64,000 bases of DNA from Patescibacteria group bacterium. GTDB taxonomy: Bacteria > Patescibacteriota > Minisyncoccia > Moranbacterales > GWC2-37-73. The notes below the pieces were generated by a model. The model was not told the DNA's origin and made no database searches. It saw nothing but the letters and a program-made list of their open reading frames with translations. Each line of letters starts with the position of its first letter. Position 1 is the first letter of the stretch. This document shows, in pieces, positions 1-64,000 of the stretch. The translations under genes and the position numbers were made by a program. Where the stretch lies: positions 62,001-126,000 of the forward strand of contig JAKLIP010000002.1 in assembly GCA_022709545.1 (NCBI GenBank), in the 5' to 3' direction.

Positions 1-47
1 TATACTTTATCAAAAATAAACATACTTAATATTTTAATAAATTTTTT

Positions 48-77
48 GGAGGGTGGCAATATTTACTGCCACCCTCC
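48..77 (-). terminator. Strong 11-bp hairpin after the peptide gene
   Basis: GGAGGGTGGCA pairs perfectly with TGCCACCCTCC around an 8-nt loop. It lies about 20 nt past the stop codon of the 46-residue peptide gene, so it probably ends or protects the hisS-rSAM-peptide mRNA. The tail on the minus strand is AAAAAATTTATT rather than a clean U-run, so intrinsic termination is not certain. Nothing else is seen in bases 1-47. Confidence 0.5.
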
Positions 78-96
78 TACCTAGTTCGAATAGTTT

Positions 97-237
97 TTAA
101 TCACCGCAAGAAAAATCGCAGTGACCACAGACACGAGCTTTGCCATTAAAAACAAAGCCTTTTGCAACAAGATCCCTGATCTTAGTCTTCTGATCATTGG
201 TAACCTTGATGTATTTTACCTTCTTTTTTTTCTGCAT
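97..237 (-). CDS. 46-residue Lys-rich peptide with C-terminal Cys cluster; candidate radical SAM substrate
   Basis: This is a short gene, 46 codons plus TAA. The start is fixed by AAAAGGAG seven bases before ATG. The N-terminal part is strongly basic (MQKKKKVKY, then several Lys/Arg). The C-terminal part ends VCGHCDFSCGD, that is C37-x2-C40-x3-C44 followed by Gly-Asp. This is the leader-plus-core layout of a ribosomally made, post-translationally modified peptide. It is the last gene of an operon, 82 bases behind a radical SAM/SPASM gene, and a strong hairpin follows it. No double-glycine cleavage site, protease or exporter is visible nearby. A small metal-binding protein is the main alternative. 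I do not recognise the family. That the gene is real is well supported; its role as a substrate is inference. Confidence 0.75.
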   Translation of the reverse strand: MQKKKKVKYIKVTNDQKTKIRDLVAKGFVFNGKARVCGHCDFSCGD

Positions 238-308
238 AATAAGCTCCTTTTGGTGAGCGGTTATTTTTACTTGTTTGCTATACCTACTTTCCGTATTGAC
301 CTGTTTTT

Positions 309-320
309 ATCACCTCCTTT
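309..320 (-). promoter_or_regulatory. Orphan near-perfect Shine-Dalgarno sequence
   Basis: On the minus strand AAAGGAGGTGAT, complementary to the usual 16S rRNA 3' end, overlaps the stop of the radical SAM gene. No ATG follows within a useful distance. Using the embedded GTG gives only a 9-codon frame (M-I-K-T-G-Q-Y-G-K). It may be a ribosome loading or stand-by site for the peptide gene 82 bases on, or a relic of a lost start. Confidence 0.4.
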
Positions 321-1366
321 CATTTATGACAATGCAACAAGCATTGGGGATCATGTTTAAAATCACTGCCAGTTGCAACATACGCAACCGCTCTGCATCC
401 CCGACAGTATTTCAAAAGTTTACACTCTCGACATCCTTCAATTTCCTCAACTCTTCGATACTTTTCCATTTTTGGATTATCAACAAAATGATAAAGGAAA
501 TTGCTTTGTGGACTCCATTTTCCTATGGTACTGCCTGGATGTCGCCTGCATGCCATCAATGTTTTGTCTGGCAACATCGTCATAGTAGACGATCCCATTC
601 CACATCCCCCACTAACAACGCCCTGTTCAATACCAAGGGAATCCTGCCGACAAATAGAAATAAGCGGTTCTTTTCTGAGCTGTTTATATCCTTTCTTCTC
701 ATATTGCAGATGCTCTTCCAAAATTTTCTTTATAAATCGCATGTACTCGTTAGCTGGAATACCACAATCCCCCTGATTCGGAACCCAGCGAGCAAACATC
801 CAGTGCTGAGCGCCATTTTCATAAACGGCTTTCATGACATCAAACATTTCTCGAAAGTTGTGTGCAGAAAGAGTGGACATGATATATGCTGGTATTCCTG
901 CTTTAGAAAGATCCCTAATAGCTTGCATGGTTCTTTGAAAACTGCCTTTGTATCTGATTTCATCATGCTTTTTTTCCATACCATCTATAGATAGTTGGAA
1001 ATGCTTTAGGTTAAGCTTCGCCAACATTGAAATATTTCTTTCATCGAGAAGTTCTGGGTTTCCTAGAATGCTAACACAACTAAATTTGGTCAAAGATTGA
1101 GAGGCTGCCTTAACTTTAGCCAAAATGTCCCAAAAATGATTATGAAGCATCGGATCACCGCCTGTCAGTGCAATAACTGGTAGAGCATCGAATGCGTCGC
1201 AACACTCTATAAAATCACCTATAATTGCATCAGCATCGTCCAATCTCACGTCCTCTCCTTGGTGCGCATGCTGGTAGCAATGTTTGCATCCATTATTGCA
1301 TTTGTTGGTCAAATGCCATTGAAGATAAATTCGATTTTTTTTTTCAGGGCATTCTTCTTTCATCAT
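320..1366 (-). CDS. Radical SAM/SPASM peptide-modifying enzyme
   Basis: The 348-residue protein has the radical SAM cluster motif C23-x3-C27-x2-C30, followed by TGGDP (68-72) for SAM binding. The C-terminal third carries a SPASM-type auxiliary iron-sulfur domain: C255, C273, then C312-x2-C315-x5-C321-x2-C324 and C342-x3-C346. SPASM maturases of this size commonly install thioether or C-C links in short peptides. The start follows AAGGAGGT, which overlaps the hisS stop, so translation is probably coupled to hisS. The next gene encodes a Cys-containing 46-residue peptide, the obvious candidate substrate. No RRE (PqqD-like) domain is evident in the protein. An anaerobic sulfatase-maturase-like role is possible, but no sulfatase is present in the window. 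Confidence 0.88.
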   Translation of the reverse strand: MMKEECPEKKNRIYLQWHLTNKCNNGCKHCYQHAHQGEDVRLDDADAIIGDFIECCDAFDALPVIALTGGDPMLHNHFWDILAKVKAASQSLTKFSCVSILGNPELLDERNISMLAKLNLKHFQLSIDGMEKKHDEIRYKGSFQRTMQAIRDLSKAGIPAYIMSTLSAHNFREMFDVMKAVYENGAQHWMFARWVPNQGDCGIPANEYMRFIKKILEEHLQYEKKGYKQLRKEPLISICRQDSLGIEQGVVSGGCGMGSSTMTMLPDKTLMACRRHPGSTIGKWSPQSNFLYHFVDNPKMEKYRRVEEIEGCRECKLLKYCRGCRAVAYVATGSDFKHDPQCLLHCHK

Positions 1367-1370
1367 CAGT

Positions 1371-2702
1371 TTACCTCCTTATTTCTAATGAAAGTATTTT
1401 GTCAATTGCTTCTTCAGCAGAAAATACATCCTGTGAACCACTCGCCATATCTTTCAAAGAAACCAGCCCCTGTTCAACTTCAGTATTACCGATAATTAAA
1501 GCAAAGGGAATTTTCAATCGGTCAGCAATTTTAAAAATTTTGCCAACCGTTTTTTGCTCCAAATATACAAAAGTTGAAATTTCATTAGCACGGAACTTTG
1601 CAGATATTTCTACTGCCCTTGCCACTTGGTTATCCATGGGAATAATCATTACACGAGCAGGCGTCGAATTGCCAGCTTTTATTACACCCACATCTTTGAG
1701 TTGGGAGAACAGTCTTGTAAATCCTATTGATATCCCAACACCAGGCAATTTTCTGTCAGTAAATGCTTCGGCCAGATTATCGTATCTGCCGCCAGAGCAG
1801 ATACTGCCAATTTCTGGACAATCATTAAGAGTGGTTTCATAGACAGTGCCCGTGTAATAATCTAAACCACGTGCAATAGCTAAATCTATTTTAAGGCACT
1901 CTCTTGGTACCCCAAAAAGACCTACCATTTGACAAACTTGCTTTAATTCATCGACACCCTCAATGAAGATGGCATTGGTAACTCCAAATTCACATAGCTG
2001 AGAAATAATCTGGTCATTTTCACCCTCAATGGTAATGAAGCTAAGGATCTTTTCTGTTTGATCTATGGATAAACCAAAAGAAAGAAGGTTACTTTTGACT
2101 TGCTCTTTGCCGATTTTTTTAAACTTATCAATAATGCGTAAAATTTCCATCGCCTGCTTTTCTAAGCCCTGAGATTGAAAAAATCCGTTCAAAATTTTAC
2201 GATTATTGATTCTGATAGTGAATGCTCCTAATCCAAGATTCCTAAAGGTTGCATAAATGACTCCTGGAATCTCAGCATCGTTTGCCAAGCTCAATGTTTC
2301 ATTTCCAATAATATCAATGTCGCATTGATAAAATTCACGATATCGTCCTTTCTGCGCTCTTTCTCCCCGAAAAACCTTACCGATTTGGTAACGGCGAAAA
2401 GGAAATTGCAGATCTGCATAGTACTGGGCAACATATCTGGCCAATGGCACAGTTAAATCAAACCTTAAAGCCAAATCAACTTTACCCTTTTGAATGCGAT
2501 AAATCTGCTTATCCGTTTCAATTCCCCCTTTTGCCATAAGAACTTCTTCTTTTTCAATTAGAGGAGTACTTAGGGGAATAAACCCAAAAAGTTCATAGTT
2601 CCTGCGGACAATATCGAGCATCTGGTTAAATAAGATTTGTTCTGCTGGAAGTAGTTCCATAAAGCCACTCAGAGGTTTAAGCTGTTGAATTTTTCTTTTC
2701 AT
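1371..2702 (-). CDS. hisS: Histidyl-tRNA synthetase
   Basis: Class II aminoacyl-tRNA synthetase, 443 residues, that charges tRNA-His. Motif 2 is seen as RYREFYQCDIDI, the histidine-specific segments as GLDYYTGTVYE and GGRYDNL, motif 3 as GVGISIGFTRL, and a C-terminal anticodon-binding domain follows. An in-frame ATG 24 bases upstream exists, but AAAGGAG sits just before the ATG at 2702, so that start is preferred. It is the first gene of an operon with a radical SAM enzyme and a Cys-rich peptide, an unusual partnership. A consensus promoter and a roughly 200-nt leader with two hairpins precede it. Confidence 0.95.
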   Translation of the reverse strand: MKRKIQQLKPLSGFMELLPAEQILFNQMLDIVRRNYELFGFIPLSTPLIEKEEVLMAKGGIETDKQIYRIQKGKVDLALRFDLTVPLARYVAQYYADLQFPFRRYQIGKVFRGERAQKGRYREFYQCDIDIIGNETLSLANDAEIPGVIYATFRNLGLGAFTIRINNRKILNGFFQSQGLEKQAMEILRIIDKFKKIGKEQVKSNLLSFGLSIDQTEKILSFITIEGENDQIISQLCEFGVTNAIFIEGVDELKQVCQMVGLFGVPRECLKIDLAIARGLDYYTGTVYETTLNDCPEIGSICSGGRYDNLAEAFTDRKLPGVGISIGFTRLFSQLKDVGVIKAGNSTPARVMIIPMDNQVARAVEISAKFRANEISTFVYLEQKTVGKIFKIADRLKIPFALIIGNTEVEQGLVSLKDMASGSQDVFSAEEAIDKILSLEIRR

Positions 2703-2783
2703 TGTTTCTCCTTTCTTTTTTTGCATAGTTTAAAGACGTGTTTGATGATTTTCTTTTTTAAAGAACCATTTTGGATAAAAATA

Positions 2784-2872
2784 AAAGCCTCTAAAGAGAG
2801 CTTTAATTTTATTTTTATTTCATTTTTTATTTGTATGAAAAATAAAGACAAAAACCCTCTATAAAATAGAAG
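2784..2872 (-). promoter_or_regulatory. hisS leader with two terminator-like hairpins
   Basis: Hairpin 1 (2856-2872) pairs CTTCTAT with ATAGAGG around TTT and is followed by a U-rich run. Hairpin 2 (2784-2804) pairs AAAGC-CTC with GAG-GCTTT, one bulge, again with a U-rich tail. Both lie between the promoter and hisS on the transcribed strand. The 3' arm of hairpin 1 (AGAG) can pair instead with CTCT of hairpin 2. The arrangement suggests transcription attenuation; no T-box core motif was found. Confidence 0.45.
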
Positions 2873-2897
2873 TGTCACAATGTTGCCTAATTGTCAT
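2859..2897 (-). CDS. Possible 12-codon leader peptide
   Basis: ATG begins about 13 nt after the predicted transcription start and reads M-T-I-R-Q-H-C-D-T-S-I-L before TAG. The stop codon lies inside hairpin 1 of the leader, so a translating ribosome would open that hairpin. Only one His codon is present, unlike classical his-operon leaders. The ribosome binding site is weak (GAAG). Low confidence. Confidence 0.25.
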   Translation of the reverse strand: MTIRQHCDTSIL

Positions 2898-2916
2898 TAT
2901 ATTCTTCATACCCGTA

Positions 2917-2944
2917 ATTATACATCTTAATTTATTTTTGTCAA
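2917..2944 (-). promoter_or_regulatory. Consensus promoter for the hisS-rSAM-peptide operon
   Basis: On the minus strand a perfect TTGACA (2939-2944) and a perfect TATAAT (2917-2922) are separated by 16 bases. Transcription would start near 2910, leaving a leader of about 208 nt before hisS. The sequence from 2945 to 3109 shows nothing else I can name. Confidence 0.8.
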
Positions 2945-3109
2945 TACTTTAACAGGAATTTTGCCTTTGAAATTACCGTGATATATTATAATATTAAAGC
3001 AGTAAAACAAAAGAAGCCAGGTACCTTTTTGGTTTCATTTATAAATTCTGTATTCCACCTCTTCCATTTCTCTCAGCACTCTAAAGAATAAAAAATAAAG
3101 TCGGTTTTT

Positions 3110-3136
3110 AAAAAGAAGCAGGAATGCTTCTTTTTT
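3110..3136 (-). terminator. Intrinsic terminator of the acidic Cys-rich gene
   Basis: AAGAAGCA pairs with TGCTTCTT around GGAA, flanked by A- and T-runs on both sides, so it can work on either strand. It lies 25 bases past the stop of the minus-strand gene at 3162-3752. Confidence 0.75.
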
Positions 3137-3161
3137 AAAAATCTGTAAGATTTATGTCGTT

Positions 3162-3752
3162 TTATTCAGCCTCTTCTGCAGCAGTTTCTTCTGTCGTGTC
3201 TTCTGCAGCAGTTTCTTCTGCATCTGCTTCCTCCTCTTTAGCAGCTAAGCACTCTTCATCACCTTCTTCACATTCTGCAGCTTCCTCTTCGGCAGCTAGG
3301 CATTCTTCATCATCTTCAGCGCATTCAGATTCTTCCTCTTCTTCAGCTGGATTATCAATATTATATTGCACTGGATCATTGCATTCTACTCCCTGTTCTT
3401 CCTTAGTTATTTCATCGCAAAAAGTTACGCTGCAATCTTCTTCCCCTTCCAAACATTCAAAGGGAAGGCAGTTTTCATCATCAGGATCACATTCCGGAAT
3501 CATGTTGGCTTTTCTCTGTGCAACCGCATAATACCAAATGTCCATTTCCGGATCCCCTGTGCAAGCTTCCCCTTCTTCTGTTGATTCAGGATCACATTCC
3601 CAAATAAAACAGGCATCGACTGTCGGATCGCAGTCTATCTGATTTTGGATTATATAATCTTTCTGAACATATATGCGAATAAAAGTCACCCATACCGATA
3701 TTATGATGAGCGAGATAAATGTAGCTAAAAAAATTGCAGATTTTTTATCCAT
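3162..3752 (-). CDS. Membrane-anchored acidic Cys-rich protein
   Basis: 196 residues. A single N-terminal transmembrane segment (about 7-30) is followed by a very acidic extracytoplasmic part with paired cysteines in DCDP, CDPES, DDENCLPFEC and DDEECLA contexts. The C-terminal third is built of Glu/Ala stretches with a tandem repeat of the type C-x6-C-L-A-A-x-E-E-E. The spacing suggests disulfide pairs or a Ca/metal-binding stalk. Similar proteins occur in uncultivated CPR genomes, but I cannot assign a function. No Shine-Dalgarno sequence precedes the ATG. The acidic repeat tail makes a convincing-looking antisense Ser-rich frame, which is a shadow. Confidence 0.75.
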   Translation of the reverse strand: MDKKSAIFLATFISLIIISVWVTFIRIYVQKDYIIQNQIDCDPTVDACFIWECDPESTEEGEACTGDPEMDIWYYAVAQRKANMIPECDPDDENCLPFECLEGEEDCSVTFCDEITKEEQGVECNDPVQYNIDNPAEEEEESECAEDDEECLAAEEEAAECEEGDEECLAAKEEEADAEETAAEDTTEETAAEEAE

Positions 3753-3805
3753 ATTTTTATTTTTAATTATTATATCACAAATATTTCTTTATGGAAAATA
3801 AAAAA

Positions 3806-3837
3806 GGCTATGGTGCGAATTTTTCGCAACCATAGCC
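3806..3837 (-). terminator. Intrinsic terminator of the beta-barrel-like gene
   Basis: GGCTATGGTTGCG pairs with CGCACCATAGCC (one bulge), followed on the minus strand by TTTTTTATTTT. It lies 19 bases after the stop at 3856. Confidence 0.85.
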
Positions 3838-3855
3838 GATTTGCAAGCATGATTC

Positions 3856-4647
3856 TTAGAATTGGACTCTTACGCCTGCATATAAGATGTCCTCTGAAAG
3901 CCCGCCATTTTCAGGCTCATATCCCATACGTTTCTGGTATGCAATTTCGGGCGCCAATGTTACTGATTCAATTACCCACGGAAAGGAAACTGATACTTTG
4001 CCTGAACTTATTATCTCCTCTCTGGTACCAAATACCGTACCATGACCGCCGAATGAAATGTCTATTCTTAGGTTTTCATGCAAATCAAAGGTTGAACCAA
4101 CCCGATAAATAAAACCGTTTTGTTCTCTTTCTCCATCCACACAGTCATAAATAAATTTCGCATACGGAGTAATTTTCTCCGTTAATGCATAACTGAACTT
4201 CAAATTGAAAGAATGAATGTCTCCATTTCCCCACTTGTTTAAAGGAAACAACTTGTAATAGGCATAGGATGCATCAACTTTTACTTTCTCAAAATCCTTT
4301 GCCCACCCCAGAATGAAATCAATTTCATTTCCGGCATTGTTCCCCTCGCCATTGTCCGATGTCGGACTTTGGCCAGGAGCGATCGATCCCCACACACTGG
4401 CATAAATTCCAGAGGGATTATGAGAAACAGTTACACAGGGCTGAATAATCAAGCCCCTGTAATAAACTCCGCCATCATCGCCCACATAGGCGTTGCTGGC
4501 GAAAACCTCACCGGAAATTCCAAAATTTGATTCAGACAAAATTTCGTCATCCCCTGCGTAATCTGCATCCGCAGCTTTGAAATCAAACGCAAACGCAAAC
4601 TTCGCTGAAAAAACTATCATAATAACCAAATAGAGTATTCTCCTCAT
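3856..4647 (-). CDS. Exported beta-barrel-like (TorF/porin-like) protein
   Basis: 263 residues. A classical signal peptide (MRRILYLVIMIVFSAKFAFA, 1-20) is followed by alternating polar/hydrophobic strands such as YRGLIIQPCVTVSHNPSGIYASVWGS and VKVDASYAYYKLFPL. The last residues are GVRVQF, ending in Phe as Gram-negative outer-membrane barrels do. The Y-R-G-...-SGIYASVWGS pattern resembles the TorF family of putative porins. The gene has AGGAGGGAG as ribosome binding site, a perfect promoter and its own terminator. It is odd in a lineage thought to lack an outer membrane. Options are recent transfer, a non-CPR host, or a barrel used differently. The family call is from pattern recognition only. 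Confidence 0.65.
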   Translation of the reverse strand: MRRILYLVIMIVFSAKFAFAFDFKAADADYAGDDEILSESNFGISGEVFASNAYVGDDGGVYYRGLIIQPCVTVSHNPSGIYASVWGSIAPGQSPTSDNGEGNNAGNEIDFILGWAKDFEKVKVDASYAYYKLFPLNKWGNGDIHSFNLKFSYALTEKITPYAKFIYDCVDGEREQNGFIYRVGSTFDLHENLRIDISFGGHGTVFGTREEIISSGKVSVSFPWVIESVTLAPEIAYQKRMGYEPENGGLSEDILYAGVRVQF

Positions 4648-4717
4648 TATTTCTCCCTCCTATATAAACATTTTTTTATTTTTAAGTTTACAGTTGTCAC
4701 CTTAATGGTAACTTTTT

Positions 4718-4746
4718 ATTATACTCCTAAAAACCAATTTTGTCAA
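4718..4746 (-). promoter_or_regulatory. Consensus promoter of the beta-barrel-like gene
   Basis: On the minus strand TTGACA (4741-4746) and TATAAT (4718-4723) are both perfect and exactly 17 bases apart. A leader of about 65 nt would precede the ATG at 4647. Confidence 0.85.
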
Positions 4747-4778
4747 GTAGGGAAAGCTACTCAGCTCAATCTTGACTT

Positions 4779-4830
4779 ATTCCCTAAATTAAGCCAGAAT
4801 CAGGATAATAATGTTATTGTTTTAGGGAAT
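4779..4830. promoter_or_regulatory. 10-bp inverted repeat between divergent genes
   Basis: ATTCCCTAAA (4779-4788) and TTTAGGGAAT (4821-4830) are exact reverse complements separated by 32 bases, upstream of the NDK-like gene and behind the divergent promoter. A two-site operator or a cruciform is possible. No matching regulator is seen in the window. Confidence 0.4.
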
Positions 4831-4881
4831 TATAGAAAATTAAAAATAAAATAAAATCCGAAAGGAGAAGAGAGGTGGTAA

Positions 4882-5541
4882 ATGACTGACAAAAAGTACA
4901 GGGTTAAAGAACCCAACAGCGGAAACAAAAAAGTCAATGGCAGAAAGTTCAAACTTTTGCCGCAGGATGATTACAATCTGATTGTCTTCAGGCCCTATAT
5001 CACAAAAAAACCTGAGTTGATTGAGGAAATTCTTTCAATTTTTACCGGAATAAATTTCACAATATTCCGCAAAAAATTCATTGAAAGGGACAAACATTTT
5101 TGGTACGATTATTTCTACCCATCTGATGAAAAGTGGTTAGAGAATATAGGCTTTAGAGTACTCAAAGACAACAAGGAAGCTGGTATAAATACAAAAGATA
5201 TTATCGGCACAAATGATCCTGTGAAGATCGGCCTTGCTGTAAAAAAATGGCTTTGCAGAGATATGGATAGCAGAGAAAACGGTCCTTCTCTCAGTGTAGT
5301 TGTTGTCGGTCACAATGCGGCAACAAGAGTCAAGGAAATGTTCGGTCCTCCAATTCCGGTAAAAGCACCCGAAGGTACAATACGGAATAAATACGGAGGT
5401 AACGACAGCAATCCTTTGTCCTTTTCTCAACAAAGAAGCCCCTACAATGTAGCTCATTGTTCCAATCGGGATGAAGAGCGCAATGGGATTTGTGCCATAA
5501 AGTATGAAACCCAGTTGCTATATCCGGAGTTATATTTTTAG
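4882..5541 (+). CDS. Divergent nucleoside-diphosphate-kinase-like protein
   Basis: 219 residues. The start is set by GAGAGGTGG five bases before ATG. The N-terminal part (30-80) resembles the NDK opening (YNLIVFRPYITKKPELIEEIL). The C-terminal part carries MFGPPIPVKAPEGTIRNKYG (about 153-172) and NVAHCS (189-194), matching the NDK substrate-loop Arg (R168) and catalytic His (H192). NDK transfers the gamma phosphate between nucleotides through a phospho-His. Oddities: the family Lys in the IKPD segment is Arg (FRPY), a roughly 45-residue segment (90-135) separates the two halves, and a 25-residue C-terminal tail is added. Activity is therefore uncertain. Confidence 0.7.
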   Translation: MTDKKYRVKEPNSGNKKVNGRKFKLLPQDDYNLIVFRPYITKKPELIEEILSIFTGINFTIFRKKFIERDKHFWYDYFYPSDEKWLENIGFRVLKDNKEAGINTKDIIGTNDPVKIGLAVKKWLCRDMDSRENGPSLSVVVVGHNAATRVKEMFGPPIPVKAPEGTIRNKYGGNDSNPLSFSQQRSPYNVAHCSNRDEERNGICAIKYETQLLYPELYF

Positions 5542-5561
5542 CCCGAAATGTTTTCTTTTTT

Positions 5562-5600
5562 AAAGAGCCTGCGATTTAAAAAAATCAGCAGGCTCTTTTT
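5562..5600 (+). terminator. Intrinsic terminator of the NDK-like gene
   Basis: AAAGAGCCTGC pairs with GCAGGCTCTTT and is followed by TTTTTTG and TTTTTT. It lies 20 bases after the stop, between convergent genes. Confidence 0.85.
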
Positions 5601-5623
5601 TGTTTTTTATTGATATTCCAATT

Positions 5624-6676
5624 TCAAGAAATTTTTTTTAATTCTTTCAGGAATTCAGACAGAAGATTTTTTTCCGGAACAGATTTGATGACTTTGCCTT
5701 TCAGAAAAATTGCCCCGGCTTTTTTCCCGCCGGCAATACCGATGTCCGCCTCACGCGCTTCTCCGGGACCATTGACCACGCAACCCATAACTGCAACCTT
5801 GATCGGTTTTTTATAATCAGCCATGATTTTTTCCACCTTTTTCGCCAAACCAATAAGATCAATTTCTGTCCGGCCGCAAGTCGGGCAGGAAATTATTTCC
5901 GGACCATATTTTCTAATCCCCAGCGCTTTCAGTATTTCAAACCCCGGCCTTATTTCTTCGCAAGGATCAGCTGTGAGAGAAACACGGATTGTCGCTCCGA
6001 TGCAATCATTAAGAAGCGCTCCGATTCCGATTGCACTTTTGATTATGCCCACATAAGAGGTGCCGGCTTCTGTCACACCGAGATGCAGAGGATAGCTGAC
6101 CTTTCGAGCCAGCAAGCGGTAGGCTTCAATCATTTTTGACACATCACTAAATTTTATGGAAATCAGGATATCATGAAAATTAAATTTTTCCAGAATTTTC
6201 ACGTGGCGCATGGCTGATTCAACTGCCGCTTTGGGAGTTGCGCCGTATTTTTTCAGCAAATCTTTTTCGATTGAGCCCGAATTGACCCCTATCCTGATCG
6301 GAATTTTTTTAGCCTTGCAAGCTCTAACCACAGCTTCCACTTTTTCTTCTGAGCCGATATTCCCAGGATTAATCCTGATCTTGTCTATTCCCTGAGCCAC
6401 ACATTCAAGCGCTAATTTATAATCAAAATGAATGTCAGCTACCAACGGAATGTGAATTTTCTTTTTTATTTTGCCAATCGCTTTGGCAGCAATCATATCA
6501 GGAACAGCCACGCGGATAATTTCACATCCGGCTTTTTCCAACGCTAAAATCTGCTTGACCGTAGCTTTTACATTTCTTGTATCAGTAGTACACATTGATT
6601 GAACCCGCACTGGGTTGTTTCCGCCTAAAAAATACGGGCCAACTTTCACTATTTTAGATTTATATTTCTTATTCAT
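5624..6676 (-). CDS. ispG: 4-hydroxy-3-methylbut-2-enyl diphosphate synthase
   Basis: 350-residue iron-sulfur enzyme of the non-mevalonate (MEP) isoprenoid pathway that reductively opens methylerythritol cyclodiphosphate. The cluster cysteines are C264-x2-C267 (CPTCGR) and C299 with E306 in GCVVNGPGEA. The TIM-barrel N-terminus has VRVQSMCTTDT and VADIHFD. The length fits the short bacterial form. Its start overlaps the end of ispH by 8 bases, so the last two MEP steps are encoded together. Electron donors are not encoded nearby. Confidence 0.96.
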   Translation of the reverse strand: MNKKYKSKIVKVGPYFLGGNNPVRVQSMCTTDTRNVKATVKQILALEKAGCEIIRVAVPDMIAAKAIGKIKKKIHIPLVADIHFDYKLALECVAQGIDKIRINPGNIGSEEKVEAVVRACKAKKIPIRIGVNSGSIEKDLLKKYGATPKAAVESAMRHVKILEKFNFHDILISIKFSDVSKMIEAYRLLARKVSYPLHLGVTEAGTSYVGIIKSAIGIGALLNDCIGATIRVSLTADPCEEIRPGFEILKALGIRKYGPEIISCPTCGRTEIDLIGLAKKVEKIMADYKKPIKVAVMGCVVNGPGEAREADIGIAGGKKAGAIFLKGKVIKSVPEKNLLSEFLKELKKIS

Positions 6677-7544
6677 AGCTATTTATTTTATTTTTAACCT
6701 GATTTATTAAGAAATTAGGCGTGGAAGCCCCTGCAGTCACAGCCACCTTTTTACATCCAGCAAACCAGTCTTTTTTCAGATCATCTGCTCTTTCTATGAA
6801 ATATGATTTTGGATTCATACGTTTGGAAATTTCCCAAAGACGATTTGAGTTAGCACTTTTTGGAGAACCAATAACAATAACGACATCATTTTCTTGTGCA
6901 ATATCTCTAACTTCAGCTTGTCTGTCATGAGTAGTCATGCATATTGAATCAATAATTTCTGCCTGCGGATATTTTTCTGATATATATCTGGCACTTTCAT
7001 TGAAAAATTCACGATCCTGAGTTGTTTGTGAAACCACTGCAATATTTTTTTCCGGATCGAGAAAAAGAGCATACAAATCTTCCTGATTTTCAACAATAAA
7101 AGCTCCCCCATTAGCCCACTCAAATATGCCCCTGACTTCCTTGTGGTTTTTTTCCCCTATGATAACCAGCTGATAGCCCCTTTTTGAAAAATTCTCCGCC
7201 AAGCGCTGGACTTTTATAACCTTAGGACAAGTTGTATCAACAAGATTTATTTCATTCTTATTGGCAAATTCATATATTTCCGGTCCTATTCCATGCGCTG
7301 TAATGATTAAGGTTCCGATTTTATCCTTAGCAGAATTCAAAAAATTCATCATATAAGGATCAACGCTTATTTTTTTTACGCCCATATCTTCGATTTTCCT
7401 GACCACATCATCATTGTGCACAAGGGAGCCCAAAACAAAAATAGGCCTTTTTACTTCAGGATTTTTTGCTATTTTTTCAACAATAGCATAAGCCCGTTCC
7501 ACGCCTTCGCAGAAACCGGCATATTTGCTTAGAGTAATTTCCAT
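6669..7544 (-). CDS. ispH: 4-hydroxy-3-methylbut-2-enyl diphosphate reductase
   Basis: 291-residue [4Fe-4S] enzyme that forms IPP and DMAPP. The cluster ligands are C12 (GFCEGVERA), C106 (TTCPKV) and C202 (SICMTT). The substrate-binding histidines H43, H84 (TAHG) and H134, the catalytic Glu E136, and the GSPKSANSNRL and TAGAST motifs are all present. It overlaps ispG by 8 bases and starts 8 bases after proS, forming a proS-ispH-ispG run. Confidence 0.96.
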   Translation of the reverse strand: MEITLSKYAGFCEGVERAYAIVEKIAKNPEVKRPIFVLGSLVHNDDVVRKIEDMGVKKISVDPYMMNFLNSAKDKIGTLIITAHGIGPEIYEFANKNEINLVDTTCPKVIKVQRLAENFSKRGYQLVIIGEKNHKEVRGIFEWANGGAFIVENQEDLYALFLDPEKNIAVVSQTTQDREFFNESARYISEKYPQAEIIDSICMTTHDRQAEVRDIAQENDVVIVIGSPKSANSNRLWEISKRMNPKSYFIERADDLKKDWFAGCKKVAVTAGASTPNFLINQVKNKINSYE

Positions 7545-7552
7545 AAAAAAAT

Positions 7553-8788
7553 TTAGCTGATTTTTTCCAATAATTCTTTGATTTTTACAATCTCAGTTTT
7601 TTCTGAATTTCTTTTTTTAATTTCAGCTCCGCCGGCAACTAAAGATTTTTTGCTGACGACCACGCGATATGGAATTCCGATAAGATCGCTGTCGGCAAAT
7701 TTTTCGCCAGCGCTTACATCGCGGTCATCAAACAAAACTTCAATCCCTTTTCCAAGAAGTTCTCTATAAATTTTTTCCGCTTCTGCATCTTCGCCCAAAC
7801 TCAGAAGATGGACTTTAAACGGCGCCACATTTTCCGGCCAAACAATTCCTTTTTCATCATGATTAAGTTCCACAACCGTTCCCATAAGGCGAGAAATTCC
7901 GATTCCATATGAACCCATGAAAACCATTTTTTCTTCGCTATTTTCATCTTTATATTTCAATCCGAAAGGTTCAGAGAAACGGTAACCCAGAGAAAAAATA
8001 TTCCCTACTTCAATAGCTTTTTCTTCGACTAATTTGCCTTTTTCAAGTCCTAAGTCTTTCAATACTTCGTCGGTATAAACTTCTTTGTTAACAGCAATTT
8101 TTTTGTCTTTATCAATATAAATTATGTCTTCCCCGGCTTCACTCACAGTCTGAAATTCATGAGAATATTTAGAAAAAGATCCGCCAGAAGCAAAAGTTAT
8201 AAAAGTTTTTCCTCCTAACCCGACTCTCTCAAAAATACTTTGATATGCAATCTTGGCTTTTTCATAGAACTCGTTATGTTGTGTTTCATCTTTAGAAAAC
8301 GAATAAAGAGCTTTCCAAAAAAATTCACGGCCACGCATAATCCCAGACTTTGCCCGAGCTTCATTGCGAAAAACTGTCCGAATATCATATGGATAAACAG
8401 GCAAATCTTTATAGGAAGAAATAAAACTCTTCATTAAATTCGACATTGGTTCTTCGTGTGTAAAAGCCAGTGAAAGTTCTGCTCCGTTTTTTAATTTTGT
8501 CTTAAACCAATTATCCACTACCTCATCACTCCATCGGCCAGATTTTTCCCAAACTTCTTGCTTCTGCAAAGCTGTAGATTGCATTTCAATGCCACCGATT
8601 TTATTCATCTCGTCCCTGACAATGTCAGAAATTTTGTTAATTACCTTTAAGCCCATAGGTAAAACATTATACACGCCTGCCATTTCTTTATTAATAAATC
8701 CGGCCCTGATCAGAAGCTGCGCATTGGCACTGACTTCATCCTTAGGCGCTTCCTTGCGAGTCTTTGTAAAAAGTTGTGTTTGTTTCAT
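7553..8788 (-). CDS. proS: Prolyl-tRNA synthetase, short form without editing domain
   Basis: 411 residues from the ATG at 8788. The frame is open for 32 more codons upstream, but those codons lack family similarity. Class II motifs are seen as FTHEEPMSNL (109-118), FRNEARAKSGIMRGREFF (140-157) and GSYGIGISRLMG. The segment from motif 2 to motif 3 is short, so the roughly 180-residue INS editing domain of typical bacterial ProRS is missing, as in mitochondrial and some alphaproteobacterial enzymes. The usual K-D-A-Y-S segment reads K-A-L-Y-S. Mischarged Ala-tRNA-Pro would need a separate editor. Confidence 0.93.
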   Translation of the reverse strand: MKQTQLFTKTRKEAPKDEVSANAQLLIRAGFINKEMAGVYNVLPMGLKVINKISDIVRDEMNKIGGIEMQSTALQKQEVWEKSGRWSDEVVDNWFKTKLKNGAELSLAFTHEEPMSNLMKSFISSYKDLPVYPYDIRTVFRNEARAKSGIMRGREFFWKALYSFSKDETQHNEFYEKAKIAYQSIFERVGLGGKTFITFASGGSFSKYSHEFQTVSEAGEDIIYIDKDKKIAVNKEVYTDEVLKDLGLEKGKLVEEKAIEVGNIFSLGYRFSEPFGLKYKDENSEEKMVFMGSYGIGISRLMGTVVELNHDEKGIVWPENVAPFKVHLLSLGEDAEAEKIYRELLGKGIEVLFDDRDVSAGEKFADSDLIGIPYRVVVSKKSLVAGGAEIKKRNSEKTEIVKIKELLEKIS

Positions 8789-8854
8789 AAAAAATAAGTT
8801 ATAGATTTCTTTAAGAATAATAACAAATTTAAAGCCTGATTGTCCAATAAAAAA

Positions 8855-8881
8855 GGCCGTGTACTCTATTGAGTACCGGCC
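8855..8881 (-). terminator. Terminator of the two-peptide unit
   Basis: GGCCG-GTACTC pairs with GAGTAC-(A)-CGGCC around a 4-nt loop and is followed on the minus strand by TTTTTTATT. It closes the small transcription unit at 8900-9205 and precedes proS. Confidence 0.85.
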
Positions 8882-8899
8882 CAATCTGAAAACAGATTT

Positions 8900-9055
8900 T
8901 TATTTGTGGATGACCCGGGATAATTTTATCCCGAAATCTTTTTGCGACATTCTTATTTTTTTCGGCGGGATTACCACGTCTTTAAAAAAATCGCATATTG
9001 TTTGAGAAACACTTTTTTTCTCTAATTTTAATCTGCTAAGATTATTTTTCGACAT
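8900..9055 (-). CDS. 51-residue unrecognised small protein
   Basis: 51 codons plus TAA, with AAGGAGG four bases before ATG. It starts M-S-K-N-N-L-S-R-L-K, has one Cys (TICDFFKDVVIPP) and a basic end (SRVIHK). It is the second gene of a unit with its own promoter and terminator. The coding end contains a perfect 18-bp palindrome (8916-8933, CGGGATAA/TTATCCCG) that could act in the mRNA or as an operator. I do not recognise the family. The central DFFKDVVIPPKKIRMSQKDFGIKL stretch could fold as a small helical domain. Confidence 0.65.
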   Translation of the reverse strand: MSKNNLSRLKLEKKSVSQTICDFFKDVVIPPKKIRMSQKDFGIKLSRVIHK

Positions 9056-9094
9056 AATGCCTCCTTCTTGAAAAACTTCTAAATAACTTCTTTC

Positions 9095-9205
9095 TCAAAC
9101 CCTCTTCTTTTTTATCTTTTTTTTCAATTTTATTAAAGGAAAAATCCTGCAGAACCAGCATTTTTTCCTTCTTCTCACAAGAAATGGATTACCTGGTCCT
9201 GACAT
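9095..9205 (-). CDS. 36-residue very basic peptide with CWFC motif
   Basis: 36 codons plus TGA, with AGGAGGG before the ATG at a workable spacing. It starts M-S-G-P-G-N-P-F, then RRRKKCWFCR, then a hydrophobic-basic tail rich in Lys. The C-x2-C pair in a basic context recalls the N-terminus of some S18 proteins or a metal-binding knuckle, but it is too short for either family. It is the first gene of the unit. It could be a nucleic-acid-binding or membrane-active peptide; that is speculation. Confidence 0.62.
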   Translation of the reverse strand: MSGPGNPFLVRRRKKCWFCRIFPLIKLKKKIKKKRV

Positions 9206-9250
9206 ATTTTTCCCTCCTAAGATTTTAGATTAATTTATTCTTAATTACAA

Positions 9251-9279
9251 ATGATACTGAATAAAAAGGCTTTTGTCAA
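9251..9279 (-). promoter_or_regulatory. Promoter of the two-peptide unit
   Basis: On the minus strand TTGACA (9274-9279) and TATCAT (9251-9256) are 17 bases apart. Transcription would start near 9244, 39 bases before the first small gene. Confidence 0.8.
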
Positions 9280-9293
9280 TAATTCATTTTAGT

Positions 9294-9321
9294 TTGCTTT
9301 TTTGCTTTATTTGGCTACAAT
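9294..9321 (+). promoter_or_regulatory. Promoter giving a leaderless mRNA
   Basis: TTGCTT (9294-9299), a 16-base spacer and TACAAT (9316-9321) stand only 7 bases before the ATG at 9329. The transcript would begin at or next to the start codon, with no room for a ribosome binding site. Confidence 0.6.
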
Positions 9322-9328
9322 AAAGCAT

Positions 9329-10021
9329 ATGACAGAAAATAATAAGAATAAAATATACATCGTAATTCCCGCCTTTAATGAAAAAAGCGTTATCCAAGAT
9401 GTCATTCAAGAAGTTCAAAATGCCGGATATGAAAATATCATTGTTGTAGACGACGGAAGCAGTGATGAAACCCAGGAAAAAGCTAAGAATGCAGGTGCGA
9501 TTTCCCTTCGCCATAAAATAAATCGCGGGAAAGGAGCAGCGACAAAAACCGGCATTGAAGCGGCCAAATTGCTTGGAGCCGAAATTATTGTTACAATGGA
9601 TGGGGATGGCCAGCATGACTCAAGAGACATAGAAAAACTCACTGAGCCGATTATCCAAAACCACTGCGATGTTGTCTTGGGAACACGCCTTAAAAATACA
9701 AAAGGGATGCCTTGGCACAGGATTGCCGCTAATCACATCGGAAATTTTTTTACTTGGTATCTCTTCGGTCTCTGGGTCACCGACAGTCAATCTGGATTTC
9801 GAGCCTATTCTAAAAAAGCAGCTGGTGTAATAAATACTAAGGGAGACCGATATGAATATGACAGTGAAGTCATCCGTGAAATTTATCTTTACAAATTAAA
9901 ATTCAAAGAAGTTCCCATTGCAGTCAGATACACTAAATATTCCATGGGAAAAATCCACAAGCAGGGACCCATAAATGCTATAAAGACTTTGTATAAAATG
10001 TTTTTTAAATTAATCAATTGA
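9329..10021 (+). CDS. GT2 family glycosyltransferase (DPM1-like)
   Basis: 230 residues from the ATG at 9329; an upstream in-frame ATG lies inside the promoter and is rejected. GT-A fold motifs are VIPAFNE (N-terminus), VVDDGSSDET and the metal-binding DGDGQHD. The QSGFRAYS and GDRYEYDSEVI segments are typical of polyprenyl-phosphate sugar transferases, which load a sugar onto a lipid carrier at the membrane. No transmembrane tail is present. It is followed 10 bases later by a DUF2304-like membrane protein, the usual partner of such transferases. Confidence 0.9.
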   Translation: MTENNKNKIYIVIPAFNEKSVIQDVIQEVQNAGYENIIVVDDGSSDETQEKAKNAGAISLRHKINRGKGAATKTGIEAAKLLGAEIIVTMDGDGQHDSRDIEKLTEPIIQNHCDVVLGTRLKNTKGMPWHRIAANHIGNFFTWYLFGLWVTDSQSGFRAYSKKAAGVINTKGDRYEYDSEVIREIYLYKLKFKEVPIAVRYTKYSMGKIHKQGPINAIKTLYKMFFKLIN

Positions 10022-10031
10022 AATCTTTTCC

Positions 10032-10376
10032 ATGAAGATACATATTTACCAAATTATAGTAGTTTTCATATCTGTTTTTATGATTTTTCAGGGGATAAAG
10101 ATTTTTGTCCAAGGAAAAAGCGGACAAACTTTCCTGAAAGTATTCGTAAGAATAATTGTATGGGGAGGTATGTGCACAATTGCCCTATTTCCCAAAGCCA
10201 CGAACATTTTAGCTGATATTTTCGGACTTAAGGGAAATATTAATGCAGTAATCCTTACTGGATTTTTGCTAATATTCCTAATTATTTTTAAATTACTGTC
10301 AGCCATCGAAAGACTGGAACAAGGTTTATCAGAAGTCACCAGAAAAGAGGCCTTAAAAGAAATAGATAAAAAATAG
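10032..10376 (+). CDS. DUF2304-like small membrane protein
   Basis: 114 residues with three hydrophobic segments (about 5-25, 38-55 and 72-92) and a charged C-terminal tail (RLEQGLSEVTRKEALKEIDKK). The layout and the position right after a DPM1-like transferase fit the DUF2304 family, thought to assist lipid-linked sugar transfer. Function is inferred from context. Confidence 0.7.
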   Translation: MKIHIYQIIVVFISVFMIFQGIKIFVQGKSGQTFLKVFVRIIVWGGMCTIALFPKATNILADIFGLKGNINAVILTGFLLIFLIIFKLLSAIERLEQGLSEVTRKEALKEIDKK

Positions 10377-10416
10377 TTTATAATTTTACAGAATTTAAAT
10401 ATTAAAAACAAAAAAA

Positions 10417-11937
10417 ATGAAAAAAATAATTGTTTTATCTATCTTCGCAAGTTTTTTAACTTTTTTTTATCTAGATATTAAGTCAGCTGAAGCTTCTGTT
10501 TCTCCTTCCCCCGTTTATGCTTTTTGGAGTAAATCAAGAACTTTTCGTTATATGACCATTTCTGAATCTGAAAAAACAAGCCTACTGAAAAATTCCGATT
10601 TTGAAAGTGAGGGCATTTTATTTTATGCATATTTAACAAAACAAATAAATACCACTCCTGTTTATAAAATATACGGAAAAAAATATTTATACTATTATTA
10701 CACGACTTCAAAAGAAAAACGTGACAGTCTTATAAAAGATAAGGCAAAATGGACTGACCAAGGTATAGCTTTTTATGCCTATGCCAATGACAGCCAAAAA
10801 GACACTGTGCCTGTTTATGCACTGAAAAATTTAAAGAACAACAAATATTTTTATACTACCAGCACTGAAGAGAAAAGTTCCATACTCACTGATAGCGATT
10901 GGACTGATAAGGGCACATTTTTTTGGGTTCCCGAAAAAAATGCGGATGTTTCAGAGGATTCAACTACTTCAAAAGATGAATCTGTTTCTCAGACAAATTA
11001 TGGGCCAGAAATTGCTGTTGGACTGTGGAGCTATTCAAAAGATGACCTTGAAGATGAATCATTTAAGATAGATGCCAACAAGGATTACGTTATCAAAGAC
11101 AAAGATGGGAAAAAAATTGCGGAAATTAAGGCCAGTAGCACAACCAGGGTAAAATATACAGGCGATAAAAATTTACGCGTATACAACTCTATAGAAGAAA
11201 AAGAGTTGAACCGCGAAGTAAGTTTTGAATCTAAGGATGGAAATAATTCGAATTTGATTTTTGATGTAAACCGTCCTGATTCTTCTTATGATGAATATCG
11301 GGGAAAAATAAAAATAAAATATAACAGCACAGATGGAAGAATTTGGGTTATTAATACTTTGCCAATGGAACAATATACTTGGGGCATGGGAGAAACAACC
11401 GGAACTGGTCCGTTTGAACATACCAAAGTGATGACAACCATTTTCAGAACTTACGGTTATTGGTACAAAGAAAATGCTACTAAATATTTACCTTATGGAT
11501 TCACTCTTAGAAGCGACTCAGGTTCGCAAATCTATAGGGGCTATGAATGGGAAGAAAAATACCCAAATATAAAAAAGGCAGCTGAAAACACTAAGGGTAT
11601 AATAGTAAAATACAAGGATGAGGTAGCACTTACTCCTTATTGTTCTTGGAGCGATGGATATACGCGCCGATATGAAGATGGGCATTGGGGAGGTTACAAA
11701 AACATATCCGATTACAAAGAAAAGGCATCGAAAGTTTACCCTTGGCTCGATTCAGTTAAAGATCCTTATGGAAAACATTCTTCTTACAGCACAAAAACAT
11801 TAGCTAATTCTGGAAATCATATGGTAGGGCTCATTGCCAACGGTTCAGTGAAATTAGCCGGGGAAAGCTATAAAAAAACTTATGACTGGATACTTAAGTA
11901 TTATTATGATGATATATCATTAAAGAAGATGTATTAA
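10417..11937 (+). CDS. SpoIID/LytB-domain protein with three DUF5648-like repeats
   Basis: 506 residues with an N-terminal signal sequence (about 1-26). Three repeats of the type PVY-x-(10-14)-Y-F-Y-T-T-S-x-x-E-K-x-S-x-L-x-W-T-x-x-G-I-x-F-Y-A occupy roughly 30-180, matching a family often found on secreted wall proteins. After an acidic linker comes a SpoIID-like segment: INTLPMEQYTWGMGE, then a TYGYWY region, SDSGSQIYRGYEWE, YCSWSDGYTRRYEDG and the end GNHMVGLIANGS. SpoIID proteins are lytic transglycosylases or amidase enhancers acting on peptidoglycan, so this is probably a secreted wall-remodelling protein. Catalytic competence cannot be judged. Confidence 0.8.
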   Translation: MKKIIVLSIFASFLTFFYLDIKSAEASVSPSPVYAFWSKSRTFRYMTISESEKTSLLKNSDFESEGILFYAYLTKQINTTPVYKIYGKKYLYYYYTTSKEKRDSLIKDKAKWTDQGIAFYAYANDSQKDTVPVYALKNLKNNKYFYTTSTEEKSSILTDSDWTDKGTFFWVPEKNADVSEDSTTSKDESVSQTNYGPEIAVGLWSYSKDDLEDESFKIDANKDYVIKDKDGKKIAEIKASSTTRVKYTGDKNLRVYNSIEEKELNREVSFESKDGNNSNLIFDVNRPDSSYDEYRGKIKIKYNSTDGRIWVINTLPMEQYTWGMGETTGTGPFEHTKVMTTIFRTYGYWYKENATKYLPYGFTLRSDSGSQIYRGYEWEEKYPNIKKAAENTKGIIVKYKDEVALTPYCSWSDGYTRRYEDGHWGGYKNISDYKEKASKVYPWLDSVKDPYGKHSSYSTKTLANSGNHMVGLIANGSVKLAGESYKKTYDWILKYYYDDISLKKMY

Positions 11938-11994
11938 CTCCATTAAATTTTCAACAATCAATTTTTAAATAAAAAAATTATTTAAAAAAATCAT

Positions 11995-12531
11995 ATGAAG
12001 TTTAAAATAATTTTTTCATTAATATTCATTGTAGCTCTGGGTTTCATGTCTTATTTTTCCTATCCAATAGTTAAGGAACGTTATTTTAACGCTGAAAATA
12101 ATATTGGAAAAGAAATTCAGGAGCAAAATGACAGCATTTCTAATAATGATCAGGAAATCAATATAAGCAATACCAGCAATGAACAGGCAGATAGCGATTT
12201 GGAAAGTCAGAATTTAAATGAAGAAACAAAAACAGAAATTGATGAGAAAGGAGTTTCTGCTAATATTACCGCCGAGGACTGCGACAATGAATGTGAGAAT
12301 TTCAAAGATAATGACAGCGATCTGAAATATTGCCAGAACATCTGCGATCTTTCCCCTATTAAAGATAGTGAAAATTGTGAAAGTAAATCAGAAACAGACA
12401 AGGATTACTGCTACAAAAATCAAGCAGTTAAAAAAACAGATCTGAACATCTGTGAATCTATTTCAGACTCAAGGATAAAATCATCCTGCAGAAGCAGAGT
12501 GACCGAAGATATACTGGAAAATCAGCTGTAA
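11995..12531 (+). CDS. Membrane-anchored Cys-rich protein
   Basis: 178 residues. One N-terminal transmembrane segment (about 3-24), a polar Asn/Glu/Ser linker to residue 90, then regularly spaced cysteines (DCDNECENF, YCQNICDLS, ENCESKS, DYCYKNQAVKKTDLNICESI, SSCRSRV). The last part resembles the D-x3-C-x-x-I-x-D-x5-C-Y repeats seen in many CPR and archaeal surface proteins of unknown function. It sits between the SpoIID-like gene and a glycosyltransferase, so an envelope role is likely. Confidence 0.75.
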   Translation: MKFKIIFSLIFIVALGFMSYFSYPIVKERYFNAENNIGKEIQEQNDSISNNDQEINISNTSNEQADSDLESQNLNEETKTEIDEKGVSANITAEDCDNECENFKDNDSDLKYCQNICDLSPIKDSENCESKSETDKDYCYKNQAVKKTDLNICESISDSRIKSSCRSRVTEDILENQL

Positions 12532-12579
12532 ATAAGTTTATCAAGTTATAAGGTTTGTAAAGTTGCAAGTTTAATCATT

Positions 12580-13725
12580 ATGAAAATTTTAGTTTTTTGC
12601 CCATATTATCCTCCGCATATCGGCGGGCTGGAAACACATGCCGATGAGTTCAATAAATATCTGTCCCGAGAAAGGGCAGATATTACTGTTTTTACGCCTG
12701 AATTGCCAAAAGAATCTCCTGTAAATGAAATTAGATATGATGGTAAAGTTAGTATTATCCGATTTCCGGCTTTCGAAATAATTTCCAATTATCCCTTGCC
12801 GAAATTTTGGTCAATAAAATTTTGGTATCTTTTTTCAGAGCTATTTGAAAAAAAATTCGATATTGTTATTTCCCGCACCAGATTTTTCAGCACCTCGCTT
12901 TTAGCTTTGATATATTCCAAAATTAAGAGCACTAGATGGATTCACATCGAACATGGCAGTGGCTTTGTCCTGCTTTCCAGCAAATTTAAAACCGTTATCG
13001 CAAAATTGTATGACTATACTTTTGGGTTTTTGATTTTCAAATCTTCCAATCTGAATATTTCTATTTCCAAGGCAGTGCAAGAATTCGTATATAAATTTGA
13101 TGGAAAAAATTCCCCTATAATATATCGCGGGCTGGATATCGAAGAAATAGATAAAATTAATCCAGATGCAGAAATAAAAGAAAAATTTAAGGATAAAATA
13201 ATAATTTCTTTTGCGGGAAGACTCTATAAATGGAAAGGTGTAGAAAACAGTATAAATGCCATAAAAATTCTTCCGCAGGAGACAAGAGATAAGGTTGTTT
13301 TTCTGATAATTGGAGATGGCGAAGATTTTTCCCGCCTCAAAGAAATTTCCAAAAATGAAAGTTGCATAGAAATGCTCAGCAATTTATCAAGAGAAAAGGT
13401 TATTGGCATTTTGAAAATTTCTGATATTTATCTGCATTCCGCCTATATGGGAGGCGGGCTTTCCACTTCCCTGCTTGAAGCTATGTACTGCGGATGCACC
13501 ATCATCGCCACACCTAACGAGGGCGCAGATGAAGTGATTGAAGATAACAAAAACGGATTCCTGATTGACAAATCCGATCCAAAAATAATTTCAGAAAAAA
13601 TAAAAGAAATATTGAATAAAAATACAGAGGAGCAAAAAAAATCAGCCAAGGAACTCATAGCAGAAAAATTCCGCTGGGAAAAATCTATAGAGACATATTT
13701 AAATAATTTTGAACAATTTATTTAG
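12580..13725 (+). CDS. GT4 family glycosyltransferase
   Basis: 381 residues of GT-B fold. The N-terminal domain begins CPYYPPHIGGLETHADEF with the family glycine loop. The C-terminal nucleotide-sugar domain has SFAGRLYKWKG (about 210-220) and GGGLSTSLLEAMYCGCTIIATPNEGADEVI with the EX7E region. It would add a sugar from an NDP-sugar during surface glycan assembly. The next transferase starts one base after its stop. Confidence 0.92.
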   Translation: MKILVFCPYYPPHIGGLETHADEFNKYLSRERADITVFTPELPKESPVNEIRYDGKVSIIRFPAFEIISNYPLPKFWSIKFWYLFSELFEKKFDIVISRTRFFSTSLLALIYSKIKSTRWIHIEHGSGFVLLSSKFKTVIAKLYDYTFGFLIFKSSNLNISISKAVQEFVYKFDGKNSPIIYRGLDIEEIDKINPDAEIKEKFKDKIIISFAGRLYKWKGVENSINAIKILPQETRDKVVFLIIGDGEDFSRLKEISKNESCIEMLSNLSREKVIGILKISDIYLHSAYMGGGLSTSLLEAMYCGCTIIATPNEGADEVIEDNKNGFLIDKSDPKIISEKIKEILNKNTEEQKKSAKELIAEKFRWEKSIETYLNNFEQFI

Positions 13726-13726
13726 T

Positions 13727-14755
13727 ATGAATATAATCGTAATTATAGAAAAAAGAAATGATGCTATTGGTACATATAATAGATATCTTGTACATGAGTT
13801 ACGTAATATCCCTAACGCTAATATAAATGTTTTTGAGATAAATAACAAAGTATTTAAAAATAAAATCTTAAATATTTTTTTAGAGATTTTTAATTCATGG
13901 AGGCTTTTTTTAAAATTAAGAAAATTAAAAAATAATGCACTTTTATTTACAAATCCAAAATCAATAAGTGCAAATATATGTTATCTATTAAAAAATAAAA
14001 AATACGCTATAATTCACCACCTAGAAAATAATCCGGCTTATTATAAAATATTTCCCATGAAGAGTTTACTTTCATGTTTCGACAGGGTTATTTGCATATC
14101 TAAATTTTCACGAAGCCAAGTATTATCCATAGGAATAAGTGTGAAAAAAATCAGCGTTGTTTATAATGGTTTAGATCACAAAATATTTAAACCAATATTG
14201 GAAAAAAATGAAAATTTTCAAGAAAAATATATTTTATCTATAGGATCAGAGATTCCAAGAAAAAATATGGCGAATATAATAAAGACATTCTCTTTGCTAA
14301 AAAAAGATTTTAAGAATCTTAAATTGCTAAAAATAGGACTAGCTGAAAAAAAATACAGACAAAAAACTCTTTCAATAATTAGAAATCTGGATTTAAAAAA
14401 TGATGTAGTTTTTATAAACTATGTAGAAGAAAAAAAATTGCCAATGTTTTACTCAAACGCAGAACTTCTTCTTTTTCCTTCCCTAATGGAGGGATTTGGC
14501 TTTCCTATAGTTGAGGCAATGGCTTGCGGATGTCCTGTTGTTACATCAAATTTAAATCCAATGAAAGAACTAACTCAAAATACTCAAATTTTAATAAATC
14601 CACTTAATCCAAATGAAATTTATGAAAAATGTAAAGAAATATTAAATGATTCAGAAAAAAAAATAAAGATGAAGAAAGAAGGCATTAAAATTGCACAAAA
14701 TTTTGATTGGAAAATTACAGCAAGAAAAATATATGATATAGTTACAAGAAACTGA
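13727..14755 (+). CDS. GT4 family glycosyltransferase
   Basis: 342 residues from the ATG just after the previous stop; an upstream ATG overlaps the preceding gene and is less likely. The signature is LSIGSEIPRKN (donor domain) and SLMEGFGFPIVEAMACGCPVVTSN with the EX7E glutamates. The gene is visibly more AT-rich, with many Asn/Lys/Ile codons, than the transferase before it, and starts an AT-rich block that runs to about 18.1 kb. It may have been acquired separately. Confidence 0.9.
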   Translation: MNIIVIIEKRNDAIGTYNRYLVHELRNIPNANINVFEINNKVFKNKILNIFLEIFNSWRLFLKLRKLKNNALLFTNPKSISANICYLLKNKKYAIIHHLENNPAYYKIFPMKSLLSCFDRVICISKFSRSQVLSIGISVKKISVVYNGLDHKIFKPILEKNENFQEKYILSIGSEIPRKNMANIIKTFSLLKKDFKNLKLLKIGLAEKKYRQKTLSIIRNLDLKNDVVFINYVEEKKLPMFYSNAELLLFPSLMEGFGFPIVEAMACGCPVVTSNLNPMKELTQNTQILINPLNPNEIYEKCKEILNDSEKKIKMKKEGIKIAQNFDWKITARKIYDIVTRN

Positions 14756-14820
14756 TATTCGAATTAGAGAATTTTATAATATTTTTAAACTAACTAAAAA
14801 AATAATATATATTAAAGAAA

Positions 14821-15780
14821 TTATGGTTTTTTTCTAAAATAATTAACTAAAAAGTTATTTATTAGCAATTTTTTATCGAAAAGTGACAAGGCATATAAAA
14901 AAATTCTTCTGAAATCAAAAGGATTATATCTTATTCCATTCAAAAAATCCGAAAAACTAGCATTATTTTTGAAGGATAAAGCTTTCATTCTAGCTAAAAC
15001 TAAATATAATTCTCCTAAATGTTTCTGATTATATTTCTTTAAATCTTTTTCAAATTTATCAATCACTAATTTATTTTTAATTATTTGATTTGAAATCGCA
15101 TCTTGAGTTAGAATTGAGCGTTGCAAAGAATTAAATGAATCCTGATAGTAGATGCCCACAATTTCCCCAGAAAATAATGTTTTATATTTTTTATATATAT
15201 TCCAATATAAAAGTTGCTCACCACCATTTAATTCATCGTGAAACCTAAATAAATTTTCTTTAAACACGGATACGTATAAGAAATGCATGAAATCTCTATG
15301 TACATTTTTTTTATTAATTATTTGTTCAAAACTAAGAATCATTTCTTCTTTTAGCAAAAAAGATGTTCTTTTTCCAAAATCATCTTGATAAGAAAAACCA
15401 AAAATTTTTATTTCCGGGTGCTCTTTTATTTTATTTACAGCAAATTCAAGTGCTCCAGGTAACAAAGCATCATCGCTATCTAAAAAAGAAATCAATGCGT
15501 TATCGCTCGGATTTTCAGCTAAAACGGTTTCTATGCCTAAATTTCTCGCACTGCCGGATCCGCCATTTTTTTTATATTTATAAATTATCTTATCTTTGTT
15601 TTTTTCTGAGTATTCATTGACTACCAACTTTGTTCCATCCGTTGATCCATCATCAACAACTATAGCTTTCCAATTTTTAAATGACTGTGAAATAACAGAA
15701 TCAAGAGCTCTTTTTATCATTTTTTCACGATTATAGGTGGGGATAATAATGTATATGAAATAATCATTTGCATCTGCCAT
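14821..15780 (-). CDS. GT2 family glycosyltransferase
   Basis: 319 residues. GT-A motifs are IIPTYNREKMIKRALDS, VVDDGSTDGT and the metal-binding SFLDSDDALLPG. The C-terminal 120 residues are basic and without transmembrane segments. It is convergent with the preceding GT4 gene and heads toward it, downstream of a flippase gene. It likely adds one sugar of the surface repeat unit. Confidence 0.9.
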   Translation of the reverse strand: MADANDYFIYIIIPTYNREKMIKRALDSVISQSFKNWKAIVVDDGSTDGTKLVVNEYSEKNKDKIIYKYKKNGGSGSARNLGIETVLAENPSDNALISFLDSDDALLPGALEFAVNKIKEHPEIKIFGFSYQDDFGKRTSFLLKEEMILSFEQIINKKNVHRDFMHFLYVSVFKENLFRFHDELNGGEQLLYWNIYKKYKTLFSGEIVGIYYQDSFNSLQRSILTQDAISNQIIKNKLVIDKFEKDLKKYNQKHLGELYLVLARMKALSFKNNASFSDFLNGIRYNPFDFRRIFLYALSLFDKKLLINNFLVNYFRKKP

Positions 15781-15806
15781 ATTTTTAAATTATATACAAT
15801 TTAATA

Positions 15807-17090
15807 TTAAAACGTTCCTAGTTTTTTACTATCTCTGTTTATATAAATCAAATACAAACATATTAAAATAAAAGCGTTAATGTTATATGCAATTACAGCC
15901 CCGACCAACCCCCAAAAATAGACAAATATTACTGTGACAATTAATTTGATAAAAAAGAAAAACGGATATATGGATTTTATAAGTTTAACCATTTTTTTCG
16001 CATTTGCATATATATATAGCAAGGAGTATGGCAATAATAACATCATAAAGACTGTAAAAATTTTTGAGTATTGATAAAAATCTGAATATCCGTTGCCAAA
16101 AAACAAATAACTTATCTTTTCAATCAAAACGTAATATATAAGTCCTATTAAGATACTCATAAATAAAATAATGTATGGAAGTTTTTTGTTACTTTTAAAT
16201 AAATCTTTAATATCAATATTTTTAGAAGCTATTTTAGAAAAAGTTATATTCAATATATACCCAAACACATTCTTTAGTCTTACCGGTATCATAGAAATTA
16301 CCCCATATACCGCCAGACTTGATGCCGGCATTAATAGACCCACTATTATTTTGTCGACATTTTCAGCCAACAACTGAAAAATATTCATGATTGTCAAAAA
16401 TTTTCCATACTTTATAGCATCTGGATCTTTTTCGTCGTTTTCGACATATTTAAAACTTTTAAAATAATATGCAGCATTAAAAATAGTGTATGTAATAAAA
16501 TAAGTAAATATTATCGGTAATAAGTTATTTTGGTTTAAAAATACCACAATGCTTGTAATGATTGCATTGATTATTGACTGGGTTGATCCAAACTTAAAGA
16601 AAACATCAAATCTTCCTTTTCCCTGAAGAAAAGATCCCCAGGTATTGGGAGCATAAAAAAGAGGGAAAAAAAATGAGGAGATCGCAAAAGCTATTCCCAA
16701 TTCTTGGCTCTGTGTCAAATAATAAAAAACTCCGATAATAAACAAAATGGGAATACCCCAGAGACTATATATAAAACTTTTTTTTACAGCATTTTTATAA
16801 TCCCCGTCTTTTCCAATTGCTGCCGATCTAGCGACTGAAGTATTAAGTCCCGGCAAAGAAAGAATTGAAACTATGGAAAAAATTGCAATGACAAATTGAT
16901 AATGACCAAAAACATCCTTTGTCGCAAACCTTGCAAACATAATCGCAAGCAATAATCCAGCCAATAAATCGACAATTTGCCTCATAGTCGCAAAAAATCC
17001 ATGCTTAACAAAATATGGAAGATCTATCCCTATTTTTTCCCCATATTTTAATAAAATATTGCGTATCATTTTTTTAATAATATAAATCAT
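15807..17090 (-). CDS. Polysaccharide flippase (Wzx/RfbX-like)
   Basis: 427 residues with about twelve hydrophobic segments over the whole length. The N-terminal region FFATMRQIVDLLAGLLLAIMFARFATKDVFGHYQF is typical of the oligosaccharide flippase (MVF/PST) family. It would move the lipid-linked glycan across the membrane. A second ATG at 17069 is an alternative start; neither has a clear ribosome binding site. Its neighbours are two sugar transferases and a pyruvyl transferase. Confidence 0.88.
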   Translation of the reverse strand: MIYIIKKMIRNILLKYGEKIGIDLPYFVKHGFFATMRQIVDLLAGLLLAIMFARFATKDVFGHYQFVIAIFSIVSILSLPGLNTSVARSAAIGKDGDYKNAVKKSFIYSLWGIPILFIIGVFYYLTQSQELGIAFAISSFFFPLFYAPNTWGSFLQGKGRFDVFFKFGSTQSIINAIITSIVVFLNQNNLLPIIFTYFITYTIFNAAYYFKSFKYVENDEKDPDAIKYGKFLTIMNIFQLLAENVDKIIVGLLMPASSLAVYGVISMIPVRLKNVFGYILNITFSKIASKNIDIKDLFKSNKKLPYIILFMSILIGLIYYVLIEKISYLFFGNGYSDFYQYSKIFTVFMMLLLPYSLLYIYANAKKMVKLIKSIYPFFFFIKLIVTVIFVYFWGLVGAVIAYNINAFILICLYLIYINRDSKKLGTF

Positions 17091-17161
17091 TATCGGCTTT
17101 ATCTTGATAATATAAATCGTTATAATAATAAGATTTACTCAAAAAATGATCAAATAAAAAA

Positions 17162-18118
17162 TTATTTTTTATTCTTATATAAATAAGAGAAAGATTCTTC
17201 TAATCTTAAACAAATATTAGAAACTTCTTCTTTTTTTATTTGATAATTATCAATAAATATATCTATATCTTTATCAATAATATATTTTTTTCTCAAGTCA
17301 ACCGGATTGACTCCTGCAATATCAAAAACAGAATAATAATCGTTAAACTTATAATCACCACCGAAAACATCATCGGATAATCTAATCCATTTATTAGGAA
17401 TACCATAGCTATCCGATACAATTAGTCCATGCATAGCTGAAGATAAAATAAGTTTACATTCATTTATCTCCTTGCATACTTTTTTTGTATCATCTTGTAC
17501 ATCTATAATTTTATAACTTTTATGATTTAATTTTATATTATTTAAAAACTTACTATTTTTATCTACATAATGTGGAACAATACCAACGTCGTATTTTTTT
17601 TCTACATTATCAAACTTAATAGCTCTTGCCGCTAACAATCCCGGATCTCCAAGTGCAATATTGTTAAGATTAAAACCTAAAATTTTTTCACATCTACTTT
17701 TTGAAAGATTTCCTCTTAAAGCATGTATGTTAACGTTTTTTATAAAATGTTCTTTACTTAATGTCTCTTTTTTAATAAAACCTGATCCCCAAATATTTAT
17801 GATGCCATGATTAGATAATTTTTCTACATCATTATTAGTAGTAATTTCTCCTAAGATACTTCCGATAGCCAACAAATTTGATTTATGAAAACTTGTACAA
17901 CAATAATTAACCCCCAAATATTTCATTATATCTTTGTTTAATAAGTCACCAAAATTTGGTACACCATTATAATAAGCAAGTTTTATGCCGCTACAGCAAT
18001 AATTGCAAAAAATATTTCCTATTTTTATTTTTATATGATAGAAGATATGATTTATTTTTTTATTAATATATCTATTTGCAGACAAAATAAACCTAGGCCA
18101 AAAAAATATTTTTTTCAT
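17162..18118 (-). CDS. Polysaccharide pyruvyl transferase family protein
   Basis: 318 residues. The family opening is YYNGVPNFGDLLNKDIMKYLG (about 49-69), with SILGEI, LRGNLSKSRC, LGDPGLLAARA and the C-terminal SSAMHGLIVSDSYGIPNKWIRLSD. Relatives such as CsaB and WcaK add pyruvate ketals to surface sugars from phosphoenolpyruvate. Base composition is very AT-rich. Acceptor and product are unknown. Confidence 0.87.
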   Translation of the reverse strand: MKKIFFWPRFILSANRYINKKINHIFYHIKIKIGNIFCNYCCSGIKLAYYNGVPNFGDLLNKDIMKYLGVNYCCTSFHKSNLLAIGSILGEITTNNDVEKLSNHGIINIWGSGFIKKETLSKEHFIKNVNIHALRGNLSKSRCEKILGFNLNNIALGDPGLLAARAIKFDNVEKKYDVGIVPHYVDKNSKFLNNIKLNHKSYKIIDVQDDTKKVCKEINECKLILSSAMHGLIVSDSYGIPNKWIRLSDDVFGGDYKFNDYYSVFDIAGVNPVDLRKKYIIDKDIDIFIDNYQIKKEEVSNICLRLEESFSYLYKNKK

Positions 18119-18163
18119 ATTTTACTGGGAATTATTCTTTAAGAAAAGTTATTTTTAAATATG

Positions 18164-19120
18164 TTATTTGTATAATTTTTTATTTTCCTGATACCATTCC
18201 ACGAATCTTTTCATTCCTTCTTCAATTTTTACTTTCGGTTCATAGCCCAGCATTTCCTTGGCTTTGGAAACATCGGCATAGGTTATCGGCAGTTCTGTCG
18301 AAGGAGTTGGAACATTTTTTATTTTCGCTTTTTTCCTTAGAAGATTTTCCACTACTTCTATGAAATGATTAAGCTCCACCGGATTGGAATTTCCGAGATT
18401 AAAAACTTCAAAACCGAAAATTTTATCTATGGCCGAAACAGTTCCTTCCACAAAATCATCGATATAAGTGTGATCACGTTTCATTGTTCCATCGCCGAAT
18501 TTGGTGATTTCCCCACCCTCGTCAATAAGGCGCGTAAATTTGAAAGGAATCATATCCGGTCTTCCACTTGGGCCATAGACATTAAAGGGACGAATCACAT
18601 TAACATTAAGTCCGTGCACATGATGGTAAACTTTTCCTAAAATTTCGGTCGCCATTTTGGTCGCGGAATAAGGAGCAATTGGATTAACTTCATCTTTTTC
18701 AGAAAATGGTATCTTTTCTGTTTCACCATACACCGAAGAAGTGCTGAATAGAACAAAATTTTCAATTTTAAATTCTTTTGACAAATGAAGCAGATTAAGG
18801 GTTCCTTTCACATTAGTTTCTTCATAAATAAAGGGGTTTTCAATGCTGGCCCGCACGCCGGCTCTGGCGGCACAGTGGCAAACTCTTTCAATTTTTTCCG
18901 ATTCGAAAATGTTTTTCATCATTTCATAATCCGCAATATCACCACGATATAGCTTATAATTGGGATTTTCCAAAAAGGGTTCGACATTCCTTTCTTTTAT
19001 GTCCGGAGAATAATAATCATTGAAATTATCAATGCAAACAACGCTGTCGCCTCTTTTGAGCAGTTTTTTAGTTATATGAGAACCGATAAAGCCAGCTCCT
19101 CCTGTTATCAATACTTTCAT
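18164..19120 (-). CDS. NDP-sugar epimerase, UDP-glucuronate 4-epimerase-like
   Basis: 318-residue extended short-chain dehydrogenase. The NAD-binding GGAGFIGSH (7-15), HCAARAGVRASIENP (82-96), the catalytic S127/S129 with Y151-x3-K155 (YSATK) and RPFNVYGPSGRPDM are all present. The AGVRASIENP segment is typical of UDP-glucuronate 4-epimerases rather than GalE. It supplies an activated sugar to the cluster. A second copy of the first codons of such a gene lies upstream, beyond a GIY-YIG element. Confidence 0.9.
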   Translation of the reverse strand: MKVLITGGAGFIGSHITKKLLKRGDSVVCIDNFNDYYSPDIKERNVEPFLENPNYKLYRGDIADYEMMKNIFESEKIERVCHCAARAGVRASIENPFIYEETNVKGTLNLLHLSKEFKIENFVLFSTSSVYGETEKIPFSEKDEVNPIAPYSATKMATEILGKVYHHVHGLNVNVIRPFNVYGPSGRPDMIPFKFTRLIDEGGEITKFGDGTMKRDHTYIDDFVEGTVSAIDKIFGFEVFNLGNSNPVELNHFIEVVENLLRKKAKIKNVPTPSTELPITYADVSKAKEMLGYEPKVKIEEGMKRFVEWYQENKKLYK

Positions 19121-19140
19121 ATTTTTTAAAATTTAGTTTT

Positions 19141-19413
19141 TTAAATATTAGATCCTACCCGCCCGCCACGCGAGCCAGCAAGTCTATTCTTTAAGAATCT
19201 ACGACCAAAACCTGTTTTAAAATATTTTTCTCTTTTTATTGCAGCCTCCTTGGATAGACAAGCCTCGTAATATATTAATTCAAATGGCCTTCTTATTTTT
19301 GTTGAAAAAACTTTTCCTGCATTATGCTTTTCGAAACGTTTTTTTAAATCATTCGTCCATCCTATATACAGGTTTTTATCCTTGCTACTTTCTAGAATAT
19401 ATGTGTAATACAT
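19141..19413 (-). CDS. GIY-YIG domain small protein
   Basis: 90 residues from the ATG at 19413. The GIY-YIG fold is seen as YYTYILESSKDKNLYIGWTNDLKKRFEKHN, with a C-terminal SKEAAIKREKYFKTGFGRRFLKNRL. This UPF0213-like form is abundant in CPR genomes and often carried in short GC-richer cassettes. The frame stays open upstream through cassette sequence. It may be a nuclease that promotes its own spread. The last codons (GSRGGRVGSNI) read through the left cassette repeat. Confidence 0.88.
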   Translation of the reverse strand: MYYTYILESSKDKNLYIGWTNDLKKRFEKHNAGKVFSTKIRRPFELIYYEACLSKEAAIKREKYFKTGFGRRFLKNRLAGSRGGRVGSNI

Positions 19414-19447
19414 ATCATTTCTATGCTCGCTGGCGATGCGGGCGGGT
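19157..19447. mobile_element. GIY-YIG cassette with 10-bp inverted ends
   Basis: ACCCGCCCGC (19157-19166) and GCGGGCGGGT (19438-19447) are exact reverse complements that frame the GIY-YIG gene. They are strikingly GC-rich against the local background. A truncated epimerase start abuts the right end and a full epimerase lies past the left end, as if the cassette had entered near a duplicated gene start. No transposase is present. Confidence 0.55.
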
Positions 19448-19480
19448 AAAGCCGGCACCACCGGTTACGAGAATTTTCAT
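19447..19480 (-). pseudogene. Truncated epimerase start
   Basis: On the minus strand the sequence reads M-K-I-L-V-T-G-G-A-G-F and then runs into the cassette repeat. This matches the first 11 residues of the epimerase downstream (M-K-V-L-I-T-G-G-A-G-F) with different codons, so it is a diverged copy or a relic of a second epimerase gene. Confidence 0.6.
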
Positions 19481-19541
19481 AAAATATTTAAAGTTAAAAG
19501 ATTAAAATTCAATTATTTTATGGAATATATAGCCATTTTTA

Positions 19542-19570
19542 TTGCCTTATGATAATAGTTAAAGTATACT
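19542..19570 (+). promoter_or_regulatory. Promoter giving a leaderless mRNA
   Basis: TTGCCT (19542-19547), a 17-base spacer and TATACT (19565-19570) end six bases before the ATG at 19577, so transcription would begin at the start codon. Confidence 0.65.
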
Positions 19571-19576
19571 TTAGTT

Positions 19577-21061
19577 ATGGAAAAATTTCAATTTTTTGCC
19601 TTTTTCAAGAAACCAGTTTCTATTTTAGCGCTTATTTTGACTATCTTTTTTCTGAAAGGTGTTTTTTTGGCATCCATAACGCCTATTTTTGTTGGTCAAG
19701 ACGAAGCCAGGCATTACAGTAGCATCCAGTATCTATCAGAACAGCGACCTGTAACTTGGCCTATTGTTGAAAGAAAAGTAGAAGACAAAAATTCAATCCA
19801 AAAATTTAATTATTCTCAGGAAGTATTAGAAACAGCTAAGGCTATCGATTATGACAATGCAACTGAATATCTTTACAATACCTTTTCTTTTATCCAAGGC
19901 CATGATGGAAAAAATGAATATAAGATAATCAATAATGATTGGCATCAATACAATGAATATTATCCTCCAAACAAAGTAGGCAAAAAATCAATATATCATA
20001 ACCTGTTGACCGTCATAGAAAAAAGTTTCGGCAATCAAAATATTCTTGTCCGTTATTACCTGATTAGAATTTTTTCAGTTTTTTTGGGAACACTTTTTAT
20101 TTTATTTTCTTATTTAATTGCGAAAAATATCGGTTTTTCCGCAAAAAACAGTTTGCTTTTGACAGCTATTGTTTCTTTCCAGCCAAGATTTTCGATCTAT
20201 TATGCAACCATAAATTCTGATGCTTTGCTGATTTTGACGTTTGCACTTTTTACACTCGGAGGCATCTTGGCTCTGAAAAACGGACCGAATTGGAAAAATA
20301 TTTTCCTGATTATTGTTTCGGTTTTTTTGGGAATTTTGACTAAACCGACCGCATCTGTTCTTTTGATAGGAGCTGCCCTGTTGTTTATGTATTTTTTATA
20401 CGAAAAAGTAAAGAATAAAAACAGAAAAATAAAATATATCGCACTTTTTATTTTTGCCTGCATAACAGCTTCTCTTCTGATTTATTTTAAAAAATATCTT
20501 CCTGACAATATATCCAATATTTGCAACCTATTTATTTCTGTAAAGGATTATTTGTCAAAAACTCTTACCATAGGCAGATTTGGCTTGTCATCAAGGACTT
20601 ATTGGGGCATGTTGTCATGGACAAAAAATTGGGGTATCAGTAATGGAACCAATATAATCTGGCTTATCCAGGCTATTGCGGCTGTCGGAATTGCATTTTT
20701 TATCTTTTCGAAAAAAAAGTTTTCACATCTGCCTGAAAAAAAATACATTGTTTTTCTCTTAATAATGCTCGCATTGCTTCAGCTTGGAATAAGATTTGCC
20801 GATTGGATGTTTTTTCATAATAATGATGGCCACATTGAAACTGGAACTCCCGGAAGATATTTCATCCCGAATCTGACCTCGCATATTATTTTAGTTTTCA
20901 CTGGACTTGGAATTCTTCTGGAGAAAATATTCGCCCGAGACGGATCAGCCTCTAATGGACAAAAATATTTTGAATATTCTCTTATTATTGGCCTGGTTCT
21001 GATGATGACATTCATGCTATATATAATTTTTAACAATATAATTTTCAGATACTATCTATAA
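19577..21061 (+). CDS. Multi-pass membrane protein, GT-C/DUF2142-like
   Basis: 494 residues with ten or so transmembrane segments. After the first segment there is an acidic QDEARH motif (about 40-45) in an external loop, as in lipid-sugar-dependent GT-C glycosyltransferases and DUF2142 proteins. A large extracytoplasmic loop follows (45-150). It probably transfers sugar from a polyprenyl carrier to an exported acceptor. The next gene starts 6 bases later and encodes a partner membrane protein. Confidence 0.78.
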   Translation: MEKFQFFAFFKKPVSILALILTIFFLKGVFLASITPIFVGQDEARHYSSIQYLSEQRPVTWPIVERKVEDKNSIQKFNYSQEVLETAKAIDYDNATEYLYNTFSFIQGHDGKNEYKIINNDWHQYNEYYPPNKVGKKSIYHNLLTVIEKSFGNQNILVRYYLIRIFSVFLGTLFILFSYLIAKNIGFSAKNSLLLTAIVSFQPRFSIYYATINSDALLILTFALFTLGGILALKNGPNWKNIFLIIVSVFLGILTKPTASVLLIGAALLFMYFLYEKVKNKNRKIKYIALFIFACITASLLIYFKKYLPDNISNICNLFISVKDYLSKTLTIGRFGLSSRTYWGMLSWTKNWGISNGTNIIWLIQAIAAVGIAFFIFSKKKFSHLPEKKYIVFLLIMLALLQLGIRFADWMFFHNNDGHIETGTPGRYFIPNLTSHIILVFTGLGILLEKIFARDGSASNGQKYFEYSLIIGLVLMMTFMLYIIFNNIIFRYYL

Positions 21062-21067
21062 CAACAC

Positions 21068-21700
21068 ATGAAAATTTCTAAAAAATTATTAATAGTTTTT
21101 GCAATAGCAATGTTTTTTGCTGTTTTTTGGAAATTTTCAACTCTCCTTTATTTTCCTGAACCAAGCATTTACCTTAAAAAAGGATTAGTTGTAAAAATTT
21201 GGCCGCAAGAAACACTCATTCATAAATTTACTGCACAAAGAAGCAACCTTTCAAAGGTTGAAGTATTACTTCGCAGTCCCGGCATAAAATATAAAAATGG
21301 CGACAAGGTAGAAATGAAAATCGCCGATGAAAATTGCCAAAAAATTCTGCGCGAAGGAGAATTAAAGGGTTCTTTTTTTAATACGGAAAATTTATATGAA
21401 TTTAAATTTGATCCGATATCAGATTCTGAAAAAAAAGAATTTTGCCTTATGGCCACTTTTTTGTCTATTAAAGACAATGCTAAAAGTCTTCAATTTTTCA
21501 AAATAGGAGAAGAAGAAAACCAGCCCTATTCAATAAGGCCAGTTTATAAAAACCAGAATATCTTGCAAGATATCGGGGAACTTAACCAAAGAATCTCTCA
21601 ATACAAACCCTGGTTTTTGAAACATTATTACCTTTATGCAGTTTCTTTTCTGTTTCTTTTGCTTTCATTTTCCCTGGTTATAATTTTAATCCTAATTTGA
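21068..21700 (+). CDS. Unrecognised protein with two terminal membrane segments
   Basis: 210 residues. Transmembrane segments at about 6-25 and 188-209 flank an external domain of likely beta structure (VEVLLRSPGIKYKNGDKVEMKIADENC, EFKFDPISDSEKKEFCLMATF). The layout resembles accessory domains found beside DUF2142-type proteins. It is co-transcribed with the GT-C-like gene before it and ends at a strong terminator. Confidence 0.7.
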   Translation: MKISKKLLIVFAIAMFFAVFWKFSTLLYFPEPSIYLKKGLVVKIWPQETLIHKFTAQRSNLSKVEVLLRSPGIKYKNGDKVEMKIADENCQKILREGELKGSFFNTENLYEFKFDPISDSEKKEFCLMATFLSIKDNAKSLQFFKIGEEENQPYSIRPVYKNQNILQDIGELNQRISQYKPWFLKHYYLYAVSFLFLLLSFSLVIILILI

Positions 21701-21722
21701 TCAAGTTCATAGAGATATAAAT

Positions 21723-21760
21723 AAAAATCGCTTAACCTATTTAAGGTTAAGCGATTTTTT
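21723..21760. terminator. Bidirectional terminator between convergent genes
   Basis: AAAAATCGCTTAACCT pairs with AGGTTAAGCGATTTTT with a run of T on either strand. It serves the plus-strand pair to the left and the minus-strand gene to the right. Confidence 0.9.
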
Positions 21761-21771
21761 GGATATTTTTC

Positions 21772-22221
21772 TCATTTTTTGTTTTTCTTTTCCCACTTTT
21801 TATGCATAATCTTTAAAATTAGAAATTTAAAAGATAGGCATGGATGGAAAAGAAAATGGAAAAAATTCAGTTTTATTTGAAAAACTTTGGGAGCTTTTTC
21901 TCTGACTAAATTTTTAGCCTTGAGTCTCCCCATTTTTGACAGCTTAAGGATACTATCCAATTCTCCGGCATTTTTCGGACTTATTTCTTCCGATAAAATT
22001 TTATCCTTGGCTTCACGAAGAATATCTACCATGTCAAGCATAGCTCTTTGCTCCTTGTTGAGCTTCATTATTTCTTCCGAAGAAAAGATGTCCAAAAATT
22101 GAGGAAGTGATTTCAGAGCGTCCAGTCTTTTTATTTGTTTTTGCCAACCTTCAACTTCCAATTCTATCTTGCCTTTCAATAAAGTTAAAAAATCAACATT
22201 TTGCATTGTTTCTTCACTCAC
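21772..22221 (-). CDS. Unrecognised coiled-coil protein
   Basis: About 149 residues if the GTG at 22221, placed 8 bases after AAAGGGGG, is used; the ATG at 22206 is an alternative. The first 100 residues are helical and charged (KGKIELEVEGWQKQIKRLDALKSLP, KLNKEQRAMLDMVDILREAKDKI). The end is aromatic and basic (FFHFLFHPCLSFKFLILKIMHKKW), possibly membrane-seeking. No family is recognised. Confidence 0.55.
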   Translation of the reverse strand: MSEETMQNVDFLTLLKGKIELEVEGWQKQIKRLDALKSLPQFLDIFSSEEIMKLNKEQRAMLDMVDILREAKDKILSEEISPKNAGELDSILKLSKMGRLKAKNLVREKAPKVFQIKLNFFHFLFHPCLSFKFLILKIMHKKWEKKNKK

Positions 22222-22304
22222 TTGATCATTCCCCCTTTCTTTTTTTAATTTTAAACAACTTAAAAAAATAGCATTATACGCTATCTTTGTCAATAAAGGA
22301 AAAA

Positions 22305-22886
22305 CTACTTAACTTTTGCCGCGCCTTGGCGCAAAATTTCTATTTTGCCCTTCTTATCAATTTTTATAAGAGTCGAAGGTTTTGATTTTAACTTTCCCTT
22401 ATCAACATAAAAATCTACTTTTTCTCTAAAAAAAATTTTTGTTTCAGCAAAATTTTCAGCTGGTTTTTTTCCTGCAATATTAGCACTGGGAGCCACCAAC
22501 GGTCCAGTTTTTTTCAAAAAACTTATCAGCCATTTATCCTTCGGCAGACGCAAAGCTAAGGTTTTTGTGCCTCGGTGAAGATGTGAAAATTTTTTCAGCG
22601 GACAATCAAAAATTACGCTTATTTTTCCGGGCCAGAGTTTTCTTAGGATATCTCTCTGTTTAGAATTTGTTCTTATCCCAAAAATCTTCAAATCTTTAAC
22701 TGATGAAATCAAGATTATCATCGGTTTTTTGGATTCTCTTTTTCGCAATTTATAAATCCGCTCAACCGATTTTTTGCTAAGTGCACTGCCTACAACCCCA
22801 TAAAGAGTATCAGTCGGAAAAACACCAATCCCGCCTGACAATAATATTGATGCCAACATTTTTTCTGAATTATTTTTAACTGGCAT
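22305..22886 (-). CDS. tsaC: Threonylcarbamoyl-AMP synthase
   Basis: 193-residue YrdC/Sua5-domain protein that makes threonylcarbamoyl-AMP from Thr, bicarbonate and ATP for the t6A modification of ANN-decoding tRNAs. Motifs are FPTDTLYG (23-30), the KRESKKP substrate loop, ALRLPKD and PSANIAGKKP. Length matches the single-domain TsaC form without the Sua5 C-terminal domain. It lies 5 bases upstream of a DUF5652-like gene. Confidence 0.92.
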   Translation of the reverse strand: MPVKNNSEKMLASILLSGGIGVFPTDTLYGVVGSALSKKSVERIYKLRKRESKKPMIILISSVKDLKIFGIRTNSKQRDILRKLWPGKISVIFDCPLKKFSHLHRGTKTLALRLPKDKWLISFLKKTGPLVAPSANIAGKKPAENFAETKIFFREKVDFYVDKGKLKSKPSTLIKIDKKGKIEILRQGAAKVK

Positions 22887-22891
22887 AAAAA

Positions 22892-23155
22892 CTAAACGAA
22901 TTTATTTTTGCGCATGAAATCCTGATTTTTTTGTATTTTCATATCTGGATTTTCGCTGATTTCCCGCTTGCTTCTGCTAAATATTAAAATATATATAATA
23001 TCCAAAATCGCCATAGAATTGATAAATAAGAGCGCTACAAACCAGGCTAGATGTCCATTTCTGGCCGACCGCCATAAAGCAATTCCTTTCCACGGGATTG
23101 ACCACGCAATTATAAGAATAACAATCCATAAATTTTCCAATAGAAAATTTTCCAT
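22892..23155 (-). CDS. DUF5652-like small membrane protein
   Basis: 87 residues with two transmembrane segments (about 8-28 and 38-58). The pattern IIAWSIPWKGIALWRSARNGHLAWFVALLFINSMAILDIIYI matches a small family (DUF5652) frequent in CPR bacteria. The tail is charged. Function unknown. Confidence 0.75.
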   Translation of the reverse strand: MENFLLENLWIVILIIAWSIPWKGIALWRSARNGHLAWFVALLFINSMAILDIIYILIFSRSKREISENPDMKIQKNQDFMRKNKFV

Positions 23156-23207
23156 AAAATTTTATTTAATAAAAAATTACATTTTTATATTAACACAAAA
23201 ACAGATT

Positions 23208-23537
23208 TTATTTAATCGCATTCTCTGCTTTTAGCATTTTTTTCTTTTTTCCAGCTCCTCTGTTGTACCCGCCAATACTCCCATCACTTCTGATCACCCT
23301 ATGGCATGGTATTTTTGCGTCATAATTTTTGTTTAAAATATTTCCTACTGCCCGGCAAGCCCTTGGGTTTCCGGCTAATTTTGCCACTTGTTTATATGCA
23401 ATAGTTTTACCCTTAGGAATTTTGCTCACAACTTGAATAACCTTCATTTTAAATGACGAGGGTGTCCTATAGGCTGGCCTCCCTTTTTTTCCTCCTATTT
23501 TTGCATAATTCCGCATATATTTTTCACAAATATTCAC
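23208..23537 (-). CDS. Methylated-DNA-protein cysteine methyltransferase domain protein
   Basis: 109 residues from a GTG that overlaps the stop of the ATPase gene; the ATG at 23516 is an alternative. The C-terminal MGMT domain is intact: IPKGKTIAYKQVAKLAGNPRACRAVGNIL (DNA-binding helix) and the acceptor IPCHRVI, then GGYNRG. The N-terminal Ada-like domain is absent, as in short Ogt/ATL-type proteins. The Cys is present, so it should repair O6-alkylguanine in one turnover. Confidence 0.9.
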   Translation of the reverse strand: MNICEKYMRNYAKIGGKKGRPAYRTPSSFKMKVIQVVSKIPKGKTIAYKQVAKLAGNPRACRAVGNILNKNYDAKIPCHRVIRSDGSIGGYNRGAGKKKKMLKAENAIK

Positions 23538-26058
23538 TATGCTTTCTTAAAAAGAACAGTTTTAAAAATTCTGCCATTGCGATTGCAACTATTACAGAAA
23601 GGATGGGAACTGCGATTTCTTTTAAATTTACGCTGGAAAAATGGAAGATATCCATCATAAACGGAAAGGACAATGACAAAACTAGCAATAAAAATGTCCC
23701 GAAAGTAATCCACCAAGCAGCTACATTTTTTTCTTTTATTATAGAAAAAAATAATTTCGATCTTGATCTATTTATATAAATCAGCGCTAAGTTGAAAATT
23801 ACTAAAGCAAAAAATGCCAAGGCACGTATTTTTTCAACCTCATATCCTTGTGCATAAGCAATCCAATAAACAACTAGAACTGCTAATGCCCCACTTATCC
23901 CTTGGACAAAACCATTCGCCAAAACGTAGTTGTCCATCAGCTTGCTATTTAATTTTCTCGGAGGTTTATTCATAATGTTTTTTTCTTCTTTTTCAGATTC
24001 ATAAACAATAGAACAAGCCGGATCAATAATCATTTCTAAAAAAACTATATGAATAGGCATCAAAACCAGGGGTAAATTCAAAATAGCAGGAAAAACAGCC
24101 AAGCTAGCTATAGGCAAATGAACAGCGAAAATAAAAACTGTAGCCTTTTTTAGATTTTCATATATTCTCCTCCCCATTCGTATAGCTTTAACTATAGATG
24201 TAAAATTATCATCCAATAAAACAAGTGATGAAGCTTCACGGGCAACATCAGCTCCTCTGCCACCCATTGCTATTCCAATATTGGCAGCTTTCAGGGCTGG
24301 CGCATCATTTACTCCGTCTCCCGTCATAGCAACAATTTCACCATTAGCTTTCAGCGCTTCAACTATTTTTAATTTCTGTTCTGGCATGGTCCGCGCAAAT
24401 ACATTTACTTTGCTTATTATTTTCCTTAATTCTTTTGAACTTATCTTTTCCAATTCTTGTCCGATTATAATTTGGCCCCCATTATAAATCCCCGCTTCTT
24501 GAGCAATTTTTTTAGCAGTAGACATATAGTCTCCAGTTATCATAATGATCTTTATGCCGGCATTACGACATTCTTGAACAGCTTGCGCAACCTCCTTTTT
24601 TAATGGATCACTAAAACCCAACAGTCCAACAAATTTAAATTTAAATTCATGCTGATTTCGGGGAAGATCACCTTCAAAATCAGCAACTGCAACACCGATT
24701 ATTCTCAGACCATTACCCGCCATTGTTTCTACACCCAATTCAATTTCATTTTTTTCTTGCTGGTTTAAATGGCAAAGATCCAAAATCGCCTCTGGGGAGC
24801 CTTTGGCAGCGATTAAATATTTTTTTTCACCTGAAAAACTCCAGACATGAGACATAGCTAAAAAATCACTCGACAAAGAGTAAGTTTTTCTAAGAACCCA
24901 CTTATTATTAATGAAATCTTTTTTCTTTAATATTTTTTCGGCAGTTTTTTGTATGGATTTTTCCATCGGATCAAATGGACTTAACGAACTGGCAAGTAAA
25001 CCATACTTTATTAATTCCTGACATTCGTCACCGAAAAATTCATTTTTATCCTTCAAATTAAAAATATTGCCCTTTATCCAAAGATTTTTTATTGTCATCA
25101 TGTTTTCAGTCAGAGTCCCGGTTTTATCAACACATAAAACCGTAGTAGCGCCCAGAGTTTCAACTGCTGGAATTCTACGGGTAAGCACATTATGTTTAGA
25201 TATGCGCCAAGCTCCCAAGGCTAAAAAAACTGTCATAACAACTGCAAATTCTTCAGGCAAAACCGACATAGCCAGTGACAATCCAGCCAACAATCCATTT
25301 ACGATGTCCTGCTGAGTAACTGCATAAGCAATAAAAACCAAAAAACAAAGCAACATTCCTATAGATGCATATAATTTTATCAGAGAAGCAGATTGTTTTT
25401 GTAAATCTGTTCTTTCTGTTTTTAGCGTTGATAATGATTTCCCAATTTTACCGATTTCCGTATTTATACCTATATTTATAACTCTGGCCATGGCTTGTCC
25501 GCTGATAACCATACTCCCGCTGAAGATAAAAGGAGTATTGTCTCCTCCAGGCCTTCCGAATTTAATTTTCCCATCCCAAATAGATTTATGCACTGGCACA
25601 GATTCTCCGCTTAATAACGATTCATCAACAGCAAGACTAGTTGATTGCAAAACCATAGAATCGGCGGGGACACGGTCACCCTCTGAAATAAAAATAATAT
25701 CACCCCTAACTACTTCACGTCCAGAAATCTTTTCTCTTTTGCCATCACGCAAAACCAAAGCACGGGGACTAGATAAGTTCCGCAAGGCTAATAGGGCTTT
25801 CTCTGTTTTTCGCTCCTGATAAAAATCTATGCCTATAATAATAAAAATAGAGCTTGCTAATATAATGGCCTCCTTTGTGTCTCCTAAAAATAAATAAAAA
25901 ACTGCGCAAGCTATGAGGAGCATAAACATTGGCTCTTTTAATATCTTTTCTAAAATATAAAAAATGCCATCTTCTTTTTTATTTGGAAGCTCGTTGTAAC
26001 CCTCTAATTTTAAGCGTTTTTTTGCTTCTTTTTCGCTTAGTCCGTTTATTTTTAGCAT
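23524..26058 (-). CDS. P-type cation-transporting ATPase
   Basis: 844 residues. The phosphorylated Asp is D311 in CVDKTGTLT; the actuator loop is SGES (150-153); the hinge is TGDGVNDAPALKAANIGIAMG. The membrane motif in segment 4 is PEEFA (268-272) where Ca pumps have PEGLP, and segment 6 carries IDPACSIVYE. This is a P2-like subgroup whose ion is not settled; Ca or Mn are candidates. All domains are full length. The alkyltransferase gene overlaps its end. Confidence 0.9.
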   Translation of the reverse strand: MLKINGLSEKEAKKRLKLEGYNELPNKKEDGIFYILEKILKEPMFMLLIACAVFYLFLGDTKEAIILASSIFIIIGIDFYQERKTEKALLALRNLSSPRALVLRDGKREKISGREVVRGDIIFISEGDRVPADSMVLQSTSLAVDESLLSGESVPVHKSIWDGKIKFGRPGGDNTPFIFSGSMVISGQAMARVINIGINTEIGKIGKSLSTLKTERTDLQKQSASLIKLYASIGMLLCFLVFIAYAVTQQDIVNGLLAGLSLAMSVLPEEFAVVMTVFLALGAWRISKHNVLTRRIPAVETLGATTVLCVDKTGTLTENMMTIKNLWIKGNIFNLKDKNEFFGDECQELIKYGLLASSLSPFDPMEKSIQKTAEKILKKKDFINNKWVLRKTYSLSSDFLAMSHVWSFSGEKKYLIAAKGSPEAILDLCHLNQQEKNEIELGVETMAGNGLRIIGVAVADFEGDLPRNQHEFKFKFVGLLGFSDPLKKEVAQAVQECRNAGIKIIMITGDYMSTAKKIAQEAGIYNGGQIIIGQELEKISSKELRKIISKVNVFARTMPEQKLKIVEALKANGEIVAMTGDGVNDAPALKAANIGIAMGGRGADVAREASSLVLLDDNFTSIVKAIRMGRRIYENLKKATVFIFAVHLPIASLAVFPAILNLPLVLMPIHIVFLEMIIDPACSIVYESEKEEKNIMNKPPRKLNSKLMDNYVLANGFVQGISGALAVLVVYWIAYAQGYEVEKIRALAFFALVIFNLALIYINRSRSKLFFSIIKEKNVAAWWITFGTFLLLVLSLSFPFMMDIFHFSSVNLKEIAVPILSVIVAIAMAEFLKLFFLRKHSEYL

Positions 26059-26236
26059 GCTGGATTTTAATATTTATTAAAATAATTTATAAGCAATATC
26101 AGCATTTAAACAGAAATTATTTAACTAAAATTTATTTACCTTAAAAAGACTTTTTTCATTGCATTGTTATTTTACTATTTATCGGCTATATATTCAAGAT
26201 AATTTTTTGTGCTTATATTTATTCTTTTTAAGCCAG

Positions 26237-26265
26237 TTGCCTATTTTAGGGATATATTATATAAT
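26237..26265 (+). promoter_or_regulatory. Promoter of the 26.3-kb gene
   Basis: TTGCCT (26237-26242) and a perfect TATAAT (26260-26265) are 17 bases apart. The leader that follows contains a short dyad, GGTGACA with TGTTACC (26296-26328), around a G-run. The rest of the 26059-26341 gap shows nothing clear. Confidence 0.7.
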
Positions 26266-26341
26266 TTCAGCATAAAAACAAATATCAAAATACGGGTGAC
26301 ACTTTAGGGGGGTTCCTGGATTGTTACCGTTTAAAACAAAA

Positions 26342-27085
26342 ATGGCAAAAAATCAAAAAATAAGCGAGCTAAGCGAAAATGAAAAAGCTCATAAGATAGA
26401 AATGTTGCGCCAGATGATGCTTAATGCTGAAAAAACCATGCAAAGCGCAAAAGCTATGCTGCTTCAATTGGAAGGTAAGAAAAAAACTGGACGCAAAAAG
26501 AAAGCTGAGGATGAAGTGGAAGGCAACATAGTTGAAGGCACCTTTGATGGACAAGTCATGATCGGAACAGATGGAAAACAATATCCTGTACCTGCTAACT
26601 ACGCATCTAAATCAAAACTCGTTGAAGGAGATGTCCTGAAGCTTACAATAACTCCTGACGGGTCTTTCATATATAAGCAAATCGGACCGGCTCAGCGTAA
26701 AAGCGTTATTGGAATCGTAAGCCAGGACGAAAAAGGAAATTACTTTATATTCTCAGAAGGTAAGGCATTTAAGGTTTTGCTAGCTTCTATAACCTATTTT
26801 AAGGCTGAACCAGGAGATGAAGTGGTTGTTATGATCCCAAGAGAAGTCGATTCTTCCTGGGCTGCAATTGAAAATGTCATTTCTAAAGGGGGTCATGGAT
26901 TTTCTGACCAAAAAAAGGAGAAGAAAACAAAGCTTCCTGCAGACGGAGGATTCAATTCTTGGAAAAAAGATTCGAATAATGAAATTTCTTTGGAAGAAAA
27001 ATCGGTTCCTAAAAAAGAAGATATTGAGGACGAATGGACATCCGAAATAGATGAACTGGAAAAAGAAATTGCAGCACAAGCTTAA
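26342..27085 (+). CDS. CPR-type hypothetical protein with charged tails
   Basis: 247 residues from the ATG at 26342; a TTG at 26321 after AGGGGGG is an alternative start. It has an N-terminal helical segment (MLRQMMLNAEKTMQSAKAMLLQLEGKKKTGRKKK), a compact beta-rich middle (GTFDGQVMIGTDGKQYPVPANYASKSKLVEGDVLKLTITPDG, then GIVSQDEKGNYFIF, and GDEVVVMIPREVD), and a long charged C-terminus with acidic end. The middle resembles an OB-like or TRAM-like fold. I know similar ORFs only as hypothetical proteins of CPR genomes. A nucleic-acid role is a guess. Confidence 0.75.
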   Translation: MAKNQKISELSENEKAHKIEMLRQMMLNAEKTMQSAKAMLLQLEGKKKTGRKKKAEDEVEGNIVEGTFDGQVMIGTDGKQYPVPANYASKSKLVEGDVLKLTITPDGSFIYKQIGPAQRKSVIGIVSQDEKGNYFIFSEGKAFKVLLASITYFKAEPGDEVVVMIPREVDSSWAAIENVISKGGHGFSDQKKEKKTKLPADGGFNSWKKDSNNEISLEEKSVPKKEDIEDEWTSEIDELEKEIAAQA

Positions 27086-27097
27086 TAAAAAATATTT

Positions 27098-27757
27098 ATG
27101 AAAAAACCAAACAAAATCAGGATAACGCAAAGAGATTATAAATTAGCCTTAGTCGCTGGTTTGTTTATAGGATTATTATTTCTTCCAATACTCAAAGCCG
27201 CCAACCCCTATATTTATTCAAAATTTGCCCTAGTTATAATCCCCTTTTTTCTTTTAGCCACACCCATAGGTCTTCGGATAGCTTTTTTTATAGGAAAAAA
27301 AATACCCATTATCTATCAAATTGCAAAATTCGGACTCATAGGAATTTTGAACACACTGGTAGATATTGGATTTCTCGCACTTTTGACGTTTGCTTTTAGA
27401 TTGTTTTTAAACATTGATTCAAAAACATCTCTTATTGGAGCTATAACTTTCTATTCACTTTATAAATCTATTTCATTTATAATTGCAAATATTAATAGTT
27501 ATTTTTGGAATAAATATTGGACCTTTGAGCAGCAAAACAAAAAACAAACACGCTCGGAATTTATACAATTTTTTGCAGTTAGTATTATTGGATTCTTGAT
27601 TAATGTTTTTGTGGCCTCTATAGTTTTTAAGATAATAATAGGTTCATTAGTTGGTCTTTCTTCTGACCAACTTGGATTGATAGGAGCCGCATTCGGAAGC
27701 ATCGCTGGATTAGTCTGGAATTTTATTGGCTATAAGCTCTGGGTTTTTAAAAAATAA
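27098..27757 (+). CDS. GtrA-like membrane protein
   Basis: 219 residues. Two N-terminal membrane segments (about 16-33, 43-62) precede a four-helix GtrA domain (75-219) with KFGLIGILNTLVDIGFLALL, NINSYFWNKYWTFEQ and GSIAGLVWNFIGYKLWVFKK. GtrA proteins help translocate or handle lipid-linked sugars. The extra N-terminal pair is unusual. It starts 12 bases after the preceding gene. Confidence 0.88.
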   Translation: MKKPNKIRITQRDYKLALVAGLFIGLLFLPILKAANPYIYSKFALVIIPFFLLATPIGLRIAFFIGKKIPIIYQIAKFGLIGILNTLVDIGFLALLTFAFRLFLNIDSKTSLIGAITFYSLYKSISFIIANINSYFWNKYWTFEQQNKKQTRSEFIQFFAVSIIGFLINVFVASIVFKIIIGSLVGLSSDQLGLIGAAFGSIAGLVWNFIGYKLWVFKK

Positions 27758-27779
27758 ACAATGTTTTTTATTGCACCAT

Positions 27780-27808
27780 AAACTCCCTGATTTGGGGAGT
27801 TTTGTTTT
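27780..27808 (+). terminator. Intrinsic terminator before dnaX
   Basis: AAACTCCC pairs with GGGAGTTT, followed by TGTTTTT. It separates the GtrA gene from dnaX, whose likely -10 (TACAAT, 27823-27828) follows. Confidence 0.8.
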
Positions 27809-27868
27809 TGCAGACAAGGTGCTACAATAGCAGAAAGAGAAAAATTACCTAAACATATACATAAAAAC

Positions 27869-29485
27869 ATGTCATCAGTCGCTTTATATAGAAAATATCG
27901 ACCACTTACATTTTCGGATGTAATAGGGCAAGGACATATAGTCCAGACACTTTCTAATGCCATAAAAAATGACAGGATCGGCCATGCTTATCTTTTTACG
28001 GGACCTCGCGGAACCGGTAAAACAACTTTGGCTCGTATTTTTGCTCGTGCAATAAATTGCCAAAATATTAAAGGCACAGAACCTTGTTTGAAATGCGATA
28101 TCTGTAAAAGCATAAACGAAGGCAGATCTCTAGATATTTTTGAAATAGATGCCGCTTCAAACACGGGAGTTGATAACATAAGAGAATTAAGAGAAAATGT
28201 TAAATTTCCTCCTTCCCAAGCAAAATATAAAGTTTACATAATTGATGAAGTCCATATGCTTTCAACTGGGGCTTTTAATGCCCTGCTCAAAACACTGGAA
28301 GAGCCGCCTGCTCATGTAATTTTTATTTTAGCCACCACCGAAATTCATAAAGTGCCTGAAACAATAATTTCCCGTTGCCAGCGTTATGATTTTGCGCGTT
28401 TGCCGGTTGATAATATCATAAAAAAACTTTCACTCATTGCAAAAAGTGAAAAAATTGAAATAGAAAAAGAAGCCTTAGAAATGATTGCTATTTCTGCTGA
28501 AGGCGGAATGCGTGATGCAGAATCACTCTTGTCGCAAGTTATGTCACTGGAAAATAAAAAAATAACCGCCAAGGAAGTTGAGGAAATTTTAGGAACTTCT
28601 CAACGCCAATCGTTAGAAAAGTTGGTCGGATATATTTTGGACAAGAATTCAACTGAATCTATTGGACTGATAAATAGTCTTTCACAGGAAGGTTATGATC
28701 TTGATGTATTTAATAAATCACTTCTAAATTATTTGCGTCAACTGATGCTGGTTATTGTCGATGAAAAACTTTCTAAACTTTTTTCATTCGAGCTTACAAA
28801 AGAACAAGTTGCTCATTTAATAAAACAGAGTGAAGATCAAGATCCTGAAAAATTGCTTTTTATAATACAGTGTTTTATGGAAATACAGGGAAAAATAAAA
28901 TCTTCCTTTATTCCACAACTTCCTTTAGAAATGGCTATTGTTAAAGCTATTGGATTTGGATATAAAAATGAAAATGTTCACGATAAAGATCAAATAAAAA
29001 ATATTCCGTCAATAAGAAAAATTGCTTCGAGGGATTCAGAATCTGATAATGCCCAAAGTGATATTAACACATCAGCCTCGTCATTAAAAAATGATAAAAA
29101 TTATATCATATCAAAAAATTCTGATTTAACTATCGAAGATATAAACAAATATTGGAAACAGTTTGTAGAAGAAATAAAACCAATTAATCACAGCCTTTCG
29201 GCCATTTTGCAAAGCTGCCATCCCTTTAAAGCTGAGAAAGGAACTGTAAGTATTGCAGCTAGATTTCCCTTTCATAAAGACAAACTAAATGATAATGACA
29301 ATAGATTGACAATGGAATCTGTTTTTGCTAAAATCTTAGGGTTCCATTTATGCATCAAGGCTTTTACAACTCAAGAAGCAGGGATAAAAAATAAGGAAGT
29401 TGCAAAAGAAGAAAAAAAACCAAGAAAAACCAGTTCTCTTTTAACTCAAGCTTTGGATATGATGGGTGGTACGGTAATTGAATAG
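27869..29485 (+). CDS. dnaX: DNA polymerase III subunit gamma/tau
   Basis: 538-residue clamp-loader ATPase. Walker A GPRGTGKTT (45-53), zinc ligands C64, C73, C76 and C79, Walker B IIDEVHML, the SRC sensor ISRCQRYDF and sensor 2 GGMRDAESLLSQ are all intact. The C-terminal tau-like region (about 370-538) is low-complexity then basic, shorter than in E. coli. There is no obvious frameshift slippery site for a gamma product. Confidence 0.96.
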   Translation: MSSVALYRKYRPLTFSDVIGQGHIVQTLSNAIKNDRIGHAYLFTGPRGTGKTTLARIFARAINCQNIKGTEPCLKCDICKSINEGRSLDIFEIDAASNTGVDNIRELRENVKFPPSQAKYKVYIIDEVHMLSTGAFNALLKTLEEPPAHVIFILATTEIHKVPETIISRCQRYDFARLPVDNIIKKLSLIAKSEKIEIEKEALEMIAISAEGGMRDAESLLSQVMSLENKKITAKEVEEILGTSQRQSLEKLVGYILDKNSTESIGLINSLSQEGYDLDVFNKSLLNYLRQLMLVIVDEKLSKLFSFELTKEQVAHLIKQSEDQDPEKLLFIIQCFMEIQGKIKSSFIPQLPLEMAIVKAIGFGYKNENVHDKDQIKNIPSIRKIASRDSESDNAQSDINTSASSLKNDKNYIISKNSDLTIEDINKYWKQFVEEIKPINHSLSAILQSCHPFKAEKGTVSIAARFPFHKDKLNDNDNRLTMESVFAKILGFHLCIKAFTTQEAGIKNKEVAKEEKKPRKTSSLLTQALDMMGGTVIE

Positions 29486-29564
29486 CTTTGTTATTTTAAT
29501 TATCTTTTTAGCTTTTTGTTAATGGGGTGAATTATTTTCATTAGCTAGCTAAAAGCTTATTTAT

Positions 29565-29636
29565 TGGGGAGTAGCCAAGCGGTAAGGCACCAGGTTTTGG
29601 TCCTGGCATGCGGGGGTCCGAATCCCTCCTCCCCAA
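29565..29636 (+). tRNA. tRNA-Gln (UUG anticodon)
   Basis: A 72-nt cloverleaf: 7-bp acceptor stem TGGGGAG/CTCCCCA, D stem GCC/GGC with the usual GCGGTAA loop, anticodon stem CCAGG/CCTGG with loop TTTTGGT giving anticodon TTG, and T stem GGGGG/CCCTC. The T loop reads TCCGAAT, with C where T55 (pseudouridine) is expected. Discriminator base is A and the CCA end is not encoded. Confidence 0.93.
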
Positions 29637-29653
29637 CTTTGTATACAATAAAA

Positions 29654-29682
29654 AAAATCGCCCAGATTTTAAGGGCGATTTT
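29654..29682. terminator. Bidirectional terminator after tRNA-Gln
   Basis: AAAATCGCCC pairs with GGGCGATTTT, with A- and T-runs on both sides. It can end both the tRNA transcript and the convergent protease gene. Confidence 0.85.
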
Positions 29683-29721
29683 TAAATTTTAACCATGCCT
29701 TCATTGATCGACGAAATTTTT

Positions 29722-31008
29722 TTAATTTTTTCCTAAGACTATTTTCAAATCCTCTTCTTCGCCTTTATGATAAATTTTCAAATTTATCTCTTCGTTGGGT
29801 TTTTTTGTGGCAATTAAATCAGAAAGTTGATTTCTTTTTGTTATTTTTTGACCATTAACCTCCAAAATAATGTCATTTTCCATTATGCCTGCTTTATCAG
29901 CTGGCGAACCCGGAATAACGGCTAAATCAGTTCTGGCTTCTCCGCGTGCCACTAATGCGCCATATTCGTATGGCAGATTATTATCAGCTTTTAACTTTTC
30001 ATCAATTAACACATACCTGACACCCAAAAATGCAGTTTCTTTTTTACTTATTGAGCCCGTGTTTTTTACTTCTTCAAAAACGGCTTTAGCTTCATTTCCA
30101 GAAATAGCAAAGCCAATATTCTCGGCATTAGCCATAGCCACATTAATGCCAATCACATTTCCTTCAATATCTAGCATGGGACCTCCTGAGTTTCCAGGAT
30201 TAATAGCTGCATCACTTTGAATCAAATTTTTTAGTTCTTCGGTTTTTGTGAATCCGCCTCCAGCCGTTATAGACCTTGATAAGCCAGAAATGACTCCTTT
30301 ACTGACAGTGTTGTCGAATTCTCCTAAGGCATAACCGATAGTAATTACTGTTTGTCCAACTTGCAAATGGCTAGAATCACTAAAGGTTAAAAATGGCAAA
30401 TCTCTTTTGTCAATTTTTAAAACTGCCAAATCATTTTTTGGATCGCGTGCCACTACTTTAGCTTTTATTTTCTCGCCACGATTTTTTTCATCATTAAGAT
30501 AAACGGTATAATCAGCATCTTCTTCATTAACCACATGCTTATTGGTTATGATATATCCATCGGAAGAAACTACAAATCCGGTTCCAGCGCCGATCTTTTT
30601 TTCTTCAGTGCCATTTTGACGTTGCTGTGGAATGCGAAAATTAAAAAAAGATGAAAAATCATCACCGAAAAAAGGATCCTCAAAATAAGTTTCAAATTTT
30701 GGCACTTGCGCTGAAGCTACTATACTCACAACTGCCGGAGAGGCCTTTTTGACAACTTCGATTACTTGTGACTGTTCATCAATTATTTTAACAGACTGCA
30801 TGTTTTTTGGTTCTTTTGTTTTAAAATTATCTCTTAATTTTTCAAAAAATCCGACTTGTTTTTCATTTTTCCATTCTTGATATTTTTTAGTTCCCTTTGA
30901 AATATTGTCAAAAGTTAAATAAATAATTCCTCCACCAATTAAGGCTGAAATAATTAATAAGGCAAACATTTTTTTCGCAGAAAGATTGAAATTATTTTTT
31001 ATTTGCAT
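29722..31008 (-). CDS. HtrA/DegP-like membrane-anchored serine protease
   Basis: 428 residues. One N-terminal membrane anchor (about 13-32), a trypsin-like domain with the triad H158 (TNKHVV), D193 (PKNDLAVLK) and S274 (PGNSGGPM), and one C-terminal PDZ domain (about 340-428, with IPGSPADKAGIMENDIILEVNGQKI). A Phe/Asp-rich loop (105-130) precedes the protease as in other DegQ/HtrA proteins. It should degrade misfolded exported proteins at the outer face of the membrane. Confidence 0.94.
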   Translation of the reverse strand: MQIKNNFNLSAKKMFALLIISALIGGGIIYLTFDNISKGTKKYQEWKNEKQVGFFEKLRDNFKTKEPKNMQSVKIIDEQSQVIEVVKKASPAVVSIVASAQVPKFETYFEDPFFGDDFSSFFNFRIPQQRQNGTEEKKIGAGTGFVVSSDGYIITNKHVVNEEDADYTVYLNDEKNRGEKIKAKVVARDPKNDLAVLKIDKRDLPFLTFSDSSHLQVGQTVITIGYALGEFDNTVSKGVISGLSRSITAGGGFTKTEELKNLIQSDAAINPGNSGGPMLDIEGNVIGINVAMANAENIGFAISGNEAKAVFEEVKNTGSISKKETAFLGVRYVLIDEKLKADNNLPYEYGALVARGEARTDLAVIPGSPADKAGIMENDIILEVNGQKITKRNQLSDLIATKKPNEEINLKIYHKGEEEDLKIVLGKN

Positions 31009-31185
31009 ATTTTTTATATTAAAATTTATTATATAAAAGAACCAGTATTTTGAATATGCGATTCTTCAACTACTATTTTATAAAAAATTTTTTAACTGTC
31101 AATACAAAGTTAAAATTATTTTTTTGTTATTATCATTAATCAATTTTTGGACAAATTTTTCTCAATTAAATGCTAAAAAATATAC

Positions 31186-31230
31186 TTTTTTCATGTGGTT
31201 GCTTGATGAATCAAGCAACCTGTGAAAAAA
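31186..31230 (-). terminator. Terminator of hsp20
   Basis: GGTTGCTTGAT pairs perfectly with ATCAAGCAACC, and an outer TTTTTTCA/TGAAAAAA pairing extends the stem. It starts immediately after the hsp20 stop codon. Confidence 0.85.
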
Positions 31231-31638
31231 CTATTTGGCTTTAATGGAAATCTTTTTCGGCTTGGCTTCATCAGCTTTAGGCAAAGAAACCATAAGGATA
31301 CCTTTTTCATAGCTCGCTTCCGCCTGATCAGCTTTAACTCCCATTGGCAGAATTATGGAGCGAGAAAAAGATCCTTCTCTTATTTCTTTGCGGTAATAGT
31401 TTTCTCTCTTAGTCTCCTTTTTTTCTTCAGTATGTCCTGAAATAGTGAGAACATCATTCTCTACTGAGATATCAACTTTATCAGGATCGATACCAGGAAG
31501 AGATGTTTCTATAATAACATTATCCTTGTCTTGGCTAACATCAATAGCTGGAGAAAAATCATTCCCTTCCCATAAACCATCATCGAAAATTTTTTCCATG
31601 TCCCACATAGGAGACCATCGCATTAATCCTCTTGTCAT
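31231..31638 (-). CDS. Small heat shock protein Hsp20
   Basis: 135 residues. AAAGGAGGTGAG precedes the ATG at 31638; a GTG inside that ribosome site extends the frame but is not the start. The alpha-crystallin domain covers about 25-120 (PAIDVSQDKDNVIIETSLPGIDPDKVDISVENDVLTISG, YEKGILMVSLPK). The C-terminal I-S-I motif for oligomer assembly is present. It is an ATP-independent holdase. A CIRCE operator lies in its promoter region, so HrcA control is likely. Confidence 0.95.
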   Translation of the reverse strand: MTRGLMRWSPMWDMEKIFDDGLWEGNDFSPAIDVSQDKDNVIIETSLPGIDPDKVDISVENDVLTISGHTEEKKETKRENYYRKEIREGSFSRSIILPMGVKADQAEASYEKGILMVSLPKADEAKPKKISIKAK

Positions 31639-31774
31639 AATGATTCTCACCTCCTTTCTAAATTTTTATTCCTTATATCAATTATTACAATAAATTATCT
31701 TGATTATTTTTAATTCTATATTTTTATACTTATTTTAAACTAAAAATATTCAGAAGAAATTGTAAATTTAATAA

Positions 31775-31801
31775 TTAGCACTCACAGTCATAGACTGCTA
31801 A
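31775..31801. promoter_or_regulatory. CIRCE operator
   Basis: TTAGCACTC, 9 bases, GACTGCTAA. This matches the HrcA-binding CIRCE consensus TTAGCACTC-N9-GAGTGCTAA at 17 of 18 arm positions. It lies just downstream of the hsp20 promoter, in the place where a repressor blocks transcription. hrcA, groEL and dnaK are not in the window. Confidence 0.9.
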
Positions 31802-31806
31802 TTATT

Positions 31807-31834
31807 ATTTTATAAGAAATTTTTTTATTGTCAA
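31807..31834 (-). promoter_or_regulatory. hsp20 promoter
   Basis: On the minus strand TTGACA (31829-31834), 16 bases, then TAAAAT (31807-31812). The CIRCE dyad begins 6 bases downstream of the -10 box and covers the transcription start. Confidence 0.75.
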
Positions 31835-31887
31835 GACAGACTTTGCATATTTGCAAATTATCCGCCTATTAATTTTATAATAATATC

Positions 31888-31911
31888 AAAAACCCCGATT
31901 AATCGGGGTTT
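31888..31911 (-). terminator. Terminator of the rplJ-rplL unit
   Basis: AAACCCCGATT pairs with AATCGGGGTTT, a perfect palindrome with T-runs on both strands, 24 bases past the rplL stop. Confidence 0.85.
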
Positions 31912-31934
31912 AATTTTTGAATTGAAATGCAGAA

Positions 31935-32342
31935 TTATTTTAATGTTACTGTGGCACCAGCTTCTTCCAATTTTTTCTTAATTTCTTCAGCTTGTGCTTT
32001 AGCAACTTTTTCTTTCACCATCTTTGGAGCTGCATCAACCAAGTCTTTTGCTTCCTTAAGGCCTTGCCCAGTAATTTCACGAACAGCCTTAATCACGTTG
32101 ATTTTCTGAGCTCCGGCTGAAGTTAATTCGACATCGAATTCAGACTTTTCTTCAGCTGTTTCAGCAGCACCTCCGGCTGCTGGCATGGCTCCCATCATCA
32201 TTGGAGCAGCCGCACTTACACCAAACTTATCTTCCAGAATATTCACTAATTCCGAAAGATCAAGCACGCTCATTTTTTCAATTTCTGCAACAATTTTTTC
32301 AAATTTTGCAGGAACTTTTACTTCTTTTTTTTCTTCAGTCAT
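31935..32342 (-). CDS. rplL: 50S ribosomal protein L7/L12
   Basis: 135 residues. N-terminal dimer domain (about 15-45), an Ala/Gly-rich hinge ([19 protein letters not shown]) and the conserved C-terminal factor-binding domain ([39 protein letters not shown]). It forms the flexible stalk that recruits EF-Tu and EF-G. It follows rplJ by 36 bases. Confidence 0.97.
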
Positions 32343-32378
32343 ATTGTTTAGTATTTTAAATTATTTTAATTAATCAAC

Positions 32379-32900
32379 TTACGCTTTTTGTTCTTTTATC
32401 GCATTAAGAACCTGAACCAAACCTCGCAAATTTCCTGCCAAAACATTCACGAACCCACTAACAGGTGCATTGAGTGTTCCAACAAGTTTTGCTAAAAGCT
32501 CTTCTCTAGATGGAATTTTTGCCAAAGCTTTGACTTCAGCGGCATCCATAATCTGTTCGCCAAGAAATCCTCCCAACATTTTAATATTTTCATTTGTCTT
32601 GGCAAATTTATCGATTATTTTAGCTCCAGCCACTTCATCAATATTAGAAAGAGACAAAGCTACCTGTCCTTCCATTGTTTTTGTGCTTATTCCTTTAATT
32701 CCAGCGTTTTTAAGCGCTATATCAAGAAGCGTTTTGCGAACTACCACATAATCTACTCCTTCAGCTCTTAAAGCTTTTTTAAGATCAGTTGAATCTTTTA
32801 CTTTAAGTCCTTTAAAATCGACAAAAACAGCTGTTTTTGCAACTTTAATCTTTTCGGTCAAATTTTTTACGAGTTCAATTTTTTGTTGTTTTGTTAACAT
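32379..32900 (-). CDS. rplJ: 50S ribosomal protein L10
   Basis: 173 residues. Typical opening LTKQQKIELVKNLTEKIKVAKTAVFVDFKGLKV and the helical C-terminal end (PVSGFVNVLAGNLRGLVQVLNAIKEQK) that holds L7/L12 dimers. It anchors the stalk on 23S rRNA and, in other bacteria, represses its own mRNA through a leader like the one found upstream here. Confidence 0.97.
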   Translation of the reverse strand: MLTKQQKIELVKNLTEKIKVAKTAVFVDFKGLKVKDSTDLKKALRAEGVDYVVVRKTLLDIALKNAGIKGISTKTMEGQVALSLSNIDEVAGAKIIDKFAKTNENIKMLGGFLGEQIMDAAEVKALAKIPSREELLAKLVGTLNAPVSGFVNVLAGNLRGLVQVLNAIKEQKA

Positions 32901-32912
32901 GATATTATTTGC

Positions 32913-33045
32913 AATTAAAAAATCTGCGTTTCCACAGATCGACCTTTGTTACCAAAAACATTAAAATGTTTCTGATATTCCTCGATGGGTATTACGCTTT
33001 TTTACAGCCTCCCATTGTCTGCGGACTTACTATATTAAATTTTCC
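32913..33045 (-). promoter_or_regulatory. L10 leader RNA with terminator-like hairpin
   Basis: The transcribed strand carries CCGCAGACAATGGGAGGCTG and TAATACCCATCGAGGAAT, close to the conserved L10-binding leader. It ends in a 7-bp stem ATCTGTG/CGCAGAT capped by GAAA and followed by six T (32917-32939). This suits autoregulation by L10 with an attenuation step. Confidence 0.72.
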
Positions 33046-33052
33046 AAATATC

Positions 33053-33532
33053 TTATTTAACAGCTTCCTCAATCTTAGGTTCTTCAGGTTTTACTTCTTC
33101 TTTAATTTCAGCAATTATTTCTTTAACAGTTTCAACTTTAGGCTCTTCAGTCTTTATTTCTTCTTTAATTTCAGCAACAGGATTCTCGGATTTGGTTTCC
33201 TCAACTTTAGGCTCTTCTGTCTTTGCTTCTTCTTCAACTGGCTCAGCTGGGATTTCCTTAGTTTTTGGTTTTTCCATTTTTATTGACCGCTTCTTTCCTT
33301 CAATAACACCTTCTCTAATAAAAAGATTATAAACACTATCAGAAACCTGGGCTCCTTTTGCTATCCATTCCTTTATTTTTTCTGCCTTAAAAACAGCTTT
33401 TTTCTGATGTGGATCATAATTTCCAAGCACAGCAACATGACGCCCTCCCGGAGCGACAGTGTGTTCCTGTAGCACAATTCTGAATTGAGCTTTATTTTTT
33501 CTTCCAACTCTTTCAAATCTAATTGCTAACAT
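33053..33532 (-). CDS. rpsP: 30S ribosomal protein S16 with acidic C-terminal extension
   Basis: 159 residues. The first 80 are a normal S16 (MLAIRFERVGRKNKAQFRIVL, VAVLGNYDPH, SDSVYNLFIREGV). The remaining 75 are an EP/EE/K-rich low-complexity repeat (EEPKVEE, AEIKEEIKTEEPKVE) not found in typical S16, which is about 80-90 residues. Such tails occur in other CPR ribosomal proteins. Its start follows no clear SD. The unit continues into the L10 leader. Confidence 0.95.
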   Translation of the reverse strand: MLAIRFERVGRKNKAQFRIVLQEHTVAPGGRHVAVLGNYDPHQKKAVFKAEKIKEWIAKGAQVSDSVYNLFIREGVIEGKKRSIKMEKPKTKEIPAEPVEEEAKTEEPKVEETKSENPVAEIKEEIKTEEPKVETVKEIIAEIKEEVKPEEPKIEEAVK

Positions 33533-33658
33533 ATTTTATATTTTTGCTGTAAACAAATTATTGAGTATCATCAATACTCCCTTCTTTGCCCTTATTTAGG
33601 CCGATTTTTAGTACTTATCCAGTATATCCGAATTATAAATTTTGTCAAGAATTTAATG

Positions 33659-33684
33659 CAAAAACCCCTATTTTAGGGGTTTTT
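33659..33684. terminator. Bidirectional terminator
   Basis: AAAAACCCCTA pairs with TAGGGGTTTTT and is flanked by A- and T-runs on both strands. It lies between the rpsP start region and the end of the lipoprotein gene. Confidence 0.85.
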
Positions 33685-33717
33685 ATTTTATTAAGAATAA
33701 GCTTCTTATTTTCAATA

Positions 33718-34272
33718 TTATTGAACGATTATATTTTTAAGCATTTCCCAGATGTTATCCGTGTTGAAATGATGCTCTGGTTCCCAACTCCCTTTTAGAT
33801 TTTCAGGAGCAGGTTGATCGGTTTCCACTGCCCAAACAAGGTAGTAAATATTACCATCAGAAATAATTCCATTACAAGCAATTCCAGAACAAGCATTTTT
33901 GAATATTTCATTTTTTTCATCTTTCATGTTATCGAATCCGATATTTTTTCCATTTTTGTAATCATCGAGCATAGCCGGAGGATTCTTTTCAAATTTAACA
34001 GTAAGGAGCGTGTTATATTCTGTTTCCAATTTATTATCTTTTATATAAATTTTATCTGATTCTTTTTTCTCTATTTTCCAATCAGGAGGCAGCTTTATTT
34101 TTATTTCATCAACAACCAGATAGCCTTCTGCTTCAGATGCCTGATTAACTTTTGATTTTTCAGAAATTATTTTTGTTGCCTGATTATTTTGGCTTGTTTG
34201 ATACTGAGAACAGCCTGATAAAACAACCATTCCTCCCGTTAATAAAAAAATTGAGATAATAATTTTTTTCAT
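33718..34272 (-). CDS. Putative lipoprotein
   Basis: 184 residues. A signal peptide ends in the lipobox VLSGC (C21), so the mature protein would be lipid-anchored outside the membrane. The rest is a soluble domain with PPDWKIEKKESDKIYIKDNKLETEYNTLLTVKFEKNPPAMLDDYKNGKNI and a disulfide-like CSGIAC pair. No family recognised; the pattern is like PsbP/DUF-type secreted small domains. Confidence 0.78.
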   Translation of the reverse strand: MKKIIISIFLLTGGMVVLSGCSQYQTSQNNQATKIISEKSKVNQASEAEGYLVVDEIKIKLPPDWKIEKKESDKIYIKDNKLETEYNTLLTVKFEKNPPAMLDDYKNGKNIGFDNMKDEKNEIFKNACSGIACNGIISDGNIYYLVWAVETDQPAPENLKGSWEPEHHFNTDNIWEMLKNIIVQ

Positions 34273-34344
34273 TTTTTTATTTTTAATAATTATTTTTAAC
34301 TAGATAATAAAATATTGACTTTCTAAATTAAAAACTGCTAGTAA

Positions 34345-36723
34345 TTAATATATCTCCGTCCAAATGCCTGGGCCTACTGGGCCGGAACATTTCTTGGTTC
34401 CATAGGCGTTAGAAATACATCCATTATTGCAGGTTTTGCCTTTGCAGGTGTTTTTTTCACAACCATTTGAGACGCAGCAGGCGCCGTCAGTTTTGACGCC
34501 ATCCATAAGCTTGCAGCCATTATTACATTGCTTGCCTTGGCAGGTTCTTTGTTCGCAGTTATCTGCCTGACAGCAGCTCTGGTTGGTATAGGAACCATTT
34601 AAGCTTCCATCCGTGCATTGTCTAGTTTCTTTGACACACTCTGATCCATAAGGTGCATAGCTGTCTTTATAGGCGTCGACTGAACTGCCACTGGCTACAG
34701 TTGTGCCCCAAGGCGTGGTGCAAGGGCAAGGTGCTACGCTGCAGTTTTGGTTAGTGGCTGTTCCGCTCAAGACTCCATTGGTACAGGTTCTATTTTGTTT
34801 GACACTATCACAGGATGATCCGCAGGCTACTGAACTTGAGGAGTAGGCAGTGATAGAACTGCCATGAGCCACGGTTGTACCCCAAGGTGAAGTACAAGGA
34901 CAAGGTGCTACGCTGCAAGTTCTGTTGGAATATGAACCAGTTAGTGTTCCATTAGTGCAGGTTCTGGTCTGGCTGGTGCAGGATGATCCACAAGGAACTG
35001 AATTTGATTGATAGGCAGTAAAAGAAGAACCGCTAGCTACTGTTCCGCCCCAAGGTATAGCGCATGAGCGTAAACAGCTTTGATACGTATATGAACCGCT
35101 AAGTGTTCCATTATTGCATGTTCTTGTTTGACTGGTGCAGGTTACAGCTGAACTGGACAAATAAGCAGTTACTGAGCTTCCGTGAGCTAGGGTTCCTCCC
35201 CAAGGCAAGGTGCAAGGGCAGGGTGTTACACTACAACTTGAATTAGTATATGAACCACTAAGTGTTCCATTGCTGCAGGTTCTAGTCTGGCTGGTGCAGG
35301 ATGATCCGCAAGCAACTGAACCTGAAGCGTAGGCAGTCACTGAACCGCCATGAGCCACGGTTCCGCCCCAAGGGAGACTGCATGAAGCTGGGGCTGCTAC
35401 ATTGCAAGTTTGATTAGAGTATGAACCACTTAATGTTCCATCAGTACAGGTTCTGGTCTGGCTGACACAGGATGACCCATAAGGCACTGAACTTGATTGA
35501 TAGGCAGTAAAAGAAGAACCGCTAGCCACTGTTCCGCCCCAGGGCAAAGTACAAGAACGTGTACAAGTTTGGTATATATATGAACCACTTAATGTTCCAT
35601 TGTTGCATGTCCTTGTCTGACTAGTACATGTTGCAGCTGAATTGGAAAGATAAGCAGTAATAGAACTGCCATGAACTACAGTTGTGCCCCAGGGTGAAGT
35701 ACAGGAAGCACAGGCTGCTACACTACAACTTGAATTAGTATATGAACCACTAAGTGTTCCATTGCTGCAGGTTCTAGTCTGGCTGGTGCAGGATGATCCA
35801 CAAGGAACTGAACCTGAAGCGTAGGCAGTCACTGAACCGCCATGAGTTAATGTGCCTCCCCAGGGTAGATTGCAGGCACAAGCTGCTACACTACAACTTG
35901 AATTAGTATATGAACCACTAAGTGTTCCATTGCTGCAGGTTCTAGTCTGGCTGGTGCAGGATGATCCACAAGGAACTGAACCTGAAGCGTAGGCAGTCAC
36001 TGAACCGCCATGAGCCACGGTTCCGCCCCAAGGGAGACTGCATGAAGCACAAGCCTGTGTATAGCAACTTTGATAAGTATTTGAATTACTCAAAACTCCA
36101 TTATTGCAAGTTCGTGTCTGACGGTAATTAGCACAATCTAAGCCACAGGCAACTGAAGGATAATAATAAGCATAAACTGAGGCGCCGTTTGATATTGTTC
36201 CTCCCCAAGGCAAAGTGCAGTAGGCAGGAGCAGTAACTGTAAAAGTACCAGCACTGCAGGAAGAACAGGAACATAAATTTCTTCCATCCCAGCTACTTGT
36301 TAATTGTAATGTATAAGTTCCCGGAGTAGAGGGAGCAGGAAAAGTTTGAGTACTTTCAAAATAAGGAAGATAGCCACTGCCAGGTACTGCTTGGTTTGAT
36401 CCAGTAAAAGATCTCTGAACTCCACCTATAGTGCCATATACTGGTTTATGCCATTCCTGCGAGCCTGTACCCGTATAGGATATATCTTTCAAATAAACTG
36501 TTACGGTTCCTCCTGGACTAACAGAACTGGTTATTGTTCCTGTAATTTTATTATTCCAAAGCGTTATATAGCCGAAGCCAGAACCAGTAGGAGCAGTTTG
36601 ATAATCAGAACAAGAAAAAGAACCAACCGCGGCATTTACTGTTTTTATGGGAAGAAAAATTCCACAAACAAGAACAAGTGATAAGACTGAAAATAAAGTT
36701 ACAAAACTGATTTTTGTATTCAT
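34345..36723 (-). CDS. Large secreted Cys-rich repeat protein
   Basis: 792 residues from the ATG at 36723. Signal peptide (about 1-31), a unique beta-sandwich-like N-terminal domain (32-165), then ten repeats of about 45-55 residues, each beginning C-x-x-P-W-G-(G/T)-T and containing GSSVTAY, SCTSQTRTC and NGTLSGSYTNSSC. The end carries two C-x-G-K-x-C-N-N-G-C segments. The six-Cys repeat recalls thrombospondin-type modules and suggests a disulfide-bonded adhesin or stalk. Neighbouring repeats are nearly identical in DNA, so copy number probably varies between strains. No C-terminal sorting signal is seen. Confidence 0.88.
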   Translation of the reverse strand: MNTKISFVTLFSVLSLVLVCGIFLPIKTVNAAVGSFSCSDYQTAPTGSGFGYITLWNNKITGTITSSVSPGGTVTVYLKDISYTGTGSQEWHKPVYGTIGGVQRSFTGSNQAVPGSGYLPYFESTQTFPAPSTPGTYTLQLTSSWDGRNLCSCSSCSAGTFTVTAPAYCTLPWGGTISNGASVYAYYYPSVACGLDCANYRQTRTCNNGVLSNSNTYQSCYTQACASCSLPWGGTVAHGGSVTAYASGSVPCGSSCTSQTRTCSNGTLSGSYTNSSCSVAACACNLPWGGTLTHGGSVTAYASGSVPCGSSCTSQTRTCSNGTLSGSYTNSSCSVAACASCTSPWGTTVVHGSSITAYLSNSAATCTSQTRTCNNGTLSGSYIYQTCTRSCTLPWGGTVASGSSFTAYQSSSVPYGSSCVSQTRTCTDGTLSGSYSNQTCNVAAPASCSLPWGGTVAHGGSVTAYASGSVACGSSCTSQTRTCSNGTLSGSYTNSSCSVTPCPCTLPWGGTLAHGSSVTAYLSSSAVTCTSQTRTCNNGTLSGSYTYQSCLRSCAIPWGGTVASGSSFTAYQSNSVPCGSSCTSQTRTCTNGTLTGSYSNRTCSVAPCPCTSPWGTTVAHGSSITAYSSSSVACGSSCDSVKQNRTCTNGVLSGTATNQNCSVAPCPCTTPWGTTVASGSSVDAYKDSYAPYGSECVKETRQCTDGSLNGSYTNQSCCQADNCEQRTCQGKQCNNGCKLMDGVKTDGACCVSNGCEKNTCKGKTCNNGCISNAYGTKKCSGPVGPGIWTEIY
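34700..36220 (-). repeat. Tandem coding repeats of the Cys-rich protein
   Basis: Ten in-frame units of about 130-165 bases. Units around 35215-35370, 35720-35850 and 35890-36040 share long identical stretches such as TGAATTAGTATATGAACCAC and CTGGCTGGTGCAGGATGATC. This points to recent duplication or conversion. It is not a CRISPR array because the units are coding and have no unique spacers. Confidence 0.85.
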
Positions 36724-36823
36724 TTTTTTAATACAATGCAAAATTATTAAAACAAATTTACATTGAAATTATTAAAAAATAATATTTTCTAGCTTAAATT
36801 ATATCATAAAAACAATAAAAAAC

Positions 36824-36850
36824 AAAAGCCCTTATGAAAATAAGGGCTTT
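36824..36850 (-). terminator. Terminator of the HU gene
   Basis: AAAGCCCTTAT pairs with ATAAGGGCTTT around a 4-nt loop, followed on the minus strand by TGTTTTTTATTG. Confidence 0.85.
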
Positions 36851-36873
36851 GTATATATCAAAAAGCTCAAGAC

Positions 36874-37155
36874 CTAAAGAACTGCTTCTTTTGCAGCTTT
36901 TGCCAAGCGGAACTTAACCACAGTTTTTGCGGCAATTTGGATCTTTTCTCCAGTTGCAGGATTAACTCCTACTCTAGCTTTGCGTTTTGCTTTTACCATT
37001 TTTCCAAAACCTGGGAGAACAAATTCTCCATTCTTTTTTACTTCTCCGTAAGCAAGTGCTGAGAGATTGTCAAGAAATCCAGCAACCTCTTTTTTTGCCA
37101 AGCCTGTTTTTTCAGACAAAGCTGTCACAACCTGTGACTTCGTCATTTTTGCCAT
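36874..37155 (-). CDS. DNA-binding protein HU
   Basis: 93 residues. MTKSQVVTALSEKTGLAKKEVAGFLDNL forms the dimer helices; GEFVLPGFGKMVKAKRKARVGVNPATGEKIQIAAKTVVKFR holds the beta arms with the conserved NPATGE (about residues 70-75). It bends and packages DNA. A consensus -10 and a dyad lie upstream. Confidence 0.95.
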   Translation of the reverse strand: MAKMTKSQVVTALSEKTGLAKKEVAGFLDNLSALAYGEVKKNGEFVLPGFGKMVKAKRKARVGVNPATGEKIQIAAKTVVKFRLAKAAKEAVL

Positions 37156-37189
37156 AACTTTTTATTATTTAATTAATTATTATTAATTT

Positions 37190-37219
37190 TGCATGTGACT
37201 CATGCATACTTTGATTATA
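37190..37219 (-). promoter_or_regulatory. HU promoter -10 and dyad
   Basis: On the minus strand a perfect TATAAT (37214-37219) precedes TGCATG-AGTCA-CATGCA (37190-37206), an exact 6-bp inverted repeat at the expected transcription start. The -35 is weak. It may be an operator, for example for HU itself. Confidence 0.5.
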
Positions 37220-37305
37220 CAGCTTTTTTTAAATATTTGGAATAGCTTATTTGCCTTTTTGTCAATAGTCAGGAAATTTTAACCCATACAGGATAAAAGG
37301 ATTAT

Positions 37306-39621
37306 CTATTTTTTTGGAATAATTTCTCCACTCTGATCAACCTGGTCAATCTTTACTGAAAGCAGTTTTGAAATTCCATCCTCTCCCATTGTCACACCAT
37401 ATAATAGAGCTGACTGACGCATAGTTTCGCGGTTATGAGTAATAGCTATAAACTGGGTCGAATCAGAAAGATCCTGCAAAATTTTTCCAAACCTTCTGGA
37501 GTTAGCTTCATCAAGTGCAGCTTCAACTTCATCCAGGATGGCGAATGGCGGTGGATTATATGAGATAACGGCAAATAATAATGCTAGAGCCGTCAAAGAC
37601 CTTTCTCCACCAGAAAGCATGGGCAGATTGGCAATTTTCTTGCCCGGAGGGCAGGCATAAATGTCAATGCCAATTTCATATCTTTTTTCTTCTTTTTTTT
37701 CTTCCTCATTTTCAACTTCTTCAATATTTTCTTGATTTTCGTTATTTTTTTCTTCATAAACGCCACGCGGAGGAATTTTAATTTTAGTCAGATAAGCATT
37801 GCCACCTCCAAAAATAGTCCGGAAATATTTTGTGAATTCCTTGTTGATCTGTTCAAAAGCTTTTTCAAACTCGGAATTTATACGCTGATCCATCTCTTTT
37901 ATAACAGCTTCTAATGATATTAAAGCATCAGCCAAATCTTTGAGCTCCTGGGTAAGAAAATCGAAACGGGCACTTGTTTCGTTATATTCCTGAACAATCA
38001 TCGGATCAATTCCTCCGATTTGTTCCATTTGCATCTTCAAGCGCTCTATTTCATGTTCCAATATTTCTTTTTCTACAGATTGGCCGTCATATTTGAGTTC
38101 GCCTGGATCCTGTTTGAGAGAATTCTTTATTTCATTGGTTAAATCCTCCTCACGAACCTCTATCTTAGCTAATTTTATTTTTGCTTCATTAAATTGGTCT
38201 TTTAGGCCAGAAAGTTGCTCCTGTTTGTTTCTGGATTCACGTTCTAATTGGAAAAATCTTTCTCTCAACTCCTTTGCTTTCTGCATTTCTTGGTTTATTT
38301 CCTTTTCTGTTTTTTCAAGTTCGGTTTTTAATTTATTTTCTGAGCTAAGTAGATCTTTTTTCTTATTTTCCAACTCGTTGATTTTATTTTGAATTTCCTG
38401 CGTTTCTTTTGAATTATCCTTTTTTACTGAAACTTCTCCTTTTCCTGATTCTTCATATAAATCATGCAACTGCTGTTGGATAGCCCGTGCATGCTCTTTA
38501 ATATCTTGCAATTCTTCTAGGCTTTCTGCTCCTTCAACTTCTTTTATCAATCTTTCCTGTGCTTCACGGATATGTTTAATTTTTTCCTGAACATATTTGA
38601 GATCAACCGGAATAATTTCTATTATTTTTTGGCTGGCCATTTTTTCTTTTTCAACTACAATGCGCCCCTCTGAAATAATAAGCTCTCGTTCGATTTCATT
38701 TATTTTTTGCCTTATTTCCGACTGTTTTTTCTCTAACTCATTTTGTTTTTTTGATTCCTGTGCATCAGCCGATTCCTTACTTAGTTCATCATTTATCTTA
38801 TCTACTTCCCTCTGCGTATTCATCATTAAAGCTCCAAGGCTATCTTTTTCCCGTGAAAATTGTTCCTGTTCTAACTGAAATTGGTGCCACAAAAAAGAAA
38901 ATAGTTTATTTTGTCTTTCTTTGAGTTTCTCTGCAATTTCTTTTCCTTGCTGGGCTTTTTGCGCCTGGCGCTTAAGCATCTTTAGATGAGGTTCTATTTC
39001 GCGTATAAGCCCACTTACCCTTTCCATGTTTTCTCTGGTCCAATCAATTTTCTTAGCTGCTCGCTGTTTTTTAATCTGATATTGCTTCACTCCGGCTGCA
39101 TCTTCCAGAACACTGCGCCTATCTATGGAAGATGCATTTAGAAAAGCATCTGACATGCCTTGATTGATAACACAGTAACTTTCTTTTCCTATGCCGGCTT
39201 TGGCTAATAAATCGACAACATCAATAAGTCGAGTCTTACTGCCATTAATAAGATATTCTGATTCTCCACTACGGTAAATCTTCCTAGATATTTCGACTTC
39301 AGAAAATTCCAAAGGAATACGCTTATCTTTATTGTCAAAATAAAGAGAAACATGCGCACTAGACAGTCTGGCTTTTGTTCCCGAACCAGCAAAAATAACA
39401 TCTTCTGATTTTTTGCCACGAAGCGTTTTCATGGACTGTTCCCCCATGGCCCATTTTATTGCATCTGCCACATTAGACTTTCCTGATCCATTAGGTCCGA
39501 CAATAGAAGTTATGCCTTTGTTTTTGGAGTCACTATTAAAATTTCCCGCTGGCAAAAATTCCAGTGTGACTTTGTTGGCAAAAGATTTAAATCCTGATAT
39601 TTCAACTTTTTTTAAATACAT
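37306..39621 (-). CDS. smc: Short SMC-family ATPase without a clear hinge
   Basis: 771 residues; typical bacterial SMC has about 1150-1190. N-terminal ATPase half: FKSFANKVTLEF, Walker A GPNGSGKS (42-49), then the Q-loop region VINQGMSDAFLN. C-terminal half: signature LSGGERSLTALALLFA, Walker B FAILDEVEAALDEANS and the His-switch AITHNRETM. Between them lie only about 350 residues of coiled coil with no recognisable glycine-rich hinge. An acidic insertion (NNENQENIEEVENEEEKKEE) splits the C-terminal ATPase. It may dimerise differently from standard condensin. The upstream ATG at 39645 is rejected because the family start MYLKKVEISGFKSF begins at 39621. Confidence 0.88.
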   Translation of the reverse strand: MYLKKVEISGFKSFANKVTLEFLPAGNFNSDSKNKGITSIVGPNGSGKSNVADAIKWAMGEQSMKTLRGKKSEDVIFAGSGTKARLSSAHVSLYFDNKDKRIPLEFSEVEISRKIYRSGESEYLINGSKTRLIDVVDLLAKAGIGKESYCVINQGMSDAFLNASSIDRRSVLEDAAGVKQYQIKKQRAAKKIDWTRENMERVSGLIREIEPHLKMLKRQAQKAQQGKEIAEKLKERQNKLFSFLWHQFQLEQEQFSREKDSLGALMMNTQREVDKINDELSKESADAQESKKQNELEKKQSEIRQKINEIERELIISEGRIVVEKEKMASQKIIEIIPVDLKYVQEKIKHIREAQERLIKEVEGAESLEELQDIKEHARAIQQQLHDLYEESGKGEVSVKKDNSKETQEIQNKINELENKKKDLLSSENKLKTELEKTEKEINQEMQKAKELRERFFQLERESRNKQEQLSGLKDQFNEAKIKLAKIEVREEDLTNEIKNSLKQDPGELKYDGQSVEKEILEHEIERLKMQMEQIGGIDPMIVQEYNETSARFDFLTQELKDLADALISLEAVIKEMDQRINSEFEKAFEQINKEFTKYFRTIFGGGNAYLTKIKIPPRGVYEEKNNENQENIEEVENEEEKKEEKRYEIGIDIYACPPGKKIANLPMLSGGERSLTALALLFAVISYNPPPFAILDEVEAALDEANSRRFGKILQDLSDSTQFIAITHNRETMRQSALLYGVTMGEDGISKLLSVKIDQVDQSGEIIPKK

Positions 39622-39781
39622 AAAAAAATTAAAGCACAAAACCAAAGAGCCATTTTTATAGCATCTTTCTAAAACAGTTAATTATAATTTATTATATTGT
39701 ACCATGTTTTTTAATTTACAAAAAGGAGGTCAAAATATAAAAAGCGCCTACATTGAAGCACTTGATTATTGGAGTAAATCG

Positions 39782-39822
39782 GGAGGGAAATATAATCATA
39801 TTAATGATTAACTTATCCCTCC
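39782..39822. other. Hairpin in the smc-gap intergenic region
   Basis: GGAGGGA pairs with TCCCTCC, with an inner ATCAT/ATGAT pairing. It stands next to a candidate structured RNA. Orientation unclear. Confidence 0.35.
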
Positions 39823-39836
39823 TTAAAATTTTTAAA

Positions 39837-39962
39837 AAGCGGGCTGGAAACACTTCTTAGCTTCTCCGTTACTGAATCGCAGCTCTTCCTGTCAAAAGAG
39901 CTTTTAATTGATTTAGAACATTTTTTGCTGCTTTTGTTTTTTCAATTATTCCCACCCCGCTT
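39837..39962 (-). ncRNA. Candidate structured RNA
   Basis: On the minus strand the ends AAGCGGG...GGGAA and TTCC...CCCGCTT close a roughly 125-nt element, with an internal 7-bp hairpin AGCTCTT/AAGAGCT (loop TTGACAGG) and a T-run after the closing stem. It is markedly GC-richer at its ends than the surroundings and contains no convincing gene. It does not show the conserved cores of SRP RNA, tmRNA or RNase P RNA. T follows the stem on the plus strand too, so the strand is uncertain. Confidence 0.35.
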
Positions 39963-40052
39963 ATTTTTAAGTACTTTATTCTAACTAAAAAATAGCAAAA
40001 ACAAATAGATTGTCAAATCATTATTCTATAAAAAGGCTTATATAGGGAAAAA

Positions 40053-41045
40053 TTATTTAGAAATATATTCAGCCGTTTCTACTAGCCTATTGGAATATCC
40101 CCATTCATTATCATACCACCCGACTATTTTAACCATTTTTCCCTGAGACATAGTCAGCGGCAAATCTACAATAGCGCTATGTGGATTCATTTTATAATCT
40201 ATAGAAACTAATTCTTCTTTTGTGACATCCAAAATACCTTTTAACTCTCCCTTGGAAGCATTAGCAAAAGCTTCATTAATTTCTTCTATATTTTTCGGAT
40301 TTTTGACTGTACAAATAAAATCAACAATCGAAACAACAGGAGTTGGGACTCTTAAAGCAATGCCGTCCAGCTTTCCTTTGAGGTGAGTCAGAACCTTGCC
40401 GACCGTTTTAGCAGCTCCAGTGGTTGTCGGGATAATACTCATAGCTGCAGCTCTGGCGCGTCTCAAATCTCTATGGGGCAGATCCAATAAGTTCTGGTCA
40501 TTAGTATAGGAATGGGTAGTTGTCATAAAACCTTGTTCAACTTCGCATAAATCATCAAGAACTTTTATCATTGGCGCCAAGCAATTGGTAGTACAAGATC
40601 CGTTAGAAATAATTGATTCATTTTTATACTCCTTCTCGTTTACACCCAATAGGTACACTGGCGTTTCGTCTTTTGGCGGAGCTGACATAACAACTTTTTT
40701 AGCACCAGCATCAATGTGCTTTTGCGCTGAGATTTGATCAAGAAAAACTCCCGTGCATTCAAGCACCACATCAACTTCCAATTTATCCCACGGGAGATTG
40801 GTTGGATCCTTTTCAGAAAAATACTTAATGGGTTTGCCATCTATTATTATTTCATTATTTTCTCTGTCTGCAGAAACTCTCCTAACATATATTCCGTAAG
40901 AAGAATCATACTTAAGCAGATGAGCACTTGTTTCTATATCAGTAAGATCATTAATTGCGACTACTTCCATATCTTCTTTTTCAAAGGCAATCTTGAATGA
41001 AGGACGGCCTATTCGTCCAAAACCATTTATTGCTATTTTTAACAT
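40053..41045 (-). CDS. gap: Glyceraldehyde-3-phosphate dehydrogenase
   Basis: 330 residues. NAD-binding NGFGRIGRPSFK, D33 in AINDLTD (favours NAD over NADP), and catalytic C151 in SNGSCTTNCLAP. It oxidises glyceraldehyde-3-phosphate with phosphate. It is the last gene of a tpiA-fba-hydrogenase-gap run on the minus strand, 56 bases after the hydrogenase large subunit. Confidence 0.97.
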   Translation of the reverse strand: MLKIAINGFGRIGRPSFKIAFEKEDMEVVAINDLTDIETSAHLLKYDSSYGIYVRRVSADRENNEIIIDGKPIKYFSEKDPTNLPWDKLEVDVVLECTGVFLDQISAQKHIDAGAKKVVMSAPPKDETPVYLLGVNEKEYKNESIISNGSCTTNCLAPMIKVLDDLCEVEQGFMTTTHSYTNDQNLLDLPHRDLRRARAAAMSIIPTTTGAAKTVGKVLTHLKGKLDGIALRVPTPVVSIVDFICTVKNPKNIEEINEAFANASKGELKGILDVTKEELVSIDYKMNPHSAIVDLPLTMSQGKMVKIVGWYDNEWGYSNRLVETAEYISK

Positions 41046-41101
41046 ATTTTTCAGTTATTTTTTAAAATATTAAATTTTAAGCTTATTTTAATCTTATATA
41101 T

Positions 41102-42364
41102 CTAACGCGTTATGCAACCCATGCAAGGATCATATGCCCGAATAAATGCGCGAATCTTTTTTTCTTTTTCTTTTTCACTAACATTTTTTATCCCAGGAAT
41201 AAAAACCGAAATATCATCTTCAAGATTAGACAAGAACTGCGCCGTTGGCGTAATAATATTAATATTTTTTATATAACCCTTAGCATCTATATCAACCCAA
41301 TAATACAATGTTCCTCGCGGATCTTCAATAGCTGCCGCTGCTCTACCTTCTTGGACAGTGTATTCTTTAGTTAGTGCACCTGTAAAGTCTACATTAGCAA
41401 TTTCTCTTAATAATTTTGTTGATTCCTCAATGCAATGTATGATTTCAGCTGCTTTGTATAAAATATTATGAAATGGATTATAGTCCATTTTGTTAAAATT
41501 CAATGATTCTAAATATCTTTTTGCATTATTTGAAAGCTTATCATAATTATTATTGACCCTGGCAATAGCCCCGACCATATAACTCGTTTTGCTGTCCGGA
41601 TTGATTCTTTTAATAATTTCCTTTGGACGGTGAAAAGCATAAAAATTGTTTTCAATATCATTTTTGCTTACATATAATCCCTTATTAGAAACAACGTCTC
41701 CATCATACATAGCGTATTCTCCATTACTTTTAAGACAAATGTATTCTGTTGGCCGACTAAAATTAGGCAATTTTATATTTTTAAAAAAATCAGCTATTTC
41801 TATCATTGCCGGCAGTATTTCTTCTCCTTTTGATATAAGATTTTTTATTTCATTTTTTGTTGGAACTTTTTTAAACCCCCCAACTTCATTTGTCAGTGGG
41901 TGTATTGTTCTTCCACCTATTAAATTTATGATCTCAATTCCATATTCTCTTATTTTTTGAATTTTTTTTGTTTCTTCACTGTATTCATCAGCTGATTGTA
42001 ATTCATTTTCAATATTCATAGAATGAACTACCGACAGAATAAAAAGATTGAAAGAATGAGAATAAATAAATTGGGCACATTCTATAATTTTTCTAAACTT
42101 TATTGTTTCTTCACTAACCTCAATTTTCATGGCTTTTTCAATAGCCTTAATGGATGCCATATTATGAGAAACTGAGCAATTTCCGCAAATTCTTTGGACA
42201 ATAGTAGGCATTTCTTTGTAGTACCGGCCTATTATGACATTTTCGATAATACGAGAATCCCTCAATAATCGCAATTTATGGCTCCTCAGATTACCTTTAA
42301 TAATTTCCGATATAATATCGGTTTGACTTTCGATATTCGCGATGTAATTTATGTTTAGAGACAT
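41102..42364 (-). CDS. [NiFe] hydrogenase large subunit, no C-terminal extension
   Basis: 420 residues. The N-terminal metal ligands are C60 and C63 in RICGNCSVSH; the C-terminal ligands are C414 and C417 in DPCMGCITR, which are the last residues of the protein. All four Ni/Fe cysteines are therefore present. Most large subunits carry a tail that an endopeptidase removes after nickel insertion; here the reading frame stops right at that site, so no such cleavage would be needed. The sequence is closest in feel to group 3 (soluble, cofactor-coupled) enzymes. The small subunit lies 4 bases upstream. No hyp maturation genes are in the window. Confidence 0.9.
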   Translation of the reverse strand: MSLNINYIANIESQTDIISEIIKGNLRSHKLRLLRDSRIIENVIIGRYYKEMPTIVQRICGNCSVSHNMASIKAIEKAMKIEVSEETIKFRKIIECAQFIYSHSFNLFILSVVHSMNIENELQSADEYSEETKKIQKIREYGIEIINLIGGRTIHPLTNEVGGFKKVPTKNEIKNLISKGEEILPAMIEIADFFKNIKLPNFSRPTEYICLKSNGEYAMYDGDVVSNKGLYVSKNDIENNFYAFHRPKEIIKRINPDSKTSYMVGAIARVNNNYDKLSNNAKRYLESLNFNKMDYNPFHNILYKAAEIIHCIEESTKLLREIANVDFTGALTKEYTVQEGRAAAAIEDPRGTLYYWVDIDAKGYIKNINIITPTAQFLSNLEDDISVFIPGIKNVSEKEKEKKIRAFIRAYDPCMGCITR

Positions 42365-42368
42365 ATTT

Positions 42369-43136
42369 TTATTTTTTTTCCTTTGCTTCTATATCATCCC
42401 TTAAACCATATATCTCAGATATATTTTCGAATTCTTCATCATTTATTATGTTTCTTAAAGATTCACGCACCTCTTTTATGTTAGTTGAAGGACGCAATCC
42501 CCGACAACCTTGGCATGGCATATTATAGCTAGGACACACAGCATCACAACCGCCCAAAATCATTGAACCAAAACACGGTTTTTTATCTAAAAGCAAACAC
42601 CTGTTTCCTTTTGCTCTGCATTGTATGCAAACCGATTTATCCGGAATTTTTGGAAAATCTTTGCTAGAAATTGCACTTTCTAAAATAATTGGAAAATATT
42701 CTAGAAATTCTTCTCCGCTAATCGGACAACCAGGGAAAGTAAAATCAACTTTTACAAAATTATCAATTTCTTTAATTGGCTCATCTTTTATGCCGTGTAT
42801 ATATCTATAAAAGTGTTTGGCTGATTGTTTTTGTTCACGATAATTTTTTATTTCTGGAATTCCTCCCATTGCTCCGCAATTTCCTAAAACAACTAATTTT
42901 TTGCTTTTTTCCCTGAGAGATATTAGTGTTTTTTTATCTTCTTCCGTTATTGGGTTACCTTCAACAAAACCTATATCCAATATTAATTCTGAGTTACTAT
43001 TAATTTTAAACAAATCAAAATCAACAATTTCAACATTCTTCATGATATCAATAAATTTTTTTCCCAAATTAAGCAAAGCAAATTGACATCCCTTACAAGA
43101 TGACAGGCTCACAATGGCTACTTTTTGTTTTTTCAT
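42369..43136 (-). CDS. [NiFe] hydrogenase small subunit with extra cluster cysteines
   Basis: 255 residues. The proximal [4Fe-4S] ligands are C14, C17 (SSCKGC), C87 (GNCGAMGG) and C137 (PGCPISG). The C-terminal part has C170-x2-C173, C180, C188, C197, C201, C208 and C211, enough for two more clusters, as in MvhG- and HydD-type small subunits. It relays electrons from the active site to an unseen partner. Neither a diaphorase nor a ferredoxin subunit is encoded next to it. Confidence 0.9.
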   Translation of the reverse strand: MKKQKVAIVSLSSCKGCQFALLNLGKKFIDIMKNVEIVDFDLFKINSNSELILDIGFVEGNPITEEDKKTLISLREKSKKLVVLGNCGAMGGIPEIKNYREQKQSAKHFYRYIHGIKDEPIKEIDNFVKVDFTFPGCPISGEEFLEYFPIILESAISSKDFPKIPDKSVCIQCRAKGNRCLLLDKKPCFGSMILGGCDAVCPSYNMPCQGCRGLRPSTNIKEVRESLRNIINDEEFENISEIYGLRDDIEAKEKK

Positions 43137-43180
43137 ATTTTTCAGGTATTGCTGTATGCATTATTTTTCCGGACTTATTT

Positions 43181-44086
43181 TTATGAATGATCAACACATT
43201 CAATTTTTTCTTTTCCCGGAGCTTTTCCTTCACTGCCATAATAGCGGATCCTTTCTTTGACTGCATTTTTTACAGCTTCTTGAGCATCACCCAAAACTTT
43301 CCTTATATCAAAAGATATATCATTCTGCTGGCGCGCCATTTTAACAATACTATTTATAAAAGACAACCTTATGGCTGTATCTACGTTGAAACAACATACA
43401 CCGCGTGCAATTACTTCCTTTACTTTACCGTTTTCCCAATCGGACGCCCCATGTAAAATAAGCGGTATGGGAATTTTTTTATGAATAGCTTCAAGTCGTT
43501 CATAATCCGGTTCCTTGCGTTCTTTAAAGAATCCGTGCGCATTACCGATAGCCACAGCTAAAGCGTCTATGCCTGTACGGCAATAATAGTCTGCAGCCTG
43601 ATCGGGATCAGTCATATATTTATCCCAATCAATTTCACCAGCCATTGAAGTTTCACCAATATAAGGAACACTCCCTAATTCTCCTTGAACACATACATTT
43701 TTTTTATGATACAATTCAACAACTTTTCTTGTTGCAAGCACATTATCTTCATAGGCTTTCCTCGAACCATCATACATTACCGAATTAAAGCCTATCACAT
43801 CAACACAACGTTCAATTATTTCTAAATTTCTACCATGATCGAGATGGATACCAATTGGAATATCAGGGGCATAAAATTCTGCACAATTTTTTATTAACTG
43901 AAATATGGCACGACCACCTGCATATTCCAATGTTTTCTCAGTCACTTGAATAATAACCGGACTATTCATTTCTTTGGCAGCATCAATAATAGCTCTTGTA
44001 GTTTCCAGGTTTGTCGTATTAAATGCTCCGACTGCATATCCGCCTTTTTGAGCTTTGTTTAAAATTTCTTTAACAGATGTAATCAT
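43181..44086 (-). CDS. fba: Class II fructose-bisphosphate aldolase
   Basis: 301 residues, zinc-dependent. Zinc and substrate motifs are seen as GIHLDHG (His ligand), AIGNAHG and ILHGASDW, and the C-terminal GVCCFNVDTAIRLSF. Cleaves fructose-1,6-bisphosphate. It sits 15 bases after tpiA, so two successive glycolytic enzymes are co-transcribed. Confidence 0.95.
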   Translation of the reverse strand: MITSVKEILNKAQKGGYAVGAFNTTNLETTRAIIDAAKEMNSPVIIQVTEKTLEYAGGRAIFQLIKNCAEFYAPDIPIGIHLDHGRNLEIIERCVDVIGFNSVMYDGSRKAYEDNVLATRKVVELYHKKNVCVQGELGSVPYIGETSMAGEIDWDKYMTDPDQAADYYCRTGIDALAVAIGNAHGFFKERKEPDYERLEAIHKKIPIPLILHGASDWENGKVKEVIARGVCCFNVDTAIRLSFINSIVKMARQQNDISFDIRKVLGDAQEAVKNAVKERIRYYGSEGKAPGKEKIECVDHS

Positions 44087-44101
44087 ATGTTTTTGTATTA
44101 T

Positions 44102-44875
44102 TTATTTATCAATTGTTTCAGCCATTTTAATGAAATTCAAAGGATTAAGGCTTTCTTTTCCGACTAAAACTCCGTCCATGCCCGGCTCTATGCATGTTTC
44201 TTTTATATTTTCAGGAAAAACCGAACCGCCATAAATAATTTTTACTTTTTCGGCAACTTTTAATTTATATTTTCTAATTAAAAATTTTTTTATCAATATT
44301 TTTGCACTCATTATTTCATCAATTACTGGCAAACGATTGGGATTATTTGAACTTATGGCCCAGACCGGTTCATAGCAAATTATGACATCAGCTATTTTTT
44401 TAGTATTTATGTTGTTTAAGCAATTTTTTAATTGTTCAAAAATTACCGCCTCTCCACTTCCATTTTTCTTTTCCTCGGCATTTTCACCAACACAAAGAAT
44501 AACTTTCAATCCATTCTTCAGAACAGCATGAATTTTTAAATTTATCTTATCATCATTTTCAAAAAAATATTTTCTCCGATCACTATGCCCAAGAATTACA
44601 TATTCCCCTCCCATATTCTTTATCATCGGCACAGAAATTTCTCCCGTATATGGACCTTTCTCTTCCCAAAAAATATTTTGAGATCCGATTGAAATATTTT
44701 TTGCTTTCAACTCTTTAACAAAAGATTCGACATGGACATATGGGGGGCATAAAACAAACTCGGCATTTGTTATTTTCCTTTTTTTTAATTCTTTTTTAAA
44801 CAATTCAAAATATTTTTTGCGTTCAGCAGAGCTCAGTAGGTTCATTTTCAGGTTTCCAACTATTATCTTTTTCAT
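44102..44875 (-). CDS. tpiA: Triosephosphate isomerase
   Basis: 257 residues. N-terminal GNLKMN (family GNWKMN, with Leu for Trp) holds the catalytic Lys, GHSDRR the catalytic His, YEPVWAIS the catalytic Glu, and YGGSV/GVLVGKESL the phosphate grip. Interconverts the two triose phosphates. Confidence 0.96.
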   Translation of the reverse strand: MKKIIVGNLKMNLLSSAERKKYFELFKKELKKRKITNAEFVLCPPYVHVESFVKELKAKNISIGSQNIFWEEKGPYTGEISVPMIKNMGGEYVILGHSDRRKYFFENDDKINLKIHAVLKNGLKVILCVGENAEEKKNGSGEAVIFEQLKNCLNNINTKKIADVIICYEPVWAISSNNPNRLPVIDEIMSAKILIKKFLIRKYKLKVAEKVKIIYGGSVFPENIKETCIEPGMDGVLVGKESLNPLNFIKMAETIDK

Positions 44876-44890
44876 AAATTTTTATTTTTA

Positions 44891-45370
44891 TTAAAAATAC
44901 ACAGTCAAGCCTAGAACTATTATCCCCGAAACCATTGTTCCGAAAAGCATAAGAGGCAGTGATTTTTTAAGCACAATGCCAAACACAAAAGAAGCCAGGG
45001 CTGCTGTCATTCCGCCCAGAAACGGAATCGGTGTCGCTGCCAAAATAAAAATTGCCCATTCTCCGTATTTTTCCATTTTGCTGCCCGTTCTTTTGCGCGT
45101 GTGTTCAAAAAGCCATTTGAAAAATTTGGCAAAAAAGGATATATATCTGGAAAGCAACTTAGATATTGGATCCAACAATAAAACTATGATCACCATGGCA
45201 AAATATGTTCCAGCTACGGAATAGAACCAGGCAGCTGCCGGCGTTAGGTTATAAATTTTCACTGCCAATGGGATTGAGGCACGCAGTTCAGTTATAGGAA
45301 TAAGGGCAATTATAAAAGTTGCGAGTTCTTTGGGAAAATTGGAAAAAAAATTTATTATAAAATCATGCAT
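44891..45370 (-). CDS. Small multidrug-export-family membrane protein
   Basis: 159 residues with four or five membrane segments. The pattern ELATFIIALIPITELRASIPLAVKIYNLTP and the KYGEWAIFILAATPIPFLGGMTAALASFVFG segment match the Sm_multidrug_ex (COG2426) family. The transported substrate is not established. It lies between galT and tpiA in the same direction. Confidence 0.85.
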   Translation of the reverse strand: MHDFIINFFSNFPKELATFIIALIPITELRASIPLAVKIYNLTPAAAWFYSVAGTYFAMVIIVLLLDPISKLLSRYISFFAKFFKWLFEHTRKRTGSKMEKYGEWAIFILAATPIPFLGGMTAALASFVFGIVLKKSLPLMLFGTMVSGIIVLGLTVYF

Positions 45371-45380
45371 GAAATATATT

Positions 45381-46403
45381 TTAAAGTTGTTTTCTGAGAA
45401 ATTCCGCCGCTATTTCCGGTTGAATCGTAGAAACTTCAATGCCGGTTTCCAATTCAAATCCCGCCCAAGTTGCGGTATGCGGCAAAATTTCAATATGCCA
45501 GTGAAAATGAGCATAGTCTCTTCCGTCGCATGGCGAAGTATGGATATAAAAATTATATGGTGGATCATTAAGAGCTTTATAAATTGATCCCAATCCTTTT
45601 TGAAAAACCTCCGCTAATTTTATTTTCTGATCATCGGTAATCCTTTCAAAATATGGGCTGTGTTTTTTCGGCATAACCCAAACTTCAAATGCGGCTCTTG
45701 AGGCAAAAGGACAAAATGCAATGAATTCTTCGTTTTCAAAAACTACCCGTTTTTTTTCAATACTTTCATATTCCGCCATTATGCAATATACGCAATGTTT
45801 ATTGCTCCTGTAGTATTGCTCGGCTCCATCTAATTCCAACTTTATATAAGGTGCCACTACCGGAATGGCCATAAGCTGTGAGTGCGGATGAGATATTGAT
45901 GCGCCAGCCTCTTTTCCATGATTATGGAAAATTGCAATATAATTTACATTCCTTTTATTCATCAGATCTATAAATCTTTCTTGATAAGCATCGAATACTT
46001 CTGCAACTTCAATGGTATTCATAAGAGCCAGCTGTCTGTAATGGTCTCTAGTAACTATTATTTCGTGATAGCCAGCTCCCGGCATAGCAAAATATGGACC
46101 TTCTGCCAATGATTTTACTAAACTAACACTGCAAAAAGATGGATATTTGTTGGGAAAAACTCTGAGTGTCCATTCGTCATCAGACTTTTTATATATAAGC
46201 ACATCTTTTTCTTGCCCAGAGGCTACTGGATCTTCAAAGAGACATTTTTCTATACCTTTATCATCTTGAATCCTTTGAAAAATAGCAAAATCGTCCGGAC
46301 GTTTAGCCCGTCCTGTCGCAATAACAACCCAATCGCCAGAAACCAGATCCTGTCTGAGTTCAGATGCCGCAATATTTTTCTTTTTTATCTTTGTTTTAGG
46401 CAC
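45381..46403 (-). CDS. galT: Galactose-1-phosphate uridylyltransferase
   Basis: 340 residues of HIT fold. Opening RQDLVSGDWVVIATGRAKRPDDF; active site HNHGKEAGASISHPHSQLMAIP with H172-P-H174 as uridylyl acceptor; C-terminal HWHIEILPH. Swaps UMP between UDP-glucose and hexose-1-phosphate; some relatives use other sugars. It can feed sugar nucleotides to the surface glycan genes. Confidence 0.94.
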   Translation of the reverse strand: MPKTKIKKKNIAASELRQDLVSGDWVVIATGRAKRPDDFAIFQRIQDDKGIEKCLFEDPVASGQEKDVLIYKKSDDEWTLRVFPNKYPSFCSVSLVKSLAEGPYFAMPGAGYHEIIVTRDHYRQLALMNTIEVAEVFDAYQERFIDLMNKRNVNYIAIFHNHGKEAGASISHPHSQLMAIPVVAPYIKLELDGAEQYYRSNKHCVYCIMAEYESIEKKRVVFENEEFIAFCPFASRAAFEVWVMPKKHSPYFERITDDQKIKLAEVFQKGLGSIYKALNDPPYNFYIHTSPCDGRDYAHFHWHIEILPHTATWAGFELETGIEVSTIQPEIAAEFLRKQL

Positions 46404-46452
46404 TTTTTGTTTTTTATCCTTATTAAATCAGATCAATATTAAAAAATCTGAA

Positions 46453-47223
46453 TTATTTATTTGATGGTTTAATTTTCTTAATTTTATAGTTTCCAGCAAT
46501 TAATCTTCCTTTTGTCTTAAATAAATCAATTAATACTTGTATAAAACCATTTGGTCCGGTTAGGCTTACTGTTGAACCTTCTTCATTCAGCCAACGTACC
46601 GGCATTTGCTTTATTTTAAATCCAAGTTTTTTGGCTAATATTATTAATTCAAAATCAAATCCAAACCTATCAACAACCATACGCTTAGAAACTTCATGTG
46701 CTGCCTTATTGGTTAACATTTTAAACCCACACTGTGTGTCTGGAAAACTCCAAAGTCCAAGGACTATGCGTATAAGCCAATTACCTCCTTCTCCCATAAT
46801 TTCCCTATACTTGGGCTGGTGAACCTGTATAAAGGAACCTTTTATTTTCCGGGATCCAATAACAACATCTGCTCCTTTTTCTAGTTCGGGCAAAAATTTT
46901 TCTACATGAGTTATTGATGTCGATCCATCTGCATCGAGAAAAACCACATATTTACCTTTCGATTCAAGAAGACCCTGCCTAACCACATAGCCTTTGCCAT
47001 GATTTTCTTTATTATTGATCAGCCGGATGTTTTTTATCTGATTAGAATAATTTCTGACTATTTCAGCGGTATTATCAGGAGATCCATCCACAACTACAAT
47101 AATTTCATAACTGTAGTTGTTGACTGATAGAAACTTTTCTATTTCCAGAAGATTTTGACCGATGCGCTCCCCCTCTTTGTAGGCCGGTATAACTATTGAT
47201 AAATAGGGTTGGTTTTCGTTCAT
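46453..47223 (-). CDS. GT2 family glycosyltransferase (dolichol-phosphate mannosyltransferase-like)
   Basis: 256 residues. GT-A motifs SIVIPAYKEGERIGQNL, VVDGSPDNTAEI, the metal-binding FLDADGSTS and RKIKGSF; later WSFPDTQCGFKMLTNKAAHEV and DRFGFDFEL are typical of DPM1/ALG5-type enzymes. No membrane tail. It would charge a polyprenyl phosphate with a hexose. Confidence 0.92.
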   Translation of the reverse strand: MNENQPYLSIVIPAYKEGERIGQNLLEIEKFLSVNNYSYEIIVVVDGSPDNTAEIVRNYSNQIKNIRLINNKENHGKGYVVRQGLLESKGKYVVFLDADGSTSITHVEKFLPELEKGADVVIGSRKIKGSFIQVHQPKYREIMGEGGNWLIRIVLGLWSFPDTQCGFKMLTNKAAHEVSKRMVVDRFGFDFELIILAKKLGFKIKQMPVRWLNEEGSTVSLTGPNGFIQVLIDLFKTKGRLIAGNYKIKKIKPSNK

Positions 47224-47286
47224 TATTTTTTTAGTTATTTTGTTATTTAATACACTAAACTTATCTTTATTATAGCATAAAATCCC

Positions 47287-47322
47287 AAAACTTTAAACTT
47301 TCAATGAAAGTTTTAAATTTTG
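47287..47322 (-). terminator. Terminator of ruvX
   Basis: AAACTTTCA pairs with TGAAAGTTT in the core of a longer, imperfect AT-rich stem (CAAAA/TTTTG outside it). It lies 6 bases after the ruvX stop. Confidence 0.6.
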
Positions 47323-47327
47323 AGATT

Positions 47328-47759
47328 CTAGAGATTCTGGTCCAGCCATTCCTGTAAAATAATTCTAGCCGCTTCTTTATCGTCTGACTGGCTTATATTC
47401 TTTTTTCCGTGTTTTTTTATGTTATCCTGAGCTATTTTAGTTGTAAACATTTCCTCCTGAAACATTACCGGCAGCCCAGTTTTTTCTTTAATCATTTCAG
47501 CAAAATCAGATTTTTCTTCTGCACTCTTAATGTCTTTATTATGAGTTGTTATGCCTATGATTATAGTTTTTACATTTTCTTTTTTTACAATTTCATCCAG
47601 TTTTTCGAAAAAATTTTTGTTATTTAGAAATGTGTCCAAAGCAAAAGCCATCCGCGTTTCTTCATCGGCTATAGCCAATCCTATTTTTGATTTACCGAAA
47701 TCTATGCCCAAAATGTGCCCTATCAGAGCCTCATTTTGACCAGCTATTGACATTTTCAT
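47328..47759 (-). CDS. ruvX: YqgF/RuvX family nuclease
   Basis: 143 residues of RNase H fold. ILGIDFGKSKIGLAIADE carries the first catalytic Asp, TIIIGITTHNK the second strand and SDDKEAARIILQEWLD the last acidic residues. Relatives process the 5' end of pre-16S rRNA and resemble Holliday-junction resolvases. The first 16 residues are longer than usual. Confidence 0.9.
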   Translation of the reverse strand: MKMSIAGQNEALIGHILGIDFGKSKIGLAIADEETRMAFALDTFLNNKNFFEKLDEIVKKENVKTIIIGITTHNKDIKSAEEKSDFAEMIKEKTGLPVMFQEEMFTTKIAQDNIKKHGKKNISQSDDKEAARIILQEWLDQNL

Positions 47760-47825
47760 AAATTTATGCTAGTATTGAAGGCTAGTAAAAAATAAAATAA
47801 TTGTTATTTAAAAATGGAGGAAATT

Positions 47826-48083
47826 ATGAATAAAAAAGACTTTAGAGATTTTAAATGGGCATTCTCAGTAGCCTTTGGATTATTTTCTTTGTATCTTATG
47901 TACTTTGGATTTAAAGCCATATGCTACACTTACATGGAAGAAAAGTGGCAGGGTTACCTATTAAGCAGCCCTCCATATGTGGCCTGGCTAATGTTCTTTA
48001 TTTTTGCTCTCTTGGCTATATTACTGTGGCCAAGACAGGGAAATTATAAGCTAAAAAAATCTAAGGAAGTGGCAAAAAAATAA
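47826..48083 (+). CDS. 85-residue two-helix membrane protein
   Basis: GGAGG precedes the ATG at 47826 by five bases. Two transmembrane segments (about 9-31 and 48-68) with an aromatic external loop (YTYMEEKWQGYLLSSPPY) and a basic end. A strong terminator follows. No family recognised. Confidence 0.72.
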   Translation: MNKKDFRDFKWAFSVAFGLFSLYLMYFGFKAICYTYMEEKWQGYLLSSPPYVAWLMFFIFALLAILLWPRQGNYKLKKSKEVAKK

Positions 48084-48106
48084 ACCCTCTGTGCCCTTCC
48101 GCCCAT

Positions 48107-48145
48107 GCCCCCTTGGTAGTCATAGACTATTGAGGGGGTTTTTAT
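48107..48145 (+). terminator. Terminator of the small membrane protein gene
   Basis: CCCCCTT pairs with GAGGGGG, with inner TAGT/ACTA pairing, followed by TTTTTATTT. Confidence 0.8.
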
Positions 48146-48180
48146 TTAAAAAAACTTTATCGCCTTTTATTTCTTGTGCT

Positions 48181-48945
48181 CTATTTTGTTAACACTTCCA
48201 CTCCATTTTCCGTAATCAAAATCGTGTTTTCATAATGCGCGCTAAGTTTTCCATCAGCTGTAGAAAAAACCCAGTCATCTTTTCCTAAAACCGTTTTATA
48301 ATCGCCTTGATTAACCATTGGTTCCAATGCCAATGTCATTCCCTTTTTTAAAACAACATCTCTGTATCCATTTTCAAAATAATTCAAAACCTGGGGTTCT
48401 TCATGAAGTTTTTTTCCGATTCCGTGCCCGACCAAGTTCTTGACCACTGAAAAACCTGCCGCTTCAACAATTTTCTGCACAGTCTTAGAATATTCGCTGA
48501 GATTGGCACCGTCTTTTAATTTAGCTACGCCTTTCCAAAAAGATTTTTCCGTAATTTCCATAAGCATTTTAGCTTCGTCACTGATTTTACCAACTGCAAA
48601 AGTGCGCGCCATATCAGAAAAATATCCATCTATTTCAATACCGATATCAATTTTAAGAAGATCACCTTCATTTAATGTCCTACTTGGATTTGGAATGCCG
48701 TGCACAACCTCATCATTCAGAGAAGCACATATCGTAGCTGGGAATAAATTTATGCCCTCTCCATAGCCTTTAAAAGCCGGCTTGGCACCACGCGCAAAAA
48801 CAAGCTCTTCAGAGAGCTTGTCCAGTTGCAAAGTGTCTATGCCAGGCTTGATTTCTTTTTCCAACTCTTTCATGATTTCCGCCAGCATATGACCAGCTTT
48901 TCGCATAATTGCAATTTCTTGTTCGGTTTTAACTGAAATGCCCAT
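48181..48945 (-). CDS. map: Methionine aminopeptidase, type I
   Basis: 254 residues. The dinuclear metal ligands lie in IDIGIEIDGYFSDMARTF, GHGIGKKLHEEP, ALEPMVNQG and AHYENTILI. Removes the initiator Met from new proteins. It is the last gene of the secY-adk-map tail of the ribosomal operon; infA, rpmJ and rpsM do not follow it. Confidence 0.96.
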   Translation of the reverse strand: MGISVKTEQEIAIMRKAGHMLAEIMKELEKEIKPGIDTLQLDKLSEELVFARGAKPAFKGYGEGINLFPATICASLNDEVVHGIPNPSRTLNEGDLLKIDIGIEIDGYFSDMARTFAVGKISDEAKMLMEITEKSFWKGVAKLKDGANLSEYSKTVQKIVEAAGFSVVKNLVGHGIGKKLHEEPQVLNYFENGYRDVVLKKGMTLALEPMVNQGDYKTVLGKDDWVFSTADGKLSAHYENTILITENGVEVLTK

Positions 48946-48947
48946 AT

Positions 48948-49586
48948 TTATAAATTTTCTATAATATCCTTAAAAACTTTTTCTACGCTTTGCCTGCCAT
49001 CCACCTCAACAAGCATATCTTTTTTCCGGTAATATTCAATGACAGGAACAGTGACTTTTTGAAATGTATCAAGACGTTTTTTAACACCTTCCGGAGTATC
49101 ATCAAAACGCTGCCTGATCTGATCGCCACACTTTGGACAAGGCATGTTTTTATTTTCTATATCTTCACCTAAAATAAATTGCTTATTACACGAAGGACAG
49201 ATGTAACGTTTGCTTATTCTTTTTATAGATTCCTCACGCGACAGAGTTATGGATATAGCCCTATCTATAGACCTGTTAATATTTTTCAGCATATTTTCTA
49301 TGAGCGTAATCTGACTTGTAAGTCTTGGCGCGCTGTCCAATATTATACCTTTTTCGGCTGGAACTTTTTTAAGCTCGTTGCCAAGAACTTCAACCATTAT
49401 TTCATCAGGAATCATTTCCTTTTTTTCATTTAAAATGCTGATTTTTTTGCCTAAGGATGTATTCTCTCTACCAATTTTACGAAAAATGTTTCCCGTTTCA
49501 ATATGCACAAGGTTATATTTTTCGGAAATTTTTTCTGCTTGTGTCCCCTTACCACATCCCTGCGGACCAAATATTATAAGATTCAT
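48948..49586 (-). CDS. adk: Adenylate kinase
   Basis: 212 residues. P-loop GPQGCGKGTQ (7-16), the NMP-binding ETGNIFR, DSAPRLTSQ, and a zinc-binding LID with C-x2-C...C-x2-C (CPSCNKQF, CPKCGDQ). The family Gly-Phe-Pro-Arg segment reads SAPR. Balances ATP, ADP and AMP. Confidence 0.96.
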   Translation of the reverse strand: MNLIIFGPQGCGKGTQAEKISEKYNLVHIETGNIFRKIGRENTSLGKKISILNEKKEMIPDEIMVEVLGNELKKVPAEKGIILDSAPRLTSQITLIENMLKNINRSIDRAISITLSREESIKRISKRYICPSCNKQFILGEDIENKNMPCPKCGDQIRQRFDDTPEGVKKRLDTFQKVTVPVIEYYRKKDMLVEVDGRQSVEKVFKDIIENL

Positions 49587-49607
49587 TTTCGTCTCAAATT
49601 TTATTTT

Positions 49608-50879
49608 TTAAAATCCTTCGTAATCTCTCATTACTAACTGACTTTCTATTTGCTTTATTGTCTCTATAACAACTGCTACTACTATAAGTATGCTTGTACC
49701 TCCTATCCTGATAAATTGTATATTTGTCAGACCTTGAATAACAAAAGGAAGGACTGCAATTGCTCCTAAAAAAATTGAACCCGTCAGAGTAATACGGTTC
49801 ATGATTTTATAAAGAAAATCTGCCGTTGTTTTTCCAGGACGTATACCAGGAACGTATCCGCCTTGTTTTTGAAGATTCTCAGAAATCTTAACCGGATCAA
49901 ACACTACGGCTGTATAAAAATATGTAAACATGACAACTAGCAAAAAATAAAGTCCACCATAAAACCATTGGTTCTGAAAAAGATTATATATGAATTCGGC
50001 ACTATTAGCGACGAATTGATTATTAACCTTCATCAAAAAAGAGGCTATCATTCCGGGAAAGAGCATTATGGACATAGCGAATATTATTGGAATTACGCCT
50101 GCTTGATTTACACGAAGTGGAAGATGCGATTGCACACCTCCATAGGTCTTATCTCCCCTAATTCGTTTTGCATAGGAAACTGGAATATTGCGTTGCCCTT
50201 CCGTAACCATAACTATCCCAGCTATAGTTATAAGAGTTGCTATTAAAAGAGCAGCATATATAAAAATTTGAGTTGAATCAAAAGTCAGTAATACTTGTGA
50301 AAAACCAGATGGTAATGAGCTTACGATTCCGGCAAATATTATGAGCGACACTCCATTGCCTATTCCTTTTTCGGTTATAAGTTCACCGAGCCACATAAGT
50401 AAAATTGTACCAGCTGTAGCTACTATAACAATAGTTGCAACATCATAAACAGATGTCACCTGAAGGACATTTTGTGAACGCAGAAGCGTAATCATGCTGA
50501 ATGTCTGCAATGCTGCCAATGGAACAGTAAACCATCTCGTCCACATATTAAACTTTTGCCTTCCTGCCTCGCCTTCTTCTTTATACATTTGTTCAATGCG
50601 AGGAACTACCATAGTTAAAAGCTGCATAATGATTGAAGCTGTAATATATGGACCAACTCCAAGCATAACAATAGATATATTCGAAAGACCTCCTCCTGAA
50701 AATATATTCAGCATTCCGAGAAGCTGATTGCTTTCGAAAAGACTGCGCAATTGATCAACATTAACTCCTGGTAGAGGAATGTTTGCTGCAATTCTAAAAA
50801 TAACAAGAATAACCAATATAAAAAATATCTTATTTCTAAGTTCTCGTACTTTGAAAATTTGCGTTATTTTTTCTAACAT
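49608..50879 (-). CDS. secY: Protein translocase subunit SecY
   Basis: 423 residues with ten transmembrane helices. Typical segments are RIAANIPLPGVN near the start (plug region), GIGNGVSLIIFAGI, GQRNIPVSYAKR and LRVNQAGVIPIIFA. It forms the Sec channel for exported and membrane proteins of this genome. Confidence 0.97.
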   Translation of the reverse strand: MLEKITQIFKVRELRNKIFFILVILVIFRIAANIPLPGVNVDQLRSLFESNQLLGMLNIFSGGGLSNISIVMLGVGPYITASIIMQLLTMVVPRIEQMYKEEGEAGRQKFNMWTRWFTVPLAALQTFSMITLLRSQNVLQVTSVYDVATIVIVATAGTILLMWLGELITEKGIGNGVSLIIFAGIVSSLPSGFSQVLLTFDSTQIFIYAALLIATLITIAGIVMVTEGQRNIPVSYAKRIRGDKTYGGVQSHLPLRVNQAGVIPIIFAMSIMLFPGMIASFLMKVNNQFVANSAEFIYNLFQNQWFYGGLYFLLVVMFTYFYTAVVFDPVKISENLQKQGGYVPGIRPGKTTADFLYKIMNRITLTGSIFLGAIAVLPFVIQGLTNIQFIRIGGTSILIVVAVVIETIKQIESQLVMRDYEGF

Positions 50880-50945
50880 AAGAAAGATTTTAAATCCCCT
50901 TTATGAATTAGTTTTTTCTCTTAAAGTTGTCAATTAGCTAAAAAA

Positions 50946-51392
50946 TTATTTTTCTGAATTTTGTATTTTCCCGCCTGCTTTAATAATAGCATCTTTAGCG
51001 GTTTGTGAAAGAAAAATTCCACTTGAAATTGTAAGTTTCTTTTTAATTATTCCTGTAGCCAGAATTTTGACACTATTTTTTTTATCAGATTTTTTTATAA
51101 GTTTTGATGATATCAGGCTTTCCATAGAAACTATATCCCCATCCTTAAATGATTTCTCAAGAGCATCGAGTTTCACTACATTTTTTTTAAGACTAACAGA
51201 TTTAAATCCTCTAACTTTTTTCAAACGCATGATTAAAGAAGATCTTCCTCCTTCAAAAAGTGGATCAATTGGTGCTCCTGACCTTGCTTTTTGACCTTTA
51301 TTTCCACGACCTGAATATGTTCCTCTTTTACCGCCACGGCCGACCGTTTTTTTAGTCTTGCGTTTTTTAATTTTAAGTTGGTGAATTTGCAT
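50946..51392 (-). CDS. rplO: 50S ribosomal protein L15
   Basis: 148 residues; N-terminal KKTVGRGGKRGTYSGRGNKGQKAR and the FEGGRSSLIMRLKKVRGFK segment are canonical. The preceding gene is rpsE directly: L30 (rpmD), which normally stands between them, is missing, as is general in CPR bacteria. Confidence 0.96.
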   Translation of the reverse strand: MQIHQLKIKKRKTKKTVGRGGKRGTYSGRGNKGQKARSGAPIDPLFEGGRSSLIMRLKKVRGFKSVSLKKNVVKLDALEKSFKDGDIVSMESLISSKLIKKSDKKNSVKILATGIIKKKLTISSGIFLSQTAKDAIIKAGGKIQNSEK

Positions 51393-51413
51393 AATATTAT
51401 CCTGAAAAATATT

Positions 51414-51914
51414 TTATTTATTTTCTTCTTTACTTTCTTTGATTTTTGGTTTTTTTAAACTTTTTAAAGCTGCAACCGTAGCTCTAGCTACATTAAGCTT
51501 ATTTGAGGTACCAAGAGATTTTGAAACAATGTCTCTTACTCCGGCTAAATCAACTACTGCGCGTACAGCTCCTCCTGCTATTACACCACGTCCCTCTGAT
51601 ACTGGCTTAAGCATAACTTTAGCGCTTCCTAATTTCATTTTAACATCATGAGAAATAGTGTTTCCTGAGAGCTTTACTGTAATAAGTGATTTTTTTGCGT
51701 CATTATAAGCTTTTTGAATAGCATCAGAAACATCAGCTCCTTTTGCAACACCAACGCCAACCTTCCCCTTTCTATCACCTATAACTAAGGTTGCACGAAA
51801 ACGGAATCTGCGTCCTCCTTTTACCACGCGGGTAACGCGAGCCAAATCAAGAAGTTTCTGTTCGAATTCTGGCTTTTCTCGGCGTATATTTTTTTTATTA
51901 TTTTTCTTATTCAT
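51414..51914 (-). CDS. rpsE: 30S ribosomal protein S5
   Basis: 166 residues; RVVKGGRRFRFRATLVIGDRKGKVGVGVAKG (RNA-binding domain) and RGVIAGGAVRAVVDLAGVRDIVSKSLG. Acts in decoding accuracy. Short basic N-terminal extension. Confidence 0.97.
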   Translation of the reverse strand: MNKKNNKKNIRREKPEFEQKLLDLARVTRVVKGGRRFRFRATLVIGDRKGKVGVGVAKGADVSDAIQKAYNDAKKSLITVKLSGNTISHDVKMKLGSAKVMLKPVSEGRGVIAGGAVRAVVDLAGVRDIVSKSLGTSNKLNVARATVAALKSLKKPKIKESKEENK

Positions 51915-51946
51915 AATATGAACAATTCAATCTTGTTATTTATTGA

Positions 51947-52297
51947 TTAAAATTTTAACCCACCCTCTCTTGCACCTTCTGCTAAAAATCTTATCTTACC
52001 ATGATATTTATAGCCTGCACGATCATATACCACTGATGTTATCTTAATCTCTATGCATTTTTTTGCTATAAGTTTTCCAACTTCCTTTGCACCATCCATA
52101 GTATTTTTAATTTTCTTTATTTCCGAAAGACTTGCACTAGCAAGGGTTTTACCTTTAGCATCATCAATAACTTGCGCATATATCCCGTGCAGACTTTTAA
52201 ACACAGCTAAACGGGGACGTTCAGCGGTTCCAAAGACTTTTGCCCGAACTCTTTTTTTCCTCTGCAAACGGCTTGATTTTTTTTCTGTCTTTATCAT
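51947..52297 (-). CDS. rplR: 50S ribosomal protein L18
   Basis: 116 residues; ERPRLAVFKSLHGIYAQVIDD and FDRAGYKYHGKIRFLAEGAREGGL-type end (here VYDRAGYKYHG). Binds 5S rRNA. Confidence 0.96.
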   Translation of the reverse strand: MIKTEKKSSRLQRKKRVRAKVFGTAERPRLAVFKSLHGIYAQVIDDAKGKTLASASLSEIKKIKNTMDGAKEVGKLIAKKCIEIKITSVVYDRAGYKYHGKIRFLAEGAREGGLKF

Positions 52298-52319
52298 AAC
52301 TTTCTATACTTTATATTTT

Positions 52320-52856
52320 TTATTTGGCTGACTTTTTACCTTCTTTTCTGCGTACATATTCTCCAACATATTTAAAACCTTTTCCTTTATAAGGTTCTAC
52401 TGGTTTAAATGCCCTGATATTTGCCGAGAATTGGCCAACTTTATGCTTGTCTATACCTGATATAGTCATAGTGTTGCCTTCTATCGAAACATCTATGCCT
52501 TCAGGCACATCAACTACAACTGGGTGTGAAAATCCTAAGGCTAGATTAATTTTTTTGCCAGCAACTGACATGCGAAAACCAACACCATTTAATTCAAGTT
52601 GTTTCTTGAATCCCTTCGACACTCCTTCAATCATATTTTCAATAATTCTAGCTGTTGTTCCCCAAATTGCAGGAGTATCTTTGCTTTTCCCTTCTTTCTC
52701 GATAATAACATTATTTTCTACAACTTTAACTGAAACATTGAAATTATGTTCGAATTCAAGAGCACCTTTAGAACCTTTAACAGTAACTAGATTTTTATCT
52801 ATCGTTACTATTACATCCTGGGGAATAATTAATGGTTTTTTTCCTATTCTACTCAT
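52320..52856 (-). CDS. rplF: 50S ribosomal protein L6
   Basis: 178 residues; opening MSRIGKKPLIIPQDV, two repeated L6 domains, end PYKGKGFKYVGEYVRRKEGKK. Sits near the factor-binding site. Confidence 0.97.
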   Translation of the reverse strand: MSRIGKKPLIIPQDVIVTIDKNLVTVKGSKGALEFEHNFNVSVKVVENNVIIEKEGKSKDTPAIWGTTARIIENMIEGVSKGFKKQLELNGVGFRMSVAGKKINLALGFSHPVVVDVPEGIDVSIEGNTMTISGIDKHKVGQFSANIRAFKPVEPYKGKGFKYVGEYVRRKEGKKSAK

Positions 52857-52878
52857 AATTATTATAAATTATATAATC

Positions 52879-53283
52879 TTACCAAACTTCACAAATTATC
52901 TCTCCTCCCAATCCTATTTTTTTGGCATTTTCTCCGGTCATAATCCCTTTTGATGTTGATATCACTGAAATACCATATCCATTTTTAACTCTTTTTATGC
53001 CATCTTTTTTAACATAAATCCTTTGGCCCTGGCGGCTAATTCTTTTTATCTCCCTAATGGCAGGGTTTTTTTCAGTGTTAGAAAGCACGTCATATTTTAG
53101 AATAATTTTCAACATTGAAAAATTACCTTCAGTCTTTTTTTCAACTGATTCTATAAAATTGCGTTGCTTTAAAATTTCAGCAATAGACATTTTCAACGCT
53201 GAAAAAGGAACTAAAACTTCATTATGTTTCGCTCTTTGTGCGTTTCTAATTCTTGTAAGCATGTCTGCTATTGGATCTAACAT
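52879..53283 (-). CDS. rpsH: 30S ribosomal protein S8
   Basis: 134 residues; DPIADMLTRIRNAQRAKHNEVLVPFS and the end GYGISVISTSKGIMTGENAKKIGLGGEIICEVW. Binds central-domain 16S rRNA; in other bacteria it represses the spc operon. Confidence 0.97.
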   Translation of the reverse strand: MLDPIADMLTRIRNAQRAKHNEVLVPFSALKMSIAEILKQRNFIESVEKKTEGNFSMLKIILKYDVLSNTEKNPAIREIKRISRQGQRIYVKKDGIKRVKNGYGISVISTSKGIMTGENAKKIGLGGEIICEVW

Positions 53284-53350
53284 ATTCTTTATTTAATTCA
53301 AAATTTAAAACTCAAAAATCTATTATTTATAATATTAATTGCACTTTTTT

Positions 53351-53536
53351 TTACCAGCTGCTTTTTTTAACTCCCGGCAGTTCTCCTTTACTGGCTAATT
53401 CTCTAAAACAAATTCTGCATATATCATAAGCACGAATATATCCATGCTTCCGCCCGCACCGCCAACAACGGCGCACTATGCGTGTTGAAAACTTTGGTTT
53501 TTTTTCTGCTCGAGCGTATGTGGATGTCTTAGCCAT
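53351..53536 (-). CDS. rpsN: 30S ribosomal protein S14, zinc form
   Basis: 61 residues, type Z. Zinc ligands are C-x2-C in [11 protein letters not shown] and C-x2-C in [11 protein letters not shown]. Short Gram-positive-like form. Confidence 0.96.
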
Positions 53537-53550
53537 TTTATTATCCTTTA

Positions 53551-54102
53551 TTAATTATCATTTTTTATGGGAAAACCCAATAATTTAAACAATTCCAGCC
53601 CCTCTTTTTGTGAATTTGCATCTGTTGAAATAGTTGTCTGTAATCCAAAAGTATATTTTACTTTTTCAGGAGAAATTTCTGGAAAAATCATATGCTCTTT
53701 TATGCCTATATTGAGATTACCACCATTATCAACTGATTTTATATTAATTCCCTGAAAATCTCTTGTTCTCGGAAGAGTTGCACTAACTAATCGATCAATA
53801 AATTGCCACATTCTTTTTCCACGTAAAGTCACTTTTACTCCGACTTCCATGCCTTCTCTTACTTTAAAACCAGAAATAGCTTTTTTTGCTTTTACTTTAA
53901 CAGGCTTCTGTCCTGTAATCGCAGTAATTGAATTTACGACTTCTTCAATTTTATCGTTTTCTTTGGCTATTTTTCCAATTCCAACATTAACAATAACCTT
54001 TTTAATCCTAGGCACTGCCATAACATTCTTATATCCGAAATTTTTCTTCATTTCAGATATAGCTTTATTAAAATATTTATCTCTTATTGGAATTATGTTC
54101 AT
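53551..54102 (-). CDS. rplE: 50S ribosomal protein L5
   Basis: 183 residues; [42 protein letters not shown] and RDFQGI. Binds 5S rRNA and the P-site tRNA. Canonical length. Confidence 0.97.
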
Positions 54103-54117
54103 ATTTTAGAAATAGTA

Positions 54118-54423
54118 TTAAAATTCTTTACTACATTTTTTACAGATACGCAATTTTTTATCATTAACAAACTTATATGAAACTCTGGTTGTTTTCCCAC
54201 ATGCAGGACAAACAAGAATTGCATTCGAAACATCAAAAGGCGCCGGTATTTCCACGCGTTGACCTTTTTCTCCCTGCCTGCGAGGTTTTTGATGCTTTTT
54301 TATTATATTCATCTTTTCAACGACAATTTTATTTTCAACAGGAATGGTACGGATAACTTTTCCTTCTTTTCCTTTATCTTTACCTGTTATTTTCTTTACT
54401 ATATCGCCTTTTTTAATTCTCAT
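54118..54423 (-). CDS. rplX: 50S ribosomal protein L24 with zinc ribbon
   Basis: 101 residues; KOW domain KGDIVKKITGKDKGKEGKV at the start and a C-terminal four-Cys ribbon VCPACGKTTRV...RICKKC, usual in CPR L24 proteins. Confidence 0.96.
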   Translation of the reverse strand: MRIKKGDIVKKITGKDKGKEGKVIRTIPVENKIVVEKMNIIKKHQKPRRQGEKGQRVEIPAPFDVSNAILVCPACGKTTRVSYKFVNDKKLRICKKCSKEF

Positions 54424-54451
54424 ATAATTTATATTTTCTTCAATATTATTT

Positions 54452-54817
54452 TTATAGTACTTCCGGTGCTAATGAAATTATTTTTGTATATCCTTTTTCT
54501 CTCAATTCCCTTGTAACTGGTCCGAAGATTCTAGTTCCTTTAGGTTCTTTTCCTTCTAAAATTACGGCAGCATTTTCATCAAAACGTATGTAAGACCCAT
54601 CTTTTCTGCGTAGTGCCTTTTTCTGACGTACAATAACTGCACGTACTTTTTCTCCTTTTTTAATCATACCCCTTGGTTCTGCTGATTTAACACTGCAAAC
54701 AATTATATCTCCGATAGAAGCATATCGTCTGCGTGTACCGCCAAGAACCTTAAAGCATTCTATTATTTTAGCTCCAGTGTTGTCAGCTGCTTTTAATCTT
54801 GTTTCTGCCTGAATCAT
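54452..54817 (-). CDS. rplN: 50S ribosomal protein L14
   Basis: 121 residues; [27 protein letters not shown] and [26 protein letters not shown]. Canonical. Confidence 0.97.
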
Positions 54818-54859
54818 ATAATTTTATCGAATTTATAATATATTTTTCTTATACAAATG

Positions 54860-55090
54860 TTATGCTACTATATGACTTTTATCTTTACTTATGGGTTTAC
54901 ATTGGACAAACTCAACTGTATCACCTTTTTTAAATTTATTCTCAGGATCATGAACTTTATATTTTTTCTTTGCTAAATATTTCTTTAAATATTTCGGATG
55001 CGTTTTCATGGTACGGACAGCAACAATGATTGTTTTATCCATTTTATCACTAATAACTATTCCTTTTTTCTTGGCTATTTTTTTATCCAT
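54860..55090 (-). CDS. rpsQ: 30S ribosomal protein S17
   Basis: 76 residues from the ATG at 55090, which follows AAGGA; a TTG-initiated frame would overlap rpmC and is rejected. KKGIVISDKMDKTIIVAVRTMKTHPKYLK is the family core. Confidence 0.94.
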   Translation of the reverse strand: MDKKIAKKKGIVISDKMDKTIIVAVRTMKTHPKYLKKYLAKKKYKVHDPENKFKKGDTVEFVQCKPISKDKSHIVA

Positions 55091-55106
55091 ATTTGTGATT
55101 TCCTTG

Positions 55107-55295
55107 TTATTTTTCAACTTCTTTTATTATCGTTAATATTTGAGATATATCTTTTCTGATAGTTCTGTATTGCCTATGATTTTTCAATTGTTTGGCGGAA
55201 ATATCAAACTTAAGCTTAACTACCTGTGATCTTTTTTCCTCAACAAGTTTTTTTAGCTGTTCAATATTCATATTTCTAATTTCTTTGATGTCCAT
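55107..55295 (-). CDS. rpmC: 50S ribosomal protein L29
   Basis: 62 residues; MNIEQLKKLVEEKRSQVVKLKFDISAKQLKNHRQYRTIRKDISQILTII, a two-helix protein at the peptide exit. An ATG eight codons in is an alternative start. Confidence 0.94.
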   Translation of the reverse strand: MDIKEIRNMNIEQLKKLVEEKRSQVVKLKFDISAKQLKNHRQYRTIRKDISQILTIIKEVEK

Positions 55296-55296
55296 A

Positions 55297-55710
55297 TTAT
55301 TTATCTTTAACCAAAAATTTCGTTTTTACATTTAGTTTGTGAGATGCTAGACGCATTGCTTCTCTAGCTAAATCTTCTGAAACTCCATCCATTTCAAATA
55401 AAACTCTGCCTTGTTTTGTTTTAGCTACAAAATGATCAACACTACCCTTACCTTTACCCATAGGAGTTTCGTCACCCTTTTTTGTCATAGGCTTGTCAGG
55501 AAAAATTCTAATCCAAATTTTTCCTCCACGCTTTATGTATCTTGTCATAGCACGACGAGCTGCTTCTATTTGACGGGCGGAAATTAAACCTGAGGTCATT
55601 GCTTTAAGCCCAAAACTTCCAAAACTTATCGTATTTCCTTTGGTTGCAACCCCGCGGATGGCTCCGCCTCGGTGTATTTTTCTGTGTTTTACTTTTTTCG
55701 GCATTAACAT
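55297..55710 (-). CDS. rplP: 50S ribosomal protein L16
   Basis: 137 residues; [38 protein letters not shown] and [12 protein letters not shown]. The ATG two codons in (55704) may be the true start. Confidence 0.96.
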
Positions 55711-55774
55711 ATATTTGCAAACTTATCTAATTTTTAATTGAATTCATCCTAATATATTTATCATTGATTCATAA

Positions 55775-56422
55775 TTACTCACGTTCAAAAATCTCTCCTT
55801 TATAAATCCAAACTTTTACTCCAATTGCTCCATATGTTGTAAAAGCAGTCGCTCTAGCAAAATCAATATCAGCCCTAAGTGTGTGTAGCGGCACAGTTCC
55901 CCTTGAGAGCCATTCTCTTCTGGACATTTCAGCCCCACCTAAGCGCCCAGATACTTCAATTTTAACTCCTTTAATGTTCTTATTTTTTTCAACCTGATCT
56001 AGTGACGATTTTAAAATCCTTCTAAATGGAATTCTTTTTTCTAATTGTTCTGACACATTTTGAGCAACTAAAGAAGCATTTTCTTCAAATTGCCTAACTT
56101 CTTGAGCTTCGATTTTTAAATCTATCTTTTTACCGGCAAAAAATTTATCTTTTACGATTTTGATCATATCTCCAATTCCGGTCCCCCCCCTACCTATCAA
56201 AACTCCCGGGCGAGATGTTTTGATTATCAAATTTAGAGTATTAGCATTGCGTTCAATTTCAACATCAGCTATTGCAGCTGTTTTCCATTTCTTCATGACA
56301 AAACTACGGATCTGAACATCCTCTTTGAGTTTTTTCTTATAATCTTTTCCTGCAAACCATCGTGATTTCCATGTTGTGGTAATCCCGAGGCGCAGACCTG
56401 TTGGATTAACTTTATGTCCCAT
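55775..56422 (-). CDS. rpsC: 30S ribosomal protein S3
   Basis: 215 residues; MGHKVNPTGLRLGITTTWKSRWFA, KH domain with PGVLIGRGGTGIGDM, and C-terminal GVKVWIYKGEI. A run of eight G encodes part of the GRGGTG loop, notable in an AT-rich genome. Confidence 0.97.
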   Translation of the reverse strand: MGHKVNPTGLRLGITTTWKSRWFAGKDYKKKLKEDVQIRSFVMKKWKTAAIADVEIERNANTLNLIIKTSRPGVLIGRGGTGIGDMIKIVKDKFFAGKKIDLKIEAQEVRQFEENASLVAQNVSEQLEKRIPFRRILKSSLDQVEKNKNIKGVKIEVSGRLGGAEMSRREWLSRGTVPLHTLRADIDFARATAFTTYGAIGVKVWIYKGEIFERE

Positions 56423-56523
56423 GATTGATTTTCTATACTAATTAATAATTCACACTACTTTAATATTTTCCATATAAAACCTACAACCATACTATTTATT
56501 CGTATTTGATTTTTAATCTTTAA

Positions 56524-57102
56524 CTATACTGATTTCCGTTGAAAAACTTTTTTTAAGAAACCTTTTTCCTGTCCTTTTTTTACTGTCTCGCTTTTCGGTA
56601 ACATCTTTTCTGCAGAAGATTTTTCTGTAGATTTTATTTCTTCATTTTGCCTTTCTTTTTCTTCTTTTTCAAGCCTCTTTTCATTTTCTTCTAGAATTTT
56701 CTTTTTTTCTGCCTCACGTTTTGCACGTTCTTTTTCCAATTGTTGCTTAGATTTCCTATTTTTACCCTCTACTCTTTCCTCAATCTCCATTTTAATATGA
56801 CAAGTGCGCTTTAAAATAAGAGTAGCTCTTCCTTGCGCCCTAGGTAGCCATCTCTTCAGTCTGGAACCTTCTTCTACAGTTATGTTACTTACAAACATAT
56901 TATCTCTGTCTAAACCAAAATTGTTTTCTGCATTTGCTAATGCGCTAATCAGAAGTTTTTCCAATATTCCGCTTGTTTTTTTAACTACATGCTTAAGTTG
57001 AACTAAGGCTGAATTTGAGTCCATACCTATAATACTGCCTGTGACTAGACGTACTTTTCTCGGAGAAATTCTTAAATTTTTTAGCGTTGCCTTAACTTTC
57101 AT
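56524..57102 (-). CDS. rplV: 50S ribosomal protein L22 with charged C-terminal extension
   Basis: 192 residues; the first 112 are normal L22 (LKNLRISPRKVRLVTGSIIGM, RWLPRAQGRATLILKRTCHI). The last 80 form a Lys/Glu coiled coil (QQLEKERAKREAEKKKILEENEKRLEKEE) that would extend from the ribosome surface. Confidence 0.96.
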   Translation of the reverse strand: MKVKATLKNLRISPRKVRLVTGSIIGMDSNSALVQLKHVVKKTSGILEKLLISALANAENNFGLDRDNMFVSNITVEEGSRLKRWLPRAQGRATLILKRTCHIKMEIEERVEGKNRKSKQQLEKERAKREAEKKKILEENEKRLEKEEKERQNEEIKSTEKSSAEKMLPKSETVKKGQEKGFLKKVFQRKSV

Positions 57103-57129
57103 AATATTTTAAAAATTCTAACATCATAA

Positions 57130-57480
57130 TTATTTTTTCCCTTTCCCATTACTTACTGCTTCCTCTTTAGCTGCTTTAGCTGCTTCCTGCACCTTTTGTT
57201 TTGCAGCCAGTTCCAATTCTTTCTGCATTTTTCCTCCATGTCTTGTAAACTTACGTGTTGGGGAAAATTCTCCTAGCCTGTGGCCTACCATTTCTTCAGT
57301 CACATATACAGATATAAATTCCTTTCCATTATGTACACCAAAGGTATGCCCTATCATTTCAGGTGCAATAACACATGCTCTTGACCATGTCTTAATTATT
57401 CCAGCTCCTGGTTTTGCATCAGTAACTTTTTTGAGCAACCTTGGATCTACATATGGACCCTTTTTTAGACTTCGCGACAT
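57130..57480 (-). CDS. rpsS: 30S ribosomal protein S19
   Basis: 116 residues; [19 protein letters not shown] and [18 protein letters not shown], with a roughly 25-residue Ala/Lys tail beyond the usual end. Confidence 0.97.
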
Positions 57481-57501
57481 AATTTATTCAAAAATGAATT
57501 C

Positions 57502-58332
57502 TTATTTTTTAGATCTTCTTTTAACTATAAACTTATTACTATATCTTTTTTTCTTCCTTGTCTTTTTTCCTAATGCTGGTTTTCCCCATGGTGTCTTGGG
57601 ATATTTAAGTCCTACTCCCTGGCGACCCTCTCCTCCTCCATGCGGATGATCTATGGGATTCATCGCACTTCCTCTGACCGCTGGTCTTTTCCCTTTCCAC
57701 CTATTTCTTCCGGCTTTTCCAATCCTTTCCGCACTATGTTCAAAATTACTTACTCTTCCGATTGTAGCATAACAATTCTCACTAATTAAACGCACTTCAC
57801 CTGAAGACATTTTAATTTGAGCCATTTTTCCATCAATAGCCATTAGCATAGCTCCGCTTCCAGCGCTTCTTATAATTTGACCGCCTTTACCTGGCATCAA
57901 CTCAACGTTTGAAATAATTGTTCCATAGGGTATATTTTTCAATAATGTCCTATTACCCTTTTTTATAGGAGCATTGGCTGATGTTAAAATTTGATCTCCT
58001 GCCGATATTTCTTCTGTTGCTAAAATATATCTTTTATCTCCATCTTTATATGAAACTAATGCTATAAGGGAACTTCTATTAGGATCTTTCTCAATAGCCA
58101 CTATTCTTCCAGAAATATCGAATTTTTGCTGTTTGAAATCAACTAATCTATATCGCCTCTTGTGACCTCCCCCTTGATGTCGGGTGGATATTTTACCATT
58201 AGATCTGCCTGATTTTTTAATTATCGGTGAAAGTAAATATTTTTCCGGTTTTTTATCGGTCAAATTATCCGGTTTCACAATCGACATATTTCTCCTTCCG
58301 GCTGTATTTTTCTTATATATTTTTATCGCCAT
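57502..58332 (-). CDS. rplB: 50S ribosomal protein L2
   Basis: 276 residues; HQGGGHKRRYRLVDF, GDQILTSANAPIKKGN, GRNRWKGKRPAVRGSAMNPIDHPHGGGEGRQGVGLKYPKTPWGK with the conserved His near the peptidyl-transferase centre. Confidence 0.97.
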   Translation of the reverse strand: MAIKIYKKNTAGRRNMSIVKPDNLTDKKPEKYLLSPIIKKSGRSNGKISTRHQGGGHKRRYRLVDFKQQKFDISGRIVAIEKDPNRSSLIALVSYKDGDKRYILATEEISAGDQILTSANAPIKKGNRTLLKNIPYGTIISNVELMPGKGGQIIRSAGSGAMLMAIDGKMAQIKMSSGEVRLISENCYATIGRVSNFEHSAERIGKAGRNRWKGKRPAVRGSAMNPIDHPHGGGEGRQGVGLKYPKTPWGKPALGKKTRKKKRYSNKFIVKRRSKK

Positions 58333-58339
58333 ATTTTTA

Positions 58340-58702
58340 TTATACTCCTCTAAATAATTCTATTTTAGCTCCTTTTTCTAAAGTTACTATCGCCTTTCTG
58401 ACAGCAGATTTACTACCTCCATATCTTCCATATGATCTCCATTTAGGCTTTAGATTAACTACGCTAATTTTTTCAACTTTAACTTTATAAAATCCTTCAA
58501 TTGCATTTTTCACTTGTTTTTTTGTTGCATCTTTAGAAATCCTAAAGGTGTATTTGTTGTCAATAATTCCATTATGAGATTTTTCTGTAATCCAAGGTTC
58601 AACAAGAACATTGCGGGCTACTTCTGAATTATCACTAATATAAATATTATTGTTTTTTGCAATAACCTCTTTTGGTTGTTTTTTTTCCTTTTTTTCTGCC
58701 AT
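58340..58702 (-). CDS. rplW: 50S ribosomal protein L23
   Basis: 120 residues; ARNVLVEPWITEKSHNGIIDNKYTFRISKDATKKQVKNAIEGFYKVKVEKISVVN, with a roughly 30-residue N-terminal extension. Docking site for SRP and trigger factor at the exit. Confidence 0.96.
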   Translation of the reverse strand: MAEKKEKKQPKEVIAKNNNIYISDNSEVARNVLVEPWITEKSHNGIIDNKYTFRISKDATKKQVKNAIEGFYKVKVEKISVVNLKPKWRSYGRYGGSKSAVRKAIVTLEKGAKIELFRGV

Positions 58703-58714
58703 AAAATTTTCTAC

Positions 58715-59344
58715 CTATTTTTTATATTTATCCTCTATATACTTTATTGAATCTTTGCTGACCAGCAAATACTTATTATTCAACAACTCCATAACATTTA
58801 AATCCTTAGTCATTATATTTTTGATATTTCTAATATTCCTACTGGCTAATATTAAATCCTTTTCCTTATCTAAAAAACTAACCAATATTTTTCCTTTAAT
58901 ATCTAAATTTTTCAGAGCTTCAGCAAATATTTTTGTTTTATTTTTTTCAATTTTAAAACTGTCAACTGCTATCAAATTGCCATTATTAAGTTTATCACTT
59001 ATTGAAACACACAGAGCTTTGCTTTTCATTTTTTTGTTCAAAGCTCTCTTAAAATTTCTATCTTTAGTTGGCCCAAAAGAAACGCCTCCACCCTTCATTA
59101 CAGGATTTCTTTTTTGACCTTGTCTTGCATTTCCAGTACCTTTTTGTCTAAATGGTTTTTTCCCACTTCCAGCCACTTCTCCTTTGCCTTTTGTGTGAGC
59201 TATAGAGTTTCTTTGGTTACCTGAAATAATCATAAAAACCTGATGAAGCAATTCATTGTTTAATTTCAAACCAAACACAGCGTCTGAAACTTCCAGATCC
59301 TCTATTTTTTTACCTTCTAAATTGTATACTGCAACCTTTGCCAT
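58715..59344 (-). CDS. rplD: 50S ribosomal protein L4
   Basis: 209 residues; HTKGKGEVAGSGKKPFRQKGTGNARQGQKRNPVMKGGGVSFGPTKDRN is the tunnel loop. In other bacteria L4 attenuates the S10 operon, relevant to the leader at 59951-60040. Confidence 0.97.
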   Translation of the reverse strand: MAKVAVYNLEGKKIEDLEVSDAVFGLKLNNELLHQVFMIISGNQRNSIAHTKGKGEVAGSGKKPFRQKGTGNARQGQKRNPVMKGGGVSFGPTKDRNFKRALNKKMKSKALCVSISDKLNNGNLIAVDSFKIEKNKTKIFAEALKNLDIKGKILVSFLDKEKDLILASRNIRNIKNIMTKDLNVMELLNNKYLLVSKDSIKYIEDKYKK

Positions 59345-59364
59345 AATTATTGGATATAATACAT

Positions 59365-59928
59365 TTACCCTCTTATTTCAACTATTCTCCCAGAAACACC
59401 TGGGATTCCCCCTTTTATTGCCAAAATATTTTTCTCGACATCTATATGCACAATTTTCATATTTTTAACTGTTGCTCTTTTACCTCCAGTTCTTCCCGCC
59501 ATTCTTTTTCCTTTAATAACATGCTGCGGCTGCTGTGCACCGATTGATCCTGGTGCTCTAAGATCATGCTTGTGACCATGGCTTTTTGGAGCACCTTTGA
59601 AACCGTGTCTTTTTACAACACCTTGAAAACCCTTAGCTTTTGAGATTCCGCTGACTTTCACTATGTCACCCACCTGAAAATTTTCTACAGTGATTTTACT
59701 ACCAACCTCATTCTTAGGATCTTCTTCCAAACGAAATTCCTTGCGATAAACCTTATTTTTGGTTTTTAAAATTTCTAATTGCACTCCATTATAACCATTT
59801 TTTTCCTTGTTTTTTAGGACGGAAACTGTATTTGGTTGACACTCAACAAGAGTCACATTTAAAGCTCCTTGATTTTTATCATACAATGTGGTCATTCCTA
59901 TTTTTTTTCCGAGTATATATTTTGCCAT
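59365..59928 (-). CDS. rplC: 50S ribosomal protein L3
   Basis: 187 residues; MAKYILGKKIGMTTLYD, GFQGVVKRHGFKGAPKSHGHKHDLRAPGSIGAQQPQHVIKGKRMAGRTG. Starts about 20 bases after an attenuator-like structure. Confidence 0.97.
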   Translation of the reverse strand: MAKYILGKKIGMTTLYDKNQGALNVTLVECQPNTVSVLKNKEKNGYNGVQLEILKTKNKVYRKEFRLEEDPKNEVGSKITVENFQVGDIVKVSGISKAKGFQGVVKRHGFKGAPKSHGHKHDLRAPGSIGAQQPQHVIKGKRMAGRTGGKRATVKNMKIVHIDVEKNILAIKGGIPGVSGRIVEIRG

Positions 59929-59950
59929 AATTTTCTTTGAATTTTTTTCT

Positions 59951-60040
59951 AATAAAAAACTAGCTTTTCAGCCAGCATTTGTCGGAATACTTCCGACTTA
60001 GCTAGTTGAGTATCCGCCCTAAACGGACTTTAACTAGTTT
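59951..60040 (-). promoter_or_regulatory. Attenuator-like competing stems between rpsJ and rplC
   Basis: Three related segments occur on the transcribed strand: A, AACTAGTT (60032-60039); B, AACTAGCT (60000-60007); C, AGCTAGTT followed by TTTTATT (59951-59965). B pairs perfectly with C to give a U-tailed terminator stem, enclosing a GTCGGAA/TTCCGAC hairpin (59981-59997). A can pair with B instead (AACTAG/CTAGTT), enclosing GTCCG/CGGAT. The two folds exclude each other, which is the logic of an attenuator. Confidence 0.6.
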
Positions 60041-60100
60041 ACAAATAATCGCGAGATTTTAAACAAAATTAAACTGCTTATGCACCCGCAATTACTTGTG

Positions 60101-60436
60101 TCACATTTTTATTTCAATATCAACTCCCGCAGGCAGATCCAAACTTGTCAGGTTTTCCACAGTTTTCTGGTTAGGATTCCATATATCAATGAGTCTTTTG
60201 TGTATTCTCATTTCATATTGATCTCTTGCATCCTTATAAACGAATGTTGATTTATTAACAGTCATTTTATGGATCTCTGTAGGAAGCGGAACAGGACCCG
60301 TAATACGAGATCCTGATCTTTCTGCTGTCTCAACAATCTTCCGCGCTGATTGATCAATAACCTTATTATCATACGCTTTGATTTTGATTCTGATCCGATT
60401 TGATAATTGTTCTGAATCTGTTTTTTTCCCTACCAT
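60101..60436 (-). CDS. rpsJ: 30S ribosomal protein S10
   Basis: 111 residues; [48 protein letters not shown] and [16 protein letters not shown]. First gene of the S10 cluster; a 170-base structured gap separates it from rplC. Confidence 0.97.
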
Positions 60437-60544
60437 CTAATTCTAATAAAATAACAAATTACTTTTTAAAATTATTTCATTTACCCTTTTAAAAAAATAT
60501 AAAACAATTTTTTCGATAAAAATACTCGCCCGGGGTAAACATTC

Positions 60545-60570
60545 GCAGACACAATTTTAATTATGTCTGC
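60545..60570. other. Hairpin between tuf and rpsJ
   Basis: GCAGACA pairs with TGTCTGC 16 bases past the tuf stop. There is no immediate T-run, so it may be a processing or stability element rather than a terminator. Confidence 0.4.
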
Positions 60571-60585
60571 TTGGTTTATCCAAAA

Positions 60586-61779
60586 CTATTTGATAATTTT
60601 TGTCGTTGCACCAGCTCCAACTGTTTTTCCTCCCTCACGAATCGCGAAGCGCATTCCTTCTTCCATAGCCACAGGAGAAATCAATTTTATAGTTAAATGA
60701 ATAGTGTCTCCAGGCATAACCATCTCAGTTCCTTCTGGCAAAATGACCTCCCCAGTCACATCAGTCGTTCTAACATAAAATTGAGGTTTATAGCCCTTGA
60801 AAAATGGAGTATGCCTTCCGCCTTCTTCTTTTGTAAGAATATATACTTCTCCTTCAAACTCAGAATGAGGAGTAATCGAACCTGGTTTTGCAAGAACTTG
60901 TCCACGCTCAATATCTTCTTTTTTGATCCCCCTTAGTAAAAGTCCGGCGTTGTCTCCAGCCTGTCCTTTATCAAGTGATTTATTAAACATTTCTATTCCA
61001 GTCACAACTGTTTTAGCGCTTGGTTTAAGACCAACGATTTCAACTTCTTCATTTATATTTATTGTACCACGTTCAATTCTTCCTGTTACTACTGTTCCGC
61101 GACCTTCAATTGAGAAAATATCTTCAATGGGCATCAAAAATGGTTTCTCAGTATCGCGAACAGGATCTGGTATTTGCGCATCTAAAGCATCAATTAGGTC
61201 AAATATTGGCTTAGCATCAGCGTCATCAACTGATTTAGTTTCAAGAGCTTTAATAGCTGAACCACGTATAATAGCAGCATTTTCCCCGTCAAATTCCTGT
61301 TTAGTTAGAAGTTCACGAATTTCTGCTTCAACTAAATCAACTAACTCAGGATCATCTACCATATCAACTTTATTTATAAAAACAACAATTGCAGGCACAC
61401 CTACTTGGCGAGCAAGTAAAATATGCTCTCTCGTCTGAGGCATAGGTCCATCAGTTGCGCTAACTACGAGAATAGCACCATCCATTTGAGCTGCTCCGGT
61501 AATCATATTTTTAATATAGTCTGCATGCCCAGGACAGTCTACATGAGCATAATGACGTTTATCAGATTCGTATTCGCAGTGGGATGTAGCAATAGTAATT
61601 CCACGTTCCCTTTCTTCAGGAGCGTTATCAATTTCATTAACATTTTTTTCCTTGGCAAAACCTTTTAAACTCAGACAATGAAGAATGGCCGCGGTAAGAG
61701 TAGTCTTTCCGTGGTCAACATGTCCGATTGTCCCCACATTTACATGAGGTTTTGAGCGATCAAATTTTTCTGCTGCCAT
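60586..61779 (-). CDS. tuf: Elongation factor Tu
   Basis: 397 residues from the ATG at 61779; the frame is open 14 codons further but those lack similarity. G1 GHVDHGKT, G2 [10 protein letters not shown]3 DCPGHADY and G4 NKVD motifs are intact. Delivers aminoacyl-tRNA. Starts about 10 bases after a stable hairpin. Confidence 0.97.
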
Positions 61780-61790
61780 AATATTTTTTT

Positions 61791-61827
61791 CGCTAACGCT
61801 TAGGGTTTTAATAGCCCTCACGTTGCG
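61791..61827 (-). other. Hairpin just upstream of tuf
   Basis: On the minus strand CGCAACG pairs with CGTTAGCG (one bulge) and GAGGG with CCCT, forming a stem that ends 11 bases before the tuf ATG. It leaves no room for a ribosome binding site and could modulate translation or mark a processed 5' end. Confidence 0.4.
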
Positions 61828-62158
61828 TAATTAATTAAGATAATTTATTTTAAATTTTATTTATTTACTATATAATAAATTTCTTTTTTAAGCAAACACA
61901 AAAATTCCTTTTAAGGAAAATTCGATACATGATTCATTCTACACTACTATAAAATCTTGTCAAGAGAAAAAGCTGCATTTAAAGCCCTGCTTTTCATAAT
62001 ATTTGTTTTTGCCTTAAAAAAGCCTTTTTTATGTTTACATTGGTACGTGCTATTTTTAGAACAATTGCTTTAGTAATATCTTTACACATACCTATTTGAC
62101 ATTAACAAAATATTTTATTTTACTTATTATAGTACCAAAAAAAATAAAGGAGGGTTTT

Positions 62159-62626
62159 ATGGAAAAAAGCGATACTGTTTTTATAGCAATACGACATGGG
62201 AGTTATGATGACAGTAGAAATTTAAGTGAAAGGGGTCGGGAACAGATGATAAAAGTTGCTCAGCAAATAAAAGAAATGAATGTTAATAATTTTCCTGTGA
62301 CCCTTATTTGTTCAACGGCGCCAAGAGCCCAACAGGGAGGGCAACTTATTGCAGAAGAACTGGGTATTCCTGCTGCAATGGTAATTTTTAAAGAGTGCCT
62401 CTGGGAAGACAATGGCCATTTCCCAAATATTGATGAGGTCAAAAAACTTCTGGACGAAAATCTTCGTGAAAATACTATTCTTCTCGGAATATCACATCTT
62501 GACCTCGTTCCGGCACTAGCTTCTCATGTAGCAAAAAAATTTGGTCATAAAGGTTATTTAAGTGAAACAAGCTATGGTCAGGGATGGCTTGTAAGCAAAG
62601 CGATTTATCACCCATTTCCCAAGTGA
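62159..62626 (+). CDS. Histidine phosphatase (phosphoglycerate-mutase-like) protein
   Basis: 155 residues from the ATG at 62159, preceded by AAAGGAGGG. The family RHG motif is seen as AIRHGSYDD, the later arginine in CSTAPRAQQ and the second His in LGISHLDLVP. It hydrolyses or transfers a phosphate through phospho-His; substrate unknown. A lone plus-strand gene between fusA and tuf with its own terminator. It interrupts the usual fusA-tuf adjacency. Confidence 0.88.
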   Translation: MEKSDTVFIAIRHGSYDDSRNLSERGREQMIKVAQQIKEMNVNNFPVTLICSTAPRAQQGGQLIAEELGIPAAMVIFKECLWEDNGHFPNIDEVKKLLDENLRENTILLGISHLDLVPALASHVAKKFGHKGYLSETSYGQGWLVSKAIYHPFPK

Positions 62627-62668
62627 TAAAAAAGGCTTTATTGTTAAATACTTATAAAGAACAAAATT

Positions 62669-62700
62669 AAAAAGGAGCACAAATAATTGTGTTCCTTTTT
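62669..62700 (+). terminator. Terminator of the histidine phosphatase gene
   Basis: AAAAAGGAGCACAA pairs with TTGTGTTCCTTTTT with one mismatch around a 4-nt loop. Confidence 0.85.
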
Positions 62701-62731
62701 CTATATTCAAAAAGTCATGATTTTTTACTTT

Positions 62732-62757
62732 AAAAAACAACCTCATGTGAAGTTGCT
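62732..62757 (-). terminator. Terminator of fusA
   Basis: On the minus strand CAACTTCA pairs with TGAGGTTG and is followed by TTTTTTAAA, 19 bases past the fusA stop. Confidence 0.65.
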
Positions 62758-62775
62758 TTTATGAAATATTTAAGT

Positions 62776-64000
62776 TTATTTCTTCGTGATTATCCCCTCA
62801 GCTACATTTTTTGGGACTTCACTGTAGCGTGAAAATTCCATGTAGTAACTGGCTCGTCCCTGAGTCATGCTTCTCATTTGTGTTGCATATCCAAACATAT
62901 TTGCCAATGGAACCTCTGATTCAATTTCTTTAACTCTCGCATTACCTTCTCCACGATCATTGATCTCTTTTATCATTCCCCTTCGTGAGTTTATGTCTCC
63001 TACTACATCTCCCATGAATTGTTCTGGCGTTGTAACTACAACTTTCATAATTGGCTCTAAGATAACTGGATTAGCTCTTTTTACAGCTTCTTGCACAGCC
63101 ATAGACCCAGCAATTTTAAAAGCTGCTTCAGAAGAATCGACTTCATGGAAAGATCCGTCATATAATGTAACTTTAACATCTACCATTGGATAACCAGCTA
63201 AGACTCCATTTTCTAAAGCTTCTTTAACTCCAGCATTAACTGGCTTAATATATTCTTGGGGAATAACTCCACCTTTGATTTCATCAACAAATTCATAACC
63301 CTTACCTGGTTCTTGCGGTTCAACTTTTAGCCAGCAATGACCATATTGTCCACGTCCTCCAGATTGACGAATATATTTTCCTTCCGCCTGCGCTTCTGTT
63401 TTAATCGTTTCCCTATAAGCAACTTGCGGCTGACCGATATTGGCTTCAACATTAAATTCCCGTTTCATGCGATCAATAATGATATCTAGGTGAAGTTCTC
63501 CCATTCCAGAGATAATTGTCTGTCCGCTTTCTTCATCAGTTCTAAGACGTAGGGTTGGATCTTCACCGGCCAATTTTCTGAGAGCCATTCCCATTTTCTC
63601 CTGATCAGCTTTAGTTTTTGGTTCAACAGCAATATCAATAACTGGTTCTGGAAAAGTAATATTTTCCAATATAATCTGGTTTTGTTCATCGCAAAGAGTA
63701 TCTCCGGTTGTCGTATTTTTGAGTCCAACAAGCGCGCCGATTCCACCCGCAGAAATTTCCTGAATTTCTTCGCGGTGATTAGCATGCATCTGCAGTATGC
63801 GTCCGATCCTTTCTTTTTCTCCTTTGGTTGAATTTATAACATATGACCCAGCCTTTAATGTTCCTGAATAAACACGGAAGAAAGTCAGCTGACCCACGAA
63901 AGGATCTGTAGCAATTTTAAAAGCTAAAGCTGAAAATGGTTCACTGTTATCGGCTTTTCTTTCAATTTCTATTCCATCTTTCGGACTATTCCCCTTAACT
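62776..64000 (-). CDS. fusA: Elongation factor G, C-terminal part (runs off the window)
   Basis: About 408 residues are visible and the frame is open to the last base, so the start lies outside. Seen are the domain II segment [28 protein letters not shown], domain III ([36 protein letters not shown]), domain IV ([34 protein letters not shown]) and domain V ([32 protein letters not shown]). Catalyses translocation. Confidence 0.97.

Follow-up and report, generated by a model that had tools for sequence, protein, structure and literature searches.

A candidate three-gene RiPP-type cassette with a radical SAM/SPASM enzyme in a Patescibacteria (CPR)-type genome

The NCBIfam 'ACGX system', which pairs a radical SAM/SPASM enzyme (TIGR04340, rSAM_ACGX) with an ACGX-repeat peptide (TIGR04341), is the closest curated radical SAM/SPASM family to the enzyme described here. 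Next among the curated models, matching along the whole enzyme, comes SbtM (TIGR04082, 'thio(seleno)oxazole' maturase); we know of no established chemistry for the enzymes of either model. A search of the literature, with partial coverage, found no report on 'ACGX' together with radical SAM. CPR bacteria, whose genomes are tiny, are presumed to live on other bacteria. Graspetides have been reported from CPR (PMC8939145), and the same partial coverage turned up no CPR peptide system said to join a radical SAM/SPASM enzyme to a dedicated methyltransferase.

In a 64,000-nt stretch of a Patescibacteria/CPR-type genome (the window), three adjacent genes on the minus strand encode, in this order, a radical SAM/SPASM enzyme, a 46-aa Cys peptide and a TehB-like class I methyltransferase, the last reaching past the left edge. 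Based on sequence comparison, we propose with a probability of about 0.8 that they form a RiPP-type cassette of maturase, short precursor peptide and methyltransferase. As in the ACGX system, a short Cys peptide gene directly adjoins the enzyme gene and the cluster-cysteine layout is the same. In contrast to that system, the window enzyme scores 225 bits where the TIGR04340 cut-off is 400, the peptide lacks the ACGX repeat, and the gene order is enzyme-peptide-methyltransferase rather than peptide-enzyme. Furthermore, a methyltransferase gene adjoins 12/13 CPR loci (the contig of the 13th ends), whereas ACGX-repeat loci lack one (0/66 rows of that clade).

The putative maturase and its candidate precursor

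We found the peptide gene (97-237), the radical SAM/SPASM gene (320-1366) and hisS (1371-2702) on the minus strand, as the original prediction had placed them, and a Shine-Dalgarno site ahead of each. The site of the radical SAM gene (AAGGAGG; 1374-1380, minus strand) abuts the hisS end and is retained in a second copy of the locus on contig C12 of the same assembly. The 348-aa enzyme contains a radical SAM core (PF04055, 76 bits; cut-off 29.5), with the CX3CX2C motif for the SAM-binding 4Fe-4S cluster (C23, C27, C30; 1277-1300, minus strand) invariant in 34 homologues. The enzyme had been credited with 3 + 8 cluster cysteines; the first three stand, but only seven auxiliary ones are invariant in these homologues, and C346 is not conserved. 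These seven (C255, C273, C312, C315, C321, C324 and C342; 341-604, minus strand) form the SPASM layout for two auxiliary clusters, and the predicted fold is likewise nearest to SPASM enzymes (BlsE, SkfB, SuiB, anSME and CteB), peptide maturases among them. TIGR04340 is the best NCBIfam match, two other window-type enzymes score 232 and 242 bits against it, and the window enzyme falls in a separate, strongly supported long-branch clade. By these comparisons, it is related to the ACGX enzyme only deeply and with much divergence. A domain profile search found no RRE (PqqD-like) domain in the enzyme, as originally stated; the sole PqqD domain of the genome, on C12, belongs to a fusion with a different radical SAM enzyme. 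An RRE is common but not obligatory in RiPP systems.

The adjoining peptide (MQKKKKVKYIKVTNDQKTKIRDLVAKGFVFNGKARVCGHCDFSCGD) has a basic N-terminal half with the motif LxxxGF[VI] (L23-F28; 154-171, minus strand), in which the four window-type peptides agree at L, G and F and in the spacing between them. Its core-like C-terminal part, CGHCDFSCGD (100-129, minus strand), carries a CxxC found in 4/4 of these peptides and a C-terminal Asp found in 3/4. Homologues lie beside the enzyme in three genomes; ungapped similarity to the window peptide is significant for G585, of the same family (p = 0.0025), and for G526, of the same order (p = 0.017), while that for G649, also of the same order, is not significant alone (p = 0.21). 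No match to TIGR04341 was found for the window peptide; an ACGX peptide used as control scored 74 bits (cut-off 28). The C12 peptide is identical in protein sequence, with four synonymous and no nonsynonymous changes (P for no nonsynonymous change among four random ones, about 0.004; 0.012 if transitions only). At the sequence level, this comparison shows purifying selection on the peptide.

The enzyme is rare, occurring in 6/131 genomes of the order, and in related CPR genomes an enzyme of this kind likewise comes with a matching short peptide with C-terminal Cys. A short ORF with at least three C-terminal Cys lies beside the enzyme at 11 of 13 CPR loci; the corresponding frequency is 3% in control windows and 10% in shuffles. 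Thus two generic features of RiPP systems were found, namely a short precursor gene kept beside a modifying enzyme across relatives and protein-level selection on the precursor. Because the C12 peptide differs only synonymously and CPR relatives carry matching enzyme/peptide pairs, the RiPP reading of these two genes is well supported on comparative evidence. The original prediction of a radical SAM/SPASM system with a short Cys precursor in a CPR-type bacterium also named findings that would speak against it; two were pursued and both came out in its favour, since the amino-acid sequence encoded by the peptide frame is preserved and a short Cys peptide adjoins the nearest homologous enzymes. 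Against this reading, the window peptide has only three Cys (C37, C40, C44), its G526 and G585 homologues, with CTICTGMDGD and CAICTGMDGD respectively, have two, and the candidate peptide in G646 has one at best. The lack of an RRE, of an exporter or protease gene adjoining the window copy, and of any enrichment of CXnD spacing likewise weighs against it.

Alternatively, the peptide could be a small Cys-containing protein that is co-expressed with a radical SAM enzyme acting on something else. Its highly basic character would befit a nucleic-acid-binding protein, but peptide type tracks enzyme clade across relatives, so that the two families switch in step, and conservation falls on the C-terminal Cys and the leader motif. 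Curation of the related ACGX family, moreover, treats the neighbouring Cys peptide as the partner of the enzyme (TIGR04340/TIGR04341). We consider such a bystander role quite unlikely; the peptide is probably the substrate of both the adjoining radical SAM enzyme and the methyltransferase.

Gene context of the two copies

The methyltransferase gene, a third member that was out of sight of the original prediction, starts within the left edge of the window (1-59, minus strand; TTG at 59 or ATG at 20) and runs past it (C10:61415-62059, with G000:C10:61415-62000 outside; also L005:9416-10060). Its product matches PF03848 (85 bits) and PF13649 (67 bits) and shares 98% identity with its C12 counterpart. 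A perfect 13-bp hairpin (48-77, minus strand; -25.7 kcal/mol) stands between this gene and that of the peptide; it is more stable than all 200 shuffles (z -5 to -7) and differs between the copies by a single loop base. A strong hairpin had been described as closing the unit. The hairpin is there, but AAAAAAUUUAUU takes the place of a U-run after it on the transcript strand, and no terminator-like site was called at this position. Lacking a U-run and standing ahead of the methyltransferase start, it is no ordinary terminator, nor does it mark the end of the unit, since the methyltransferase gene begins directly after it or beneath it.

The C12 copy of the methyltransferase-peptide-enzyme block is 95% identical and lies in a context without hisS; comparison of the copies shows that the three cassette genes travel together. 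In the window, a sigma-70-type promoter (TTGACA-16-TATAAT; 2917-2944, minus strand) precedes hisS and matches the consensus at 12/12 positions, as originally described. hisS encodes a histidyl-tRNA synthetase (TIGR00442, 402 bits; cut-off 287). This single promoter and the spacing of 4 nt from hisS to the enzyme gene would suit an operon with a shared function, in which the peptide would have a part in histidine or tRNA metabolism. However, C12 retains just 33 nt of the hisS 3′ end ahead of the enzyme gene, and hisS is not next to the homologous loci in G585, G526, G451, G239, G408, G645 and G646. A joint function is very improbable and, at the sequence level, already contradicted. The reported fusion to a hisS operon is thus true of the window copy and not of its C12 counterpart, and the functional weight placed on hisS falls away. 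Since both the C12 copy and the relatives lack it at the locus, hisS is, on this comparison, an incidental neighbour outside the RiPP system, and its role in the window copy would be limited to supplying the upstream promoter.

The window copy has neither an exporter nor a protease next to it, from which an intracellular cofactor had been proposed. This proposal is not supported, because the unit includes a methyltransferase extending outside the window and the C12 copy has a Zn-protease, an EamA transporter and a peptidase as neighbours. Some opine-type metallophores are exported via EamA carriers. Instead of an antimicrobial, the product could be a metallophore or a small compound with a redox or metal-binding role, its modified, methylated Cys tail binding metal or leaving through an EamA-type carrier. 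The CxxC...C core, the methyltransferase and the EamA carriers adjoining the cassette in C12 and G451 (a few kb off in G526) point this way. However, no EamA gene adjoins the window copy, the EamA proteins are only about 25-29% identical to one another, and they could equally import SAM, as an EamA carrier does in Rickettsia (PMC5615194). We regard such a redox or metal-binding product as unlikely. Import of SAM would fit the genome, in which no SAM synthetase was found, a result that also counts against the cassette reading.

A histidine kinase and response regulator do lie beside the locus, a co-location that is real though unspecific. As dedicated signalling partners they were rejected, since the kinase occurs in 82/131 genomes of the order and the enzyme in 6. 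A viral origin was dismissed (one weak, unrelated match in viral contigs), as were plasmid copies (two distant clostridial matches, one annotated ACGX).

Proposed chemistry and comparison with known systems

Crosslinking and methylation are the most likely chemistry of the cassette. The basic N-terminal half of the peptide with its LxxxGF motif would serve as the leader, recognised by the enzyme without an RRE; the enzyme would then act on the C-terminus with its Cys, where a crosslink derived from Cys, for instance a thioether, is the most likely outcome. The methyltransferase would add a methyl group to the product. More tentatively, and on balance doubtfully, the cassette may represent a previously undescribed, CPR-specific RiPP class, in which peptides with a basic LxxxGF leader ahead of a CxxC...D core undergo modification by a deep-branching radical SAM/SPASM enzyme followed by methylation, with the cassette mobile between chromosomal contexts and hosts without their own SAM synthetase spending imported SAM on the product. 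The cassette bears on why some CPR bacteria keep a peptide-modifying pathway. If confirmed, it would offer a compact three-gene system for testing new peptide chemistry and the role of modified peptides in CPR, and the missing SAM synthetase, if true, would mean that a costly cofactor is brought in from outside for the sake of this product.

A more specific possibility, which we rate below even odds though above the other alternatives, is that the enzyme acts as PapB-type ranthipeptide maturases do and links Cys to Asp by non-alpha-carbon thioethers within the CGHCDFSCGD tail. PapB tolerates Cys-Xn-Asp with n = 0-6 (PMC9413430), the window core contains C37-X3-D41 and C44-X1-D46, a terminal Asp is present in 8/11 CPR peptides compared, and the PapB model covers the whole enzyme. 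However, that match (80 bits) is far under the 340-bit cut-off, the enzyme is nearer to the ACGX and SbtM models, and the Cys-X3-Asp/Glu motif is not enriched (7 seen, 5.8 expected in composition-matched shuffles; p = 0.35), so that this ranthipeptide signature was rejected. SbtM scores higher (174 bits), but below its own cut-off of 350, and about 200 N-terminal positions of its model are missing from the window enzyme.

Two groups of relatives also have a methyltransferase. Clostridial and Saccharibacterial loci with YW...SAQ or CSCNC peptides (NCBIfam rSAM_ACGX) likewise combine a Cys peptide, a radical SAM/SPASM enzyme and an adjoining class I methyltransferase. Unlike the window enzyme, their enzymes exceed the ACGX cut-off (416-465 bits), and their peptides have a YW-type leader, many Cys and a position upstream of the enzyme. 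The CPR 'YWRK...DPCxCTGC' type, found in Uhrbacteria (L023), Patescibacteria (L028), G239 and G408, and in similar form in G451, agrees with the window in its CPR-type hosts, its set of peptide, enzyme and methyltransferase, and the terminal Asp of its peptides. It differs in that its enzymes are 35-37% identical to that of the window, the peptide lies upstream, the YWRK leader is longer and the methyltransferase gene is usually convergent.

Gene order and signals at the locus

The hisS gene (1371-2702), the radical SAM/SPASM enzyme gene (320-1366) and the 46-codon peptide gene (97-237) were all found on the minus strand as originally predicted, and the promoter 5′ of hisS matches the sigma-70 consensus at 12/12 positions. 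The original prediction also ended the unit at a strong hairpin. This structure (48-77) is very stable (folding energy -25.7 kcal/mol; 0/200 shuffles as stable), but it is followed on the transcript strand by AAAAAAUUUAUU, with no U-run, and a terminator search made no call there. It lies between the peptide gene and a gene for a TehB-type class I methyltransferase (C10:61415-62059 of the source contig; PF03848, 85 bits), which directly follows the hairpin past the window's left edge, outside the view of the prediction. Since the methyltransferase comes right after the hairpin, the unit comprises at least enzyme, peptide and methyltransferase. The window spans C10:62001-126000 of the source assembly, which is 1.02 Mb (98.2% complete, 9.6% contamination) and belongs to a phylum with many 0.5-1 Mb genomes, as in CPR/Patescibacteria.

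The gene at window 3162-3752 codes for a very acidic protein anchored in the membrane; the protein contains repeated Cys, matches nothing in Pfam or NCBIfam, and has relatives near the cassette on a second contig of the assembly (C12) and in genome G526. A 219-aa protein (4882-5541) has a nucleoside-diphosphate-kinase domain match (38 bits) and is seemingly split or interrupted. Five loci have a membrane histidine kinase no more than about 10 kb from the cassette (L005:4164-6784 in the C10 region, L004:326-2032 on C12, L015:4135-8647, L106:7582-9411 and L107:1738-3570), joined in C10 and G526 by a response regulator and an aspS-like synthetase. The kinase occurs in 82/131 genomes versus only 6 for the enzyme, and its proximity perhaps reflects a shared ancestral site or an insertion hot spot.

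A second copy in other surroundings

C12, from the same organism or a binned relative, has its own copy of the 2.2-kb block, with 95% nucleotide identity between the two. Genes found on the flanks in both contexts share only about 49-74% identity, from which we infer that the cassette has moved or been exchanged recently relative to its surroundings. The peptide frame is conserved at the amino-acid level: the two proteins are identical, with four synonymous changes between the genes (chance of four random changes all being synonymous about 0.004, or 0.012 if transitions only). Between the copies, the enzyme gene differs by 15 synonymous and 13 nonsynonymous changes and the methyltransferase gene by 5 and 4.

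The C12 block begins 33 nt within the hisS 3′ end, a scrap that includes the enzyme's Shine-Dalgarno site; C12 has no hisS gene, and the assembly has one in total. The roles given to hisS and to the hairpin were over-read. An intracellular product had also been suggested from the lack of a protease or exporter; as the block has a DUF2268 Zn-protease, an EamA carrier and an M28 peptidase for neighbours on C12, their absence at the window copy is no argument for one.

The intergenic DNA before hisS includes 118 bp (3004-3120) that are 97% identical to a stretch on C12, located ∼1.3 kb upstream of the radical SAM gene there; the neighbouring genes are much more diverged. C12 also encodes a second radical SAM enzyme (L004:5702-6943, minus strand), roughly 5 kb away from the cassette, which has an N-terminal PqqD (RRE-like) domain and scores under every curated family cut-off.

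Peptide linkage among relatives

Counting its own genome each time, the enzyme is rare: 2/287 genomes sampled across the phylum, 4/286 across the class and 6/131 in the order. Its nearest relatives (G585, G526 and G649) form one clade with it (100/100 support, long stem), and each has a short basic peptide gene directly after the enzyme gene. The shared peptide plan is LxxxGF[IV], then CxxC, with an Asp end in 3/4 peptides. Ungapped similarity to the window peptide beats shuffles for G585 (p = 0.0025) and G526 (p = 0.017), and is not above shuffles for G649 alone (p = 0.21). A methyltransferase immediately follows the peptide in G585 and G526; in G649 a protein with a HELIH metalloprotease-like motif follows, with the contig end soon after.

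At six farther CPR loci (G451, G239, G408, G645, Uhrbacteria L023 and Patescibacteria L028), the enzyme is preceded by a Cys-ended peptide and has a methyltransferase next to it; the G646 candidate peptide has one Cys only. A GTDB-wide scan recovered a large ACGX-like family, with a Cys-rich peptide just upstream at most loci. Under a strict criterion, a Cys-peptide ORF was present at 64/89 loci (10% of control windows) and 11/13 CPR loci (3% of control windows). Two ACGX-like radical SAM matches (L068:4001-5023 and L074:2211-3254) contain one in-frame stop codon each, which may reflect disrupted genes, assembly errors, the gene's own stop inside the coordinates, or recoding. The G408 cassette has a second radical SAM gene, distinct from the first, next to it (L017:5569-7133); a 47-codon ORF that ends in KFGKDGCCVYNR precedes this gene, and the two may be another peptide system.

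Peptide type tracks enzyme clade: the ACGX clade is paired with ACGX-repeat peptides, a clostridial clade with CSCNC-type peptides, one CPR clade with DPCxCTGC peptides and the window clade with LxxxGF...CxxC peptides. Methyltransferases adjoin the last three groups, with none beside the ACGX-repeat clade (0/66 rows); the motif scan for methyltransferases missed the window's own because the motif of that enzyme reads GLDLGCGQG, and it was identified by its Pfam match. The sequence evidence for the cassette consists of the adjacency of its genes, the selection acting on the peptide, the cluster motifs of the enzyme and the partnering methyltransferase. The RiPP-type cassette is real and probably functional.

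Proposed chemistry and comparison with known maturases

The basic LxxxGF half of the peptide would be recognised as a leader without an RRE; the one PqqD domain in the genome forms part of a different radical SAM enzyme, to which it is fused. The tail with its Cys residues would next undergo radical modification and then be methylated. By analogy, the bond formed is most likely a thioether, but Cys-X3-Asp spacing showed no enrichment in the peptides.

Neither the bacterial SAM synthetase model (MetK, TIGR01034) nor the archaeal one (AdoMet synthase, PF01941) has a match anywhere in the assembly, whose genes include several for radical SAM enzymes and for methyltransferases. EamA genes adjoin the cassette in C12 and G451, and Rickettsia EamA is a characterised SAM carrier (PMC5615194); import of SAM is a plausible hypothesis. 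SufB/D is absent from the whole 98%-complete assembly, which does encode a cysteine desulfurase-like aminotransferase (PF00266).

Of the 3 + 8 cluster cysteines originally counted, the 3 SAM-cluster and 7 SPASM cysteines are invariant in 34 homologues and the eighth SPASM-region Cys is unconserved. The nearest solved peptide maturases by profile search are SkfB (6efn), SuiB (5v1q) and sactipeptide maturase 5wgg; by predicted fold (pLDDT 84) they are BlsE, SkfB, SuiB, anSME and the 5wgg/5why enzyme, which we take to be CteB. The window peptide matched no NCBIfam or Pfam model. For the enzyme, the best curated model was that of the ACGX system (TIGR04340; 225 bits, far below the cut-off of 400), compared with 174 bits for SbtM (cut-off 350) and 80 bits for PapB (cut-off 340). 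The enzyme resembles a SPASM peptide maturase in how it would work and is not an established member of any named RiPP class.

What the first reader, a model, noticed from the sequence alone, without database searches (positions are those of the whole stretch)
8855..9279. Stand-alone two-peptide transcription unit
A 425-base interval carries a TTGACA-17-TATCAT promoter, two short genes (36 and 51 codons) with strong SD sites and a textbook terminator. The first product is very basic with a CWFC knuckle, the second has one Cys and a coding-end palindrome of 18 bp. Such compact units are typical of bacteriocin-like, toxin-antitoxin or regulatory small-protein pairs, but neither peptide is recognised.
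Basis: partly seen in the sequence, partly recalled or inferred. Interest (0 to 1): 0.65.

Follow-up and report, generated by a model that had tools for sequence, protein, structure and literature searches.

The report
Orphan two-gene small-peptide operon
This is a real-looking but lineage-specific pair of tiny basic-protein genes with unusually strong expression signals in a Moranbacteria (CPR) genome; it has no detectable relatives, and its main interest is that it belongs to a wider set of mostly small accessory genes there that carry strong ribosome-binding sites while the core genes do not.

Summary
The unit is real and lies on the minus strand: TTGACA-17-TATCAT promoter, two ATG frames of 36 and 51 codons each with AGGAGG, an intrinsic terminator, then an independent proS promoter. 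None of 20,000 dinucleotide shuffles gives two such SD-led frames. Neither peptide has a convincing relative: Pfam, NCBIfam, PHROGs and PADLOC give nothing above noise (51-mer also PDB), nor do 131 genomes of the order (51-mer also 384 of the class), phages, or (51-mer and joined read-through) IMG/VR. Conservation therefore cannot be tested, and codon usage alone is inconclusive. The nearest relative with the same glycosyltransferase-proS neighbourhood carries a different SD-led small gene there, so the spacer looks like a turnover site. Core genes in this window avoid Shine-Dalgarno sites although the anti-SD is intact; strong promoter plus AGGAGG leaders mark mostly small accessory genes across the family (83 matches in 19 genomes, 4 in control). 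The pair is a typical member of that set. Toxin-antitoxin, bacteriocin and proS-attenuator readings are not supported. Best reading: an expressed, lineage-restricted bicistronic operon for two small basic, probably nucleic-acid or ribosome-associated proteins, ORF1's start partly buried in an RNA hairpin. Function is inferred from charge only.

The parts
9251..9279 (-). promoter TTGACA-17-TATCAT (-35 9279-9274, -10 9256-9251)
   Evidence: 11 of 12 consensus, same promoter-leader-SD geometry at 83 places in 19 family genomes against 4 in the reversed-pattern control
9213..9218 (-). Shine-Dalgarno 1, AGGAGG, 7 nt before ATG
   Evidence: anti-SD sequence GGATCACCTCCTTT present in the genome
9095..9205 (-). 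ORF1, 36 aa, MSGPGNPFLVRRRKKCWFCRIFPLIKLKKKIKKKRV, net charge +14, stop TGA
   Evidence: no convincing family or homolog
9135..9216 (-). RNA hairpin pairing the SD1/AUG1 strand with ORF1 codons, about -31 kcal/mol
   Evidence: z -4.3; top 0.3% of 90-nt folds in the window; SD1 mean unpaired probability 0.13
9060..9065 (-). Shine-Dalgarno 2, AGGAGG (AAGGAGG), 4 nt before ATG
   Evidence: mean unpaired probability 0.49
8900..9055 (-). ORF2, 51 aa, MSKNNLSRLKLEKKSVSQTICDFFKDVVIPPKKIRMSQKDFGIKLSRVIHK, net charge +9, stop TAA
   Evidence: no homolog
8916..8933 (.). 18-bp perfect palindrome in the last codons of ORF2; on the + strand it is followed by AAATCTTTTT
8849..8882 (-). intrinsic terminator: hairpin 8882-8854 with one bulge, then U tract
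   Evidence: -20.1 kcal/mol
8817..8846 (-). separate promoter of proS (TGGACA-18-TATTAT) just after the terminator; similar sequence before proS in L029 and L047

Best explanation
A genuine, expressed bicistronic operon of two lineage-restricted small proteins, one example of a set of accessory genes in this Moranbacteria family that combine a consensus sigma-70 promoter, a 15-45 nt leader and a strong AGGAGG site. RNA polymerase starts near 9244 (inferred from the -10). ORF2 would be translated from its own fairly open SD2. ORF1 would be translated less or conditionally, because SD1/AUG1 are partly paired in a hairpin (predicted). Transcription ends at 8854-8849, which insulates the separately promoted proS gene. 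From their charge, lack of signal peptide or obvious membrane segment and lack of partner genes, both products are most likely small nucleic-acid or ribosome-associated basic proteins (inferred, weak). Shown: sequence elements, excess over chance, membership of the SD-led set, absence of detected relatives. Inferred: transcription, translation, function.
For: Elements in order and spacing. 0 of 20,000 shuffles give two SD-led ORFs. AGGAGG-N3-9-ATG is in excess genome-wide (93 against 39 in the reversed-pattern control), and the sites with an open frame outside large genes are mostly small genes, many with TTGACA-like promoters about 40-70 nt upstream of the ATG; the unit's promoter is 45 nt upstream. 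The composite promoter-leader-AGGAGG occurs 13 times in this genome against 0 in control, and 83 against 4 in 19 family genomes; most fetched instances precede plausible genes with a 4-8 nt SD spacing. The anti-SD sequence is present in the genome. Core genes lack SD: 32 of 49 have no match of 3 nt or more, against 35% of upstream background; proS has at most a 4-nt match in 16 loci from this genome and its family. In L029/L081 the same glycosyltransferase-proS spacer holds a different SD-led 81-aa zinc-ribbon-like gene.
Against: No homolog, hence no test of selection on either frame. Codon-usage scores are below those of real genes (0.21 and 0.13 bits per codon against about 0.32 for gene starts) and some shifted frames score higher. 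Strong RNA folding (z -3.8; 2 of 60 random segments as low) leaves room for an RNA role. SD burial is not special to this unit: several other members of the set show 0.11-0.28 unpaired. The function rests on charge alone, and single-sequence AlphaFold models are too weak to add to it.
Confidence: 0.6

Rival explanations
1. The unit is chiefly a structured regulatory RNA; the two frames are incidental or only help translation-coupled folding.
For: The transcript folds better than shuffles (z -5.4 with terminator; -3.5 to -3.8 without), with a strong 5' hairpin (z -4.3). Codon scores are ambiguous.
Against: Two AGGAGG-ATG starts each with an open frame are very unlikely by chance. No Rfam family matches at gathering score and only sub-threshold noise appears at E up to 10. 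No similar DNA in relatives except short low-complexity matches. 2 of 60 random segments fold as well.
Confidence: 0.13
2. A toxin-antitoxin module: ORF1 a small toxin, controlled by ORF2 or by start-site sequestration (type I-like).
For: Two-gene compact operon; ORF1 is short with a hydrophobic patch and basic tail; its SD lies in a stable hairpin.
Against: Both products are basic. No PADLOC match. No promoter-like site on the opposite strand across the unit. No transmembrane-length hydrophobic segment in the sequence; amphipathic moment of ORF1 no better than shuffled. No homologous module elsewhere.
Confidence: 0.08
3. A leader or attenuator of proS: ORF2 carries two adjacent proline codons (CCG CCG) and is followed by a terminator and the prolyl-tRNA synthetase gene.
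For: Position directly upstream of proS on the same strand...IPPKK... in ORF2; terminator between.
Against: proS has its own promoter after the terminator, with similar sequence before proS in L029 and L047, which lack these ORFs. The proline codons lie more than 70 nt before the terminator. No competing antiterminator appears in the folds that include the terminator. No T-box or other Rfam leader.
Confidence: 0.06
4. One gene of about 101 codons split by an in-frame TGA (pseudogene, sequencing error or recoding).
For: ORF1 and ORF2 share one frame with 13 open codons between them and a single TGA.
Against: Coincidence of frame and open gap has about a 12% chance (my estimate: 1/3 for frame times about 0.38 for 13 open codons). 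ORF2 has its own AAGGAGG and ATG at proper spacing. TGA ends other genes in the window. No full-length relative with the read-through as query.
Confidence: 0.08

Closest known systems
Lineage-restricted (ORFan) small-protein genes of bacteria
   Same: Short, no detectable homologs, stand-alone promoter and terminator, strong ribosome-binding sites, placed between conserved genes.
   Different: Two cistrons in one unit; lies in a genome whose core genes avoid Shine-Dalgarno sites, so its signals stand out more than usual.
SD-led small accessory genes of the same genome and family (e.g. L029 81-aa zinc-ribbon-like ORF; L195, L208, L216)
   Same: TTGACA-type promoter about 42-70 nt upstream in the G000 examples (L195, L208, L216), AGGAGG or AGGAG site, small product, mostly no Pfam match; the L029 gene occupies the same genomic slot.
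   Different: No sequence similarity; only this unit and L250 showed a second substantial SD-led frame directly behind the first.
Type I / type II toxin-antitoxin operons
   Same: Compact two-gene or hairpin-controlled small-peptide layout.
   Different: Both products basic, no antisense promoter found, no family match.
Amino-acid leader peptides and attenuators upstream of aminoacyl-tRNA synthetases
   Same: Small ORF with consecutive cognate codons and terminator upstream of proS.
   Different: proS has its own downstream promoter; no antiterminator seen; ORFs absent before proS in relatives.

Membership tests
SD-led accessory gene set of this Moranbacteria family | TTGACA-N16-18-TANNNT, 15-45 nt leader, AGGAGG | tested here: met
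   one search lists the unit (G000:C10:71213-71279) among 13 such sites in its genome, 0 in control
SD-led accessory gene set of this Moranbacteria family | open ATG frame at proper spacing from the SD | tested here: met
   7 nt for ORF1, 4 nt for ORF2
Conserved protein family (any) | detectable sequence relatives | tested here: not met
Type II toxin-antitoxin | toxin or antitoxin family match; acidic antitoxin with basic toxin | tested here: not met
   charges +14 and +9
Type I toxin-antitoxin | antisense RNA promoter on the opposite strand | tested here: not met
   no promoter-like site on the + strand between 8341 and 9414 (consensus scan only)
Type I toxin-antitoxin | small membrane-active toxin | tested here: inconclusive
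   best 18-residue moment 0.36, reached by 40% of shuffles; helix 17-35 from a single sequence
Bacteriocin / RiPP cluster | nearby transporter, immunity or modification genes | tested here: not met
   neighbours are glycosyltransferase 2, DUF2304, proS, and ispH- and ispG-like genes (the last three named from their translations)
aaRS attenuator | synthetase transcribed by read-through of the leader terminator | tested here: not met
   separate proS promoter after the terminator with similar sequence before proS in two other loci (inferred from sequence; transcription not measured)
Ribosomal protein bS18 (considered for the CxxC basic peptide) | PF01084 match | tested here: not met
   no match; true bS18 lies on G000:C11
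Expressed small protein | transcript and ribosome or peptide evidence | not testable with these tools
   needs RNA-seq, Ribo-seq or mass spectrometry

The most novel reading that the evidence does not exclude
Moranbacteria run two regimes of gene start: core genes that avoid Shine-Dalgarno sites despite an intact anti-SD core, and a fast-turnover set of mostly small orphan genes that carry consensus promoters and strong SD sites, possibly acting on the host cell or under special conditions. The pair here is one such cassette in an exchangeable slot between a glycosyltransferase gene and proS.
Probability: 0.35. Interest if true: 0.6.

Novelty: new member of a known kind. Interest (0 to 1): 0.3.

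Why it matters
On its own it is one more orphan small-protein operon in an uncultured CPR lineage. If the wider pattern holds, strong SD plus consensus promoter would be a simple signature for finding expressed accessory small genes in genomes where core genes lack SD sites, giving a short list of candidates for host-interaction or regulatory small proteins.

Tried and rejected
bS18-like ribosomal protein (suggested by the CxxC basic start): no Pfam match and the real bS18 is on another contig. Rfam leaders or sRNAs: none at threshold, only sub-threshold noise at E up to 10. Weak class-level hits for ORF2 in G367 and G410 (E about 0.008 per genome over 384 genomes) lie in long open frames that do not look like related proteins and are taken as chance. 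Lysine-rich hits for ORF1 (E 0.002-0.1) are low-complexity noise, some with stops. DNA hits in 6 relatives are 24-39 nt low-complexity matches. HTH-like look of the ORF2 C-terminus (MSQKDFGIKLSRV): no Pfam support, and the single-sequence model shows only one helix, 16-27. SD1 sequestration as a special switch: similar values occur in other members of the set. Fold search not run because both models are low confidence. The boxA-like motif noticed in some relatives' leaders was found in none of the 39 leaders held as loci.

Full report
Observation. The 425-base interval is as described, but on the minus strand. Reading 5' to 3' on that strand: TTGACA (9279-9274), 17 nt, TATCAT (9256-9251), a leader of about 30 nt, AGGAGG (9218-9213), ORF1 of 36 codons (9205-9095), a 39-nt gap that contains a second AGGAGG (9065-9060), ORF2 of 51 codons (9055-8900) whose last codons contain an 18-bp palindrome, then a terminator hairpin with one bulged base (8882-8854, -20.1 kcal/mol) and a U tract. 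Right after it comes TGGACA-18-TATTAT (8846-8817), the promoter of proS. Similar sequence stands before proS in a relative with the same neighbourhood (L029) and in a second proS copy of the binned genome (L047).

Chance. Of 20,000 dinucleotide-preserving shuffles of the unit none had two AGGAGG-ATG frames of 30 aa or more and 31 had one. In the 64-kb window no other ATG frame of 30-70 aa has GGAGG in the 16 nt before its start. Codon usage is less helpful: both frames score above the mean of arbitrary ORFs but below real genes, and some shifted frames score as high, because the DNA is A-rich.

Relatives. The organism belongs with Candidatus Moranbacteria, judged by proS (80% to GW2011_GWE2_35_2-, 76% to UBA1362). 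Neither peptide has a convincing match in Pfam, NCBIfam, PHROGs or PADLOC (one PHROGs hit of unknown function at E 0.07), nor has ORF2 in PDB sequences. There is none in 131 genomes of the order, and none for ORF2 in 384 of the class beyond chance. ORF2 gave one insignificant hit in phage records (E 3) and ORF1 none; ORF2 and the joined read-through gave none in IMG/VR, and ORF2 none in plasmids. In the closest relative with the same glycosyltransferase-proS neighbourhood (L029/L081) the spacer holds another gene with a strong SD, an 81-aa zinc-ribbon-like protein. The slot seems to be kept while the small gene in it changes.

Setting. The key context is the contrast with the core genes. Of 49 window genes, 32 have no SD match of 3 nt or more, against 35% expected from local upstream DNA, and none exceeds 5 nt; proS has at most 4 nt in 16 loci from this genome and its family. 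The sequence GGATCACCTCCTTT, taken as the 16S 3' end with its anti-SD, is present in this genome and in 14 other family genomes. AGGAGG followed by ATG is nevertheless in excess (93 against 39 in the reversed-pattern control), and the sites with an open frame outside large genes mostly precede small genes, many with a TTGACA-type promoter 40-70 nt upstream. Of 8 such small proteins scanned, 7 have no Pfam match at E 0.01 and one has a sub-threshold HNH match. Some members are recognisable, such as a bS21-like protein and cell-wall amidase-like proteins (my reading of the translations). The composite promoter-leader-AGGAGG occurs 83 times in 19 family genomes against 4 in control, 13 against 0 in this genome. 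The unit in hand has this geometry.

Mechanism. RNA folding predicts a hairpin (9216-9135, z -4.3) that pairs SD1 and the first start codon with downstream codons of ORF1; SD1 is about 13% unpaired and SD2 about 49%. This suggests that ORF2 is made more readily than ORF1, or that ORF1 is conditional. Similar SD burial in other members of the set means this should not be over-read. Both products are basic (+14, +9). The most economical guess is nucleic-acid or ribosome association; this is inference. Single-sequence AlphaFold models are weak (mean pLDDT 74.7 for ORF1, 69.7 for ORF2).

Rivals. A structured RNA is possible, but the fold is not exceptional for this window (2 of 60 random segments as strong) and does not explain two SD-led frames. 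A toxin-antitoxin pair lacks family matches, charge complementarity and an antisense promoter. A proS attenuator is contradicted by the separate proS promoter. A split single gene is possible because both ORFs share a frame, but ORF2 has its own start signals. Paper searches found nothing on promoter or SD usage in Moranbacteria in the held library. Nakagawa et al. 2017 (PMC5397173) report that the fraction of genes lacking SD varies between species and link non-SD genes partly to leaderless mRNAs; only its abstract was read here.

Verdict. It is an ordinary kind of thing, a lineage-restricted small-protein operon, with a wider pattern behind it that may be worth more than the unit itself.

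Noticed in passing
whole genome G000 and 18 family genomes; window 5624-60436: Core genes avoid Shine-Dalgarno sites although the anti-SD core is intact, while a set of mostly small accessory genes carries consensus promoters and AGGAGG.
   Followed up: partly
G004:C19:75899, G005:C8:2353, G013:C62:598, G003:C6:107806, G015:C12:27301: Leaders of some SD-led genes in relatives contain TTCTTTAA, resembling the boxA antitermination element; seen by eye in 5 of 83 leaders, in none of the 39 leaders held as loci.
   Followed up: partly
G000:C2:5032-6258 and G000:C15:14468-15145: Second copies of proS (70%) and of the family-2 glycosyltransferase (78%) in the same binned genome, probably contamination from a related organism (listed contamination 9.59%).
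   Followed up: partly
window 3856-4746: A 263-aa protein with signal-peptide-like start and outer-membrane-barrel look, with perfect TTGACA-17-TATAAT and AGGAGG, unusual for a CPR genome; possible horizontal or mis-binned origin.
   Followed up: no
window 320-1366: Radical-SAM-like gene (CxxxCxxC-type motif, Cys-rich C-terminus) with AAGGAGG upstream, next to a hisS-like gene.
   Followed up: no
window 32908-33042: Rfam L10 leader (RF00557) upstream of the ribosomal protein L10 gene.
   Followed up: no
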